From contig BCGN01000012.1 of NCBI GenBank assembly GCA_001599295.1, forward strand, positions 248,001 through 312,000: 64,000 bases of DNA. The letters are read 5' to 3'. The position numbers and the translations under genes were made by a program. This DNA comes from Sporopachydermia quercuum. Taxonomy: Eukaryota > Ascomycota > Sporopachydermiomycetes > Sporopachydermiales > Sporopachydermiaceae. The notes beneath the pieces were generated by a model. It worked only from the letters and a program-made list of their open reading frames with translations, had not been told where the DNA came from and ran no database searches. Shown in pieces: positions 1 to 64,000 of this stretch. Each line of letters begins with the position of its first letter. Positions within the stretch are counted from its first letter, which is position 1.

Positions 1-2342
1 TAGAAATAAATCCATTGGGCAAAAGGAAAGAGATGTAACGAGAGACGAGCATAAGACGATAAGGATTGAGAAGAAAACGAACAATCAATTCAATATGAGA
101 TGAAATACTGTTGAAAACTTCAAGTTGAGTTAGGATTGTATGAGACTATTCTCCAACAAAATGATCAAATGAAATATCAACGTGATTTGTAGTGACACTT
201 TGCAGAAAAAGCAAAGGCAAGTAATAAACTTCTTTGTTGATACTCTCAATTTCTCTAGTTACAGGATTCAACAGCCTAAGTTATACTTATTTCATTTCAT
301 TTGGACATATTAGTATAGTATAGTTAGTGTGCTCAATGATGTTTTGCTGTCCTTCTTCGAACACTCCAAGAATTGATAAAAAGACGTTTACAATCGTTGT
401 TGATTATTTCCAAGGAAGAAAATCTTCAAATAGAGAAAAAAGCCTTCACTTTATATGTTCCGCCATTTCAGACACTTGCAGTATACCCTTTCACTTATCC
501 AATCAACTTTGAAACCAAATCATCAAATTTGATCCTCCGTGCATAAAAGTGATGAATCACTGTTTTATTTTTTTGAAACAGGAAGACCGTTTCACTAAAA
601 TAAAGTTAAATTAATGGATTAAACTCTACTCACGTCCCCATACTCGTTGTCAACTCCAGCGTTATCTATGTATAAAGTTTTTTTTCTTTTTCTTTTTGAT
701 ATTCAATCTCTTTCTATCTTTCAGTTTCTGGTTTTATGATTTTTGTTTCGAATATAGGAGAACCCAGAGAAGTTCTCTTTCCGTAAGNGCTGCGTTGTTC
801 ATTGTTCAACAATAAACATAACGGGGATATGCTGGTTGGCCAAAGTAAGGTTTAATTTAAACTTTAAGTGGTAAAAATGAAACTAATATTTAATAACTGT
901 CGAAACGGAGAAAGTTTGAACTAAACATTAATCTGTTCATTTTATTAGGAATGAGAGTTGATCATCGAACCTTAACTGTAAAACAGAGGGTACTTGTACG
1001 CCTTGCAATTTATATTACTTATTGTTTACATACCGTCTGCCGTTCAATGAGACCCAAAAAGCAAACTGAGGTTTATTTTTTGTTTCATGACTTATTCCTG
1101 GATGGCAGAAAAAAGTGAAGATGAAATGAGCTCTCTTGAGGAAATCCTAAAAAGCTTTAATGATCCCACTACCTAATAGTTGAGGATATTCAATAAATCT
1201 AACTGTTATGTGGATCGGTTATCTGAAATAAAAGCATAGAGCAAAATGTAATATCACGTTTCGCGCTTCGAATACTTTACCTAACATTTCTAACTTTCGA
1301 TGGCAGATCTTTCTGTGGATAGTCGGAAGAGAAATGATTCTTTTCAGCTTCGCATATTTAAAGTGCAAAGTTAAAATATACCATAAAACTTAGAGTTTAA
1401 ACTTGTTCCCTTTCTGCTTTTAATTATGTTTGATGATGCTTGATAATAACCTGGGTCCTCAGCTAATATCCAGTTTTGCCCAATATTAAATGCAATGGTG
1501 TTTGAATCTACCAATATTCTCGACAAAAATCTCTGGTCTTGTAAAGAACAGTAAGATGACAGGCGAATAAAGTGACTAATGATTGTTCTTTGGAGTTGAG
1601 CTACGCATTTCTGTGGAAGTTCCGTTTACTTGGTCCAGCTTTGCCAGACTTCACAAACCACCAACAGAAGTTTGTTTGCCGCAAAAGTTGTCACCGTCTT
1701 GAAACTATCGTCTGTCTTCCTCATTCCTTTTATTTTATTTTTTATTTTATTTATTAATTATTTTTCGATAGTCTAATAAAGTGCAAATATTTGCTAGAGA
1801 GGAGGGAGATGAGAATTTATACTTTTTTTTAAACTTCACAAGTGTTCTGTTTCTTTAACCTTATTTAGCTTCGGGTTGTAAATCACTTTAACTTAGAACT
1901 CTATTTTCATTGGGGGCTTTATTTTATATTACACAACAATGTAACTCTAACTTAAATGTTATTATCAAACAAAGCTTATTTTAAGTTTAAGTTATTTTTA
2001 CTAACTCTTGTTGCTTGTTCATTCAAATACCGATTTCTCTCTATCCTCCAGTTTATCAACTTGTACTCCTTTGCTGTTTTATTCCTCTTCTTCTTTATTG
2101 CCTATTTCCCTACTATCAACACTTTTACTCTACAACATTGGTAGCTCTTTGCGAACTTTATATACTATTACCATACTTTCATCTCCAACTTTGTATGTAC
2201 CTTCTCATACTCAAATCCTGCCATAACATCTTACACTTGCTCTTTGTTCATGTTTTCAGAGTAATCTGACAGTCTCTTCTCCTTTGAATGCCAAAGAAGA
2301 AACTGTGTAATTTACCAGCAATTTGTCTATTCGTCAACCAAC
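1..2342. other. Intergenic region, no gene supported
   Basis: There is no ORF with family-like composition on either strand. The sequence is AT-rich, with pyrimidine tracts just before the next gene (about 1990-2240) that look like a promoter or 5' UTR. A 29-codon ATG ORF with an acidic C-terminal half (1087-1176, plus strand) is the only stretch with protein-like composition, and it is too short to call. There is one ambiguous base at 788. A left-edge gene cannot be excluded, but no open frame enters from position 1. Confidence 0.6.
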
Positions 2343-5300
2343 ATGACAAGTGTTATTGAAACCCAGGCTCCTTCGAAACATAATACTTCTATACAGGCGG
2401 CAGCCCCTCACAGTGGATCCAATACCACAGCGGCAAGTACTAGTTCAATTACGAAGCCAATAACTGATAATACAATGATTTCAAAAGATCCTCTGGAAGA
2501 ATTTGACGGAGCAATCAAAGATTTCAGTATAGATCAAATAAACGCTCTACAGAAAAGTCTCACCGAAGATTTCCAGCTGTTGGCTATTGAATTTGCCAAC
2601 CTTCGTTCATCAAGATTAGAAAAAATAACTAGCATGTTATCTGATGCCAATCTGACAAAAATTGTCAATGCTGAATCAAACAACAAGAATAATGATAGTG
2701 CTGATGGTTCTCTCAAACTACCTGTNTTAATAGCCAAATTCATAACTAATCCTTTAATTCCTTACAATAAACGAAAAGAACTTCTAAACACTGCATTAGA
2801 ACTTCAAGTGAACTCAACGGCTAAGGTAACCAACGGTGAAATCAAGAACGTTTGGACCCAATTTCTCGATTCTAACAGCAATCTAAAGGAGAATCTAATA
2901 AGAAAAGTGCAACAAGACATTTTAAACCTAGACTCCGAATTTCTCAATAGAACTACTGGTAGTTCTAATATCAAAAACAGCGATGAAAGACTAAAGCTTG
3001 ATGCTTCTTCGGTAAGGTATTTAACAGATTCGATTGCTGTTATTAACGATGCTCATGAAAGGACCAATTTGACGGATGTTGAACCAAATAGTTATAAACT
3101 AAGGCGACAAAGTCCTAATGATGAAAATTCTATAGGATCTTTGATTAAAAGAGAGGAAATCTCAGTAGATGATGATTTAGATACTATTAAGTTTCTATGC
3201 CACCAAGCTGAAATAAGGAAAATGAGCTCAAATAGCGGGAAGAATGAAAGCGAAGAGGACAACGACGAAGAAAATAACGCTGACGATACTGTTCCCGTTG
3301 ACGATAAAAACGAGAACGAATATGGTAATAGTAGCAGTAATAGTAATAATAATAGTGTTGCTAGTACCAATCCACATTCTCCTATCACTGGCTGTATATC
3401 ATTTGCACTGTTGAACATTGCTGAGGCTGAGTTATCCAAAATCAATTCCCCACCCCAGCAAAAAGCTTCAATAGTACGTCCACCGACAGGCAGCATCAAT
3501 ATTGGTAACAGCGATTTAAACACTGCCAATGCCAATCTTCAGAACAAACCACGTTCTACTGGTATTACTTCTATTGCGGGAGTAATGAATAACGATGTTT
3601 CTGCTGTTGACAACAATGGTCTCAGTGCTACGAATGGCAGTTCTTTGCCTGTTAATGCCCATCTTTCTGCGCCCGCTGTTCCATCTATTTCGAATCCCCC
3701 TATCAATTCTGGTATGCCTATCGGTTCTGTATCAAATCCTATTCCGAAACATAACTACCACACAAATGCTATTGCCAACTTACTGAATAGAACGAATAGC
3801 GACCCAAATATTCCTCAATTTCAGCAGTCCAAACCTGAACCCAAAACCGAACCTGTTCAAGGAACAAATTGGTCAGAGCCGGTTGAGGAGAAAAAGGCAG
3901 TGAAACGGAGGAAAAGAAAGCTGGACAAGATGCGGGAGAATGAAGGCGAGCGGGAAAAAGAAAAGGAAAGGGAAAAGGAAAAAGGGAAAGAGAATGAAAC
4001 AGACTCTCGACGAGGTTTTAATGGTAACAATGGTAGCAATTATGGCGGCGGGCCATTGAAGGTTTTGCCTGGCAATAATCCAAATATGATGAGTATTAAT
4101 CCCAATGAAAATCCCTATAATAACATGATGCCAATGGGACCTGGATATTCTATGTATGATATGAAGAAACAGCAGCAGCAACAGATTCCTGGTCCTGAAA
4201 ATCAAGCTTCTTTGATGGAGAAACCAAGGGTTCTTTATACTTCTAGCCAAGGAATTCCTATGGCAAGCGGCCAGAACAACAATATGCCAGTCCAAGGTTC
4301 TGTTCAAGTGCCTTTAGGAGCTTTGCCCGTTCATACCTTCATTAATGGTGCAGAGCATTATAATCCAAATCTCATGGATCCTTCCGGTTCTATGCCTTCA
4401 AACAAAGAGATTCCTTCCAATTCTACTGCTTCTACAACGGAATCTAATATCGAATCTCTTTGGAAGCCCAAAAGACGTAGAAGAACAAAGAAACAAATGG
4501 AACACGACCGAGAGCTTGCAAGGATTCAATCATCTTTACAAGAGCAATCTGCTGTTCAAAAAAGAGAACAAGCGTTGGGTCAACAAATTCCTGGTTCCCC
4601 GATAGCTGTGCAGGCTTCTCTTCTTGCAGAAACCGATAAATCCACCGTGAAAGCTTCTGGAATGANTAATGAAACCGGGGCTAGCACAGGAGTTCCGGCT
4701 GTTGCTGGGGAGCCAACCGCAGGGTCTGCTGCAGATTCTTCTATAGAATCGGTTGGCAAGGGTAAAACCAAAGGAAAAACTGGTAAACCGCGGGGCCGGA
4801 AAGCAGGGAAACTCAACAAAAGTAGCTTTGCATCGTCTGAAAATATTCCTTCAAATTTAACTGCTGTTGATCGTTCTCCTTTACCAACGCTTGTAGATTC
4901 TCAAGCACCTCAAGGACATTCGGGAAATCAGCCTCCGGGAAGCCAACCTGGCGTTGATACCACCAAACAAACAAGTACTGCTGTTTTCTCTCCATATTCT
5001 GACCCCAGAGACTCCAGAGGCCCAGAATCCAACCAGCAGCAGTTCCACACCCAATTGTCGCATGTTCAACAGGTCCATAATTTACCACCAATAGAACAAC
5101 ATGGCATGGGCCCGCAAGGGTCTTCCAGATCACATTTGCCTCCACCATTACTACATCCACTTAATTCTGGTGGCTCTGTACAGGAAATGAATGGAAATGG
5201 ATCTTACCAAGAAGCCCAAATGATGCTTGGTGCGCCTTGGCTGCCTCCTCTTGCACCGCAACAGCAGCAACAACAGCAGCAACAGTATCATTTACAGCCA

Positions 5301-6830
5301 AATTCTCAAGTTTCTCAGGGCCCAATAGAACAAGAGCAACGTCCTCAGCCCCAACCGCAGCAACTGCCACCACCCCAGAAATCTCAAGCCCCCCAGCTCT
5401 CACAATCTTCTCAACAGGCTAACCAACAAATGTATCAAATGCCCCCTCATTACCAACAGCCAAATATACTACTGAACAGCAGCAATGGAAATAATACTAG
5501 CAATCATAATATCATGAACAGTATGGGAAATTTAAACACTATCGCTAGTATAAATACTAATGCTGGCAATGAGGAAAACGAGAGCAAACTAGTAAGGCAA
5601 TCTGAAGGCCACCTTTCATTAAATGACCGAAATTTGCCTTCCCAACTGCAGCAACAGGAGATTTCTTCTCAAGATGCAGCACCAGGAACAGAAAATCAGA
5701 AGATCAAGAAACCAAGGAAGCCCAGAAAGACTAAGAAAATGAAAGAGATGGAAGCTGCGTCGGTATCGGTATCGCCTCGTCAGAATGAGATCCGACCAAA
5801 CAATGCTCGTCAGAATATTCAGGATGCTTATTCAGTGAGTCACCAGGGGCCACCAGGAGCACCAGGGGGACCACGACCTCAAGGATCAATTGGTAATGGA
5901 GCACCTTTATACCAACAGGGAGCTCAGCAAGGTGTTACAGGACAAGCGCAACAGCCAATTGGTCCCCCAGTGCCTCCAGGTCATGGGCAGCATATAGGGC
6001 AGCAATTCAATGGTCCTCCTACGCTTGCTATGCTTATGCCTAATGGTCAGTTGGTGCCAATTAACAATTTGGAAGAGCAACATATGCTTGAGCAGCAGCA
6101 GCAACAACAGCAAGCTCAACAGGCTCAACAGGTTCAACAACAGCAGGCTCAGCAAGCCCAGCAAGCTCAAATGCAGTCGCAGCAGCAAGCACAGCCTCAA
6201 GGACATCCTGCCATGGTCCATGAATCACAGCAATCTCAGGCACTTTCTCATGGTCACGGGCCTCTCCAAGGACACAACCAATCATCTTTCTATTCTTATA
6301 ACCAATCACAATATCATTCCCAGCAGCCTCAACCTCAGCAATCTCAACAGCAACCAAATCTTGCGTCTTCTCCAGGTCAAAACCAGGTTTCTCCGAATAT
6401 GGAGCCTAGTGTTTCGAAGAAAAGAAGATCCAAGAAGAGTAAGGAAAACAAAGACGGTATGGTGGTCAATGGAGCAGGAAATACATCAGGAAACAGTTCC
6501 TCTGGAATTAATGGTCAGCCAATGATTCACGGTCCCTCAGGACCTCCAGGACCTCCTGGGCCTTCTGGGTCATCAGGAGTTCCTGGAACTGGAATGGAAT
6601 CTTCTCTGCAACAACAGCAGCTGCCCCACGGACTACCTCATATGCAACCTAGACCTCCAATGGGCCCTAATCAAGAAATGGTTCAATATCCTAATTATAA
6701 CGCACCCCCGAATATTTATTATTATAACGAGAACGAGCCCAGGGTTGATCGTCCATGGTCTCAGATGCCTCAGCAGTATCCAGCACCTCCACCACCACCA
6801 GGATCACTTGGGCCTCCTCCTAGCAATTAG
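2343..6830 (+). CDS. Large Gln-rich protein with basic clusters, probably nuclear
   Basis: This is a single 1495-codon ORF that I do not recognise. The only region that looks globular is near the N-terminus (about residues 45-185), predicted helical and rich in Leu, Glu and Asn. The rest is low complexity: Asn/Ser-rich, then Gln/Pro-rich, with polyglutamine near residues 974-985 and 1249-1290 and collagen-like Gly-Pro-Pro runs near 1400. Five clusters of Lys/Arg stand out at about residues 514-535, 706-716, 803-818, 1120-1132 and 1357-1368; an example is KPKRRRRTKKQ. Several resemble AT-hooks or nuclear localisation signals. Such a design is common in yeast chromatin or transcription cofactors (Q-rich SWI/SNF or Mediator tails), but no family-defining motif is visible. 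Two ambiguous bases fall inside it: 2726 (silent, GTN is Val) and 4666 (changes one residue). The ORF is real on length alone; its function is open. Confidence 0.85.
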   Translation: MTSVIETQAPSKHNTSIQAAAPHSGSNTTAASTSSITKPITDNTMISKDPLEEFDGAIKDFSIDQINALQKSLTEDFQLLAIEFANLRSSRLEKITSMLSDANLTKIVNAESNNKNNDSADGSLKLPXLIAKFITNPLIPYNKRKELLNTALELQVNSTAKVTNGEIKNVWTQFLDSNSNLKENLIRKVQQDILNLDSEFLNRTTGSSNIKNSDERLKLDASSVRYLTDSIAVINDAHERTNLTDVEPNSYKLRRQSPNDENSIGSLIKREEISVDDDLDTIKFLCHQAEIRKMSSNSGKNESEEDNDEENNADDTVPVDDKNENEYGNSSSNSNNNSVASTNPHSPITGCISFALLNIAEAELSKINSPPQQKASIVRPPTGSINIGNSDLNTANANLQNKPRSTGITSIAGVMNNDVSAVDNNGLSATNGSSLPVNAHLSAPAVPSISNPPINSGMPIGSVSNPIPKHNYHTNAIANLLNRTNSDPNIPQFQQSKPEPKTEPVQGTNWSEPVEEKKAVKRRKRKLDKMRENEGEREKEKEREKEKGKENETDSRRGFNGNNGSNYGGGPLKVLPGNNPNMMSINPNENPYNNMMPMGPGYSMYDMKKQQQQQIPGPENQASLMEKPRVLYTSSQGIPMASGQNNNMPVQGSVQVPLGALPVHTFINGAEHYNPNLMDPSGSMPSNKEIPSNSTASTTESNIESLWKPKRRRRTKKQMEHDRELARIQSSLQEQSAVQKREQALGQQIPGSPIAVQASLLAETDKSTVKASGMXNETGASTGVPAVAGEPTAGSAADSSIESVGKGKTKGKTGKPRGRKAGKLNKSSFASSENIPSNLTAVDRSPLPTLVDSQAPQGHSGNQPPGSQPGVDTTKQTSTAVFSPYSDPRDSRGPESNQQQFHTQLSHVQQVHNLPPIEQHGMGPQGSSRSHLPPPLLHPLNSGGSVQEMNGNGSYQEAQMMLGAPWLPPLAPQQQQQQQQQYHLQPNSQVSQGPIEQEQRPQPQPQQLPPPQKSQAPQLSQSSQQANQQMYQMPPHYQQPNILLNSSNGNNTSNHNIMNSMGNLNTIASINTNAGNEENESKLVRQSEGHLSLNDRNLPSQLQQQEISSQDAAPGTENQKIKKPRKPRKTKKMKEMEAASVSVSPRQNEIRPNNARQNIQDAYSVSHQGPPGAPGGPRPQGSIGNGAPLYQQGAQQGVTGQAQQPIGPPVPPGHGQHIGQQFNGPPTLAMLMPNGQLVPINNLEEQHMLEQQQQQQQAQQAQQVQQQQAQQAQQAQMQSQQQAQPQGHPAMVHESQQSQALSHGHGPLQGHNQSSFYSYNQSQYHSQQPQPQQSQQQPNLASSPGQNQVSPNMEPSVSKKRRSKKSKENKDGMVVNGAGNTSGNSSSGINGQPMIHGPSGPPGPPGPSGSSGVPGTGMESSLQQQQLPHGLPHMQPRPPMGPNQEMVQYPNYNAPPNIYYYNENEPRVDRPWSQMPQQYPAPPPPPGSLGPPPSN

Positions 6831-7688
6831 CTATATGCTGAATAAGCTGTATGACTCAAGGAATAGCTAGTAAAGAAACTTGCAAGCAATGAATTCACGA
6901 ATGTATAATACAATTGCATAAAATTTATTATTTTAGTATACGATGGTACTTAATGGATAATTAAATGTAATATAGTGAGAATGAATGAATGATTAAGAAT
7001 AATTTAACACAGTACTAGTACTATATTATTGTAGGCTTTGAGTACTTAGTTGACCGTTGATTGACTGGAATTGCTACTTTTTCCAGGAAATCAGGTTCAG
7101 CGGAGTCTCAATTAGAAGTAAAAACAGTCTTTTGAAGGTCAGTTGCCCAGCTTGCTCGTTAAGCGTTGGTACGACTCGGGCCGCTTTGAAGCGACATTAC
7201 AGTTCTGGAGCGAAATTTTTGGAGTGTTTGAATTAGTTATGGTAAAATAAAGTTAACGGCAAAGGTAATACTATTTTAAACCTTAATTAACTCAAGGTTT
7301 TTTAGTATAAAGTTTATGTAGTGTCAACGCTAGATTCACACTTAACTCAATCAATTGGTTCCAAGTTTATTTTATTTCACTCGGTAAACTCAAACTTATG
7401 AACCCGAACATCGCTAGCTTCCCTCACATATGCATAATATATGATTACATCATCATATTCTTACCTATCCCAATAATACTTCACAAACTCGTTAGTAGAA
7501 AAATCCAAATCAGTATACAAACATTTCCAGAACATCAAGCCATCTCATCATCTTCGTATCATCAATATATGCTTGTTCTAACCTTCCACTGAATAATCAA
7601 TTAAGAAACTGGAATATTCCTGAGAATAAGAGTCAATTGGTTATTTAGATTCAGTAAATTTAAGGCAACACAAGTTTGGAACGCCACA
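6831..7688. other. Intergenic region between the Gln-rich gene and UBX5
   Basis: It holds the 3' region of the upstream gene and the promoter of UBX5. A locally GC-richer patch at about 7130-7220 has no open frame, no tRNA B-box and no convincing snoRNA boxes. Nothing else is supported. Confidence 0.5.
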
Positions 7689-9257
7689 ATGGCCAGTCAA
7701 GAAGAAATTGACCAATTTCGCAGTATCACTGATACCTCGGATGGCGAGACAGCAGAAAAATTCTTAGAAATTGGTGGGTCTCTTGAAAATGCCATTTCAC
7801 TGTTTTTTGAACATGGTGCTTCATTTGTAGCTGCCAATGAAGCAAGTTCCAGAGGGGGAGATGAAGTAAATGAATCAGCAGACGTTGAAACCGAATCTGA
7901 TGACGCCTTGGCTCAGAGATTACAGTCAGAAGCCTATCAGGCTGCTGATGAACCCAGGGCCCCTATTCAAGCCACCAGAGAAACTCTTGTAGATCCTGCT
8001 TATGCTAATCTACAAAGGCTCTCGGGTATGTTTTCTTCTGGTGGCTATTCGCATTCTGGCAGGGGGAGAGTTCCTGGTTTCGGAAGCCAATTCTCCACTA
8101 TCTTTGGACAAGAGATAAGATTGCCAGGAGCTTCTGACAATGAGGACGAAGATGATGGTTTGACTGATCATCAAAGAAGACTTGCAGAGCTTTATAGGCC
8201 TCCTTTTGATATCATGTCCACTTTGACATTCCAAGATGCGAGAGCTCAAGCCAAGACTAAAAGGAAGTGGCTACTGGTGAATATTCAAGATGTATCTGAT
8301 TTTAGATGTCAAATGCTCAACCGTGATTTCTGGAGCGATAAGGAAGTGAAAAATGTCGTAAAAGAGAACTTCATTTTCATTCAGTATCAATCAAATTCAG
8401 TAGAAGGTGAAGAGTACATACAGTTCTATCCTTTCTATGATGAGTATCCTCATATTGCAATAATTGATCCTATTACAGGAGAACGACTGAAGCTATGGAG
8501 CGAAACTCCAAAGCCTATAAATTGGATAGAGGAAGTTTTTGAATTTTTGGGTAAATTCTCATTAGATCCTAAGAGGAAAAATCCTGTGAATATAGACAAT
8601 AAAGACAAGCCACGGATTGATCCCAGTAGGCTGACAGAAGAAGAACAGATTGAATGGGCTACCAAACGATCTTTATGCTCTTCATCAGGTCATGGAAATG
8701 CAGGAAGTAAGCCAAAGTTTGTTGATAGCGACTCAGTGTCAGATGAAATGGTTATATCTGATGATTTTGATGGGGAAGACGATGATGAAGATGTGAGTGA
8801 TGTTTATTCCTTTGATGATTCTTTGGTAGAAGTCAATGGAGATTCAAACAATGATTCTAATGTTGATGACGATAATACTGCTGGTACAGTTGAGAAACCT
8901 ATTGATTTAGACGGCAATGAAGATAGTGATGGAATAATAGAAGACGAGTTAACCGAAGAAGAGTTATTCGTCACTATAAGAGCTGTTCATCATGATGAAC
9001 CAACAGATGCCGACCCTAAAAAAACCACCAGGATTCAAATACGCGGTGATGGTTTTAGAACAGTTAAAAGAGTGAATTTGAATGATAAAGTGAAGATTAT
9101 TTATGAGACAATCAAAGCCGATATTCCCCAAGTAGAAGGAGGCAATAAGTATTTTGTTCTTACATCTGAGAGGAAGAATCTTATTGAGTATTTAACGAAA
9201 ACTGTGGAAGAAGCAGGATTGAAAAATAGCTCTATTAACTTAGAGATTATTGATTAA
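7689..9257 (+). CDS. UBX5: UBA-UAS-UBX domain protein, Cdc48 cofactor (Ubx5/UBXN7 type)
   Basis: The 522-residue protein has the domain order of Ubx5/UBXN7. An N-terminal UBA-like segment (about residues 1-45, starting MASQEEIDQF) is followed by a thioredoxin-like UAS domain (about 150-290, with KRKWLLVNIQD and the FYPFYDEYPHIAIIDP stretch). An acidic linker (about 350-430) leads to a C-terminal UBX domain (about 437-522). In the family, UBX binds Cdc48/p97, UBA binds ubiquitin, and UAS docks onto neddylated or ubiquitinated clients. Ubx5 acts in Cdc48-dependent extraction, including Cul3/Rpb1 turnover and DNA-protein crosslinks. Length matches S. cerevisiae Ubx5 (about 500 aa). The first ATG fits the family N-terminus, no intron is needed, and the acidic linker carries many Ser-Asp pairs typical of CK2 sites (inference). 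Confidence 0.9.
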   Translation: MASQEEIDQFRSITDTSDGETAEKFLEIGGSLENAISLFFEHGASFVAANEASSRGGDEVNESADVETESDDALAQRLQSEAYQAADEPRAPIQATRETLVDPAYANLQRLSGMFSSGGYSHSGRGRVPGFGSQFSTIFGQEIRLPGASDNEDEDDGLTDHQRRLAELYRPPFDIMSTLTFQDARAQAKTKRKWLLVNIQDVSDFRCQMLNRDFWSDKEVKNVVKENFIFIQYQSNSVEGEEYIQFYPFYDEYPHIAIIDPITGERLKLWSETPKPINWIEEVFEFLGKFSLDPKRKNPVNIDNKDKPRIDPSRLTEEEQIEWATKRSLCSSSGHGNAGSKPKFVDSDSVSDEMVISDDFDGEDDDEDVSDVYSFDDSLVEVNGDSNNDSNVDDDNTAGTVEKPIDLDGNEDSDGIIEDELTEEELFVTIRAVHHDEPTDADPKKTTRIQIRGDGFRTVKRVNLNDKVKIIYETIKADIPQVEGGNKYFVLTSERKNLIEYLTKTVEEAGLKNSSINLEIID

Positions 9258-9727
9258 TTCTGGTTTCCTTATTAATGATTATTGATATTATATCATATTT
9301 CCTTTTACTATATGTTATGTTACCATATTATGTCATTATCTCATCAGTGATTACATTTCCTAGTAGTAGTAGTAGTCAGTTGGTATCAGTTGTTGGCTTT
9401 AGCAAACCATTCACCACATAACCTTCCAGATTCTGGATACCAAATCATGGTGACAAATTCCTCGACAATGTATGCTAAACATCCTAATACAGCTGCTTCA
9501 AATGAGTGTCCACAGTTGAGTTATTAATCATAATGCTATAAGTGTCAAGCTTGACTTCTCATTGCATTACGATCATGAAGTGATGCGATGCCTTATAAGG
9601 CGTATAAATTGGAAACAGTATAAACTGTTCCAATACTAAATTCAAGTATAATTCAGATTTCTTAATAGTTGAATAATAAGAACTAAGCATACAAATCATC
9701 ACTCATATCAAGTTCAGCCAAATACAC
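9258..9727. other. Convergent intergenic region with a short coding-like stretch on the minus strand
   Basis: This lies between the 3' ends of UBX5 and IRC3. A (TAG)5 run is at 9361-9375. On the minus strand, 9520 down to 9386 is open for 44 codons and reads as a plausible peptide (containing AAVLGCLAYIVEEF and WYPESGRLCGEW). It has no start codon, and no upstream exon could be placed before IRC3 begins. It may be chance or a relic. Confidence 0.35.
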
Positions 9728-12256
9728 TCAATTGTTTTTCCTACTAAATTCTACACCTGTACCTACTCCTAAATCTGTACTAGTACCAGCACCTTTATCA
9801 CTTGCTTTCACATCCCCAATAGGACCAACTATCAAAGCTTCGTGCTGTTCCCTCCGTTTCGACCATTCGTCCATTCTCTTCTGCTTTGCAAGCTCTTTCT
9901 TCGACTCTTTTTCTTTCCGCTCATCCACCTTTTTGATTTCCCTCATAAGCTTGGTCTTCTCACTGTTCATACTCTTAATGATCTTATGCAACAATGCAAT
10001 TCCACCTCCTTTCATGGCTGTTATAATGCCATTGGCTTCTCCTTTGTTCAAAGCTTGCATTTTCTTATCGATAACTGTATTCAGCTCCCCAAGTCGAGAA
10101 TTGTCTCCCTGTTTCTCCAAATGTCTAGAAAGGATTGTTTTCATTCTCTTGCCAATAACTTCTTTCTGTTTAACTGAGGCTTCCTTTTTCCGCCATTTAG
10201 CATCCTTCAAAACTGTGGATTGTGCGAAGAGCTTCACCACCACGCTGTCTGCAGCCCTCAGGGCTATTAATGGTTCAGAGATGTCACTGAACATCACTTT
10301 TTTCAGATATTTACGTCTATTCCTACTCCCAGAACTCTCTGAAAAATCGCCTGTCGTTGATAAAGGCTTATAATACACGAGTTCAAAACACTTATTGCTA
10401 GCTTCTCCGATGGGTTCCATACTAGAACGAGTACGTTTCTTTTTACCCTTAACTTCAGCTTCATATTCATTCTTATCTTCACATTTATCCACTAGAACCA
10501 GTCTCAAAGAAGAGCCATCCAATCCCGCTAGAATATATTTACCACCAGGCAACTGTACCCAAGCAAATCGCGAGAGAGCCAGCGGTACTTGATATCTGCT
10601 AATATCCTGTCCTTTATCATTGGTGTCAAAGTGGCTTAGGCTTCCGCCGGAAAAGCCATTCATAGTGTTGATAAACTCTTGGAGTCCTTCGTAGGTTGAT
10701 ACTTTCAGCTTCAAATTTGAATAATCCATTTTAGCAGCATCACTGTCATTACCAGTAGTAATAGATTCATCTTTACTACCAATGATGTCACAGTAATCTT
10801 GGTCCTCCACCTCCTGCCCATCCGTTCCAGTTCCCGTTCTCCTTGACGCTTCCGCTTCTGCTTTCTTTTTCGCCCAGTGATTCCGTACTAGTCTCCGTTC
10901 CTGTCGCAGTGCCTCCATCTCGGAAAGAGTCATTCCATCCACTTCCGTATCAGGATCCAGCCCCGTCAAGGTTGGAACTGTCACGACCCCTGTATTATTG
11001 GTAGAAACAAAATCAACCACATGGCACATTGTCTTTCCAGGGTGCAAGCGCAAACCTCTTCCAAGCATCTGAGTCATCAGTGTAATTGAATATGTCGGTC
11101 GGATTAGCATCACCAAGTCAATATTCGGTATATCAGTTCCTTCAGTGAAGACGCCACAGTTCAACAGAACCTGGAAATCGCCTTGCCGAAATCTGTCAAC
11201 AATCTCAGATCTATTTCCCCGGTCTGTTGTCCCGATTGCATAGTGGGCCTCGACTCCGAATTCCCGGAATTTTTCTGTTAGGGAGGTCACATGATCGATA
11301 TCAACGCAGAACACAAGCGTAGATCTTATTTTATGTTTTTCCTTCATGAGCAGCCAAGTTTTCACTACTATTGTGTTATTTATATCTGTATCAACTTCTT
11401 TCGACAACGATGACAGAACGAAATCACCTTTGGTCTTAGAATAGCCCACTTTTGATAAGTCGGACTGGATTTTAACGGTGGAAAACTTCACATCAACTAA
11501 CCAGCTTTCATTGATGAGATCCATGATTCCTTTATGAAAGACAATATGATCTAAGGCTTTCCCAAGTTTTATTCCGTCCGAACGGAGAAAGGTAGCTGAG
11601 AATCCCACAACAGGAATTGGCGCATTCGGTGTATCGGCATCAAAATACTCCAGAACTTGTCTATACGTTTTCGCAACGATATGATGAGCTTCATCAACGA
11701 TTATCAGTTTGAAATCACGAGGATCCAATCGTCCTAGACGTTCAGGTTTATAAAGGCTCTGCACAGACGCTAATACTACATCGCAGTCCTCATCAGCTTC
11801 AAGTTTCCCCATTTCTATCCCAACTTTCAGGTTGGGGTTCATGTTTTTTATATGCCGTGCTGCTTGGTCAATAAGTTCCTGTCTATGAGCTAGAACCAGG
11901 ACTTTGTTACCATATCCTGGTGTAATTGGTTTCATTTGGTTGATCAGTTTAGAGAAAATTACTGTCTTTCCTCCACCGGTAGCTAGGGACACCCCCAGAC
12001 GCCGCTGGCCTTGCGATAGAGCCTCCAGGGTCGCATCAATACATTGCTGTTGATAATTCCGTAGTTCTAGGGAAACGTTCTCTTCTGTGGAGTAAAATTG
12101 ACGTTTGTTCAGAGATCTGTACATAGGTTCTGGTGATACTGATAAAATTGCAGGTGGTCTTGCTATATAAGCAATGGACACTGAGAGTGTAGGTAGGCAA
12201 ACATTAGCACTGATCCACTGGTGCCTGACACCGCAAGAGTAGAACCGAGCAAGCAT
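9728..12256 (-). CDS. IRC3: Mitochondrial SF2 DNA helicase Irc3
   Basis: The 842-residue superfamily 2 helicase carries motif I ATGGGKT at residues 92-98, the Walker B variant DEAHH at 188-192, motif III SAT at 220-222 and a motif VI-like [10 protein letters not shown]. The N-terminus is rich in Arg, Ser and aromatic residues and nearly free of acid for about 55 residues, as expected for a mitochondrial presequence. In S. cerevisiae, Irc3 is a double-stranded DNA helicase that maintains mtDNA by remodelling branched structures. The protein is longer than the yeast one (about 690 aa) because of a charged insertion near 450-500 and a Lys/Glu-rich C-terminal helix. The start was chosen at the first ATG because it provides the presequence. 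It is divergent from GPI8, with an 875 bp shared promoter. Confidence 0.88.
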
Positions 12257-12445
12257 TGATTCTGGGGCATAATTTCATACAGATTTTTGACTACAATTAT
12301 GCGGTTCAGCAATAATAACGGTACTGTTTGTTGCAAATAGTTCCATAAACTTGGGGAACAGAGTATTCATGATCAATATCATAAAGAAAGCCTCCAATNG
12401 TTATATGAATGTTTGATTGATTGAGTTAGGCAAACAGATAAATTG

Positions 12446-12485
12446 AATATGTATAAATATGTATAAATATGTATAAATATGTATA
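12446..12485 (+). repeat. 10-bp tandem repeat (ATATGTATAA), about 4 copies
   Basis: Four consecutive copies of the unit ATATGTATAA, the last slightly incomplete, lie in the divergent IRC3/GPI8 promoter. The copies are perfect, so recent slippage is likely. No function is implied beyond AT-rich, easily melted DNA. Confidence 0.85.
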
Positions 12486-12756
12486 GTTATGCATGAGGAG
12501 GCGAGAGTTTACCAGTCATTGTAGGTTCCAAATTGGGAAATGGAGAGGTTAGGAAACTGGGGTAACATCGGAGACTTTGGAATTTGGAGAGAATACATTA
12601 GGTATCGACGATATTTGGACTATAACTGTAGGTAAACATTAAAACAAATCTTGAAACGGATATATTACAAGTGGTGTTAGCGCTATTTTAGCCATTTTAT
12701 GCTTTAGATACCCATTGATCATTGAACGATAAAAAAGCATCACCTTTCTTCACCTA

Positions 12757-12767
12757 TTATGGGACAC
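12757..12767 (+). promoter_or_regulatory. Shared promoter element TTATGGGACAC (copy 1, GPI8)
   Basis: This 11-mer is identical to copies at 30712-30722 (opposite strand) and 51150-51160. It lies 365-375 bp upstream of the GPI8 start and about 500 bp upstream of IRC3. Its binding factor is unknown; it is called a site only because of the recurrence and similar spacing. Confidence 0.45.
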
Positions 12768-13131
12768 AAACATCATGTCTCTTTCCACATTCATTCTGTC
12801 TCCGAACAAGATTTTTGGCACTTACTAATCAAGTTCACATTTACCTAATGAAACTAACATCAATACTATTTTCCATGCATTGTTCCACCATAGTGATATG
12901 ACTTAGGGATTATAAAGAACGCCAGTCTCTTTAGCAGTAGTATTACCTTTTTACATTTCTAATAACTGGCTATCCATTTATATTCACTGCTTTTGCTTTA
13001 CAAACATTTATAGCATTTCTATCTACTGGAGACTCCCTATTTTTTCAAAAAAGCACAATCAGCATAATATATCAACACGAACATAAAGAGGTTATAACCA
13101 CAAACAGCCACATTATACATTCCCATCAACA

Positions 13132-14397
13132 ATGCTGCCGTCAAGCATAATAAAAGGCATATTTTTGCTACTAGCGACGTTTCTTTATTCTTGTTCAGGA
13201 GAAACAGCATCAGCGGAGGGCGACACAGCGCGTCATACAAATAACTGGGCTGTTCTAGTAAGTACATCGCGATTCTGGTTCAATTATCGTCATATGGCCA
13301 ATGTGCTGAGTTTTTATAGGACTGTGAAACGCCTAGGAATCCCCGATTCGCAAATAATTCTCATGCTATCCGATGATATGGCATGTAATCCTCGGAATCT
13401 ATTCCCTGGAGTTGTTTATAACGACAACAAACGATCAATCGATTTATATGGTGACAACATTGAAGTAGATTATAGAGGCTACGAAGTTACGGTAGAGAAC
13501 TTCATCAGACTACTTACCGATAGATGGGATGAAAATACACCAAGATCAAAAAGACTACTTACTGATGATAGATCAAACATCTTCATATATATGACAGGTC
13601 ACGGAGGAAATGAATTTTTGAAATTCCAAGATGCAGAGGAAATTGGTTCATATGATATTGCTGATGCGTTTGAGCAAATGTATGAAAAGAAACGTTATAA
13701 CGAGATTTTGTTTATGATCGACACTTGCCAGGCTAACACGATGTACTCACGATTCTACTCACCTAATATCTTATCTGTGGGATCCTCTAAAAAAGATGAA
13801 AGTTCTTATTCATATCATTCAGATCCTGACCTTGGTTGTGCTGTTATTGACAGATTTACCTATTATAATTTGGAACTTCTAGAAAACGTTGAAAAGAACT
13901 CTTCAATGTCGCTTGACGAGTTCTTCTCACTATACAACTATGAATCTATTCATTCCCATGCTGGGGTAAGAGAGGATTTGTTTCAAAGGGATCTGAAAAC
14001 CGTGAAATTAACAGATTTCCTTGGAAACGTTCAAAGTGTAGTAGTGGACGAAGTAGAAAGTGATATCCTAAAAATCATGAACGAAACCCGTCTTGAACCT
14101 GCACCATCAAAAGGTTCTATACAATTAACCCCAAAACCTCTGAACAACGAGTCTGTTTTCCAACACCAAACTGAAGTACTACAAAAAGTGGACAATATGT
14201 TGTATTCAGTGCTTGATGAACTGAAAATCGTTGTACTACGTTCATTTGACCAGAAACAAACGTTTGCATTACCTTTTACAAAGCTAGACTTATCACCGTC
14301 TTCTTTACTACTACAAACGCAAAAGGAATGGTGCAAAACTGTTGGATATTCAGCTGTATTCCTGTTTTTTGGCACATATATGTTAACTCTGATATAA
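13132..14397 (+). CDS. GPI8: GPI-anchor transamidase catalytic subunit Gpi8 (PIG-K)
   Basis: This is a 421-residue C13 (legumain-like) cysteine protease. It has an N-terminal signal peptide (residues 1 to about 22, hydrophobic core GIFLLLATFLYS), the family block NNWAVLVSTSRFWFNYRH, the catalytic His in TGHGG (His157) and the catalytic Cys in IDTCQA (Cys199). These are the same residue numbers as in S. cerevisiae Gpi8. A C-terminal membrane span (about 404-420) anchors it with the active site in the ER lumen. In the transamidase complex with Gaa1, Gpi16, Gpi17 and Gab1, it cleaves the C-terminal GPI signal of precursors and joins the new C-terminus to the GPI ethanolamine-phosphate. It ends 174 bp before the convergent OGT gene. 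The gene is intact and intronless, and the start is fixed by the signal peptide. Confidence 0.96.
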   Translation: MLPSSIIKGIFLLLATFLYSCSGETASAEGDTARHTNNWAVLVSTSRFWFNYRHMANVLSFYRTVKRLGIPDSQIILMLSDDMACNPRNLFPGVVYNDNKRSIDLYGDNIEVDYRGYEVTVENFIRLLTDRWDENTPRSKRLLTDDRSNIFIYMTGHGGNEFLKFQDAEEIGSYDIADAFEQMYEKKRYNEILFMIDTCQANTMYSRFYSPNILSVGSSKKDESSYSYHSDPDLGCAVIDRFTYYNLELLENVEKNSSMSLDEFFSLYNYESIHSHAGVREDLFQRDLKTVKLTDFLGNVQSVVVDEVESDILKIMNETRLEPAPSKGSIQLTPKPLNNESVFQHQTEVLQKVDNMLYSVLDELKIVVLRSFDQKQTFALPFTKLDLSPSSLLLQTQKEWCKTVGYSAVFLFFGTYMLTLI

Positions 14398-14571
14398 ACA
14401 ACAATCAACTTTGATGCATCATTATACAATTCATTTTATCATTGAAAACAAAATAAAGGGTAGGTAGGCTTAATGAATAACTGTTTCTATTATAAGGTAC
14501 TGGAATTGTAGGAACCAAAAGAAATTCTTTACAATTCATATACAAACATCTATTGTCTTTGCTGTTTATTC

Positions 14572-17500
14572 TTATTCGACATATATATCCCTTTTTCTAC
14601 CACTGAGCCAGTCTTGCCAGACCATTCTATATACCTTCTCCATTCTTTTCACCCATCCAACAGAATCAAACTGTGGTGATTTTTCTCTCATATTAAACAA
14701 ATACTCTCGAAGGATATCACGATCCTTTCTACTAGTTATCAGCCTCATCGTCTTCAATATATACTCTTCTTCATTCTCACTAATAAGAAGATCTTTCCCC
14801 CAATCCGCTTGGGACCCTTCTCCTAATGCTGATATTATAACTGATGCTGCTACTCGAGAGCACATCTTATAATCATAAGGCGCAAAAGTCACCATTGGAG
14901 TACATCCCCATAACACATCACATGCAGTTGTATGGCCATTGCACTCTGGAGTATCGAGCACAATATCTGGAGCACTACATCTAGTCAAATGGTCTTCCTT
15001 CAGAGCTATATCAGTGAAAACTATTCTACTGAATACACTGGGTGAGCAGTGAGCTTCTGCTATCTTTTTTAAATACTTCTCTCCCGCTATTGGGAACCTG
15101 AGCAACCACAACACAGCATTAGGAGCCATTTCTAATATCTTCAACCATAATTTGAACGTTATAGGATCAATCTTATATAATTGGTTGAAATTAGCCAGTA
15201 CAACTATATTTCCCTTATCAACTCCTGGAATCTCTATTGGCTTGCCGCTTACTGTGAATTTACCATTCAGGAAATCGTCTCTCAGCTTGTTCCTATTGCC
15301 ATTGAACTCAGCAAATTCAAGCTCAGGCAAACCTTTCATTTGTCTTTGATAATGTGAATCCTTGCTGCTCGTTTTATGTCCGCATACAAAGAAAGACCTT
15401 TCTAAATAAACAATATTCTCTTTATACACATCGCGTGCACTTGTTGGCACACTGTGACGGTCAGCCACCAAATAGTCATTCCAGGCAGAGCCCAAGGACC
15501 CCGCAAAGCCCATCAAAGATATCTGCACGGGAGCAGCTCTAGCTGCAAATAATTCATTGCGAGAGTTCTTGGTGAATCCATTGAGATTGACCAAAACATG
15601 GATATTGTCATCAAGAACCTGTAGTAAAACCTGTTTGGTGGTCATTTGACTTACATCTCTGAAAATACTCGACTTTTCTATTGTTGCTCGATAGCTAGAG
15701 CCATCATTAGCAGACAGAGCATAGCAGAAACATCTAACATTTGATTTATCATGACTACCAAAGACGTGTTCCATCAAATGCGATAGTGGATGATTACCAA
15801 AGTCTGAAGATACATATCCAATATTCAAAATACCTTTATGTGGTTCTGCTGGAGGCTTATTTATAGATCTAGGAAGCCAATCCTGTATCAGTGTGGCAAC
15901 TGATACTCTCAGCCCTGATTTTGCATATACTCCTGCTATCATTTCCTTCGACAATGGTAATGAGAAGGTATAGAAAGGAAGTATATAGGGACAAGGCGAA
16001 GCACTCAGATAAGAAGGAATCATTGGTCTGTCATAGTGTTGTCTCAGTATATCATCAGAAATATTTGATTGGCGCTTTAGATACCAATTTCTCTGTCCTT
16101 CACGCATAGAATACTGAACCAGCTCTACTACACTGAATCCTTCATTATTTCTATCAGCAAACGTTAACAGCAGCGTTCTAACCTCATCAGATGAACGTTC
16201 TAAACAAGCACATAGAGCATCAACGAAACCAGTACCTTCTTGAGAACGTAAGAGCTGGTTAACAGCTCCGGAACCCCATTTCTCACAATCATCCAACTGT
16301 TTATTTGTCATATCAGAAATTTTGGTCAACCAGCCTGAAGAAGTTCCTATAACAATATCGTTATACTTGGAAACTAGTTCTCTGCCGACGGCTCCTCTGG
16401 AAGACCAATCGCATACTGAAGTCTTCACGTTGGCTAAACTGACAGCAGCTTCAATTGAGTCAGGATTTATTCTGGAAGCTTTCGTGAACCAGAAAATAGC
16501 TTCCTCATGTCGTAAAGTATCTCTTAAACAAGAGCCAAGGTTAAGCAATGCTGTTAATAATGTAGGATCACAGGAAACAGCTCGCTGGTAGCAATTGATA
16601 GCTTCATTCATTAGGCCTAGTTCTTTCAGCAATGTACCTAGATTTGTATATAAATGTGGATGTTTCGAATCCATAGAAAGACCACATTGATAGTACTGGA
16701 AAGAAAGGCTTCTAGTGGTCTGAACGAAATGCCACGAAGCTGTTCTACCTATTGATTTGTGTTCCTTTGTTACATCAATGCCGTCAGCAGGAACGGAAGC
16801 AGACTTAGAATAAGCTGCGGTGTTATTATCATGAACACCAGTATCACCGTTATCATTTCTATTCAGGATTTTATCTGTTGCTGGTCCTATCATTACAGGC
16901 CCTAGTAAATTAGCCACTGAAGAGAAAAGTATACCAATATTATTATAGGCAGAAGCTGACGGATTCAAGGAAAGCGATAGCATGTATAAAGCTAATATGT
17001 CGTTAGGAGATGGCACTTTACCATCTACAAGTACCAGCTGCGAAGGATCTCCAGAACAAAACCCATCTTGGAATATCTTGGCTAAATTCAACAGAGCAAT
17101 GCTCACTAATCCATTTAAAGCACGATTCAAGGAAAGATATGTCGATATAGGAACAGGAAGGCATTTTGATGCTACTTCTTCTGTATTTAGAAGCTGTGGA
17201 TTGTTCAAAACAGTTAATATAAAAGGTAAGTCTTCCGGTTTGCTTCTGTACATAATAATTGGTATCATCAGAGGGAGAATTCCATCTGAATAGCGAAAGA
17301 CCTTTTTCCTGCAACTATGAGCATCATGTGGCTGTGTGAGCATCAATCGCACATCTACAGCATTAGGAGTGGAGTCATAGAAAGATAGGATACTAGATAT
17401 CAAGGTTGCGATACCGGAAGGTTTAGTAGACATATTAGCATCATTTCTCGCTTGCCCATCTGTAGATGCCTCTAAACCTAAGCACCTGATTGCTTCCGGG

Positions 17501-18531
17501 GAGAGGAATCCTTGAACTAACGGACTATCGCCACAGGAAAACAAAATCGCTGTTTGAATGATCATCCCATGATGCTGTGCTGCCTTAGTATAGTCTTTCA
17601 TGTTATAATACGTATTCGCCATAGCTAAACAAATACTTAGAACACGAAGGATCTGATCACTGACTTTATAAATCTGCTCACCATTGGAGAGTATTGATGT
17701 ATATACTGGTGGTAAAGGTTCTAAGCATTTCCTTTGAATATGCAACAAGTAGCAAAGGCTTTGATTATCACTATTGACACCAGATTTCATTTTCAGATTA
17801 CTTAGATGCTCTACTGCATCATAAAGGTTAGGTCTTAGCTTTATAGCCTTCATGAGATAATATTCACATTCAGTTAGATTTCCGAGCGCTTGCAGTGTGA
17901 CAGCTTTATTAGAGTAGGCTTCTGGATACGATGGATCTATTTGAATTATTATATCATTGAAACGCAGAGAGCTTTTGTAATCTTTCAGCTCAAAACTTAT
18001 ATATCCGCATAGTAGATATGTTCCTAGTACCTTGCTAATTAATACATCATATCCACTCTCTTCAATGACATCATTAACTACTCCGAAATCCTCTCTAAAC
18101 CAGTATATAATGTCCTGCAAATTATGATGGAAGACCATATAATCAACTAATTTGTTAATAACAGACAAATTTCGCCCTTGAGCTGCATCTCGAATAAATG
18201 ATGGTGCTATTGGCTCCAATTCAACCGACTCTGTAAAATCATCAGCAGAAAGAATATAAGAAGAATTTTCACCAATGAGAGTGTATGACTTTGCTACTTC
18301 TTGTACAACTATTGGTACATTTCTGACATCAATCTTAGGAGTAATCCGAAGTGTTTCCCGACAGCATATTTCCAGATATCTTAAACAGTATTTCAATACT
18401 AAAAAGTTCAAACGACTCACTTGAAAATCCAATGCTCCAGGAAACAACAGCCAAGATCGAATAAGAGGAAGAACGAATTCTATCCTCTGTTCTTTGTCGT
18501 TCATTGTCCTTGTAATGATATAGTAATACAA
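14572..18531 (-). CDS. TPR-containing O-GlcNAc transferase homologue (glycosyltransferase family 41)
   Basis: The 1319-residue protein has tetratricopeptide repeats at about 190-260 and 625-740 and a C-terminal GT41 catalytic region at about 895-1310. The catalytic region aligns with human OGT block by block: YVSSDFGNHPLSHLM (His about 914, matching H498), NIHVLVNLNGFTKNSRNEL (His about 978, H558), NFNQLYKIDP (Lys about 1120, K842), LDTPECNGHTTACDVLW (Asp about 1193, D925) and RVAAS near the end. All residues known to bind UDP-GlcNAc or act in catalysis appear kept, so the enzyme looks active. The family transfers GlcNAc to Ser/Thr of nuclear and cytosolic proteins; related SPY enzymes transfer O-fucose, so the donor sugar is an inference. 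S. cerevisiae has no orthologue. A long Ser-rich region between the TPR blocks makes it larger than human OGT (1046 aa). No intron was seen. Confidence 0.92.
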   Translation of the reverse strand: MYYYIITRTMNDKEQRIEFVLPLIRSWLLFPGALDFQVSRLNFLVLKYCLRYLEICCRETLRITPKIDVRNVPIVVQEVAKSYTLIGENSSYILSADDFTESVELEPIAPSFIRDAAQGRNLSVINKLVDYMVFHHNLQDIIYWFREDFGVVNDVIEESGYDVLISKVLGTYLLCGYISFELKDYKSSLRFNDIIIQIDPSYPEAYSNKAVTLQALGNLTECEYYLMKAIKLRPNLYDAVEHLSNLKMKSGVNSDNQSLCYLLHIQRKCLEPLPPVYTSILSNGEQIYKVSDQILRVLSICLAMANTYYNMKDYTKAAQHHGMIIQTAILFSCGDSPLVQGFLSPEAIRCLGLEASTDGQARNDANMSTKPSGIATLISSILSFYDSTPNAVDVRLMLTQPHDAHSCRKKVFRYSDGILPLMIPIIMYRSKPEDLPFILTVLNNPQLLNTEEVASKCLPVPISTYLSLNRALNGLVSIALLNLAKIFQDGFCSGDPSQLVLVDGKVPSPNDILALYMLSLSLNPSASAYNNIGILFSSVANLLGPVMIGPATDKILNRNDNGDTGVHDNNTAAYSKSASVPADGIDVTKEHKSIGRTASWHFVQTTRSLSFQYYQCGLSMDSKHPHLYTNLGTLLKELGLMNEAINCYQRAVSCDPTLLTALLNLGSCLRDTLRHEEAIFWFTKASRINPDSIEAAVSLANVKTSVCDWSSRGAVGRELVSKYNDIVIGTSSGWLTKISDMTNKQLDDCEKWGSGAVNQLLRSQEGTGFVDALCACLERSSDEVRTLLLTFADRNNEGFSVVELVQYSMREGQRNWYLKRQSNISDDILRQHYDRPMIPSYLSASPCPYILPFYTFSLPLSKEMIAGVYAKSGLRVSVATLIQDWLPRSINKPPAEPHKGILNIGYVSSDFGNHPLSHLMEHVFGSHDKSNVRCFCYALSANDGSSYRATIEKSSIFRDVSQMTTKQVLLQVLDDNIHVLVNLNGFTKNSRNELFAARAAPVQISLMGFAGSLGSAWNDYLVADRHSVPTSARDVYKENIVYLERSFFVCGHKTSSKDSHYQRQMKGLPELEFAEFNGNRNKLRDDFLNGKFTVSGKPIEIPGVDKGNIVVLANFNQLYKIDPITFKLWLKILEMAPNAVLWLLRFPIAGEKYLKKIAEAHCSPSVFSRIVFTDIALKEDHLTRCSAPDIVLDTPECNGHTTACDVLWGCTPMVTFAPYDYKMCSRVAASVIISALGEGSQADWGKDLLISENEEEYILKTMRLITSRKDRDILREYLFNMREKSPQFDSVGWVKRMEKVYRMVWQDWLSGRKRDIYVE

Positions 18532-20717
18532 TCTTCATCTATCAGTGGATTTAATTTGATAGTAAAGATGAGGAAAGGATTGTCTTAGTTTTCAAAATCA
18601 ATGTAATGCTTTTAAGAAATATACTTCTAGTGTATACGATCAGCAAAATTCAGCTATATGATCACGGTTCCAAGGGTTGTTTCTAGAATTTCGCGAAAAT
18701 AGTAGAAGATTGTTAGTCTGTATGAAGTTGAAACAATAGCTTACTGCTGTAATACTTGGAACTAGGAAAATGAAAAACACTCTTAACTACATCCACTATT
18801 TCTGCAAAACAATAATGCAAAATATAGATTGACATAAAATAAAAATAATTGCACGCAAATCCGCAATTTTCAGGAATAAACAGTAGAAATTTCTATGATT
18901 AAGAGAAAGATCAGTAGTTGAATTGAAGTAGAACAAGAATAGATGCATATGGAAGATGGTAATTAAATTAAGGTTACACTTATGGTTTGATTTAAGATTA
19001 AAGTTAATGTTTAATTACATAAGACGAGTAATATGTTGGTTTAAGGTTTATCTGATTTAAACCTAGTATTGGTGAAAAAAGAGCTCTATTGTATAGAGAA
19101 ACGGCATAAACCAGAAGACATCGGAAAGCCTGAACCTGAATATACTGTACCATGATTATAATATCATTTTGTTATTATAAGCAAAGTAAAATACTTTAAA
19201 TAAAATCTAGGGAGAAAACAATCAACATTTTGGCGAGAAAAGGAGACTAAAATTTGCTGTACTCTAGCTGAACTAACTTTATATTCTTGGCTAGAGTCAA
19301 GTGAGCGATCTTTGAACATCAGAAGCCTCAACTTTTCTGCAGAAACCAATCGAACTCTTATTGTTATTTTTAACTTAAAAAGTTCTAGCAAATCAATTTT
19401 TCTCTCTTAATAACGATTTAATTATCACAATTCGTCTCCAAATTCATTTCTGCCTTTTAAGCATAGTGTTGTGATTTGATTGATTTTACCACTTACCAGT
19501 TAAATAAGGTTAAAGTTTTGAAATAAAGTTTAACAAGACTCATCTCTATTTTTTGGTTTAGAATAAAGTTCTCTTCTTTTATATATTTAAATAGTAGAGC
19601 AGAAACTTGAACACAATGTTGGAAACGTTTCAATGCATTTGTTCCCTAAGTGCGTGTAACCTAAGTGTATAATAACAAACTAAGAAAAAATTAAAGCAGA
19701 ATAAATTGAATTTTCAACTAGTGTAATGATATATTAGAAAATTCTGTGCTTACTTAATTTTACACTTGCCTATAGAGAAAACAAGTCGCCGTAGTGTACT
19801 GTTTAGGAAACTTAAAGCCCATAAGTTTAAGTTTATTTTACAATTCTCAATTTTATTCAACTTTTCACAACTCAAATATAGCTAGATTGAATTCATCAAC
19901 TTATAAGATGAAGGGTTCACTACTTCTGAAGAACAGGCTATTGTAATTCCATTACATTTCACTTCCGAGATACAAATGTCAAATTTTGAATCTGGAGCTG
20001 AAAGTTACATCAGCTATACTCGATATTTCTACCAGCTTCTATCTTACAAAACAGGTGTTAGACTTCAATTCGATGACGTAACCCTGCAATATTCAATTAT
20101 TAGTAAATCGAATGTATCATAAACCTTTGAAGTCTAAACTTTACTCCTTAGATTGAAAACTCTAAGTTTCGACTTCGAGTCTCATTTCATGCATAATGCG
20201 GCAATCCCCAGGTTCACTACATCATTGCTGATTGAAATACTGCCCCGGAAAGACACAGCACAGTTTCCGGTATCATCCCAAATATGGCTGCAAACAACAT
20301 CATGATGTTTGGGTGCATCAAAGGATACCCTCAACAGCTTATTATTGACATCTACACAGACTAATGATATATAGAGACAGGCACTTTTCCATAAGTATTG
20401 CTGTCATTACTAACGCCAAAAAACTGTTTGGGAAGTTGATGGTACGACTTAGCGAATGATTGTGGAAAATAATTGAACGTCTTTGGAGTTAGTTAGTGAA
20501 TAAACTGGATCGTTAAGTGGAATAATCAGTTGCTGTGCTGTAAAGATCAGTAGTTAATGATAAGGCTGAACCTTTAGGTGTATAGTAGGAGAAGCAGACT
20601 TTCTTTCATCTTTCGAATCAATTGAGAAATTCACTGCAGATATAAGAGTTTGCGTGTTTTAATTGCCATCAGATTTATATGAATCACGACATATCTCATA
20701 TCAAGTGAATCATTATC
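18532..20717. other. 2.2 kb gene-poor region upstream of OGT and BIG1
   Basis: No complete gene is supported. The part next to OGT is AT-rich and carries several GGTTTAA/AAAGTTTAA-type strings (18965-19060 and 19500-19540). The part around 20182-20492 is richer in GC and looks coding on the minus strand but broken (listed separately). A 49-codon plus-strand ORF (19976-20125) overlaps nothing recognisable. Confidence 0.5.
20182..20492 (-). pseudogene. Coding-like patch without a start, possible gene relic or unrecognised exons
   Basis: Reading toward lower coordinates, about 310 bp hold two adjoining open stretches in different frames, both with protein-like composition. The second ends at a stop at 20182-20184 and contains segments such as VCVDVNNKLLRVSF and SHIWDDTGNCAVSF, with five Cys. 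The patch is clearly richer in GC than its surroundings. No start codon, clean splice signals or family match could be found. It is either a decayed gene of unknown family or the last exons of a gene whose start I missed. Chance is possible. Confidence 0.35.
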
Positions 20718-21698
20718 ATGCAACCAATTAATCTCTTATCAGCAACAATTGCATTGGCTGGTCTCATGTCATCAGCCTCCGCTTTCAAAGACACATCACC
20801 AGGAATCTTTTTATCAGCTGTTACTGCAAATGAACAACAAGCGGAGATCTTGAAGTTAGTCGATTCAAGTGAAAAAAATGCAGCATATATTGAGTCTTCA
20901 TTGTCTTTTTTAAGCTCCATCAAGCATCGATTACATAACATCTGCTCAACATCCAACTCCAATGACAACAGCATAAATTTTCTTTGGGTTCATCAGCCAG
21001 GCCTTCATTCTAGTGATTTGACAAATCAGGTTGCTGCGCCGTTTTTAGCTTCCAGAACAAATTTCATATCTTCTAATAAAGGATTAAGTGACTCGAATGT
21101 TTCATATGACAGTGTTGTTTCACCTAACGTTCATTTCAAAGAAAACGACGCCGAAACTTTTTATAAGTATGTCTTTGAGTTGATTGAAGAAGACTGTGCT
21201 GACGCTATTGCCTCAGGTAACGTAGTTTTTGAACAACTTGAGAAGAAGACTTTGACAACTGGAGCTGAAAGAAAGCAACAACTCAAGAAGGTTGATGAAG
21301 AAATTGCCGAAAAATTGAGCAACGTGAATACTGATTATGTCATTTTATTGACTTCCTCACCTATAGTGGAAAATGAAGAAACTGAAGGATTCTTGGATAG
21401 TCTCAAGAAGTCTGTCGATGAACTACTTGAAGAAGTTGAATCTGAAAGAGAGGAACTGGGAGAACTTTTAAAAGAGGAACTATCTAACTTGAACAAGCGA
21501 TCATCAGATGAGCAGTACCAGGCGAGCAGCTTAGTAACGAAATATACATTCTTTTCACCTGGTATCTGGATGACAACTTTAATTGCACTGTTTTTACTTT
21601 CAGTTTTCATCGTTGCTTTAGGTTGGGTCAGCTCATTGGATATTAGTTACAAAGCTTTTGACAAGCCTCCAGAGTATGTTACCAAAAAGGCTCAATAG
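20718..21698 (+). CDS. BIG1: ER type I membrane protein of the Big1/Voa1/Ac45 family
   Basis: The protein is 326 residues long. It starts with a signal peptide (1 to about 22, ending SSASA), followed by the Big1-like motif FKDTSPGIFLSAV, a Ser/Asn/Glu-rich lumenal domain and a single C-terminal membrane span (about 282-304). The region around the span (FFSPGIWMTTLIALF, then SSLDISYKAFDKP) is the hallmark of the family shared by fungal Big1, Voa1 and animal Ac45. S. cerevisiae Big1 (335 aa) is needed for normal beta-1,6-glucan; Voa1 helps V-ATPase V0 assembly together with Vma21. Length and N-terminus favour BIG1; VOA1 is the alternative, and many yeasts have a single family member. It is convergent with MED18 (217 bp between stops). 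The acidic stretch around residues 225-255 is probably a coiled coil. Confidence 0.75.
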   Translation: MQPINLLSATIALAGLMSSASAFKDTSPGIFLSAVTANEQQAEILKLVDSSEKNAAYIESSLSFLSSIKHRLHNICSTSNSNDNSINFLWVHQPGLHSSDLTNQVAAPFLASRTNFISSNKGLSDSNVSYDSVVSPNVHFKENDAETFYKYVFELIEEDCADAIASGNVVFEQLEKKTLTTGAERKQQLKKVDEEIAEKLSNVNTDYVILLTSSPIVENEETEGFLDSLKKSVDELLEEVESEREELGELLKEELSNLNKRSSDEQYQASSLVTKYTFFSPGIWMTTLIALFLLSVFIVALGWVSSLDISYKAFDKPPEYVTKKAQ

Positions 21699-21915
21699 AT
21701 AACTTACTTTTGAATGTTATCTCAACTCAAAATATTTAATATATACAGATACATAATTGTATTTCCCTGAACAGTTCGTGAAATTGAACAATGAAGGTGA
21801 ATTAAGCATTCTCTCAAGTGTTGTTCAAAGGAAAATAAAAAATAAGAGATAAAATTGAGCAAAACGTAGGAGAAGAAACTGATAAACTCACAGTGTTAAG
21901 CTCAGGATACTTCAA

Positions 21916-22971
21916 TTACTTTTTCACTCTTGAATCCATAAAGTTTCTCTCTGGTATACCAAGAGTTACTAGTTCACCCAATTCTCCCTGTAATGTCTCT
22001 ATGGCTTTCGTTACCCTATTTATACTATCAATATCCGTAGATTTCTCAACGTTCGCAAATACTTTGAGGAAGTAATTGCGTCTATCGGGGTCTAATAGCT
22101 TTAACTTTGAAACTTGAATAGAAGCATTAGCTGTTTCTTCTAAAGGTCTCTTGAATAGAGGATCATTGATTTTCACAGGAATAGTTTCGATCGCTTGATC
22201 ATCTCTAACATATACGCGGAACACTTCTGCAATTAAAGTAATATTATCGTTCATATGAAGGTAAAAGCGGGAACCTTTAACCCAATATTCCAGTTCTAGG
22301 GCATATCCTAAGTTATATAACAAAGTAAACACATTGTTATCATATCGGAAAGTTCTTGAGGTCGGAGCGGGTAGGTCAGCGGGGTTCAATAAATCTGGAA
22401 GCTGCTGGTCACCTCGCTTCAACGGATATGAGTAAGGGAACAACGGCGTCGGCTGAGCTTCAAAATGACTTTCTGTTATAATTTGAGACGTTACCTTTCG
22501 TTTGCCTGCTGCGGGAATATCACTTGCAGTTAGAGTCCAAGGATTGCCTTTCAGTAGTTCCACATCATCGAAGTAACTGGTAGAATATATTGCTTCTTCT
22601 TCTACCTTTTTGTCACCGTCAGCACTGGAATCATTATCACTTTTCAGATTTTCTAGGAACTTTTCGTTTTTGAAGGAGAGCAGCTGTCTTAATCTTCCAA
22701 CAGCTTCCGTTGCATCTTCTGGCCCTGATTCTAAGAGATTAATATATCTGTTGTAATCATTCAAATACACACTGGTGCTCATTTTCAACCTATATTGATC
22801 GTTCGATTGTTTTGTTACTGAGTCAGGATTAGGTTCTTTGTATGGTTTAATGTTGAGGATGTGTAAGAATATAGGATTAGGAGGAGAGCTCGATAGAGCT
22901 ATTAGAGATGATATTAAAATTGGAAGCGTCGTGGGGGATACGCTCGCACTCAAACTCAATTGCTGTACCAT
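21916..22971 (-). CDS. MED18: Mediator head subunit Med18 (Srb5)
   Basis: The 351-residue protein begins MVQQLSLSASV and continues with LISSLIALSSSPPNP, the characteristic Med18 opening. The middle (FRYDNNVFTLLYNLGYALELEYW) and the C-terminal beta-barrel part (FYLHMNDNITLIAEVFRVYV) also fit. Med18 pairs with Med20 to form the movable jaw of the Mediator head, which contacts RNA polymerase II and supports activated transcription and termination. It is somewhat longer than the S. cerevisiae protein (307 aa), with the extra length in a Ser/Asp-rich loop near residues 105-130. It is a single exon. The first Met is the conserved one, so the start is secure. Confidence 0.9.
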   Translation of the reverse strand: MVQQLSLSASVSPTTLPILISSLIALSSSPPNPIFLHILNIKPYKEPNPDSVTKQSNDQYRLKMSTSVYLNDYNRYINLLESGPEDATEAVGRLRQLLSFKNEKFLENLKSDNDSSADGDKKVEEEAIYSTSYFDDVELLKGNPWTLTASDIPAAGKRKVTSQIITESHFEAQPTPLFPYSYPLKRGDQQLPDLLNPADLPAPTSRTFRYDNNVFTLLYNLGYALELEYWVKGSRFYLHMNDNITLIAEVFRVYVRDDQAIETIPVKINDPLFKRPLEETANASIQVSKLKLLDPDRRNYFLKVFANVEKSTDIDSINRVTKAIETLQGELGELVTLGIPERNFMDSRVKK

Positions 22972-23650
22972 TGTTATATAATATATTTAGTTTTTAGTCT
23001 AACAATGATAAATATCTTCACAATTGATATGCAATGCAATGTCTTTGATAATAATCACTTTTTGAGTCCTACCAATCACTCTACCTAATTGGCATAATAC
23101 ATTGTCTTCGAGAGAGCTTAGAGGGAAATCAACAGAAAAAAGAGGCAGGCTCTTCTTTAACTCTCAAAATCCGTTGACATATACTGCAAGCAGATAAATG
23201 TCTGAATTGTGTCTGTCTATAGTATGTTTATGTGATAAACAAGTTCTACCCATGACAAATCACATATCCTGTTGATAACGGGAAGGAACAGAAGATATGT
23301 ATGTATATAACGGGGGTAAATCAGAAGACTAGAAAGATCTGATCCACAATGTGAGTTATGAGACTTGCGATGGAAATGGAATCTTCTTAATTGATGATAG
23401 ATGATATAAACAATAAGTGGTATAAATATTGTTAGGATGAGAAATTAAATTGTAAGTAATAAATTCAGTTTATTATATACAGTGGTTAGCTTTTCTTTGT
23501 ATATGGTTGATATACCAACAGCGTACTGTTGTTGAGTAGTATGTAGTATACAGTTTGATGTCCTATTGTGGTCCCATATGTGAACGGTTGATTCAATTGT
23601 CAGTAAATTGAATACAAACACGAAAGAGTAGCAATAATAAGGGACTGCAA
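22972..23650. other. Intergenic region between MED18 and VMA21
   Basis: This interval contains the MED18 promoter and the VMA21 3' region. No ORF, RNA gene or repeat was seen. Confidence 0.6.
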
Positions 23651-24037
23651 TTATTTCTCCTTCTTCTCTGATTTTTCGTCTGTCTCAGTAGTATCTTCTA
23701 GAAATGCAACAACGACATATCCGATCAATACTAAATTAGCAACGAAAGCCGCTATGCCCCCAGACCAAATCGCATTCCCATCTACCAACAATGTTAGTAA
23801 CATCATCATGAAAGATAATCCGATCAATTCCACGACACTCATTTTTCTCGGTTAACATACTTGTGAGATATTGAATAATAAAAAATGTGAGAATTGGCGC
23901 AATCACCATGAGAGCTGTGAAGAGTATCAGCTTTTGAACAACTGATCTAAATAATTGTTAGTTTCTTCTGGATACAGCCTCTACAGCCTGTTTCTTTCAA
24001 TTGTACCCAAAACCTACCTTGGAATATCGACAGCCAT
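23651..24037 (-). CDS. VMA21: V-ATPase assembly factor Vma21, three exons
   Basis: The exons, read by eye, are 24037-24018 (20 nt), 23946-23861 and 23781-23651; joined they give 78 residues. The product begins MAVDIPRSVVQKL, has two membrane spans (about residues 12-32 and 42-62, the second in [20 protein letters not shown]) and ends KSEKKEK, with a dilysine ER-retrieval signal like S. cerevisiae Vma21. Vma21 binds the V0 proteolipid ring in the ER and escorts V0 to the Golgi. Intron 1 (71 nt) has donor GTAGGT, branch AACTAAC and acceptor TTTAG. Intron 2 (79 nt) has GTATGT, TTACTAAC and GGTAG. Frame and protein match both require these junctions. An ORF starting inside intron 2 would give a false 63-residue protein missing the first membrane span. 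Confidence 0.93.
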
Positions 24038-24950
24038 TATTAGTACGGAGAAAAACGGTCAAAACTACTGTTTTATTCGATTACAAATCTAGGCTGACCG
24101 GCTGATTGCATTATTGTTGTTCATTAGCGCGAAGTACTTTTTCTTCATAATGGCAATCAAGACGTCAAGGAAGAAATAGGTAGATCGAAAGTGCCCCATC
24201 CTCTATCATGTGAGATGAGACGTAATCCTATTATAAAAATATTTCGGAAATAATATTTGTTGAAGAGAATCATCATCTCCGAAATATTTATTAAACATCC
24301 TAAAGAGATAACAACAAGGAGGAGAGAGGACAAAATTAGCAGTTGAAACCAGGTTCCCAATATATAAAACCTGGATCTGAATAACTAAATACAGGAGTCA
24401 ATTGTAAAGGTTGAGATCATGTCTTGTTCTTGCTTCTTGAGGGTTGTCACTTTTCTTACTCCCTAGGTGGATGATACGACCATAGCGATCTATACGAGTC
24501 TCGAGAGATAGCGTCCGGAAAGTCGAATCAACAAACGAAATTCTTTTCCACTTTCAAGCCATAAAGACGGACAAACCTTGGAAAACTCAATTGAGGGCAC
24601 ATCAAGTCTCCCTGAAGACAATCAATATGCTACGCATAAACGATGAACGAAGAATGAGATCATTTATCATGGAGTCATCTTGTTTTCCTTTCAATTAAAT
24701 AAAAGTTACTAGTTAATAGGCTTTACAACTAACTAAAACTGCTGAAAGATATAAAGGTCAATACGTGCCAATATAAATTAAGAGGTCAGAATTGAGCGCA
24801 CTTTTATCCCTGCCATAGATACTCCCATCCCCTGGTGATTGGCAACATACTTACTACTTCTATAATGTACGACTATCAGACAATAGTTGATTTATAACCT
24901 ACACGATTAGTATATCAACTCTTAGCAGCTACCCTAAATACAACTAGTTC
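24038..24950. other. Divergent promoter region VMA21/ERG24
   Basis: No gene is supported over 913 bp. It contains a sterol-element-like heptamer (24491-24497) and a related GATACGA at about 24473. A 67-codon minus-strand frame (24157-24360) has no family features. Confidence 0.6.
24491..24497 (-). promoter_or_regulatory. Putative sterol regulatory element TCGTATA (Upc2 type)
   Basis: TATACGA on the plus strand is the exact complement of the TCGTATA core bound by the zinc-cluster factors Upc2/Ecm22 in S. cerevisiae and Candida. It lies about 455-480 bp upstream of ERG24, a classic target. A one-mismatch copy (GATACGA) sits 15-20 bp further upstream. Confidence 0.45.
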
Positions 24951-26300
24951 ATGGTTGAATTTTACAATTTTATGAAAATGAGCAATCTAACTTTAAATCC
25001 AGAAACGCCAGAAAAAGAATTTGGTGGCTTTTTCGGGGCTCTGGCTATCACTGTGTTTCTACCAGCTTTAACGCTGTTCGTAGACCTTCTATGCAATCAC
25101 AAGCATTGTCCTAAAACACTGTCAGAACAAATAAGTACATGGAATATTGTGGTTGGTCAATTGAAAAGCTTAAGTATCTCTGATGTTTTTTTTGATTGTA
25201 CGGCTTGGAAGTTCTATCTTTCATGGTTTGGTGGTTTGGTTGTTCTGGAGAGAATTCTACCGGGAAAGACTCTTAAAGGGATAAAACTAAGAAGTGGTGA
25301 TCAACTGGATTATAAGCTCAATGGCAAAGCTTTAGTAGGAGTTTTTTTTGCTGTTTTAGTAGCAAGATTTATTGCTACAAGTGGAGACATGCCTGAATTG
25401 GTTTATATATACTACAATATTCTACCGTTAACAGGAACCTCTATTCTTTTCTCATTCATAGTTGCAACTTGGTGCTATATCAATTCATTCCTTCCCAATT
25501 TGAATGGTAAAGAGAAAGTGCTAGCGTTAGGAGGAAATTCTGGTGATCCATTATTTGATTGGTTTATTGGCAGAGATTTGAATCCTCGTATTGGATCTTT
25601 TGATGTCAAACTATTCTGTGAAGTTCGTCCCGGCCTACTTTTATGGTCTCTTATTAATATTTCAATGGCTCACCATCAATGGCAAACTTTGGGGTACATT
25701 GAGGACTCTTTAGTATTAGTTCTATTATTACAGGTATTCTATTCTGTCGATGGTGTTTTAAATGAGGATGGCATTTTGTCAATGATTGACATTACCACTG
25801 ATGGGTTTGGGTTCATGTTAGCATTTGGTGATTTGGCTTTAGTTCCTTTCACCTACACTTTACAGACCCGTTACCTTGCCAATATTGCAGAACCCATTCA
25901 TCTTGGACCTTTTAAATGTGTGTTGATCATTGGTTTAAAAGTTGCGGGATACCTAGTTTTCCATTTCGCGAATGACCAAAAAGCAAAATTCAAGTCTAAC
26001 GATCCATCTGCTAAAGATATCAAATACATCTCTAATGAAAAGGGTTCCAAACTGATTATTTCTGGATGGTGGGGAATGGCTCGTCACATCAATTACATGG
26101 GTGATATTTTAATGGCTCTTAGTTGGTGCCTGCCCACTGGGTTTAATACACCTTTTACATATTATTATGTGTTTTATTTCATTGGCCTCTTAGTTCACAG
26201 AGAAGGCAGAGATGAAGCAAAATGTTCTCAGAAATATGGAAAACTATGGGAAGAATACTGTACTAAGGTGCCATATAGGATTTGTCCCTATGTTTACTAA
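24951..26300 (+). CDS. ERG24: Sterol C-14 reductase
   Basis: The 449-residue polytopic ER membrane protein belongs to the ERG4/ERG24 family. The N-terminal LNPETPEKEFGGFFG matches the Erg24 opening, and the C-terminal part holds the NADPH-binding signatures SGWWGMARHINYMGD and HREGRDEAKCSQKYG and the usual ending ICPYVY. About eight to nine hydrophobic spans are visible. It reduces the C14-C15 double bond left by Erg11 in ergosterol synthesis and is the target of morpholine fungicides. The first in-frame Met is used here; Met8 (24972) or Met10 (24978) would better match the short N-terminus of the family. A sterol-element-like site lies upstream. Confidence 0.95.
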   Translation: MVEFYNFMKMSNLTLNPETPEKEFGGFFGALAITVFLPALTLFVDLLCNHKHCPKTLSEQISTWNIVVGQLKSLSISDVFFDCTAWKFYLSWFGGLVVLERILPGKTLKGIKLRSGDQLDYKLNGKALVGVFFAVLVARFIATSGDMPELVYIYYNILPLTGTSILFSFIVATWCYINSFLPNLNGKEKVLALGGNSGDPLFDWFIGRDLNPRIGSFDVKLFCEVRPGLLLWSLINISMAHHQWQTLGYIEDSLVLVLLLQVFYSVDGVLNEDGILSMIDITTDGFGFMLAFGDLALVPFTYTLQTRYLANIAEPIHLGPFKCVLIIGLKVAGYLVFHFANDQKAKFKSNDPSAKDIKYISNEKGSKLIISGWWGMARHINYMGDILMALSWCLPTGFNTPFTYYYVFYFIGLLVHREGRDEAKCSQKYGKLWEEYCTKVPYRICPYVY

Positions 26301-26599
26301 AGGCTTAAACGGTTGAGCTCTTGATGCTACATATTTGTTTGTATTCACAAATAGTGCAATAGGTTTAATGAACAGAAAGTAAATAAAATTAATGTAATCA
26401 AATTATAATAAAACAAAACTATGCTAAGTGAAAGAAGAGTTTCGGTAAGATTGTAAAAGACATGAGTACTTTACTAACATTGAAAGTAATAATATGAGAT
26501 TATTTAATATATTAACCTACCTTCTAAATAATCATATACACACTTTGGTTTCTAGAAAGAAGTTCCCAATCTCAGTTCAACCGGAACTATTACTACTAA

Positions 26600-28459
26600 T
26601 CAACCTTTTCTTTGCTTCTTCCCTAACTTTTTCTTTTCCCTCTCAATTTTTCTCTTCTTCTGGATCAACTCATCTTGTCGACTCTCCTTCTTCTCGTTAC
26701 TATACTGCATCTTCTTATATAATTTCTTTTGCTTGTTGCTCATCATCATCAATTTCAGCTGCTTGGCTTCTTCTTCTTCCTTCTCTTGAGCAGTCTTGGT
26801 ACGTTTCTTTCCTTTAGCATTAATCACTTTAGGTTGTTCATTCTTAGAGTATGCAACACCAGCGGCTTCCAATTCAATTTCCTTCTGTCTATTATAGTCT
26901 TCATCTTCACTTTCCTCTTCTTCTTCATCTTCATCTTTTGCATTTTCATTTTCTTCTCCTTCTTCATCTTCAATCTCTTCTTCACTTTCAGCGACTTCTT
27001 CATCTTCAGCAATTGGAGCTTCTGGGTCATATCCACCAGCATCACCCCATGGACTTAAATGAGGAGGTAGTGTTTCACCTGGGGCATAATCACTGACATT
27101 TAATAAAGTACCCTTATTGATGGAATCAAATATCCATTGAGGTTGGACATATGTTCTACCAGCTACTTTGGATGAAATCACTTCACGATCAGAAACTTGA
27201 TGCGTAATTGAAGACAAGTCAATCTTGGCTTTGGATTCCTCGTCTAGTTCATCAAGTGCGGCTTCAGAAATAAGCTTACCACCACATGCTACAATCAAAA
27301 ACTCAATGATATCTAAAGGAACTTCTCTTCCAACAAAGAATGTCATAGATTTGAATAAATCTTCTTGAGGTGACTCAGTGGCTAATGGTTGAGCTAAAAC
27401 ATCTCCACTAGGGGTGTTTTCTGATTTTGATGTAATTGGTTGAAATTCATCCAAAGCGGCTTCCTCTGATTCTCCATCTTCTTCATTCTCTTCTTCTTCG
27501 GTTGTCTTAGATTCAGTCTCCTGAGCGTCTCCTGTTTCTTGTTGCTGTTCAATCTTGTCTAGCTGTAAAGTTTTGATCTTAGCTGATGTCAATTTCTTCA
27601 GAGAAGTATTGCTTTTGGATTCCTGACTGCCATCTTCCAGTTGTCTGATAGCCTCATCTCTGCCTTTCAGAATGTATGCGCTCAAACCACCAACACCATT
27701 TATCTTGGCCATATCCATCACAGGAGGATAGATCAAATTGCTGTCTGTATATAACTTGAATAAAACGAAACGAATTAAAGTAACATAGAACTCCAAAAAG
27801 GTAAGCATAATACGGAAATCAACATCGCTTGGCACATTTTGAGGAAATTTGAATGGAACCAACCATGTGATTTCTTGACCCCGGATAACTGCTTGGTAGT
27901 AGACACCTCTAATGGATACAAAGACCTTTCTCAAAAGCTTCTCCCTTGCAACATAAGCCATCCAGTGCATGCAAATCTTTTCAGCATCCTCTGTGAACTT
28001 TTGAGATACTTTATCTGAGGCAGGTAAATTGGCAAACAAAAAGATCATTGACAAGGCATCATCAATATCTCTTAATGCATCATTAAAAGAAGGATATCTT
28101 TCTTTGATTATATTATCCAATTTATATTTTGGTCTATTCTTATCCAATCTAACTGCATCACTTACTTCGTTTCTTCCTAGTAATCTAGTAAGTTTTTTGG
28201 AAAAAGTCTTATGTTCTCTGAATTTCTGCAACACTGGTTCATGCATAAGATATTGAATATCTTTGATATAATAGAAAGTCACATTTGCAGTAGAACCCTT
28301 GTTCGCCTTCTTCTTGTTTCTTGGCTCTCTAGGGAAAATGCCTTTGAAAATACATAACCTTCTGAAATCAGCTAATGATACTTGCAACTTCTTCACTGCC
28401 TGAGTTCTCGTGATGAAGTTCTTGGCCGCACCGGCCTGATGCTTTTTCTTAATTCTCAT
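26600..28459 (-). CDS. NOP7: Pescadillo homologue Nop7, 60S ribosome biogenesis
   Basis: The 619-residue protein starts [20 protein letters not shown], the invariant pescadillo N-terminus (about residues 1-270 form the Pescadillo-N domain). A BRCT domain follows at about 365-460 ([21 protein letters not shown], then [14 protein letters not shown]). After it come a long acidic stretch (about 485-540) and a basic coiled coil ending [10 protein letters not shown]. Nop7 forms the Nop7-Erb1-Ytm1 complex required for 27S pre-rRNA processing and links growth with DNA replication. Size is close to S. cerevisiae (605 aa), it is a single exon and the start is secure. It is convergent with ERG24 (299 bp apart, nothing seen between). 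A GAAAAACTTTTC string in its promoter (about 28614) resembles an RRPE ribosome-biogenesis element (weak). Confidence 0.97.
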
Positions 28460-29235
28460 TATAAAAAACTCAATAAGTCAACAAGATATCAATTAGTATT
28501 GCTGGTTATTTTGGTTGATCAAAAAGATTGAACAACAATGGCAGAACGATAGAACTATATAGATGTAAATTGATCCTATCTTAGATAGATACTGTATTAT
28601 ATATAGGAAAGAATGAAAAACTTTTCTCCCATACAATTAATTTTTTTTAATAAGCAGGTAAAGTTCAGGCACGTGATACTAGTTACCCTGTAATTTTTGA
28701 GGTGAGATATGAAGTTAGGCTTGAGATTCAGATCACGTGTTAGATATCAGCCATCAGGAAAAAGATATTCATATTGATGATTAACTGATTTAATATACAA
28801 TTCTTTCAATTCTAATTATAATAAATGATTCAGAACACAAATTGCTCGTCAATAACACCAATCGTCAGTCTAGTTAGTGTCTTTTCGTTAATTCGATGCC
28901 TGAAGTGAAGGCTGCCGAAAGACAATTCAATAGACTCTTCGGAAAGACTATTCGCTCATTTACGACTAGACAAGAGCACATTTTCAAGCAAAAAGATTCA
29001 ATCGGTAGTCCCGAACAAAATCCACTTGCACTTAGCTCTCAGAATGAATACTCATTTCCAGTCAGCTTTTTGTTCAAGAAAATACAAATCAATTTCATAA
29101 GGGTGGTTTTCAGAGCTCAAAAAAAAACCATCGTCATATCGGCCTCAACCTGTCATGGAACAATCTAAGATCGATAATGCAATAGACTAAACCAAAATAG
29201 AATACGAATTACTTTCAGAGCCTCTAACTTCCTCT
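28460..29235. other. Intergenic region upstream of NOP7, with a doubtful 90-codon ORF
   Basis: It contains the NOP7 promoter. A plus-strand ATG ORF at 28896-29168 (starting MPEVKAAERQFNRLFGKT) is basic at first and then hydrophobic. It ends close to the tail of the convergent PRCC-type gene. I see no homologue or splice signals, so it is mentioned but not called. Confidence 0.35.
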
Positions 29236-30386
29236 CTAACGAAAACCATATTTACTACTACTTTCATTCTTATTCTTTCTATTAGCCATGTGTACTTCTT
29301 CTAATGCCTCCTTGCCTTCTTTAGCTGCTCGGATCAAGCTAGACAATTGATGTTTACCTGATCCGACATATTTAACAGGTCGCTTGGCCTCCTCAAGTAA
29401 ATCCTTTTGCTTCAGCTCTTCATTTTGTTGGTAAAATTCATCAACATTAAAATCGACTATCTTCATATCTTCTTCTGTAGATTTCATTCCTTTCCTGCTT
29501 TCAACAGTATTAACCTACGGCAACATGTTAGTATGATTGTCAAATTGAAACAAAATCAAGAACAAATAATCACCTCAATTGCACTCACGTAATCCCATTG
29601 AGACTCTGAAAATCTGCTAGCAGGTGGGACTATGTCATTTGGGGTAGAACCACTGGTAAGATTACTCGAATTACCATTGTTTCTCCCTATATCTTTGTTG
29701 AACAGCAGCTGTATTCCACTGGAGGTTGTAATTAAAGGCTTTTGAGAACCAATCAAAGTGCTATTGGAAGGCTTCTTATTTATACCAAAAAGATTGATTC
29801 CTGTTGAAATAGCTTCCTCTGATGCTCCTAGTGACGACTCTTGCTTGCTCATCTTTGTCTGCTTTTCTGTGGAATCTTCGACATACTGGTATTTTCTTTT
29901 ACTCCTTATAGAGTTTGGTATCATTCTAGTAAGCATTTTTTCTTTGTCTTGTGATTCTGACTTCATATCCACCTCACTATTAGTCTTAGTCCGGCTTTTC
30001 AAAATAACACTGCCGTGTGATTGAGCATCTAGCTTTCCATTTCTATTTTTTGGTTTCGGTAAAAATTCAGCAATCGAGAAACGATCACCATTAGTAGCAA
30101 CCTTATTTTTCCTCTTAAGGTTACTCTGTCCTAAATTTGAAGTACTAATTGTTGAATACTCACCATCTGAAGAATCAAGTTCAAGGTCTAATAGTAACAG
30201 TTTCTTATCATTTCCTCTATGATGTTTTCTCTTAATCTTTATCGTCTTTTTGTTGTTATTTATTTCTGATACTTGATGATTTTCCAAGCTTGATACGTTC
30301 TCCTGCCTATTAGATTGAAGCTCATGTTTACTTGGCACCTCTGCTTCTGATTCCGAAGAACTATTATAACCAGGTAGCAATGACAT
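29236..30386 (-). CDS. PRCC-family protein, two exons
   Basis: Exon 1 is 30386-29589 and exon 2 is 29514-29236; joined they give 358 residues. The intron (74 nt) has donor GTGAGT, branch ATACTAAC and acceptor CCGTAG. The N-terminus (MSLLPGYNSSSESE) and Ser/Lys-rich low-complexity body, with FSIAEFLPKPKN near residue 105, fit the PRCC group. The strongest evidence is the C-terminus: FNVDEFYQQNEEL, GSGKHQLSSLI, ALEE and the final KYGFR are typical of the PRCC domain (PF10253). Animal PRCC is a nuclear protein linked to pre-mRNA splicing and MAD2B. S. cerevisiae has no clear counterpart, so the function here is inferred. A donor 12 nt downstream (GAG|GTGATT) would keep frame but is weaker. Confidence 0.75.
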
Positions 30387-30621
30387 TAGGATTAAATGAG
30401 TAGGTTTGTGTCCTCAGCGATGATCCACTTTTGAGATCAAAATGCAGTAGAACTGAGTAAAACTGAACTCACAAATAATGTGCTTGCTTCAATTATAGAC
30501 AGTCAGACTCAGCTAACTACTCATATAGCGCGCCAGCATCCACAAGTATTAGCCATGATGCCAATGAGATGATAATGAGAATTAGAAGCACACAATTAAG
30601 TGTTCTATCTTTGAAACATTC

Positions 30622-30630
30622 TGTCCCATA
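30622..30630 (-). promoter_or_regulatory. Shared promoter element TATGGGACA (second copy, RPA12/PRCC promoter)
   Basis: TGTCCCATA on the plus strand is the complement of TATGGGACA, 90 bp from the stronger copy at 30712-30722. It ends in G rather than the usual C. It lies about 450 bp upstream of RPA12. Confidence 0.35.
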
Positions 30631-30711
30631 TCAGCTGGGTAGGGCAATATCACTTGCTGATGTCCAAATTCCCATATGGCATTGTGAAAGGTATTTTGGT
30701 CCTACTTTTAC

Positions 30712-30722
30712 GTGTCCCATAA
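30712..30722 (-). promoter_or_regulatory. Shared promoter element TTATGGGACAC (RPA12/PRCC promoter)
   Basis: The complement reads exactly TTATGGGACAC, as at 12757 and 51150. It lies about 355 bp upstream of RPA12 and about 330 bp upstream of the PRCC-type gene. Confidence 0.45.
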
Positions 30723-31074
30723 CTAGGTCCTTGGAACCAAAGTCCTATCTACTGTGGAAATTTTTTTTTATTATGAGAGGAATCAATTCATAGGACGGAT
30801 AGATGAACGAATTAATGAATGCTGGTTTTTATTGTGTTAGAATATGATCAACTGTCGGTAGTCACTAGGTAGTTATTTACAGAAAATTCAAGTCGAGTGA
30901 GTTGAGTTTCAACTGCATCAAAATAGCAGTTACCAAAGGTCGTCTATCTGAGTACTGGCTGTTGTACATGATTAAAGGGTCCCAGAGTCAAACTCCAAAA
31001 TTGCAAAACCATTCAGCATTGGATATACATTGTTTAGCATTTAAGTCATTTCACAAGCATTCAGTTAGATTACC

Positions 31075-31631
31075 ATGTCAGTAGTTGGTTCACTTATATT
31101 CTGCACCTATTGTGGTAATCTACTAGATTCAACAGCACACCAAGAGCACATCAGCTGTAAAGTGTGTAAACATAGTTATCCAGCTAAGTCATTTGGCAAT
31201 TTGAAGGTCGTGACTGCAAGTTCGGAAGATGCCTTTCCATCCAGCTTGAGATTGAAAAGATCGGTCGTGAAAACCTCTTTAAATAATGATGAAGTTGGAG
31301 AAGGAGCTGTGGTATGTGGAATTCTTGTTAAATTATAGAAGTTTCAGCCCTCTGAGTTTGATGTAATGCTAACAGATTTCATACTAGATTAAAGAGAAAT
31401 GTCCACAATGTGGTAACGATGAGATGCAATATCATACATTACAGTTACGTAGTGCGGATGAAGGTGTAAGTATAGAAGAAGAACGTGAATAATAGCATTT
31501 AGTGATTATGCAGTTATAACTCCACTTCGGGTATTGTTTGTCATGAGAGTTGATACTAACTATGAGGAAACCAGGCAACTGTGTTTTATACTTGTACAGA
31601 GTGTGGTTATAGATTTAGAACTAACAATTAG
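31075..31631 (+). CDS. RPA12: RNA polymerase I subunit A12.2, three exons
   Basis: The exons are 31075-31311, 31388-31465 and 31575-31631; joined they give 123 residues (S. cerevisiae 125). Exon 1 carries the N-terminal zinc ribbon (FCTYCGNLLD, then CKVCKHSYP). Exons 2 and 3 carry the TFIIS-like C-terminal ribbon: KCPQCGN, the catalytic RSADEG split from ATVFYTCTECGYRF. In Pol I this subunit supports transcript cleavage, termination and enzyme stability. Intron 1 (76 nt) has GTATGT, TGCTAAC and ACTAG; intron 2 (109 nt) has GTAAGT, ATACTAAC and CCAG. The three exons are in register and restore the acidic RSADEGAT loop that inserts into the active site. Without splicing the protein would lack the whole catalytic ribbon. 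Confidence 0.95.
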
Positions 31632-31892
31632 AAGATTTGGGTTATTCTTGTTGGTTTTTCTTGGATGTATATTATATAATAATAAAAGAAGCTTTGGGAA
31701 GATGTTCCTAAAAGTACCCGTAGCACCAAATGCAATTCAAAATTGACTCTGTTGCTATCCTTGACTACATTGAACCTATAGCATATTCAAATGCTATAAA
31801 ACAGTATATAAAATCCAACCATAGCATGTTCATACCTATACATTCATCTTCACTTTCATCTACACCTACTCTTCGACTTATCACTGAATGAA

Positions 31893-32867
31893 TCAAACTT
31901 CAACCACGGCGTATTCCATGTCACCTGAGGTTTCATATTCATACATATCCAAAGCAACAATTGCACTTTCTCGTACAACATCTTCTTCATCAGTAAGAAA
32001 ACTTTTCAAAACTGGTAACACTTCATCAGTAGCAATACTACCTAAAGCTTCTGCTGCTTCGTGACGCACCATTCCTGCTTCCCTAGTATCTTTCAAAACT
32101 TCAATCAATGCAGGCACACTAGCAGGATCACACATTTGGCCAAAAACATAGGCAATCTCATGCTTGAATAATGCTGATTCGTCTTTGAAGCCGGTGGCCA
32201 ATGCTAAGACTGCTTCTTCAGTGCCGATATCTCTCAGCCTGAACATTGCTCTGTATCTAAGGAAAAGAGGTTCAGACGTATCAACCAAAATCTTTTGTAA
32301 CTTTTCAATATTGTCGTTATTTTCAGTGGGCAATGGTGGAGCAGGATCAATTGAGCTGTAACTGCTCGTTTGTAATTGCTCCTTTTTAGCTTCCTCGGAC
32401 ATTTCCCATCGGATTCTTTCTAGAGCTAATTCACAAGTTTGTCTCACGGAAACATCCTCGTCATTTTTTTCGTGATATTCTAGTAGCTCCAAACTCTCTT
32501 TATCTCCCAAAGCCCCTAAACCTTCAGCTGCTTCGTGACGGACAATCACTGGCTGCTCATTAGGCTTCTGTAGGATTGATCTGAGGAATGAAGCAGCATA
32601 TAAGTTCTTAGTCTGACCTAAGACATAAGCTAACTCGTGTTTCAGTAAATCCGATTTATCTTGGAACCCGTCATTGATGATCTGAATAGCTTCTTGGTAC
32701 ACTTCTTCTGGTTGATCTGGTCCTGCTAGTGATTTCAGATGGAACAATGCTCTGAATCTGTGTGCTAGGGGTGTGGTGCCATTAACATTCAACAAAACTG
32801 CTCGAAGTGTCTTCATGTCAGAAGTCTCACTGACTTCTTCGTTGGTTCGTTCTTCATTCATAGTCAT
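31893..32867 (-). CDS. LIA1: Deoxyhypusine hydroxylase (HEAT-repeat diiron enzyme)
   Basis: The 324-residue protein is built of two halves of HEAT repeats with the four His-Glu metal pairs in order: His77-Glu78 (HELAYVLGQ), His111-Glu112 (RHEAAEGLG), His236-Glu237 (HEIAYVFGQ) and His269-Glu270 (RHEAAEALG). The enzyme hydroxylates the deoxyhypusine of eIF5A to hypusine, the last step of a modification unique to that factor. Length equals that of S. cerevisiae Lia1 (325 aa). It is a single exon. The start could also be Met3, since the first residues MTMNEER are not conserved. A TATGGGACA element lies about 385 bp upstream. Confidence 0.97.
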
Positions 32868-33726
32868 TGGGAATTAAATTGTAATTAAGTTCGGAATAGT
32901 AATTACAGATATGCCCCCAATGTACACTTGGAGCTCCTCTGAAACGTGAAGCAGTATTACCTAGAACTACTATATTATAAGTCAATATATGTTATCGGAT
33001 CTGCACAAGATCGACTATTATCTGCGACGGATTCTCTCCAGCTTCTCGACAAAATTATCAGTTAAAGTGTTCCAACTAATGAATCTCTTTTTCCAGTGCT
33101 GCCATTTGTTTTTATCTACATCTGAGCTGTACTTGGATACATTTCTTTATACCTTTATATCCTTTCCATCTCATCTCCTTTTAAATTTTTTCACTTTGTA
33201 TGTCAAAAATTTTACTTACAGATGGCTAAGAAATTAATCGTAGGATGTGATATGGGACATTTTGTTTAGGGGCTACTCGACAAGTGACAATAAGTGGGGG
33301 TCGTTGTGAAGATCAGTATGAGTGCGCGGGTGAAGAATGAGCATATATGCTTTGATGGAAAAACTTCTATGTTGGTGGAATGTTAGATACCTTACTGTAG
33401 AGAGGAAGCATTGCATAAAGATTCCGTCATGATAAAGAAACGTTTCGTTTATTTATTGTTTAAGGTTATTTTATGTTCTTTTATAAACTGGATTTATTGA
33501 TAAAGACTACCAAATCTAAAAACAATGTAAGATCGTTAAGTAAAATAAAAATAAACTATCTTAACAGAAATCAAGAAGCATATTGATTGTAATCAGCATA
33601 ACTGAACATAAAGTTTTTTCATAAATTGACATTTGTACGTAATTTATTCATATGTTTCGTTGACCATAGTCTAAACATCAATCATTCACACGGAAATTCA
33701 ATATCTCACTAGGACAATCATAACAA
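32868..33726. other. Intergenic region between LIA1 and ARP3
   Basis: This is the LIA1 promoter plus the ARP3 3' region. Around 33235-33360 the sequence is G-rich and unlike its AT-rich surroundings. I see no tRNA or snoRNA boxes in it. One TATGGGACA element lies at 33251. Confidence 0.5.
33251..33259 (+). promoter_or_regulatory. Shared promoter element TATGGGACA (LIA1)
   Basis: Matches the common core with T instead of the last C. Distance to the LIA1 start is about 385 bp, similar to the other copies. Confidence 0.35.
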
Positions 33727-35450
33727 TTATGGCACATTGAATAAAGAGAATTGACGTACGATACCAGGTCCATATTCTTCGTAATCTTGTTTGGTATGGC
33801 AGTAACTCTTGAACTCCGCAGTTTGAGCTAATAAACTGCCACCAAACCAAACAGCGTTTCTCTGCTTCTTATGACTGATAACCGACACTTCAACACCAGT
33901 ACTCTTAGCTTTTGATAAAGCTTCAGATTTATGAATACGGGCATCGACAAGTGTCCTTATGTCGCGCTGTAATCTTCTACCGAAATCCTTAAACATAGTG
34001 GAGCCTCCAGACAAAACGATATTTTTATATAAACCTTTTCTGACATCAATTGGGGAGCTTTGGATTACTTGATCAACGATTTTAGGAAGAGGAGTTAAAA
34101 AGTCTGACGATTGGATTTCTGGGTTGAAAAATATTTCAGGAGCAAGAAATCTTTCATAACCAACATCAACTGTAACTCTTCTGTCTAATCTTTGATCAAC
34201 AATGTACTTTTGGAATCTATCAGGTTCACGATCAAATCTGTTAAACTCCTTCACAATATCTGGACAAACATAACAAAATTCTTCCTTGATTTTTTCTGCG
34301 GTTTTCAAACTTGTATCAGGTTCACCTCGGTCTCTTAGTAAAGTTTGGATAAAAGATGTAATATCTCTTCCTGCAATTGGGATATTCTTGATGGCTGAAG
34401 CAATCACATAACCTTCTGCTACAGGTATTACATGAGTAACACCATCACCAGAATCAATGACAGTACCGGTTAAAGAACGATCATGAACCTTGGATGATGT
34501 CCAAGAAGCAGCCAGTGCTAACACTGCTTGAACAGCAATATATAGGCCAGCACAATTGAATGATTCAAACATAATTTCAGCTGTATTTTCTCTGTTTTCT
34601 GGAGCATTCAATGGTGGTTCAGTAAGTAGAAAGTAATGGTCTTCTGGTTCACATCTTAAGTACTTGAAAATTGAATTCTCCCAGAATCTTTCCATATGAT
34701 CCCAGTTATCAACTTGACCATGTCTGATAGGGTAGTTCAATCCATAACCTATATTGTTTGTTAGGATGCAAAAATAAAATTATTGCTAGTAAATTGGCTG
34801 TATACTCAATTATAACATACCAGGACCTGATGCAGCCGCCAAAGCTTCATCACCAATATAGAAATCTAAGTCTGCAGTCCCTTTGTTGGCAATATTCCCA
34901 CCGCTACCAGAGCTTTTTGATTTTGATTCTTGTCTTGTAGCAATCGTAGTGGGGAAAATAAACGATGGAGAGTCGTTACCGGCAAAACCAATTTTGGTCA
35001 ATCCCGTACCGCTATATATAGTTAGTATCTATACTTAGGGCTAATTGAGTCGGTAGTACTCTTGTCTTAACTTTAATTTTGGTTGATTATCGTTGATTTT
35101 GATGAAAAGGTGTAATAGTACTAGCAATCTAATGTATGAACATTCAAAATGTATAGTTCTTCTGATAGAATACATCATTCTACTTCATTGCACATACACT
35201 ATGACAAGTGTCGTTTCATTATTTTCGTCAATCCCTAATCCTTCGAAAACAATAACAATTTTTTCAAACAATAGCTCAGTAACTTACTTGTCTAAAAGAA
35301 ACAGGGGTTAGTAAAGTGTGAGAAAGACTCTGATAGCTATTCCTAATCGGTTTCTCATCAATATTTCAAGCTCGGATAACTAACTCCTCTTAATTAATAT
35401 CAACAATCAAACATACCCATCACAACGGCAGGTGCACCCATGTTAGCCAT
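33727..35450 (-). CDS. ARP3: Actin-related protein 3 (Arp2/3 complex), four exons including a 4-nt exon
   Basis: The exons are 35450-35417 (34 nt), 35291-35288 (4 nt), 35011-34821 and 34748-33727; joined they give 416 residues. The product reads [20 protein letters not shown] at the start, then [20 protein letters not shown]-type actin-fold blocks such as [17 protein letters not shown] and [16 protein letters not shown], and ends RQFSLFNVP, all as in yeast Arp3. Arp3 and Arp2 form the nucleating dimer for branched actin in endocytic patches. Introns are 125, 276 and 72 nt; donors are GTATGT, GTAAGT and GTATGT; branches are TTTACTAAC, GATACTAAC and TCCTAAC. Only inclusion of the 4-nt exon keeps frame and yields the conserved MDNGTG. 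An Ala/Ser/Lys-rich insert near residues 42-58 parallels, but is shorter than, that of S. cerevisiae. Confidence 0.96.
35288..35291 (-). other. ARP3: Micro-exon of 4 nt (ACAA) in ARP3
   Basis: On the minus strand the context is TTTACTAAC, a pyrimidine-rich stretch ending TTTTAG, then ACAA, then GTAAGT. It joins ATG-G from exon 1 and C-GGT from exon 3 into codons Met-Asp-Asn-Gly. Without it the frame is lost. Confidence 0.85.
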
Positions 35451-38116
35451 TTTGTGTTTACAATATAGTTATAAATACAGTTTATAATGCAATCAATACA
35501 ATCAATTCGATGAACTGATCAATGTATTTTTGATTTGATAATTATCAGTGGCCTAATATTATCAATGATAATACCTCGCCAATACACACAAGGTCTCAAA
35601 TCTCTCAACAAATCAATCAATTGATGGACAACCAGGTATTAAAACTAATTACACTGAGCTGTTTAAACAATCAATTGTTCAGTATTGAGTTCTATCAATA
35701 AGAAGCTGATTGATCAATTTACGCCATTTATAACTAGCAGTACTATAGTTGATTAGATAGAAGATAATTGGCACTTTTAAGGTAGACCTCCTTAGTGTGT
35801 ATGGCAATGAGAAGTAAAGTGCTTAAGGTTTGCTTGTGGAATGGGACACAATGTTGAAATCTCGGACTTTAGNTCTCACTTTGTACTGGAGGTTGATTGG
35901 GTGTAATAATTTATGATTATGTCATATTTTGTGAGAAGAAAGCAGAAAGAGACTTGAAGTACCTAAGAATGCAGCTGAGGTTGCGTGAAGTCATTAAAGG
36001 GATTGAAATAAATGATGTAGTAATTAATTGGTGTTCGAATGTATACTTTTTGCTTAATGAAAAAGAAAAAGAAGAATATAAGATTTATCGGATTCAATTG
36101 TTACGGAGTTATCTATTATTAGGCCATCTTGACTAGTAGTCTTTTGAAATGAATAACATACAATCACATCAGCCGTATTCATTAGTTGTACGTTCAAACC
36201 AAATAAAATAAGAAAGATCTTTTAGTGTATTGATATCATAAATATCGGCTTTGATTTCATGTAAAATTCAATATATTGCATCTGTGGTCAAGGCTGGCAA
36301 AGAAGTTTGTCAATTAAGACTCTTACTTATTTTGTCGTATTAAAAGTCTAGATTCGACGCAGAAAGTCTGTGGTCACATACTGCGCCACATAATCAAGCT
36401 AATCTGCCTCTATTTAGCTCCTGATTAATTATCTATATCATACGGATCGTATCATTAAAGCTAACTGCGAGTTTATTAGGCATAAAAATGACTTGTTTCT
36501 TGAAATTAAAAACTCCAAGTAAAGCTGGCGGAGGCTGCTTTATTAGATTTCCTTTCTAAGAAAACCGTTGGAGTCGATTGTGAGTTTAATTAATTCTAAA
36601 AATAGGTGTCGTATTAACTTTAAATTAGGTTGTGCAAGCTCTTCGTTTTCTGGACTTTCTTTTCCTGTATGAGTTTTCCACTGTAGTGCTAATAGTGAAT
36701 TGAGAAGTTTTAAAAGAAAAATACAGAAATACATATGTTGTAACCATTGAGTTGCCATTGATCCAAATCGCTTTAATCACGAAGTACTGTGATAGATTGG
36801 CATAAATTTCAGACAAGCTTTTATGACTCGAGCATTTGTTTTAGGTTTCGAAGCTTATTTTTCAAGCACTTTCGTCAAGTCACTAGACTTTATCAAATTC
36901 AAGATCCACAAGTAACAGTTAATTACAGTTCAAGGAATTGAATTGGTTCCACACTCTCAACTGGTAGTACGCTTTTTACTGCAATGGTTGTAGTTTCTAG
37001 TATAACAAAATCGGGGTGCTGTTTCACTAGTGCAACTGAAAGCTTAATCTTTGTCAGAAATGCTGTAATCCTTCTATTCGTGTTATGAGTACTTGGTAGC
37101 GTTAATTGATGGCATATTTTTATCTACAGCAATAAGTGCTATCACCACGTTTCGGTATACTATTTAAATATCTATAATGTTTGTTGTTGTTGTTTTTTCT
37201 TGTTTTTTTTCCGACTTTATTGTAGCGTATCTTCTGAGACCAACTAATTATATACATGAATCTTCATATCTACCCTACTTTAGCTGCTGTTCAATCAATT
37301 CTCAACTCCATTCAAAATCTCTAAATGTTTCTCCATTTTCACAACTCTTATAATTATTAGTTTTCTGTGATTTAAACATTTCGCCAAACAAGTCTCCCAT
37401 TTCTTCCGATAACCTATCTTTCCTAATCAAAATCAGTAAATCATCATCGCAAACAAACTCTTCTATATCAAAACTCCGCCAGGTTTCTGTACTTGAAAAG
37501 TAACTAAACTCTATTTTGGCTCAAGTAACTGGGGTCCTTCTTGCATACAACCCTGAGAACTTTAGTTCAAATTTCAACTTTATTTTCTTTCCTAAACATT
37601 TGCTCCAAATCGTTATTTCCACCCTATTTTATAGTATAAATGATCACACAATTGCATCCTCCATTCAAGTTATGAAAAGTGGTTAAATTCCCACCCCTAA
37701 TATAACATTATCTAATCTGTAAGATTTCCTCAACAATATATTATCCTTTTACCCTCGAAGAATCGTCAAATTCTCATCAGATTCCGCTTTGCCAAACTAT
37801 ATTCCCTCGTGACTTCAGCTTGATACGCGAAACTCAGTTGAAACAAGATCTCTGGTTTCACGAAGTTATTATGATTTTTTCGAACTGTGGATGAGCCTTC
37901 AGTAACAAGAGACTTATTCCCACTGGAAAAGAAATAATTTTTCGCTTTCAAGTTTATCTCAACCTTTTCAAGTCGGTTCATTTATTTATTAATTGAGTGA
38001 GTATTCCCTTTTTATAGGAACAGGTCGTTATTTCACAACAGATCAAGGAAGATTACCATTGAGGAGATCATTCGAATTTTCACAAGTTCATCACACTTTT
38101 ATTCAATAATCAAAAA
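35451..38116. other. 2.7 kb divergent intergenic region ARP3/KCH1
   Basis: This is the longest gene-free stretch. It holds an ATGGGACAC element (35841-35849), one ambiguous base (35873) and a 55-codon plus-strand ORF (35969-36136, containing EKEKEEYKIYRIQLL) that is charged and helix-like but matches nothing known to me. Short minus-strand frames at 36543-36816 also look weakly protein-like. Near KCH1, TGAAACA (37839-37845) and TGAAACC (rc of about 37854-37860) resemble Ste12 pheromone elements. The last 800 bp are pyrimidine-rich, as in long yeast 5' UTRs. Confidence 0.45.
35841..35849 (+). promoter_or_regulatory. Shared promoter element ATGGGACAC (ARP3)
   Basis: It lies about 390 bp upstream of the ARP3 start codon and carries the common GGGACAC core. 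Confidence 0.4.
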
Positions 38117-39409
38117 ATGTTATTATTTTCTGGCAAGTATGCGAGAAAAAAGAATGTCAATACATTTGACATGATTAACTTGGACCTGTTCAAGTATCAT
38201 ACGTTTTTCTCTATTGTCGGTTATATTTGGGTATATGTTGGTATTGGTATTACCATTGCTTTTTATGCCTCTGATGTATATACAGCCGTCAAACTTATTG
38301 GATTCAATCAATGGGCATCTATAATTGAACCTCCTATACCATACAGAATTACCAGATGGTTATTTGCGGCTTGTATTTTTGTTTCTTTTGCTCTTTCCAT
38401 ATACAAAACCGTTCTAGCTGTGAAGATTTACCGTACCAGAAACATTTCGTTGAATTACACTACGCCTTTTGCCAGGATGTTCTATTCAGTGAAAGGATAT
38501 AAATATTACTGTGTATTTAACGGGATAGCTCAGGATAGACCCTTCAGAGATATTGTTGCGTTCTTTGTCTATTTTTCATTCAAGGACATTTTAATTCTCC
38601 TGCTAGGAGACTCACCACGTCAAGCAATCAATGGATTGACACTGTTTGAAGCATTGAAGCTTGATGGAGATTTTCTTGAAGCTATCAAACAGATAGCTGC
38701 ATCATCGAGGGAAGAAGCTGTTGTTTTAAGTGTTATGGCTTTCGCTTTTATTATCTGGGCTCTTTCTATCATAAGACTGGGATTGGCTATAATTCTATAT
38801 CCTTTTGTCTTTTGCTCTATTGGAGAAGAAGCTGACTCACTAGAAGAGTACTGCTGCATTAAGGTTGACGAAAAGATTGACTCTCTTGCAATGAGGTTCC
38901 ATCTCAACACTTTTGGAGATATCAGAATGAATAGCATAAATTCAGTTCAACCAATTATGCCAGATTTTAACTTTGGTGGTGATCTTGAAATAGGCTCTCT
39001 GAACGATGACGAGAAGCTTATGAACAACGTAAGCACTGCTTCTTTATCATTACCTTTACGTGAAAACTCATTGGATGATAACAGGAGTTGGGATACTAAT
39101 CAAGCGTATGGCCAAGAGCCAGTAGCTTATGATTTAGGTGCTAATAGGTATGGTAATTCTTATGAGTTTAATAATGAGCCAATTTACTCAGGACGGAATT
39201 ACAACGAAAGTCAATCAGAGATTTACCCTAGATATCCTGAGTCGAGTTTTGGTGCTGCTATTGAAAGACCTCCATCGTACAGAACGATGAACAGTACACC
39301 TGCTCCTTCTTATAGGACGGATGTCTACAGTCGAAATGAGCAGAACGAAAGATCCAATAATGTATCACGACAATTAGATGATATTAGGGAGAATCATAAT
39401 GAATATTAG
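38117..39409 (+). CDS. KCH1: Kch1/Prm6-family potassium transporter subunit
   Basis: The 430-residue membrane protein begins with the Kch1-type cytosolic motif (SGKYARKKNVNTFDMINLD). Spans lie at about residues 33-52, 75-98 and 210-233, with a further hydrophobic stretch at about 148-165 (FFVYFSFKDILILLLGDSPRQ, a block strongly conserved in the family). The C-terminal 170 residues are hydrophilic and rich in Ser, Asn and Tyr. In S. cerevisiae, Kch1 and the pheromone-induced paralogue Prm6 mediate a low-affinity K+ influx that activates the Cch1-Mid1 calcium channel during the mating response. Only one copy is seen here. Two TGAAAC-type strings within 300 bp upstream would fit pheromone control, but such heptamers are frequent. 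Confidence 0.88.
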   Translation: MLLFSGKYARKKNVNTFDMINLDLFKYHTFFSIVGYIWVYVGIGITIAFYASDVYTAVKLIGFNQWASIIEPPIPYRITRWLFAACIFVSFALSIYKTVLAVKIYRTRNISLNYTTPFARMFYSVKGYKYYCVFNGIAQDRPFRDIVAFFVYFSFKDILILLLGDSPRQAINGLTLFEALKLDGDFLEAIKQIAASSREEAVVLSVMAFAFIIWALSIIRLGLAIILYPFVFCSIGEEADSLEEYCCIKVDEKIDSLAMRFHLNTFGDIRMNSINSVQPIMPDFNFGGDLEIGSLNDDEKLMNNVSTASLSLPLRENSLDDNRSWDTNQAYGQEPVAYDLGANRYGNSYEFNNEPIYSGRNYNESQSEIYPRYPESSFGAAIERPPSYRTMNSTPAPSYRTDVYSRNEQNERSNNVSRQLDDIRENHNEY

Positions 39410-39953
39410 GAACTGCTGTACTAGAAGTGATTGCTTTTGGATATTGAAACAGGAACATTGGTAAATGTAATGACAGGTGTGACAGGTACGATTTATAGAA
39501 TGAAAGTAGACGGTGAGTGACATAGTATTAATGTGATTAATTCTTGTCAATGGAAATGGCATAAGGGAAATAGATATAATCATGGATTTATGAATGACAA
39601 TAATAAAATACAAATGTCCAGTATGAACATTTGTAGCTAGAAAATGTGAGCAAGGATAGGGAAGTATAACAGGTTATTGGATTATCCATTAGACATGATA
39701 CATAATGCGTAATACAGTAGAAGATAGAATAATAATGGTCAATTTGTTTCACCGATCGTAATTAACAATAATATTAACGATCTCAATTACAATAAAACAC
39801 TTCCTGGTAGTAACTTCCACAAATCATGTTGGTAAGCACTGATTGCGAATCCCTTATAATACACGGAATACAATGACACCTTTTCATTACGAATAAATAC
39901 ATAATTTTTATATGCTTCAATATATACATAGATAATCCCGAAATTGAGCCCAG
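39410..39953. other. Convergent intergenic region KCH1/COA3
   Basis: AT-rich; no ORF, RNA gene or repeat was seen. Confidence 0.6.
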
Positions 39954-40808
39954 TTAATTCTTGTTTTCCTGTTTGGATTTTTCATACTCTGCTCTTAACT
40001 TAGCTAATTCCTTTTCATCAATTGGAGGAATGGGCACATCGTCGAAATCAATATCTTTTCTCAGCATCTTGTATGTGTAAATGTCTGCTAAATGTTAGTA
40101 TCAAATTGAAAAAAAAATATTGTTTTGGTGTGAATAGAAATGAAATCAAAAAGATTACTGAGACTTTGATTCGACCTTGTGTTTTAAATCAGTCTTCAGT
40201 AAATCATTACGTGAAAATTCGACCACAAGTGCGAACTGAGAATAACATACAAATTGACCCAGAAGCCAAAGCAAGAACAACAAATAAAGCAGCATTTTTT
40301 ACTGTATATGGTCTTCGAGCTCTTAACATGGCTGGTGTCATTTTCCATGTTCTAGGATCTTGATATGGAGAAGGATTTGCCCTATTGTTTGAATAATAGT
40401 ATTAGTATAAAATTGTTACATATTAGTGATAACTGATAGCAAGTGGAACGCGATATTATAGATTTCCGTAACTGATAGGATTGAAGGAAGAGTTCAGGAA
40501 CTAGATATCAACCCAGGTGACATATATCTGACTAAAGGGATAATAACTGGGAAATCAAAGCTTGAAAGAAGTTCGCCTGACCGGCTCATTCTTCATAATG
40601 TGCATCATTCGCTTTTTCAAACTCTTCTTGTGGCATCGTATGCTCTACAGAGTAAAGGATATATAGCCAACAGCCTATCAATAACAACAATAACCATGTC
40701 ACTATCACCATATTGTACTATCAGAATAATATATCATACTAATACATACAAGGCAGATCTTCGCTGAACACGAGGATCTGAAGCAAAAAGTGCCGCTGTG
40801 AATCTCAT
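39954..40808 (-). CDS. COA3: Cytochrome c oxidase assembly factor Coa3, probably three exons
   Basis: The conserved part is certain. Exon 2 (40381-40251) encodes [21 protein letters not shown] and the single membrane span. Exon 3 (40084-39954) encodes the acidic end [18 protein letters not shown]. Together they match S. cerevisiae Coa3, an inner-membrane protein that binds newly made Cox1 and regulates its translation with Mss51 and Cox14. Intron 2 (166 nt) has GTATGT, ATACTAAC and a tandem acceptor TAGCAG. Exon 2 has no start codon and is preceded by CAATAG. The best first exon I find is 40808-40750 ([14 protein letters not shown]...), ending at a GTATGT donor in the right phase. The whole is 106 residues, with an N-terminal extension of about 20 relative to yeast. 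Exon 1 is the uncertain part; it would make intron 1 368 nt. Confidence 0.8.
40586..40711 (-). CDS. Possible 41-residue single-pass membrane peptide inside the proposed COA3 intron
   Basis: An ATG ORF reads [20 protein letters not shown] followed by a charged tail containing [12 protein letters not shown] and ending HYEE. That is one clean membrane span with a 20-residue acidic tail, typical of tiny mitochondrial or ER proteins. No homologue is recognised. It lies within what I propose as COA3 intron 1; if it is a real gene, the COA3 first exon must be elsewhere or the two overlap. Confidence 0.35.
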   Translation of the reverse strand: MVIVTWLLLLLIGCWLYILYSVEHTMPQEEFEKANDAHYEE

Positions 40809-41035
40809 TTTTGCTATCTTTCTGAATGCTTTCTTCTATATGAAGTTATATTTCAGTACTCCTGTACTACCAACTTGTTCAAAAAGAGAAAGAATAGTTC
40901 AATGCATATAAACTATCAAACAGGTAGACTAGCTGAAAAAACAGTAGTAGACCTGACCATCTATCAGTCAGTTCATTATTTGTGGTTCTTTAATACATAA
41001 TAGATTTCCTGATTAGGTAATACTTTTTAAACAAG

Positions 41036-41042
41036 CGGGTAA
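41036..41042 (-). promoter_or_regulatory. Reb1-like site CGGGTAA (first of an inverted pair)
   Basis: CGGGTAA on the plus strand is the complement of TTACCCG, the core of the general regulatory factor Reb1. It lies 394 bp upstream of CCT5 and about 230 bp upstream of the proposed COA3 start. Confidence 0.45.
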
Positions 41043-41085
41043 TGCATCGTTCAATACTCATCACAGAGCCAGAATATTATAAGGG

Positions 41086-41092
41086 TTACCCG
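41086..41092 (+). promoter_or_regulatory. Reb1-like site TTACCCG (second of an inverted pair)
   Basis: GGTTACCCGGG is an extended match to the Reb1 consensus, 344 bp upstream of CCT5 and inverted relative to the site at 41036. Confidence 0.5.
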
Positions 41093-41429
41093 GGCAGGTC
41101 AATCAGTATCTAGAACTACCCCCTACAATCTCCATCAAATTTCCCTGACCCAATTTTTATAATGGCGTTTTATGTGGATGTGAAAAGTTCGTGTGGCATC
41201 AATATTTCTGGCAAATGGAGTAAAGATCGATTGTATTACTAGGGGACTGTACTAGAACGAAGTTGTATTGGTTGTTGATCTACTGATTTGGAAGCTGTGT
41301 GATTATATATGTATAGCAATCGGTACTTATTGGGTTGTGGTATAAATTTTTGAGTAATTGAGATCTTTACGCAAGCATATTTTCAATCTTGTTCAAGAAG
41401 TGCACAAACCGCAGAAATTATAGTAAAAG

Positions 41430-43412
41430 ATGGCTCAACAACAAATGATGGCCATGCCTGATATGTCCAATGCCATTATGGCTCAGGACGAGATGGGAAG
41501 ACCATTTATAATTGTCAGAGAGTAAGTATTTAATGGTGGATTGATAAGAAAGGAGGTTAAATGAGGAATTTTGGATAGGTCAGGGATCACTATAATTGAG
41601 GATTACTAACCTGAATATCTTTAGTCAAGGAAGTAAGAAAAGGTAAGCAACAATGACAACTGAAATCAATCTGGCTTTTTTGGACTGTAGATGTAATAGG
41701 TCTTTTTATGTGATGCTGTATCAATGGTTTGATTGCTGATCTTACTACAGTTTTGTTACTGTCATTGTCGTGGGAACCTCATTGATTGATCTACTGGGTC
41801 ATAGCATACAAACTGCTTTACCTTAGCGCTTACGTGCGAACACATACTAACATTTTATCCATTTAGAGCCCATGGAATTGAAGCTGTCAAATCACATATT
41901 CTAGCGGCCAAGAGTGTAGCAAGCATCATTCAAACTTCCTTAGGACCTCGTGGTTTAGATAAAATATTGATTTCACCAGATGGAGAAATCACCATAACGA
42001 ACGATGGTGCTACAATTTTGAGTCAAATGGAATTAGATAATGAAATTGCCAAACTATTGGTACAATTATCAAAGTCACAAGACGACGAAATTGGTGATGG
42101 CACTACTGGTGTTGTTGTGTTGGCTGGTGCTTTGCTAGAGCAAGCCAGTGAATTAATCGACAAGGGAATTCACCCAATTAAGATCGCTCAAGGTTTTGAT
42201 CAAGCATGTAAAGTGGCTGTTGATCATCTTGATTCTATTGCTGATGAAGTTCCAGTTTCAAGCGAAGATCGATCCAATTTACTGAAAGCTGCCAAGACAA
42301 GTTTAGGTAGTAAGATTGTCTCTAAATCACATGAGCAATTTGCTAAGATAGCAGTCGATGCAGTGTTATCAGTAGCTGATTTAGAGAGAAAAGATGTGGA
42401 TTTTGAGCTCATCAAAGTTGAAGGAAAAGTTGGTGGATCCATAGAAGATACTAAGTTAATTAAAGGTGTCGTGATCGATAAAGATATGTCACATCCTCAA
42501 ATGCCAAAGACTTTACATGATGTGAAATTGGCTATCTTAACTTGTCCATTTGAACCACCAAAGCCTAAGACTAAACATAAGCTTAATATCTCCACAGTTG
42601 ATGAATTCAAGAAGCTTCAAACATATGAACATGATAAGTTTGTCGAAATGATTCACCAAGTGAAAGAGGCTGGTGCTAATTTGGTTATCTGTCAATGGGG
42701 TTTCGATGATGAAGCTAATCATTTATTATTACAAAATAACTTACCTGCTGTTAGGTGGGTTGGTGGTCCAGAAATCGAGCTCATTGCTATTGCAACTAAT
42801 GGTAGAATTGTTCCGAGATTTGAAGATCTTGCACCTGCAAAGCTGGGAACTGCCGGCTTGGTCAGAGAAATTAGTTTTGGTACTACAAGAGAGTCTATGT
42901 TAGTAATTGAAGATTGTGCTAATACCCGTGCTGTCACTGTTTTAGTTAGAGGCTCTAATAAGATGATTATTGATGAAGCCCAAAGAGCTCTTCATGATTC
43001 ACTCTGTGTCGTTAGAAACCTTGTACGTGATAGTCGTGTTGTTTATGGTGGTGGTGCTGCCGAGATCTCCTGTTCTTTAGCAGTCAGCGAAGAAGCTGAC
43101 AAGAGATTTGGAATTGAACAATATGCTATGAGAGCATTCTCATCTGCTTTAGATCAAGTTCCACTGGCTTTGGCTGAAAATTCAGGTTTAGCTCCTATTG
43201 AAACTTTAGCAACTATTAAGAGTAGACATGTTTTGGAAAAGGTCTCATGTTTAGGTGTTGATTGTATGGGTAAAGGTTCTAATGATATGAAAGAGCTTTA
43301 TGTTATTGATCCACTCATTGGTAAGAAGCAACAGTTGTTGTTGGCTACTCAATTGACCAGAATGATTCTCAAAATCAATGATGTGATTATTTCTGGTAAG
43401 GATAATTATTGA
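41430..43412 (+). CDS. CCT5: Chaperonin CCT subunit epsilon, three exons including an 18-nt exon
   Basis: The exons are 41430-41521, 41625-41642 (18 nt) and 41867-43412; joined they give 551 residues. The N-terminus ([20 protein letters not shown]) joins through RDQGSKKR to [19 protein letters not shown], exactly the order in S. cerevisiae Cct5. The large exon holds the group II chaperonin signatures [26 protein letters not shown] (ATP pocket) and GGGAAEI. Eight CCT subunits form the double ring that folds actin and tubulin in the cytosol. Intron 1 (103 nt) has GTAAGT, TTACTAAC and TTTAG; intron 2 (224 nt) has GTAAGC, ATACTAAC and TTTAG. The 18-nt exon supplies QGSKK and is needed for frame. 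The ORF of the last exon alone would lack the first 70 residues. Confidence 0.97.
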
Positions 43413-44069
43413 GTGGTGTGAACTGATACTTGTATAATTGTAAAGATATCTTGAGGAGCTATAATAGATTTTAATATCAGTAATCATTTACTATTTTTCA
43501 TGTTGTGGTAAACCAATTAGTCTATTACCGCTCATAGGGTGGTGATGAATAATCTTTAAAGATTAAATAATCCCATATTCTATTTAATCGCAAAGATCAT
43601 GCATTAGTTAGCATTGCATTCAATATCATGTTCAAAGCTGTATTTTCAAGTATTAATACCTATTTGGGATCACAATTGACTTAGTAGCGAATTGAAAGAA
43701 GACAATTATACTTAATATAAGAAGATGTTTCAAATATTAGAAAGACGCCAACCTAACTATAAATCTCCAAGTCAACTAGTATATTATCATGTGATTTGGC
43801 CTCTTATAATGTACCATATGCCCTGGTTTGGGACACGATTTTCTTCTTTGAACCTTTATCTCTGTTACTAACCTAACTCCCAGTTTGTAAACCCAACAGT
43901 TCATTGAACCCTTCATATCTATTAACCCTATTCGTCTTCAGTATTTTTGTTGCTGATATATTGTTCTCGTCCAATTGATGCAAAGAAGCTAGGTAGTGAT
44001 TGTTCGGTTTCCTTCAATCTTACGTCGCCATTCGGAAAAAAGATAGCAGCACATTTCGATCACATCGCA
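43413..44069. other. Intergenic region CCT5/EMC3
   Basis: This is the EMC3 promoter region with a TTTGGGACAC element at 43827-43836. The EMC3 frame is open for 41 codons upstream of the chosen start (from an ATG at 43947), judged non-coding because the family starts later. Confidence 0.55.
43827..43836 (+). promoter_or_regulatory. Shared promoter element TTTGGGACAC (EMC3)
   Basis: It contains the common GGGACAC core, about 235-245 bp upstream of the chosen EMC3 start, closer than the other copies. Confidence 0.4.
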
Positions 44070-44831
44070 ATGGCTGTTCCTGATTTGCTTCTAGATCCCA
44101 ATCTAAAGTATTGGGTTCTTTTCCCTATTTTTTTTGTCATGATTCTCGTAGGAATGCTCAGACACTATGCTACCATTCTTTTACAGCCAAAAGCAAAGCT
44201 TGTGCCATTAAAGCAGCTACGGGAACAACAATTCCTTCTACTTGGTTCAAGTTTGAAAGCTACTTACGATGTTATGCCATACAGCACCTTCGATGGTCTA
44301 CGATCCACATTGGCTGCGGATTTCAAAGCGGGAGAATACCTACAAAACCCTGAATTGAAAGGCAAGGCTCCGCCAAACGTGTTGACTGATCCAAAGGCAA
44401 CGGAAGGCATGATGCAAATGATGAAAGGGAATATTGCCATGATTGTTCCCCAGACACTTATGATGAGTTGGATCAATTTCTTTTTTGCAGGATTTGTTCT
44501 ACTGAAGCTACCATTTCCCTTAACTGTCCAATTCAAATCTATGTTACAGTCCGGTATAGCCACACCTGATTTAGATGTTCGATGGGTTAGTTCTATTTCC
44601 TGGTATTTCCTTTGTTTGATTGGTCTCCAATCAGTTTACAGTTTGATTCTTGGCGATGATAATCAAGCCGGTAGTCTGGTTAATTCTCCTCCCCCTCAAA
44701 ATGCGATTCAACCAGGTGTTGATGTTTCTAAGATATTCGACAGTGAGGCTGAAAACTTGGATTTGATTAAACATGAATGGGTTCTTGAGAAAATAGAGAA
44801 ACGAATGCTTGAGATGTATGGATTGAAATAG
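44070..44831 (+). CDS. EMC3: ER membrane protein complex subunit 3
   Basis: From the ATG at 44070 (MAVPDLLLDPNLKYWVLFP) the protein has 253 residues, the same as S. cerevisiae Emc3. It shows the three-span architecture of the Oxa1/YidC/Get1 superfamily: a first span at about 16-36 (VLFPIFFVMILVGMLRHYA), the conserved MKGNIAMIVPQTLMMSWINF leading into the second span, LPFPLTVQFKSMLQSGI, and LDVRWVSSISWYFLCLIGL as the third span. Emc3 forms the insertase core of the EMC, which inserts tail-anchored and multi-pass proteins. An in-frame ATG 41 codons upstream (43947) would add a non-conserved stretch and is rejected as the main start. Confidence 0.95.
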   Translation: MAVPDLLLDPNLKYWVLFPIFFVMILVGMLRHYATILLQPKAKLVPLKQLREQQFLLLGSSLKATYDVMPYSTFDGLRSTLAADFKAGEYLQNPELKGKAPPNVLTDPKATEGMMQMMKGNIAMIVPQTLMMSWINFFFAGFVLLKLPFPLTVQFKSMLQSGIATPDLDVRWVSSISWYFLCLIGLQSVYSLILGDDNQAGSLVNSPPPQNAIQPGVDVSKIFDSEAENLDLIKHEWVLEKIEKRMLEMYGLK

Positions 44832-45366
44832 ATATGATTTATTAGCAGGGAATGTCTATTGCAACTCGAGCTCGAGTTTCGAGATAAGTATATTTGTATG
44901 TGAATGGAGATAATGAGAGCAATTTGGAGGATCGATGGGTAGTTGAAAATGAAAGATTTACTAAAGGTTTTAAATGTACATTGCAGTGATGGACATTTGG
45001 GTGCTCTTAGTATAACAATCGTATACTTCTCTTGGTGTTATCCTTACAAGTGTGTTTGAATATCATATAAGGACAGTATGAATGTATACAAATTATGAGA
45101 TGATAATTTTTTTTCCGGAAATTACTTTCAATAATTAATTGGTGCTATGGCGTCTTCATTAGATGTTCATGACTGTTTATGATTAATATATATTTGACTA
45201 TAAGAATATCACCAGTTCCCTTTTGATAGTCTTCATGTTTATTGATCCAACTAAGACCCTTGATATTCAAGGAAACTCCCACAGCTTTCCGAATGCTGTA
45301 CAATATTTCGTCTCGCCAATTTTTTTTTTACCTATTCTCGCGCAAGGTGTTTTTCAATATTGCTAA
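44832..45366. other. Convergent intergenic region EMC3/ADD66
   Basis: Nothing recognised. Short T- and A-runs near 45110 and 45320 are consistent with 3' end formation. Confidence 0.6.
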
Positions 45367-46354
45367 TCAGTTGTAAAGACCTTCCTCTAGCGAAACAGGA
45401 ATACCTCTTCGACCATACAATCCTTTCCAAGACACAGGGGTTATCCATTCCACTTGCTTATCTTCACCTACAGACTGAGATATGTTCAATACTTTTAAAA
45501 CCTTGCCAGCTAGTTGTTGTGCGTCTCTTGAATTATCTCCCTCATATACAAACATGATTAGCCCTGTGACTTCAGGCAAGGTATTGATTGAGGATTCATT
45601 CTCTCTCAGCACTTCATCCAATATGTACTGTACTATTTTATTCTTAATAACGTAATGTTCATCATTTCTTTTTGCTTTCGCTTCGCTAAATATCAGAAAC
45701 AGGTTATTGAATACTGAGATATCGCAGACTTGTTGTAAAAATTCTGTATTGCTTTCTAGATTCAGATTTTGTATTTGAGAAGTCAATGAAGTGGAAACCG
45801 CAAAGAAGGGAGAGCTAAAAGATGTTAATATTGATAGAGCTATACCTAATAAGAGAATGTATCATAGCTTCCTTAAAACCACTGTGGTTCCACCAAATAT
45901 ATGTTTCCTTTAGAACATACCTGTCGAAATCAATTCTTAGTCCCGCATCTGCAGATCCTAGAAGAAGCACACTCGCAAATTTGCCTTGCAAAATAAAGGG
46001 TATCAGTACTTCCTTGAGAAACTGTAGAGAACGCCCTGGAACTATAGGCGACCTTTGCTGAATCACTGTGTAATTTTTTTCTTTGCTTTGGTAAACATCT
46101 AGTGGCAAAGAGAGGCCTTTGGTTGATTCTATCTTCTCAAGATCTGCCGTATCAACTGGGCCGACAATTGGGTAAAGATAATCGTGATTTATAGAACCAA
46201 TATGTTCCAAACTTAGGGTATGAATAAGTAAATCCACAGCTAGTTGAGGTGTGTTTCCCATAGAAACTGTCGGAATAATTAGAGTGGATCCTGATAAGGA
46301 TTCTACTTGGAATTCATGCTTTGAGGGCGTGAATAGATCTGTTGCAATAGTCAT
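45367..46354 (-). CDS. ADD66: Proteasome assembly chaperone 2 (Pba2/Add66), two exons
   Basis: Exon 1 is 46354-45921 and exon 2 is 45814-45367; joined they give 293 residues. The N-terminal STLIIPTVSMGNTPQLAVD is the PAC2 family signature, and the central PIVPGRSLQFLKEVL and LLLGSADAGLRIDFDSSPFF also fit. The latter segment is formed only after splicing, corresponding to the family's conserved Arg and Pro-Phe/Tyr region. The intron (106 nt) has GTATGT, TATTAAC and TTTTAG. Pba1-Pba2 caps the alpha-ring of the 20S proteasome during assembly through C-terminal HbYX-like tails. Here the C-terminus is EEGLYN, and no exact HbYX triplet is seen at the end. Divergent from NPA3. Confidence 0.88.
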
Positions 46355-46909
46355 TATAAGTAGATTATATAATGCTGATAAATAATGAAGATAAATAGTG
46401 TATTAGAGATAGTTGTGGTAGAACTTGAAATTTCAATAAACAAGCAGACAAATCTGTCTCGTGTTTCTGGAGTATATTATGTCTGTTAGAAATTATAATT
46501 GAATTATATGTTGGTTTTACAATTCATATGCATTTATTTATATGTTCTGTAATCCATTTTTTCTGTGTGTGCAAAATCAGGTGTTAGGTTAAAATTAACT
46601 TGTTAGGTGTTATAAGTGAAGCTAATATTTTTCGCACTGCTACGAATAATTCTATCTCTATGGTGATGAATTAACAAAAAAGGAGTAGGGAATGAAATGT
46701 ATAAGAAGATTACCATATTAAAAGTTTAGTAAATATATTGGACTTTATTGTTGTTAATTAGTTAACTAATGAAACATTTTTTGATACTGTGAAAGGACAA
46801 ACAGAAGAAGAAATTTTAGTGTCTCGCCACAAGGAATTAAAGAGCACAATAGAACATATCACAAAACAATTTAAGCACAACAAACAAATAGTAAATTAAT
46901 ACAAATACA
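46355..46909. other. Divergent promoter region ADD66/NPA3
   Basis: No gene or clear element. The string GTTAGGTTAAAATTAACTTG near 46580 is a short imperfect palindrome. Confidence 0.55.
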
Positions 46910-48172
46910 ATGTCCGAAAACAACGAATCAAGCACAAACCCAACCATCCCCGCGTCTATCATTTGCATTGGTATGGCAGGTTCAGGGAAAACCACCTTCA
47001 TGCAAAGACTCAACTCCCATATCAGATCCAAAAATGAAGTTCCTTACGTTATCAACCTTGATCCTGCAGTGCTGAAAATTCCTTTCACTGCAAACATTGA
47101 TATTCGTGATGCTGTGAATTATCGCAAGGTGATGGAACAATACAACTTGGGTCCAAACGGTGCTATCATGACAAGCTTGAATCTCTTTTCTACCAAGATT
47201 GATCAGGTAATCAACCTGGTAGAAGCTAGATCTCAAAAGAATCAAGTTAAGCATGTGATTGTTGATACCCCAGGTCAGATTGAATGTTTTATATGGTCTG
47301 CCTCTGGTGCCATTATCACCGACTCGTTTGCTTCAACATTTCCAACTATAATTGCATATATTGTAGACACACCAAGAACGAGCAATCCAGCCACATTTAT
47401 ATCTAACATGCTCTATGCTTGCTCAATACTATATAAAACTAAACTACCAATGATTATTGTTTTCAACAAGACAGATGTTAAGGATGCTTCTTTTGCAAAG
47501 GAGTGGATGACCGATTTCGAGGCATTCCAAACAGCCTTACAAGAGTATCAAGAAGCAGAAGAAGAAAAAGGAGGAATGGGTTCTGGATACATGGGAAGTC
47601 TTGTAAGTTCTTTGAGTTTGATGTTGGAAGAATTTTATCGTCATCTGGACGTTGTGAGTGTTTCTGCTTATACAGGAGCGGGCTTTGATGAATTTCTAGA
47701 AGCTGTTGATAATAAGGTAGATGAATATAATAAGGATTATAAGGCAGAACGAGAGGAAACTATCAGAAAGAAAAAGGAAGAAGAAAAGAAGAGAAAAGAA
47801 AAGGAATTAGTGAAACTGATGAAAGATTTAGGGGTAAAGGATTCGAGTAATGAAAAGAAGGATACCAGTAATGAATTGTCATCAGCAGTACATGCTGATA
47901 CTATTTCTGATACGGAATCCTTATCAGATGAAGAACAGGCTAACCCTGAGATAGATGGATTAATGGAACGTGACGAAGATGAAGGATTTTCCTATGAACG
48001 TGCTTATGATTATCCAGAAGAATATGACTTTGATGCCGAGTTCAATGATAAACTGGCCAATGCACAGGGAAGCTTACAAGATCGATATAGGAAGGCTTTA
48101 GAGGATTTGGGCACTAGCGAGGTGGATAAAAAGATTCTTGATAGTGTGAACAAGCAGATCGGAAGAATGTAA
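46910..48172 (+). CDS. NPA3: GPN-loop GTPase 1 (Npa3), RNA polymerase II import factor
   Basis: The 420-residue GTPase has the P-loop GMAGSGKTT at residues 21-29, the family-defining Gly-Pro-Asn at 81-83 (NLGPNGAIM), DTPGQIE for switch II, and FNKTD (G4). The C-terminal third is charged (Lys-rich coiled coil, then acidic) and ends with a conserved DLGTSEVDKKILD stretch. Npa3/GPN1 forms a dimer with GPN2 or GPN3 and is required for assembly and nuclear import of RNA polymerase II. Length is close to S. cerevisiae (385 aa), with a longer acidic region here. Single exon; the start is secure because only ten to fifteen residues precede the P-loop strand. Confidence 0.95.
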   Translation: MSENNESSTNPTIPASIICIGMAGSGKTTFMQRLNSHIRSKNEVPYVINLDPAVLKIPFTANIDIRDAVNYRKVMEQYNLGPNGAIMTSLNLFSTKIDQVINLVEARSQKNQVKHVIVDTPGQIECFIWSASGAIITDSFASTFPTIIAYIVDTPRTSNPATFISNMLYACSILYKTKLPMIIVFNKTDVKDASFAKEWMTDFEAFQTALQEYQEAEEEKGGMGSGYMGSLVSSLSLMLEEFYRHLDVVSVSAYTGAGFDEFLEAVDNKVDEYNKDYKAEREETIRKKKEEEKKRKEKELVKLMKDLGVKDSSNEKKDTSNELSSAVHADTISDTESLSDEEQANPEIDGLMERDEDEGFSYERAYDYPEEYDFDAEFNDKLANAQGSLQDRYRKALEDLGTSEVDKKILDSVNKQIGRM

Positions 48173-48769
48173 AAAATGAATATATAGGAAAGTGATTATG
48201 GGTAAATTAGTGTAATAGTGTGAAAGTAGCTTTTTAAATATATAATAATGAGTATGATTATATTATTATGTGATGTAAAGAACTTGTCATTTATACATTG
48301 ATTATGGCATTTGTAATATATCTCTTTAGTATAGTATGCAGTGTTCGCAATCATTAGTCGTCTTCTTTAATTGATGTCACCTTTATCAAATAGTCCCCGA
48401 TTGAATCTACCTGGATGTCTGTTGTCGCATCTGGCCATAACCGTTCTATCCAAATGTTTCCTTCATGTTTTCTTCTTTGAGCCATTGAACATCATGGAAA
48501 TTGGAAATTAATAACAATTCTAATTTGTCACTACTAACTTGTATGCCATTTATACTGTACAATCTTGAACAATATTCTATTTTTTTTTTTGTAAATAATA
48601 AACCACTACTTGCTGAATTCGAACTCTTGTAAAAGAAAGACAGTTATATACTCCTGATTCATTCCCTACTGAAAACTCACATTGGTGGCAACATACAATG
48701 GTAGTATTAACATCAAAAAATTCCGGAGTTTGGCTCATATTTCATTGACCTATTCTTGCTGCCCTATTG
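48173..48769. other. Convergent region between NPA3 and the GH125 gene
   Basis: It contains the 43-codon ORF listed next. Near 48684 there is GGTGGCAAC, one mismatch from the Rpn4 proteasome element, but it lies downstream of both genes, so it is not considered functional. Confidence 0.5.
48354..48485 (-). CDS. Possible small protein of 43 residues, unidentified
   Basis: An ATG ORF starts MAQRRKHEGNIWIERLWPD and ends with an acidic IKEDD tail. The codon choice looks like the neighbours' and the mixture of Trp, Ile and charged residues is protein-like. It starts about 285 bp downstream of the GH125 stop, on the same strand. No branch point or acceptor lies just upstream to suggest a missing first exon. 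I recognise no family. Confidence 0.35.
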   Translation of the reverse strand: MAQRRKHEGNIWIERLWPDATTDIQVDSIGDYLIKVTSIKEDD

Positions 48770-50800
48770 CTATTCATTCACTTCCCTTTTTTCGGGGCCT
48801 AGCACATCCTCAATAATGAAAGGCTTGTCATCATCATCACCAAATACCAAATGAGGCTTTTTCTCAGCCAACTCAAGCAGCATGTTGCCAAATTCAGAAT
48901 TACACCAAGCGAACCATGGTCTAGTATAAAATGTTCCGAACACTGAGTCGACATGAATACTCTCGTGCATAAGGCCCAATCCAAACGTGGTGGATTTAAG
49001 AATATTCAATAAATAGATAATTTCTTCATCAGAATCCGATGTTCGTATCTGATATATAACCGCCAAAGGCCATGCATTAGATAAACCTATATGAGGCCCT
49101 CCTATACCTGAGAACGCTCTTCCTTTGAGGAAATAAGGATTTGCATCCTTGGATAGAATTGCATTACGGGTGTTTTGGTATAGAAGGTCTTTTCTGCTTA
49201 GAAATCCAGTTACAGGGAGAGATAGCAATGAGGGTAAGTTAGCATCGTCCATAGCAGTTCTACTTCCAAAACCATCAATTTCATAGGCAAAAATATCACC
49301 AAAAGACGGATGGTTATAAACTGCATGCTTGTAGATGCCCTCAGTTACTTCTGAAGCTATGGAAGAAGCTTTTGCTGAGAGATGTGATAGCAGTTCCTGC
49401 ACCGAGGAAAAACCAGTTGACGACTGAATTGACTCTAGAGATTCTTTAGCAATGAAAAAAGATTCTCTGGCAGTATTGTGGTTTCTATCTTCTTCATCCT
49501 CATCTTGTAATATATCTGCTATCATCGAAACTGTTCTATTTAATTCAACAGCCATAAAAGCATTTCCAGGAATAAAAAACTGGAAAATAGTAGCATCATC
49601 AGAAGGTCTAAATGCTGATCTAATCAACCCTGTACCACTATTCACTGGATTTCCAAACCCTGATAACGACAATGTCTCTGTTCCTATATTAGTTTGCCTC
49701 TGAAATTTATAGTCTGCACGATAAAGCATACCATTATTTTCATCAAAAGTAGGCCTTCTTTGTCTGTCAATAATTGAGAGTATGACATTGAAAGCTTTCA
49801 GCCATTTCTCATCAATAAAGCTGGTAGATCCTGTGTGTTTATAGTAGTCGTTGCAAAGCAATAGGAATGATGCTAAAGAATCCAACTCCCATTTGCATTC
49901 ATAAACTGTTTTCCAATTAGGCCTAGGATGCACATTGTCTATATGGCTTTCGGGTGGTATTTCAAAGTCCTTTCTTTTGGATTTGCTTGCTTTTGGAGCA
50001 TGGAAAGCGTTACAGTAAGGGTTACTTATTATGTATTGTGCTTGTGTGTTGATGGCTCCCTGCAACAAGAGTGAAAGTTGTGGGTCGAATGGGGCTAATC
50101 TCTGATATGCAGATAACTGTCGTGCAGCATCGCGTAACCATTCAGCATGAATATCCCCTGTGACGATAAATGACTGCGGATACCTCTTGTCAGAAAAGTC
50201 ATGCCACATTATAGTAGTGTCAATGGTATTTGGGAAGCAGTTTTCAAACAAACGAGCCAAATCAGGATCATGTGGTTTCAGTCTAGCTGTAAAAGCATCA
50301 ATAAGAGCTTCTACGCTTTCTGAATGAAATGTTCTGCATTGTTTGGACGGCCTCATATAGGAAAGCTTTAGTCTTGTCTCCGTGAGGGGTGCATGGCTTG
50401 ATTGGCTGTATTTCTCATAAGGAGGGCACGTAGAAGCTCTCGAAGTAGCAGAACTTTTGTCTGGCGATCCTTTGGCAAGCCAGTTGGCTTTGCTAGACCA
50501 AAAGCCTTGGTTTGGGTACTCTTGTAATGTTTTATGGCTGTTAGTAGAATCAATCTCCAAAGGAGATAAGCTGCCCATTGGTTTAGCATTTTGGGCAGCA
50601 GTTTCAATCTCTTCAATCGATAATTCAATAGATCTGTCGTCTGAGTCGTCTGAGCTGGTGGAAAACTTCGGCTTTGTTAATAACGAAATTGTATGAGCTA
50701 TAAGGTATAGAAGGAAGCCTGCAATGAGGATTCGCAGGATGGGGTACCTCCGTAGGTACATTTTAATTCTCACGGTGTGGTTTGATCTAGGAGTGAACAT
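48770..50800 (-). CDS. GH125 exo-alpha-1,6-mannosidase (Mug157-like), type II membrane protein
   Basis: The 676-residue protein has a short cytosolic tail and a signal anchor (about residues 22-38, RILIAGFLLYLIAHTI). A Ser-rich stem follows, then a catalytic domain from about residue 150. Blocks typical of GH125 (formerly DUF1237) are TIMWHDFSDKRYPQSFIVTG, GDIHAEWLRDAARQLSAYQ, VYECKWELDSLASFLLL, AFRPSDDATIFQFFIPGNA and IHVDSVFGTFYTRPWFAWCN. The family comprises inverting alpha-1,6-mannosidases; the fission yeast member is Mug157. The likely place of action is the Golgi or ER lumen on mannose-rich glycans, inferred from topology. S. cerevisiae lacks this family. Met14 is an alternative start and gives the same topology. 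It is intact and intronless. Confidence 0.92.
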   Translation of the reverse strand: MFTPRSNHTVRIKMYLRRYPILRILIAGFLLYLIAHTISLLTKPKFSTSSDDSDDRSIELSIEEIETAAQNAKPMGSLSPLEIDSTNSHKTLQEYPNQGFWSSKANWLAKGSPDKSSATSRASTCPPYEKYSQSSHAPLTETRLKLSYMRPSKQCRTFHSESVEALIDAFTARLKPHDPDLARLFENCFPNTIDTTIMWHDFSDKRYPQSFIVTGDIHAEWLRDAARQLSAYQRLAPFDPQLSLLLQGAINTQAQYIISNPYCNAFHAPKASKSKRKDFEIPPESHIDNVHPRPNWKTVYECKWELDSLASFLLLCNDYYKHTGSTSFIDEKWLKAFNVILSIIDRQRRPTFDENNGMLYRADYKFQRQTNIGTETLSLSGFGNPVNSGTGLIRSAFRPSDDATIFQFFIPGNAFMAVELNRTVSMIADILQDEDEEDRNHNTARESFFIAKESLESIQSSTGFSSVQELLSHLSAKASSIASEVTEGIYKHAVYNHPSFGDIFAYEIDGFGSRTAMDDANLPSLLSLPVTGFLSRKDLLYQNTRNAILSKDANPYFLKGRAFSGIGGPHIGLSNAWPLAVIYQIRTSDSDEEIIYLLNILKSTTFGLGLMHESIHVDSVFGTFYTRPWFAWCNSEFGNMLLELAEKKPHLVFGDDDDKPFIIEDVLGPEKREVNE

Positions 50801-52176
50801 GATTGTGATTTGTGAGGTGTCCTAAGCTATGTTTTGTAACTCTATCTTATCAAACGCAAATTACTGGAAATGATCCTCATCATTGTACCCAAACACCAGC
50901 TAATTGAACGCAATCCAAGTCCAATTGTACAATCAATGCCAATCATCAATAGCCGATCACCGCAATAAACAACAATTGAAGAACTACTCTGTAATAGATG
51001 AGCTATAAAATGGTATTAATACTTTCTATAGGATATCCAAAAATCTTATGAATATATTGTAGACAAAGCATCAATTGCAGATTTGGTACTATCTCTTTTC
51101 ATTACCATGTTCAAAAAAGTTTGAATGGAAAACTCCGACGGCATACGTGTTATGGGACACGGACATTATCATAATCTCTATCAATTTTGTTGCCAATGGA
51201 ATAAGAATTTGAAAAGATATGAATGAGATCTGTCGAGTCTGTCTTTAAAGGTTTGATAGAGGCTTGTTGATAGTTGATGTTTGAAACTGCTCACATCAGC
51301 AGCGTTGAATAGAGTACTATCTTGCATTTTTACTGTGTGCGGTAAGGCTGAGTTTTTGAGAACATACAATTCAACGTTCAATACTTATAATATTAGTTTC
51401 GAAATAGTTTCTTACTAATCATGGACCAGATTACCAGAAGCAATTTGTGCTATATTTTCTTTTTGCTAAATCTATTGAACTCCTATTAACTTGTCTCACA
51501 TACTGATAGAGGGCAGATATCAAACGTAAAGTTAATAAGATTTCCTGTCCAGAGTAAAGTTTCAGCAATTGTCCCCTTAAAACCAATATCAGTTCTTCTT
51601 GACTGTGATACTTACTAGCACATTTCCATTCAGTATACTGTATAGTACCCGAACATATTTGCACAACAGAAGAGTTTATATTACTAGAAATGCGTTTGCC
51701 AGAGGTACAGCTTGATTGTTTCGAGGTGTATTCAACATCATCTTACAACTTTCACCTTTCTTTAGTAATTACTCAATTGGGTGGCTGAATAGGGTATCTG
51801 AATTATAAAGTTTTGAAACTCAATTGTAGCTAGTAGCTTATGAATGATAATCCAGTTTTTATTTAAGCAATCAGTCTTCGGTTTATATATAATGTAAATA
51901 CTACACTGTGAATATATATATCAACTGTAGATAGCTGATTATTTTCAATTCAGTATAATATCTCTAATGATTTTATATTTATACATGCGACGCTTTTCCT
52001 CTAAAGTTTGAATAGCTTTAGTTCTTCTCTGAGAGTATTATGATATTCATTATATATATCTCTGTTCAATTTCTAATATAATAACAAACCCACCCCAGAA
52101 GAATCCTAAGTTCCCAAAATTCTGGTACTTATTCGCATATTCACAATAGTTAATGCTTTGTTTCGATTCTAAACTC
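50801..52176. other. 1.4 kb region between the GH125 gene and IMO32, partly coding-like on the minus strand
   Basis: The minus strand is open from 51742 to 51431 (about 103 codons without an ATG at its start; contains ELILVLRGQLLKLYSGQEIL) and again from 51381 to 51181 (containing SLYQTFKDRLDRSHSYLF). Both have plausible protein composition, and a GTAAGT lies within the first. I could not assemble a gene with a start codon and proper branch points, and I recognise no family. The GH125 promoter, with a TTATGGGACAC element, occupies the left part. Confidence 0.35.
51150..51160 (+). promoter_or_regulatory. Shared promoter element TTATGGGACAC (GH125 gene)
   Basis: Identical 11-mer to 12757-12767 and to the complement of 30712-30722; about 355 bp upstream of the GH125 start codon. 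Confidence 0.45.
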
Positions 52177-54519
52177 TTATGATAGTAAGAACTTAGTCGT
52201 AGCTTCAACGAACTCATGAGGTGCTTCAGAAATAACTAAAGTTTTTGAACAGCTGTTAATACCAAAAAATATCTTCTAACAGTTATACATCTTATCTCAA
52301 ATATTCACGTAACCCGTTCCAACTTCAGCAGCAAACTGACGTCAGTACACTTACCCCAATGACCAGTATCAAATACTCTGAAATCAGCTTCAGGGAAATA
52401 ATGATTTATATCCTTATATGATGACTCAGCAACACTAGAAAGAAATTAGAATGCGTGATTTTTGACTAGAGCTATCAGCAGCTCAAGAGCTAAATAGATA
52501 CATTAAAAAAAAAGCATACAAATCTGAGTACTTTGCTTTGATTATCAAAGCTTTCTTATGAAAAACACATTCCTTTGAGAAGGGAAATTCTTCAATTTCC
52601 GATAACGAAGATTCAAGAGTATCAATGGGAATAGCAAATTTTAAATAATTGTGTAATTCACTTGGATTCTTTGGCGGGATCAAATTTGACATTAGAAACA
52701 GCCGAACTTCTTTGCTCTGGTTGGTTGATGTTAGTAGAGTGGATCAAAGAATTTTAGTTTAGAAGAAAAGAAGCAAGAAAAAGAGAACTAAAAGATATAA
52801 GAATATACACTGAATAATCCATTGATTCATCAAATATCAAATGTCAAGTGTATAAAACCATGAACAGCAATTACTCAGATTCTTGTTTTAGTACGATTAG
52901 AGTTATTTCATCAGCCCTTCAAATCTCAATCTAGAATTTGGTTATTTCTCATGCTTCTATATTTTTCTAAAAACTAAATTAATTCTATCAATGGAGAATA
53001 ACCTCTGAAGAATTAAGAATTATAATTCAGTTTAGTTTCAAGCATTGAATCTCCCGAAAGTAGTTCATTATTCGTGTCAATGATACTTTGAATTTAAATA
53101 TGTTATCAATTGTAATCTTATCTTTTCAATTTTAGCATGATAAAAATTAAAATTTTTAAATTTTTTTTTCCTTGTATTATCTGTTTAATAGTATTAAGTC
53201 TTTGTCCTTCTACATTCCTCAGTTCTCTTTCTATTCGCTCTTTCCTCGTTTCTTTCTGTTTGAAGATACATACTTTTTCATACTGTTCCAATTCATGAAA
53301 AACCTTTTTGAACCAGTTTTTATCACTCCATTTCAGTTTCAAATCTTCAATTCTTCTCATAGCTTGGAAATATCTTTTGAATTCTGGTCCTAATTTATTC
53401 TTAGTTGGCGAGTTATCAACAGCTATGATTTTATCTACCCTATTGCTATGTTTTAACGCGAGTCCCATAGCAACTTTTGCTCCCATTGAATGACCTACCA
53501 GTATTATATTATTTTTATTGAAAGGCGTAGCATTGGTAACAGGATAGAGGATGCTATCAATGAAATGGTGAACATCAGCAACCATTGTCAGGTAGTTGTG
53601 AGGAACGGCGTGAGGCGAAGACCCATGATTTCTTAGGTCAATTGCAAATACATGAGTTCCAAGTGTTGATGAATAACGTCTAAAAATGTTAGAAATTTGG
53701 ACTAACGGGATAGGAAAGAGGATAATAGAAGATAGTCAACAGTAAACTTGACAAACAGATGAGAATGAAGATGGAAAAAGATATAGAATTGGGAGTTGGT
53801 GTTCATTGAATAGTTGTTGAATGAATTGATTGTAATTGGCTATGTAATTCAATGCAATACATTTTTTTTGTTTAAAGATAGCCTCTGGACTTCCATATAG
53901 TCAATTTAATAAAATAACTCATAATAATGAGATAACGTATAGTCACCATATAATGTCAATAGACAATATCCTCCATCATGACCCACTAGTAGAGACAGCA
54001 AATCATCCGATATACCGAGTTTCTATTTTGCTCCTATATTACAGACGTCCATACCATATCATATATCATATAACATATATGCTCTCTTGTCTTTTCTCTC
54101 TTCCCTTGCAACATCCTTTGGTATACATACTTCGCTAATGATCTATAATTTTTTTTGGAACCAAGAAATCCATGAATTAAAATCATTGGCTGATTGATTA
54201 ATTTGAATCTTTTTTCATTGTCTTTAAACTTTTTTGTCAGTTCTTTTACTTTGCTTGCTGATGGTTTATATTCATCATACTTGAGATCAACTACTCCTAT
54301 TGGATCATTGGAATGGGGAAAGGGATGAGGTTGAGGTTGAGGTTGAGGATTTGGATGGGAAGATGTTTTTGACGACCTTAAATAATTACTAGAGAATATT
54401 GAACGGTGAATTGAATAATCTTGGTGTAACAGTGTTTTAGTTAATGATAGTTTGAGTAGTTGACGGCATGGTAGTTTAATGGATATTAATGCTGATGATT
54501 TAGTAAGGAGGGCAGCCAT
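52177..54519 (-). CDS. IMO32: Mitochondrial alpha/beta hydrolase Imo32 (ABHD11 type), five exons
   Basis: The exons are 54519-54131, 53679-53172, 52716-52520, 52434-52355 and 52235-52177; joined they give 410 residues. The basic N-terminus (MAALLTKSSALISIKL) is a likely mitochondrial presequence. The fold signatures are LIHGFLGSKKNY (oxyanion loop), FAIDLRNHGSSPH, the nucleophile elbow GHSMG and the catalytic His in DTGHWG, as in ABHD11 and S. cerevisiae YGR031W. Introns 1, 3 and 4 (451, 85, 119 nt) have donors GTATGT, GTATGC and GTAAGT with CTAAC/CTAAT/TTAAC branches. Intron 2 ends normally (CTACTAAC, CCAG), but homology puts its start after codon CAA, followed by GGAAAA instead of GT. A GTAGAA 42 nt earlier (exon 2 ending at 53214) keeps frame but removes conserved residues. 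Confidence 0.8.
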
Positions 54520-55488
54520 TGATTTTGATAAGCATAAGGGACTGAAGGGCTGATAATTGGTTATTGTATATCAAAGGGATGAGCAAAGAAAATATAGTAT
54601 TGTACCAAGATAGAGAGCCGTCAACAATAAAGATATAATTGAGAAGTATTTGTTTGTTAAGTGGTTATATGGTTACAATAAAATAATGATGTAGAAGATG
54701 TGGTGGTGAGAAAAGAAGAGTACTAACAAATGGTTTAGTTGAAGCATCAAGAGGAAAACATTAAGGTTAGTAAGGAGTATGCAAGTTTATGCATATATTC
54801 AATTTAGGTTTAACATTAGTATGTCCACAAAGAATGATATATTTAAACCTAAGCTTTAATCACCAACCAAAAGGTGGATAAAATCAAATAAAAAAAAAAA
54901 AAAATACAATCAAAATTGTTACCATGTTTAGAAAAGTTACCTTATTTGAAACTAAAGTTTCGTACTGAAAGTGCTTTGTTTTCACTTCAAGAATTACGTT
55001 GTTTAGAATTCCATACAATTGAATTGAAACGCGCTATATTATAGCTAAAAAAGCAGTTAAACCTTAAGTTGTAGGCAGTAAACTTCAAACTCTAATCAAC
55101 TTTCTCTTTCCCTACAGTATCATACATACTCATACATCAATTCACTTCACTTGCCATCCATTGCAATTGTTCCTTATACTATTTTGTAGAATAAATCATA
55201 TCATGCGGTTGACTATCTTCAAAACGGAGCAGAAGATCATATAACACTCAAAAATAAGTCACTTTCTGTATTATATCAACAGCAGTTTTCTTAACAATGA
55301 AAAGAATATATTTGGAATAGTTTATTTCAACGGAATAGACATCCTTTGCACCTACAGATCGACATCAACTGGTCTTAGTACAGTACGCTGTAAAATTCAT
55401 CTTATCAACTATTGATTGACCATCTTCTCTTTATCTTTCGAACAAGCTACCCCTTCGTTCGTACGTTCACACCAACTGTCTACTTATA
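54520..55488. other. Divergent promoter region IMO32 / unknown membrane protein
   Basis: No gene. There is an A-run of 14 at about 54891, several TTTAACC/GGTTTAA strings (54825-54860 and 55060-55090) and pyrimidine-rich sequence before 55489. Confidence 0.55.
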
Positions 55489-56124
55489 ATGTCACGATTA
55501 CGAAGAGCTGAAAGGAGGATCATTGAAAGCAGTGACATTCTTGACGAACAGGAACAAGAGGAGTTCATAGAACTACTACAATTAGAAAACGTTGAATCAA
55601 CACATTTCTTCAAAATCAGCTTTTTAGTGCTATTCCTAATACCAACTCCTATTTTGACGTACTTACCTTATTGTAGGAAGAATTCTTTCCTATCGTTTCT
55701 ATCGTTAGTATCAATACTGATAGCGGTATATGAAGTATATTATCTAGATGAAGGTGTTGAAAGATTGAATATTATTCCTGCTACCGGTGACGAAGTTGCT
55801 ATTGATAAGAAAGGAAAGAAGCAAGATACTACTAGTAAATATTCATCTAGTTATGGCAGTAGTAGTTATATGGATATTGTTGATAAACTGATGAACATCC
55901 AAAAGGAATACAAATATTGTATTGGTGTTTTGAATGTTGTGTTGGCCTTGGTGATAGCAGGATGTGGATATTTGAAACATTGGCCTTGGAAAGGATATGA
56001 TTATATATGGATATATCCTTTTTTTTCTAGTGCTAGTTCATTATTGATAAGGAAATGGTTTGTTGAGTCCAGTGAGTTGGTGAACGGTTTGCATGGGTTG
56101 AAGTATAAGTATAAAGGAGCATAG
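55489..56124 (+). CDS. Unknown membrane protein with about four spans
   Basis: The 211-residue protein starts MSRLRRAERRIIESSDILDE, a charged cytosolic helix. Hydrophobic spans lie at about residues 43-61, 66-84, 143-161 and 170-188, arranged as two hairpins joined by a hydrophilic, Lys/Ser-rich loop (about 100-140). The tail is short and basic (GLKYKYKGA). The hairpin pattern suggests an ER or nuclear-envelope protein, but I do not recognise a family. Codon use and length make a real gene likely. Single exon; the start is the first ATG after a long pyrimidine-rich leader. Confidence 0.72.
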   Translation: MSRLRRAERRIIESSDILDEQEQEEFIELLQLENVESTHFFKISFLVLFLIPTPILTYLPYCRKNSFLSFLSLVSILIAVYEVYYLDEGVERLNIIPATGDEVAIDKKGKKQDTTSKYSSSYGSSSYMDIVDKLMNIQKEYKYCIGVLNVVLALVIAGCGYLKHWPWKGYDYIWIYPFFSSASSLLIRKWFVESSELVNGLHGLKYKYKGA

Positions 56125-56461
56125 TGCAAGAAGAGAATTATAGTTTAGCTGTATGTGTGTGGCCAATAAGATGCGGCATGTTTCACGAAGTAATGGAACT
56201 CATATTATTTAATTTGTTTGCCATCATTACCAGTTCAACCAATCTGTTGTTGTTATTGTCGACGATTACGAACATGTAGTGGCAATCTCAATATTATTGG
56301 TGGACTATGAGCTATTCTGTCAACTGAAAGTAGTGCCTTCATATTCATTTATGTATCTCCTGATAATATACCAGTAAAAATGAATACTTCTGGTAGAGTT
56401 CGATATATCCACATATGCTTTACTCCACGGTTCAGACAGAACGTATATTTCAACTTAATCC
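56125..56461. other. Short convergent intergenic region
   Basis: Convergent 3' ends; nothing recognised. Confidence 0.6.
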
Positions 56462-58488
56462 TCAATCAATTTCTGTGAACAATGAACTTGAATAAGTCTT
56501 GCAGTCGAGCTGCTCAAAGCTCTGGTCTGAGTTCGTTATCGTCAATACGGAAAGCTCGGATGACAGAGGAATTGACGATATATTATCGACAGTTATAAAT
56601 TGATTTTCTGTTTCTTCTTCCCTTTTGCGCTTAATGACTGAATGGGAGGTAGTGTGCTTTTTATCATGAGATGGTAGTCTATTTTTTGATTTGGCTTTAG
56701 GCATGTTTGGACATTTATTAATTGTTGTGTTAATTAAATTTGGTTGTGTATCCAACAGGGTTTGAGAAGGTTCTATTTTAACACTGAAGGGAAATATGTC
56801 GATATTGGGTTCATTTTCCTTATCAGTTGCGGAGTTCAGTGATTGTAATGTTCTATTTGAGGATATAAGATTCTGCTCATCCCTAGAAACAGTAGAAGCG
56901 TCAGAACAGATAGTAGAAGCGTTACTGGAATGATTGGGCTGATCCTTGGAATGTTGCTTGCAGAGGAGCATTTCCATTCTTGATGAATGAGTGTTTTTGC
57001 TGTTATTTTCACCGTTCTTACTGATTGTGTGATCGCTATTACTATTTTCTCTTGGAATGATACTACTGTTACATTCTGCTTTTGATATAGCACTGTTGAT
57101 AAATGCTAGCATCACTTCATAAGGCTACAAAATGTTAGTAAAACCCTCTGTTGAACGATTTCCCTTACAAATCCATTTGATACTGTCAAAATATCTGCAG
57201 TGAATGAAATATTTGTCCTATAATATCTCAGAACTGAATCCGTATCCCTGTGATAATGTAGAGAATTTATTACGTACGAATGATTTCTCATAGAATACTT
57301 TAACTCTTGCCGATTGCACGTTCTGAAGGAACGTTTCTATAGACGAATTCAACGAGGAATAAACAGGAAGAATGTTCTTGAGTTTCTATGATAGTTAAAA
57401 CACATTATTGTTAGATGTTGCCTGTTCAGGCTTAATCATATGTCTGCCGAACAATTGTCCAGCATTTTGACCAGTGAAGCATACTTCTCTCACTATTGGA
57501 TCGAAACCTACTGGAGATGCAACCGACAATGAGTGGATTACATTATTGAGACAGGTGTTCACATTCTCTAAAAATTTGCTTATAGTTTCTTTGGAATATG
57601 TTGAATCTGGCATGATTTTTTGGGAGTTGCTAACAATGGCAGTAGCATGGTTGCTTGTGTGAATTGTATGGTGACTGAAATCTTCATTATCTTCAACCCA
57701 AATATCAGCTTCAGTTAAAGTGATTGTGTTTCTACCGCTGTAAGATATATAATGAAGAATTTCTGGGTATCTACTCAATAAGTTGCATGATAATAATACT
57801 AAATAATATAGTTAGATGTCATTTGATCGAGCGGCGGTAGCTTCACTACTTTTGAAATGCTTGGAACTGGGAGAATTACTTGTTATTTGTTGATTGCCAC
57901 AGCAAATGCATCTGCTATCTGACAAGATTTGAGCTCTGTACTGTATGGTGCTCCATTGCTATAAGAAACTGGTTAAATAATGACTAATCAGGCTGATACC
58001 AAATAGTAACATGGTACTCAACTATGGGAAGACTTTTCTTTTTTTGCACCTTATGCCTTATATGAACAATGAATGAAGTACGTACTTTCACATTTGACAA
58101 AGCTTTCACCAATTGGCTTATCAAATGAATCCTATGAATTTTGTCATAGTTTTTAAGTATGAAATGCAGATTGATCTGATTTTAGTATTAGTAACGTTCT
58201 GTTCTTCTCAAACGAATGTGCAAGAACTAACTTCCAAATAAAAAAATAAAAAAATAAACTTGATAGGCCATTTATGGTTCAGCTCTCCTGTATAGTAATT
58301 CTATATATGGCACTTACTGGGAAGCATTGCTTTGGTAGAATGATTGATTGGTCATCGCCTGATGGTGTGTCAGACTGTTTTTCAGACGCGTCTTCGGAAG
58401 AGTTGAGATTTCCTTCAGTTTGATACAATTTTGATCTCCATTCATAACGCAAACAGTTGTAGGTTGAACTGCCCCTGAGATGCTCCAT
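56462..58488 (-). CDS. Unidentified six-exon gene
   Basis: The exons read by eye are 58488-58318, 58175-58086, 57958-57880, 57798-57485, 57385-57278 and 57124-56462; joined they give 474 residues with every junction in frame. Donors are GTAAGT, GTACGT, GTAATT, GTATGC and GTACGT. Acceptors are ATCAG, TATAG, TTTAG, CATAG and GTAG, most with CTAAC-like branches. The first half looks globular: helices in exon 2 (INLHFILKNYDKIHRIHLIS), a CICCG cluster in exon 3, then ILHYISYSGRNTITLTEADI. Exons 4-6 continue GFDPIVREKLKNILPVYSSL and VKVFYEKSFPYEVMLAFINS. The last 190 residues are Ser/Asn-rich and probably disordered with basic patches (KAKSKNRLP, KRKREEE). No family is recognised. High intron density is often seen in meiotic yeast genes, but that is only a hint. 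Confidence 0.7.
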
Positions 58489-59469
58489 TATTGTTGTACA
58501 ACAAACTGGGTTTGAGAAAGAGGAAAGTTATTTCCAGTTATACATTGACAATCGAGAAAACAGAAGAATAGAGTGAATAGAAAAATAGAAAGAATTGTTG
58601 ATAATGAACATGATAAAAACTAAGCAGTAGCCAGTGACCAGTCAAGACAATATAAGTTCTGACTTAAGAGAAGAAGGAATAAAGAATAAGTAATAAAAAA
58701 CTGGAATATTTCATTGTTTTGAAGAAATTAGAAGAGCATCTGTTGTTAATTGTTGTTTGGGGTTACAAATAGGCTGATGAGAAAAGTAATTAGAGTTTAT
58801 TTGGTAAGAACTATTTTCTGGTTTGAGATTTTAAGTTGCACAGATTGAACTTAATCTAGCGAGGAGTGGTGAAACAAGTTAGCATTAGCAGTCGTTAAAG
58901 AAACAAGATCGCTTGCAAAACATACAATCTGTAATATTCGAGCAAATTTATTTCTCTGACAATAAAATATACTTTTATAATAATGATAAAATAATAGATT
59001 GGATTGTAAGGTCATTTTCATTGTCGGTGAGAGATTACTATATGCTGACTGATAGTCTAACTTTCAGCAGGGGATACTCTGTCTATAAATAAATATACTT
59101 AATATGTCTCCACCTAAAATAAATATTAAAACCAAATTAATTTGTAACTTTACCCAAACTTCATCGATCTAAACTCTTTGCTTCGATGGAAACTATATCA
59201 AACATTATATTTCTTCTTGAACGTAGATTAATCTTCACCCGTCAACAGACGACTAATCGCTTTCACCTCCTAAACATTTTCCTCCCAAGTAACTCCCATA
59301 CACCTCCTATTTTAATCTCCTACCGAAAGCATTTACATGCAATGAAGCTCTTCAAATCAAGTATCTCATTAATGGAAGGAGTTCATTATTGATGCTACGG
59401 CAATACGACATGACTACAGAATTCCTCTCTTTAAAATAGTTATCATCTCGCACATATTTTGTATTCAAG
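58489..59469. other. Divergent promoter region of the six-exon gene and IRC19
   Basis: AT-rich, no element recognised. A 68-codon plus-strand frame at 59186-59392 is not family-like and ends before IRC19. Confidence 0.55.
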
Positions 59470-60204
59470 ATGCATAGAGGACCTATAAAACCATTGCAAT
59501 TGAGAATACCCAGTTATATACAAGATAGACCTCTCATATTCCCCAAATCTCCTACAACACATCTTCCGTATCCGAAGAATATAGATAGAACGACATTCAA
59601 CAGCGAAGTGTTCAACAAAAGTGTGTATCGAAGACTCTTAAGATTAACAAACGCTATATGTAAAAGTGAACTACACGTTTGGGTATATCATAATCTGATA
59701 AGGAGAAGGTTTGAAGAGGACTATGAAACAAGGAGAAAGTTTTATTTCCCTGATAGAGAAGAGCAGGATAGGATAAATGAGCAACAGGAAAGTGGTCACC
59801 ACGAACAAATTGCTCTGTCAGCATACGAAAATAACATTATAAGTATTTGGAGGACATTGGAGTTTGTCAACAAAGCATGTGCCTTCAATGAAAAAGAATC
59901 AAAGCTTGCTGATTATAGAGTAAAACTGAGTGATGGTGAGGTAATGTTCAATCCAATAGAAAGAACTATCTTACACAACATTTTATTTAATGAGTGGAGT
60001 AGAATTCATAATTCCAGAGCAACTGTTACGGAGGAAGATGTGGCTTCCGTAGTGAAAACCCTATTAAATGACAATTTTAATGTTGACTTAAAACAAATGA
60101 AGCGAAATAAACGAAAGTTTGAAACTTATACAAGGGCTATAAATTATATTACATTTGAAAGAAATTTGATCTCACTGAATGACAGTTTATCTTTAAGACT
60201 TTAA
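59470..60204 (+). CDS. IRC19: Probable Irc19 (Rrg4) homologue
   Basis: The 244-residue protein resembles S. cerevisiae Irc19 (230 aa) in order and spacing of three blocks: SVYRRLLRLTNAI followed by a basic helix ending EEDYETRRKFYF; IWRTLEFVNKACAF; and the C-terminus LNDSLSLRL. The yeast protein is required for respiratory growth, sporulation and maintenance of the mitochondrial genome; its biochemical role is unknown. The N-terminal 40 residues are basic and Pro-rich, which could act as a targeting sequence. Fast-evolving family, so identification rests on these short blocks, remembered rather than aligned by computer. Single exon, convergent with NMA1 (271 bp). Confidence 0.6.
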   Translation: MHRGPIKPLQLRIPSYIQDRPLIFPKSPTTHLPYPKNIDRTTFNSEVFNKSVYRRLLRLTNAICKSELHVWVYHNLIRRRFEEDYETRRKFYFPDREEQDRINEQQESGHHEQIALSAYENNIISIWRTLEFVNKACAFNEKESKLADYRVKLSDGEVMFNPIERTILHNILFNEWSRIHNSRATVTEEDVASVVKTLLNDNFNVDLKQMKRNKRKFETYTRAINYITFERNLISLNDSLSLRL

Positions 60205-60475
60205 ATTGGACTAAAGTTTCTACAGTACGAATACTGAAAACATACTGGTGGTACAATCAATTGAATAATTGAATACCAGATATAGAATTCGCCCTAGAAT
60301 ATGATAAATAAACACATTGATGAACACATTTTTTAACCGCAGAAGAAAAACATATTATGAAAATAAAAACGAACATACTATTCAGCTACCTATAACTTTC
60401 ACTAAAGTGTCGATCATTTAAGGAATTCTCAGAGTCTATTTGAATTTTAATTAGTATACAAGAATTATAAAAAGT

Positions 60476-61813
60476 TCAATCCATCCCATTTTTCATCACC
60501 TCTTTGACGGGCTCGGATCCTCCAATATAAAGACCATTATCTTGTATATACCTTATAACACTATTGGGCAAAAGGTATTGAACGGACATGCCTCGTCTGA
60601 TAAACAACCTTGCCTTGGTTGAGGAAATATCATTATATATTAACTGTTTGATCACTAACACATTTCTGCTGTGTTCATACATGATATCATGCGACAGTAT
60701 AAAATTACGAACGTCAGTTCCTGTTCGCTCCACAATAAGACATCCATATCTTCCTAGTATATGATGCAAATCATCTTCTGCCCATACATTGGGCTCACCC
60801 ATAGATTCAATCAAATCCCCTCCTGCTAGCAACATTATTTTTACTCCTCTTGAAGCTCCAGATTTTAATTGTACTCCACCCCTTTTAACATTAATCTCTT
60901 CATTAAAATGGTCCAATACTAATGCTGTTCTAGTATATGTTAGCTGCAGAGATTCCCATGCATCAACCATAAGCCAGGAGCTTGTTCTCTCACATGCCAG
61001 TTCACACATTCTGACTCTATGATAAGCTGGTGCTAATCCTGGCTTTTTATAGTTATCAGACACAGGGGAATAGTAACCCCCGATAACTTCAAACCTTGTA
61101 TATTCACGAATAGAATCCATTGCCATTTCGAACATCCGTAAATGTAAGTATGTAATTGGTGAAAATGATCCACAAGCTACTATAACCAATGGCAGCTTAC
61201 TCTCATCCACCATAGTATTCACTAATCGATGAGTCGGAAACTTATATTCTTCCATTGATCTTCCTTGTCTTTGAATGCCATGAGGAACTTCTTCCAAATC
61301 AGCAGTAAGACCAACAGGGGGAACGTATTCTCCAACATGGTTTTTAAGTCTGGCTATTTGATAGGGTGAGCTTTGGGTGCTAATTGATTGTTGGTTTTCG
61401 TTTGCGTTATGGTTCTCATTCTGATTATCACTTTCAGAACCTGAATCCTCATCAGATGACATCAATGGATTGAACATTTCATTGGATACTGGTATAGAGT
61501 TACTTATATAGCGACTTTTCGTATTGGTAGTAATATCACCACCACTTGTCCCTGTAGTGATAGAGGAAGATGATGCATTGCTGTGAAATAGGTTTGGGCC
61601 TGTTCTTTGCTTAGAGTGGCTCAATCTATGAGCTCTGCGGGAAATTGATTTCTTCTCTGCCGCTGTTGGTGGAGCGTCAATGGCATTGTTATCATCTTCT
61701 AAAACATACGGCTGTATAGGTGCTATGTTAGGTATCAGATATGAAGGTGTCCTTGGTAGTTTGACGTCAGCCCTATTAGCGGGTTTGAAATTTGGGTCAA
61801 GTTTCGGATCCAT
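60476..61813 (-). CDS. NMA1: Nicotinamide/nicotinic acid mononucleotide adenylyltransferase
   Basis: The 445-residue protein has a disordered, Ser/Asn-rich N-terminal 195 residues and a C-terminal nucleotidyltransferase domain. The domain shows the nucleotide-binding motif GSFSPITYLHLRM (215-227; eukaryotic NMNATs have Thr where bacterial enzymes have the first His), GGYYSPVSDNYKK, VDAWES, LLAGGDLIESM and the second signature ISSTKARLFIRRG near residue 409. It joins ATP with NMN or NaMN to make NAD+ or NaAD. S. cerevisiae has two paralogues (NMA1, 401 aa; NMA2, 395 aa); only one is present in this window, so the paralogue name is nominal. Single exon, divergent from the DHA1 transporter. Confidence 0.95.
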   Translation of the reverse strand: MDPKLDPNFKPANRADVKLPRTPSYLIPNIAPIQPYVLEDDNNAIDAPPTAAEKKSISRRAHRLSHSKQRTGPNLFHSNASSSSITTGTSGGDITTNTKSRYISNSIPVSNEMFNPLMSSDEDSGSESDNQNENHNANENQQSISTQSSPYQIARLKNHVGEYVPPVGLTADLEEVPHGIQRQGRSMEEYKFPTHRLVNTMVDESKLPLVIVACGSFSPITYLHLRMFEMAMDSIREYTRFEVIGGYYSPVSDNYKKPGLAPAYHRVRMCELACERTSSWLMVDAWESLQLTYTRTALVLDHFNEEINVKRGGVQLKSGASRGVKIMLLAGGDLIESMGEPNVWAEDDLHHILGRYGCLIVERTGTDVRNFILSHDIMYEHSRNVLVIKQLIYNDISSTKARLFIRRGMSVQYLLPNSVIRYIQDNGLYIGGSEPVKEVMKNGMD

Positions 61814-63182
61814 TTCAAAGCTAAGCTAAAGATTAGACAGCTGGTAGTATAATTTCAGTCACTGCACATATGTAAATCTGTAGCTTGGGATTTCTCAGCT
61901 GTCCTTTACGTGATGATTGAGTATGATAAAGAGGAGGACTTATTATGATCTCAATTACAACAGATGTTGCAAAAAGAGGCTGAAGTAGACTTCGTATCTT
62001 ACCACAAGAAAGAAAACCGGTGATGATAGGATAATAGATGTTCAGATAATATCCGGTTTTATTTGTATCTTTTCCGGAACTTACTGGAAGCGGTTATTTA
62101 ACTTCTATAGGCTATTGAGATATTATAAAGGCAAAAACAATAATTAAAAGAAAAAAGAAAACAAACTTCTAAAAAGAACTACTGGTTGAATATGAGTCGG
62201 TGGGACTTAAAATTTTTCTTTTGGTAAAAACTAAGTTGCTTTCTGCCTTCTGAAGCTTCAAGGAGGTAAATCGTACTATTCAGTGACTCTTGTATGTATT
62301 TAATCTATGACTCTTCAGCCTTAAATTTCTATCAACTGTTCTGCTTCATAAGTAATAACAGTAAATTTTAATCTCTGTTAGACATTTCAACGCTTTTCGG
62401 TTGCTAAAAGGCTATCAAATTTCAATCGTACTCCTGTTTCGAGTTGATGATTTTAGGTTAAACATAAATATCATAAAGTTTGGTTAAGAATCATAAATTT
62501 TATTTTCGAGGGATCTATTATGAGTTCTAGTACATACTCGTCCACGTTTAGTAGCATTGGATTATGTTGTAAACTGTTCAACAACTGAGTTTTAGAAACA
62601 TGCCTTTTCACAAATACTAATGATAGTTTCAACTAAATGCTCGTAGAATAGTACTACTTGTTCTAAGAAAGAGGAAATAGATCCTTGGTTAAAATCCCAC
62701 ATAAAATAAGCTTTTATAATGAAAGCTTCCGCATAAACTAAAGTAAATCAATTCCGAAAATGGTAACTTTGTTATAGCTTCCTTTAATAGTAAAGGTTAT
62801 TTCAATTGGTAATGAGCACTTGAATTTTCAGAAATAATGTATTTATTATTGTTCATGATCGTGAGTCATTCAGCTGGAGATAAAAATATGTTAGAAAAAG
62901 TCTTTCCCGCAAAATTAAAATCAATATATTGCACGGGAAATTTACATTTATTTCAGTAAAAGTTTTGATATTAATTTTGATCTTAGTTGCAATGTAAACT
63001 GTTTTCTCATAAAATTAACTCTCACTATAACACTGTAACCACAAGTACAATAGTTACTGTGCGCTACAGTTTTGAATCGCTTATTTTCATTCTAACTAAT
63101 TACACTGTTCAAGTTCAAAATTTAACTGTTTAGGATAATTTATACCGCATTAATTGTAGTCATATCCAGTCCAATACTTATT
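61814..63182. other. 1.4 kb divergent region NMA1 / DHA1 transporter
   Basis: No ORF of note. AT-rich, with TTAGGTTAAAC and AAAGTTTGGTTAAG near 62455-62490. No regulator site for drug-response factors could be assigned with confidence. Confidence 0.55.
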
Positions 63183-64000
63183 ATGTCTTCCACTGCACAA
63201 GAAAGCAGGGAACCCATTGCTCAACACCTCAGCCATCAATATGAAAAAGAAACTACAGCTAATGAACTAACCATAGACATTTCAAACAATTCCAACAAAC
63301 CATGTAGCAGCCAAATTATTTCCAAATCGGAATCAACAGGAGTTTTGACTAAATTTTGTCTTTTGCCTCAGTATTATGACCCCAAGGCTACTAAACATAT
63401 TTACAAGATGATCATACTCGCGGTCCTAGCATTAGCTACCGTTGTTGCACCAATGGGCACAGATGTTTTCCTACCAGCAATTGCTGATATTGCTCAAGAC
63501 CTGAACACAACTCATGATATGGTAAATATATCACTTGGTATTTATATGATAGCGCTAGGAGTATTTCCGTTATGGTGGTCATCGTTTTCCGAAAAATATG
63601 GCCGACGGTTTGTCTATTTGATATCTTTCAGCTTTTTCACCCTGCTTACTATTGGTTCGGCTTTATCTACATCTATTGGAATGTTAATAGTTTTCCGAGG
63701 TCTCTCTGGCGGATGTGCAGGCTCTGTTCAAAGTGTAGGTGCCGGATCAATTGGCGATTTATTTAAACCAACGAGACGGGGAAGAGCAATGGGTTGGTAT
63801 TACTTTGGAAGTTTATGTGGGCCACTTCTTGCACCAATATTCAGTGGAGCCATGACGAAAAAGTGGGGCTGGAGATCAACAATGTGGTTGATGGTAATTG
63901 TGGGAGCTGTCTTGACAGTTCTACTATTTTTATTTGTTCCTGAGACATATATTCTACCAGTTAAGGAGAGCACCCAAGGGTATCGTGAGGAGATAATTGA
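63183..64000 (+). CDS. MFS drug:H+ antiporter, DHA1 type, 5' part only
   Basis: The gene is cut by the right edge; 272 codons are visible. A hydrophilic N-terminus of about 75 residues is followed by six membrane spans: MIILAVLALATVVAPMGTDV, ISLGIYMIALGVFPLWWSSF, VYLISFSFFTLLTIGSAL, IGMLIVFRGLSGGCAGSVQS, WYYFGSLCGPLLAPIFSG and TMWLMVIVGAVLTVLLFLFV. Family signs are DVFLPAIADIAQDLNTTHD after span 1, motif A-like SSFSEKYGRRF between spans 2 and 3, SVGAGSIGDLF with RRGRAMG, and PETY after span 6. This is the layout of fungal DHA1 multidrug or polyamine/quinidine exporters (Qdr, Aqr1, Dtr1 and Flr1 groups). The substrate cannot be told from half a protein. Start chosen at 63183, the first ATG of the open frame. 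Confidence 0.9.
   Translation, partial: MSSTAQESREPIAQHLSHQYEKETTANELTIDISNNSNKPCSSQIISKSESTGVLTKFCLLPQYYDPKATKHIYKMIILAVLALATVVAPMGTDVFLPAIADIAQDLNTTHDMVNISLGIYMIALGVFPLWWSSFSEKYGRRFVYLISFSFFTLLTIGSALSTSIGMLIVFRGLSGGCAGSVQSVGAGSIGDLFKPTRRGRAMGWYYFGSLCGPLLAPIFSGAMTKKWGWRSTMWLMVIVGAVLTVLLFLFVPETYILPVKESTQGYREEII

Follow-up and report, generated by a model that had tools for sequence, protein, structure and literature searches.

Can an exon of four nucleotides be a genuine part of a budding-yeast gene? This question is raised by the ARP3 locus of Sporopachydermia quercuum, which is situated on the minus strand of the stretch of DNA analysed here (64,000 nucleotides at its full length, called the window). 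A preliminary description had placed the tetranucleotide ACAA as an internal exon, with donors, a branch motif and an acceptor around it. The sequence was read directly, and every element of this anatomy was found at the position given for it. The features are collected in Table 1, together with short exons of other genes in the same genome. The interval of 405 nt between exons 1 and 3 contains TTTACTAACCCCTGTTTCTTTTAG/ACAA/GTAAGT. GT-AG introns with consensus signals flank ACAA on both sides, as in the class of microexons (internal exons of at most 15 nt). Ambiguous bases (N) are present in the window at positions 788, 2726, 4666, 12399 and 35873.

Table 1. Predicted gene structure of ARP3 (positions of the window) and candidate short exons in other genes of the genome (positions of the respective locus).
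Feature	Position	Strand	Remarks
ARP3 exon 1, coding part, 34 nt	35417..35450	minus	Start codon at 35450; letters ATGGCTAACATGGGTGCACCTGCCGTTGTGATGG; ends ATG-G, then GTATGT
ARP3 intron 1, 125 nt	35292..35416	minus	GTATGT...TTTTAG; ends TTTACTAAC-CCCTGTTTCTTTTAG
ARP3 intron 1 branch site TACTAAC	35307..35313	minus	Read in the sequence; presumed use as branch
ARP3 exon 2, 4-nt microexon ACAA	35288..35291	minus	Directly 5' of GTAAGT
ARP3 intron 2, 276 nt	35012..35287	minus	GTAAGT...TATATAG; ends ATACTAAC-TATATATAG
ARP3 intron 2 branch site TACTAAC	35021..35027	minus	Read in the sequence; presumed use as branch
ARP3 exon 3	34821..35011	minus	Begins C-GGT; sequence and alignment to Arp3
ARP3 intron 3, 72 nt	34749..34820	minus	GTATGT...ATATAG; absent from the preliminary description
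ARP3 exon 4, long, last	33727..34748	minus	Runs through the stop codon, which ends at 33727
Beta-tubulin paralog (divergent), candidate 1-nt exon G	L013:1356-1785 (G000:C1; exon 2 at 1370963, L013:1525)		Introns of 132 and 259 nt
UNC50 homolog, 4-nt exon AAAC	L049:1313-1611 (G000:C3); exon L049:1519-1522		Introns of 68 and 88 nt; completes YYHKQTKNSWARDDPS
Biotin-dependent carboxylase, exons of 21 and 8 nt in succession	L073:1221-1851 (G000:C1)	minus	Complete NKILVANRGEIAIRIFRTAHE
VPS13 homolog, 9-nt exon (GSY)	L030 (G000:C8)	minus	Product aligns to a solved relative across the exon
VPS29 homolog, 15-nt exon (DLPAK)	L011 (G000:C1)	minus	Product aligns to a solved relative across the exon
ACT1, 14-nt internal exon	L016:815-1647 (G000:C2)		Introns of 691 and 114 nt; 7-residue peptide predicted on skipping
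Main beta-tubulin, 14-nt exon	L038:340-1626 (G000:C2)		Early coding exons of 12, 36, 14, 42 and 55 nt
Proteasome beta-1 (PRE3-like), 15-nt second exon	L028:1384-2443 (G000:C6)		Five introns

The joined protein matches Arp3 over its full length. Its top match among solved structures is 3dwl_A (E 2.4e-212, 708 bits), while the best chain called actin reaches 259 bits. A database search, in which 7,990 candidates were scored and 4,683 passed, points in the same direction: the naming sources among the best 120 of the 4,683 mostly give Arp3 or actin family. In a tree of 40 rows (the query and 39 of 160 database proteins) the query is located beside the Lipomycetales rows, and no starred set contains it. 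The gene has a single CTG codon, at Leu155, and this position is Leu in 23 of the 23 other rows of the alignment, which favours standard CUG decoding.

The product of exon 1 aligns with the N-terminus of other Arp3 proteins. It should be considered whether the 5' part of the gene is degenerate or misassembled, with the functional start elsewhere, as five ambiguous bases occur in the window and one of them is located 423 nt upstream of the ATG. However, none of the five is inside ARP3, and exon 1 encodes the Arp3 N-terminus that would be expected, with the frame intact. We regard this explanation as extremely improbable.

When ACAA is included, the predicted junction letters are GTGATGGACAACGGTACG and the product is an Arp3 of 416 residues with the motif MDNGTG, in which the microexon provides two bases each to the codons of Asp12 and Asn13. 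This phosphate-binding loop is intact only with ACAA included, and the Pfam Actin score rises from 290.3 to 296.7 bits once the Asp-Asn pair is restored. When ACAA is skipped (predicted junction letters GTGATGGCGGTACG), the frame shifts and only 15 residues are encoded. All one-intron joins were enumerated (GT or GC to AG, introns of at least 40 nt, acceptor up to the start of exon 3 at 35011), and six of them are in frame, none with MDNG. With the outer splice sites fixed and a single internal exon of at most 199 nt allowed, 13 internal exons are in frame, and MDNG is obtained from ACAA alone. The claim that this exon is the sole route to both the frame and MDNGTG was thus borne out, and no other in-frame junction giving MDNGTG was present among the enumerated joins.

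In recursive splice sites (zero-length or RS exons) the acceptor and the donor are almost abutting, which suggests stepwise removal of the intron. In contrast to these, the four ARP3 nucleotides encode part of the protein and would have to stay in the mRNA. A recursive site with nothing kept in the mRNA does not fit, since the frame needs ACAA to be retained.

A simpler structure with one intron deserves closer attention. If the donor were located 4 nt further (35412, GTTTGA), ACAA would be part of the intron, the predicted junction letters would be GTGATGGGTATCGGTACG and the protein would begin with MGIGTG. This join is in frame, leaves the acceptor of exon 3 unchanged and is the sole one-intron join that keeps the start of exon 3. 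However, the donor GTTTGA is off consensus and stands beside a perfect GTATGT. The conserved Asp is lost and the Actin profile score falls by 6.4 bits, and the arrangement TACTAAC...TTTTAG/ACAA/GTAAGT is left unexplained. On this evidence, and on that of the deposited proteins described below, the one-intron structure is very unlikely.

To assess the contribution of chance, the 405-nt interval was shuffled 20,000 times with its dinucleotides preserved. MD(0-3 residues)NG was restored by an AG/X/GT exon of 1-13 nt in 3,023 shuffles. In 8 shuffles such an exon also had TACTAAC no more than 40 nt upstream, and in 0 it had both this TACTAAC and a GT[AG][ATC]GT donor. In the genome of 16.4 Mb, the strict pattern TACTAACN(3-30)YAGNNNNGTAWGT has 2 matches as compared with 3 for the control. 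As this pattern is at the genome background, the claim rests on the location in the interval and on the motif restored, not on the rarity of the pattern. We consider it very probable that ACAA is a genuine 4-nt exon of ARP3, presumably included in the mRNA.

The N-termini of deposited Arp3 proteins provide an indirect view of the same site. Among the best 120 of the 4,683 database proteins, 104 have Asp-Asn (DN) and the other 16 differ: eight read MG[N/I/T/D]GTG, seven read xSGTG and one lacks the N-terminus. In the MG-x-GTG proteins the variable residue is Asn (three), Ile (three), Thr (one) or Asp (one). A 4-nt misreading of the donors GTATGT, GTAAGT, GTACGT and GTGAGT before C-GGT gives MGIGT, MGNGT, MGTGT and MGDGT, respectively, so that these residues are the values to be expected from annotation that misses the exon, with ATGG/GT(AT, AA, AC or GA)GT donors and C-GGT. 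The Ser before GTG would arise from the tail of intron 2 translated through AG/C-GGT. Both signs are found together in P0062 (MGKL...HSGTG), a reading expected if translation passes through the ATGG/GTAAGTTA donor and AG/C. The protein P0001 (L. arxii) has MDSGTG with the Asp kept, and fits the artefact model only with a shifted acceptor. The form MGIGTG itself is found in the deposited proteins of three yeasts (P0003, P0007 and P0107), which might be taken in favour of the one-intron structure. However, the odd residue across the yeasts is exactly what the 4-nt donor shift gives for the common donor types.

Two region-restricted searches, of which all 72 matches of one and 120 of the 198 matches of the other were used, gave 40 further proteins among the matches listed, all 40 with DN. 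This brings the DN proteins to 144 of 160 (the best 120 of 4,683 and the 40 further ones). They may reflect an intronless gene or correct annotation, as the gene structure cannot be read from the protein. The ARP3 gene of S. cerevisiae is not known to contain an intron. Nine yeasts are named as owners of odd N-termini: four Lipomyces species, Kockiozyma, Babjeviella, Trichomonascus (in the taxonomy, Blastobotrys) vanleenenianus, Cyberlindnera (in the taxonomy, Williopsis) jadinii and Saccharomycopsis crataegensis. The taxonomy of six of them was looked up, and these belong to the five orders Lipomycetales, Serinales, Dipodascales, Phaffomycetales and Ascoideales. A search for the DNA of relatives matched 17 stretches of genome contigs, by a peptide pattern, and 22 stretches of viral contigs, none of which comes from a relative. 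Read backwards, these annotation artefacts in proteins suggest that the exon was probably inherited from an early budding-yeast ancestor.

The splicing of so small an exon may be considered from the spacing of its signals. The exon is probably constitutive. It codes for the conserved Asp-Asn in the phosphate-binding loop of the actin fold. Both introns have their own strong donor and TACTAAC, and each could be recognised across the intron (intron definition). In intron 1 the A at 35308, presumed to be the branch nucleotide, stands 16 nt away from the acceptor G, and its distance to the donor of intron 2, counted to the first base, is 21 nt. At such short spacing a collision of the U1 and U2 particles would be expected. 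The two introns would then most likely be removed one after the other, given the 21-nt spacing, and the four bases would belong to a longer exon once the first removal had taken place. Intron 1, the upstream one, is transcribed first. Sequential splicing of the ARP3 introns is likely on this analysis.

It is also conceivable that a real exon is subject to regulated inclusion, with skipping leading to the frameshifted frame of 15 residues and a decay-prone mRNA, so that the amount of Arp3 would be set by splicing. Skipping of ACAA does shift the frame, and the available passages of PMC2911113 report both NMD and exon skipping in Yarrowia. However, the consensus donors and TACTAAC of both ARP3 introns differ from the suboptimal sites of the mostly skipped Yarrowia exon described in those passages. 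The folding of the RNA from exon 1 up to and including intron 2 is unremarkable (z -1.14, with 8 of 100 shuffles equally or more stable), and no structure bridging the splice sites was supported. Regulated inclusion therefore appears improbable, and constitutive use of the exon is preferred.

Other genes of the same genome were found to contain comparable exons. Further genome patterns for tiny exons gave 27, 25, 7, 28 and 21 matches against 28, 52, 9, 81 and 42 in the respective controls. The counts are never above the controls, and thus most of the pattern matches are due to chance. The 67 loci from all pattern searches except the one with 28 matches (some matches being repeated) were screened by frame and protein in both orientations, and this screen recovered the ARP3 exon. 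From the search with 28 matches L080 alone was screened (G000:C8:1209500-1211100). It carries ACTAAT...CGTAG/ACAA/GTAAGT, the core of the ARP3 exon, in an intergenic position; it is a chance match and calls for caution. For the loci L019, L022, L023, L033, L034, L055 and L078 the protein is not vouched for and exons are not claimed.

The smallest candidate is the single G of the divergent beta-tubulin paralog. Its exon 1 ends GCA-G, followed by TACTAAC...TTTGTTAG/G/GTATGT and by exon 3 beginning A-AAT-CAA, and the single base completes GGA within GQAGNQ. The product aligns without gaps over its first 42 residues to the beta-tubulin 5w3f_B (E 1.4e-169). With donors taken from codon 9 on, the sole one-intron alternative uses a weak GTGATT donor and adds an Ile. 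In the UNC50 homolog, skipping of AAAC shifts the frame, and the product matches Pfam UNC-50 (E 7.7e-68). A solved relative of this protein was looked for and none was found; the exon is supported by the Pfam match and by the surrounding stretch, which we take to be conserved. For each of these two loci, 0 of 20,000 shuffles matched when both the branch and the donor had to be present. The carboxylase, which is probably pyruvate carboxylase, has its two short exons within the conserved VANRGEIAIR stretch, and the donor of the 21-nt exon is GTAGGT. As one of a series, the ARP3 exon becomes more believable and less singular.

Tiny exons have been described in other organisms. In Yarrowia lipolytica the gene YALI0E34170g has a 4-nt internal exon seen in two cDNAs (Mekouar et al. 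2010, PMC2911113, in the passages available). Both this gene and ARP3 are multi-intron genes of budding yeasts with a 4-nt internal exon, predicted from sequence in the case of ARP3. The Yarrowia exon is validated by cDNA, and the available passages do not name the product of YALI0E34170g. If that gene is ARP3, the present exon is a further instance of one already validated. The view that exons this small are exceptional in yeasts, expressed in the preliminary description, was overstated in the light of this Yarrowia exon and of the further tiny exons in the same genome.

Human MPC1 has a constitutive 4-bp exon, for which the accessible part of PMC9929638 reports lariats indicating that both flanking introns are removed separately, even at 0 nt. 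Like the ARP3 exon, it has 4 nt, which is not a multiple of three, and the lariat data agree with sequential or coupled recognition. The authors of that study favour exon definition, with branch points far from the acceptor (-68/-64 or -63); for ARP3, with its presumed branch A at 16 nt, intron definition would apply. In plants, according to the passages available from PMC8831610, conserved microexons including 4-nt and 1-nt ones were missed by annotation, are supported by RNA-seq and RT-PCR, and are absent where the gene has turned intronless. They resemble the ARP3 exon in their small size and probably also in their conservation, in being overlooked by annotation and in their loss from intronless genes. 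Exons of 1 nt are described, in the parts of the texts at hand, for Fusarium CYP621A (PMC12940212) and Arabidopsis APC11 (PMC4674806). The former was deduced from an interruption of the frame within a conserved motif, the same route as for the ARP3 exon, but in a different gene and for 1 nt instead of 4. The 1-nt tubulin candidate is closer to these two exons than the ARP3 exon is.

No published report of the 4-nt ARP3 exon, its spread or its effect on yeast annotation was found in a search that covered mainly the openly available literature. The available portions of PMC11323467, PMC13309789, PMC4022394, PMC4202332, PMC6351623 and PMC11121469 make no mention of it, and those of PMC8476143 contain no matching passage. 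The kind of exon is thus already known; its occurrence in ARP3, its spread and its annotation effect had no counterpart in the literature searched.

Taken as a whole, the data incline us, with some reserve, to the view that the 4-nt exon of ARP3 goes back to the root of the budding yeasts and has been kept in at least five orders, and that genomes like this one routinely splice exons of almost zero length, down to 1 nt in the beta-tubulin paralog, by successive intron-defined reactions. If this is true, the Arp3 proteins deposited for many yeasts would lack the ATP-binding Asp-Asn merely through annotation, and one mechanism would account for a set of odd Arp3 N-termini in the public databases. 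ARP3 would be a cytoskeletal gene with active-site codons split over an exon so short that standard gene finders miss it, and in yeast annotation it is worth checking frame gaps within invariant motifs. The candidate exons of 1, 4, 4, 8, 9, 14, 14, 15 and 15 nt in conserved genes form a natural series, which is suited to asking how the yeast spliceosome treats an acceptor and a donor that nearly touch, and whether the order of splicing is fixed.
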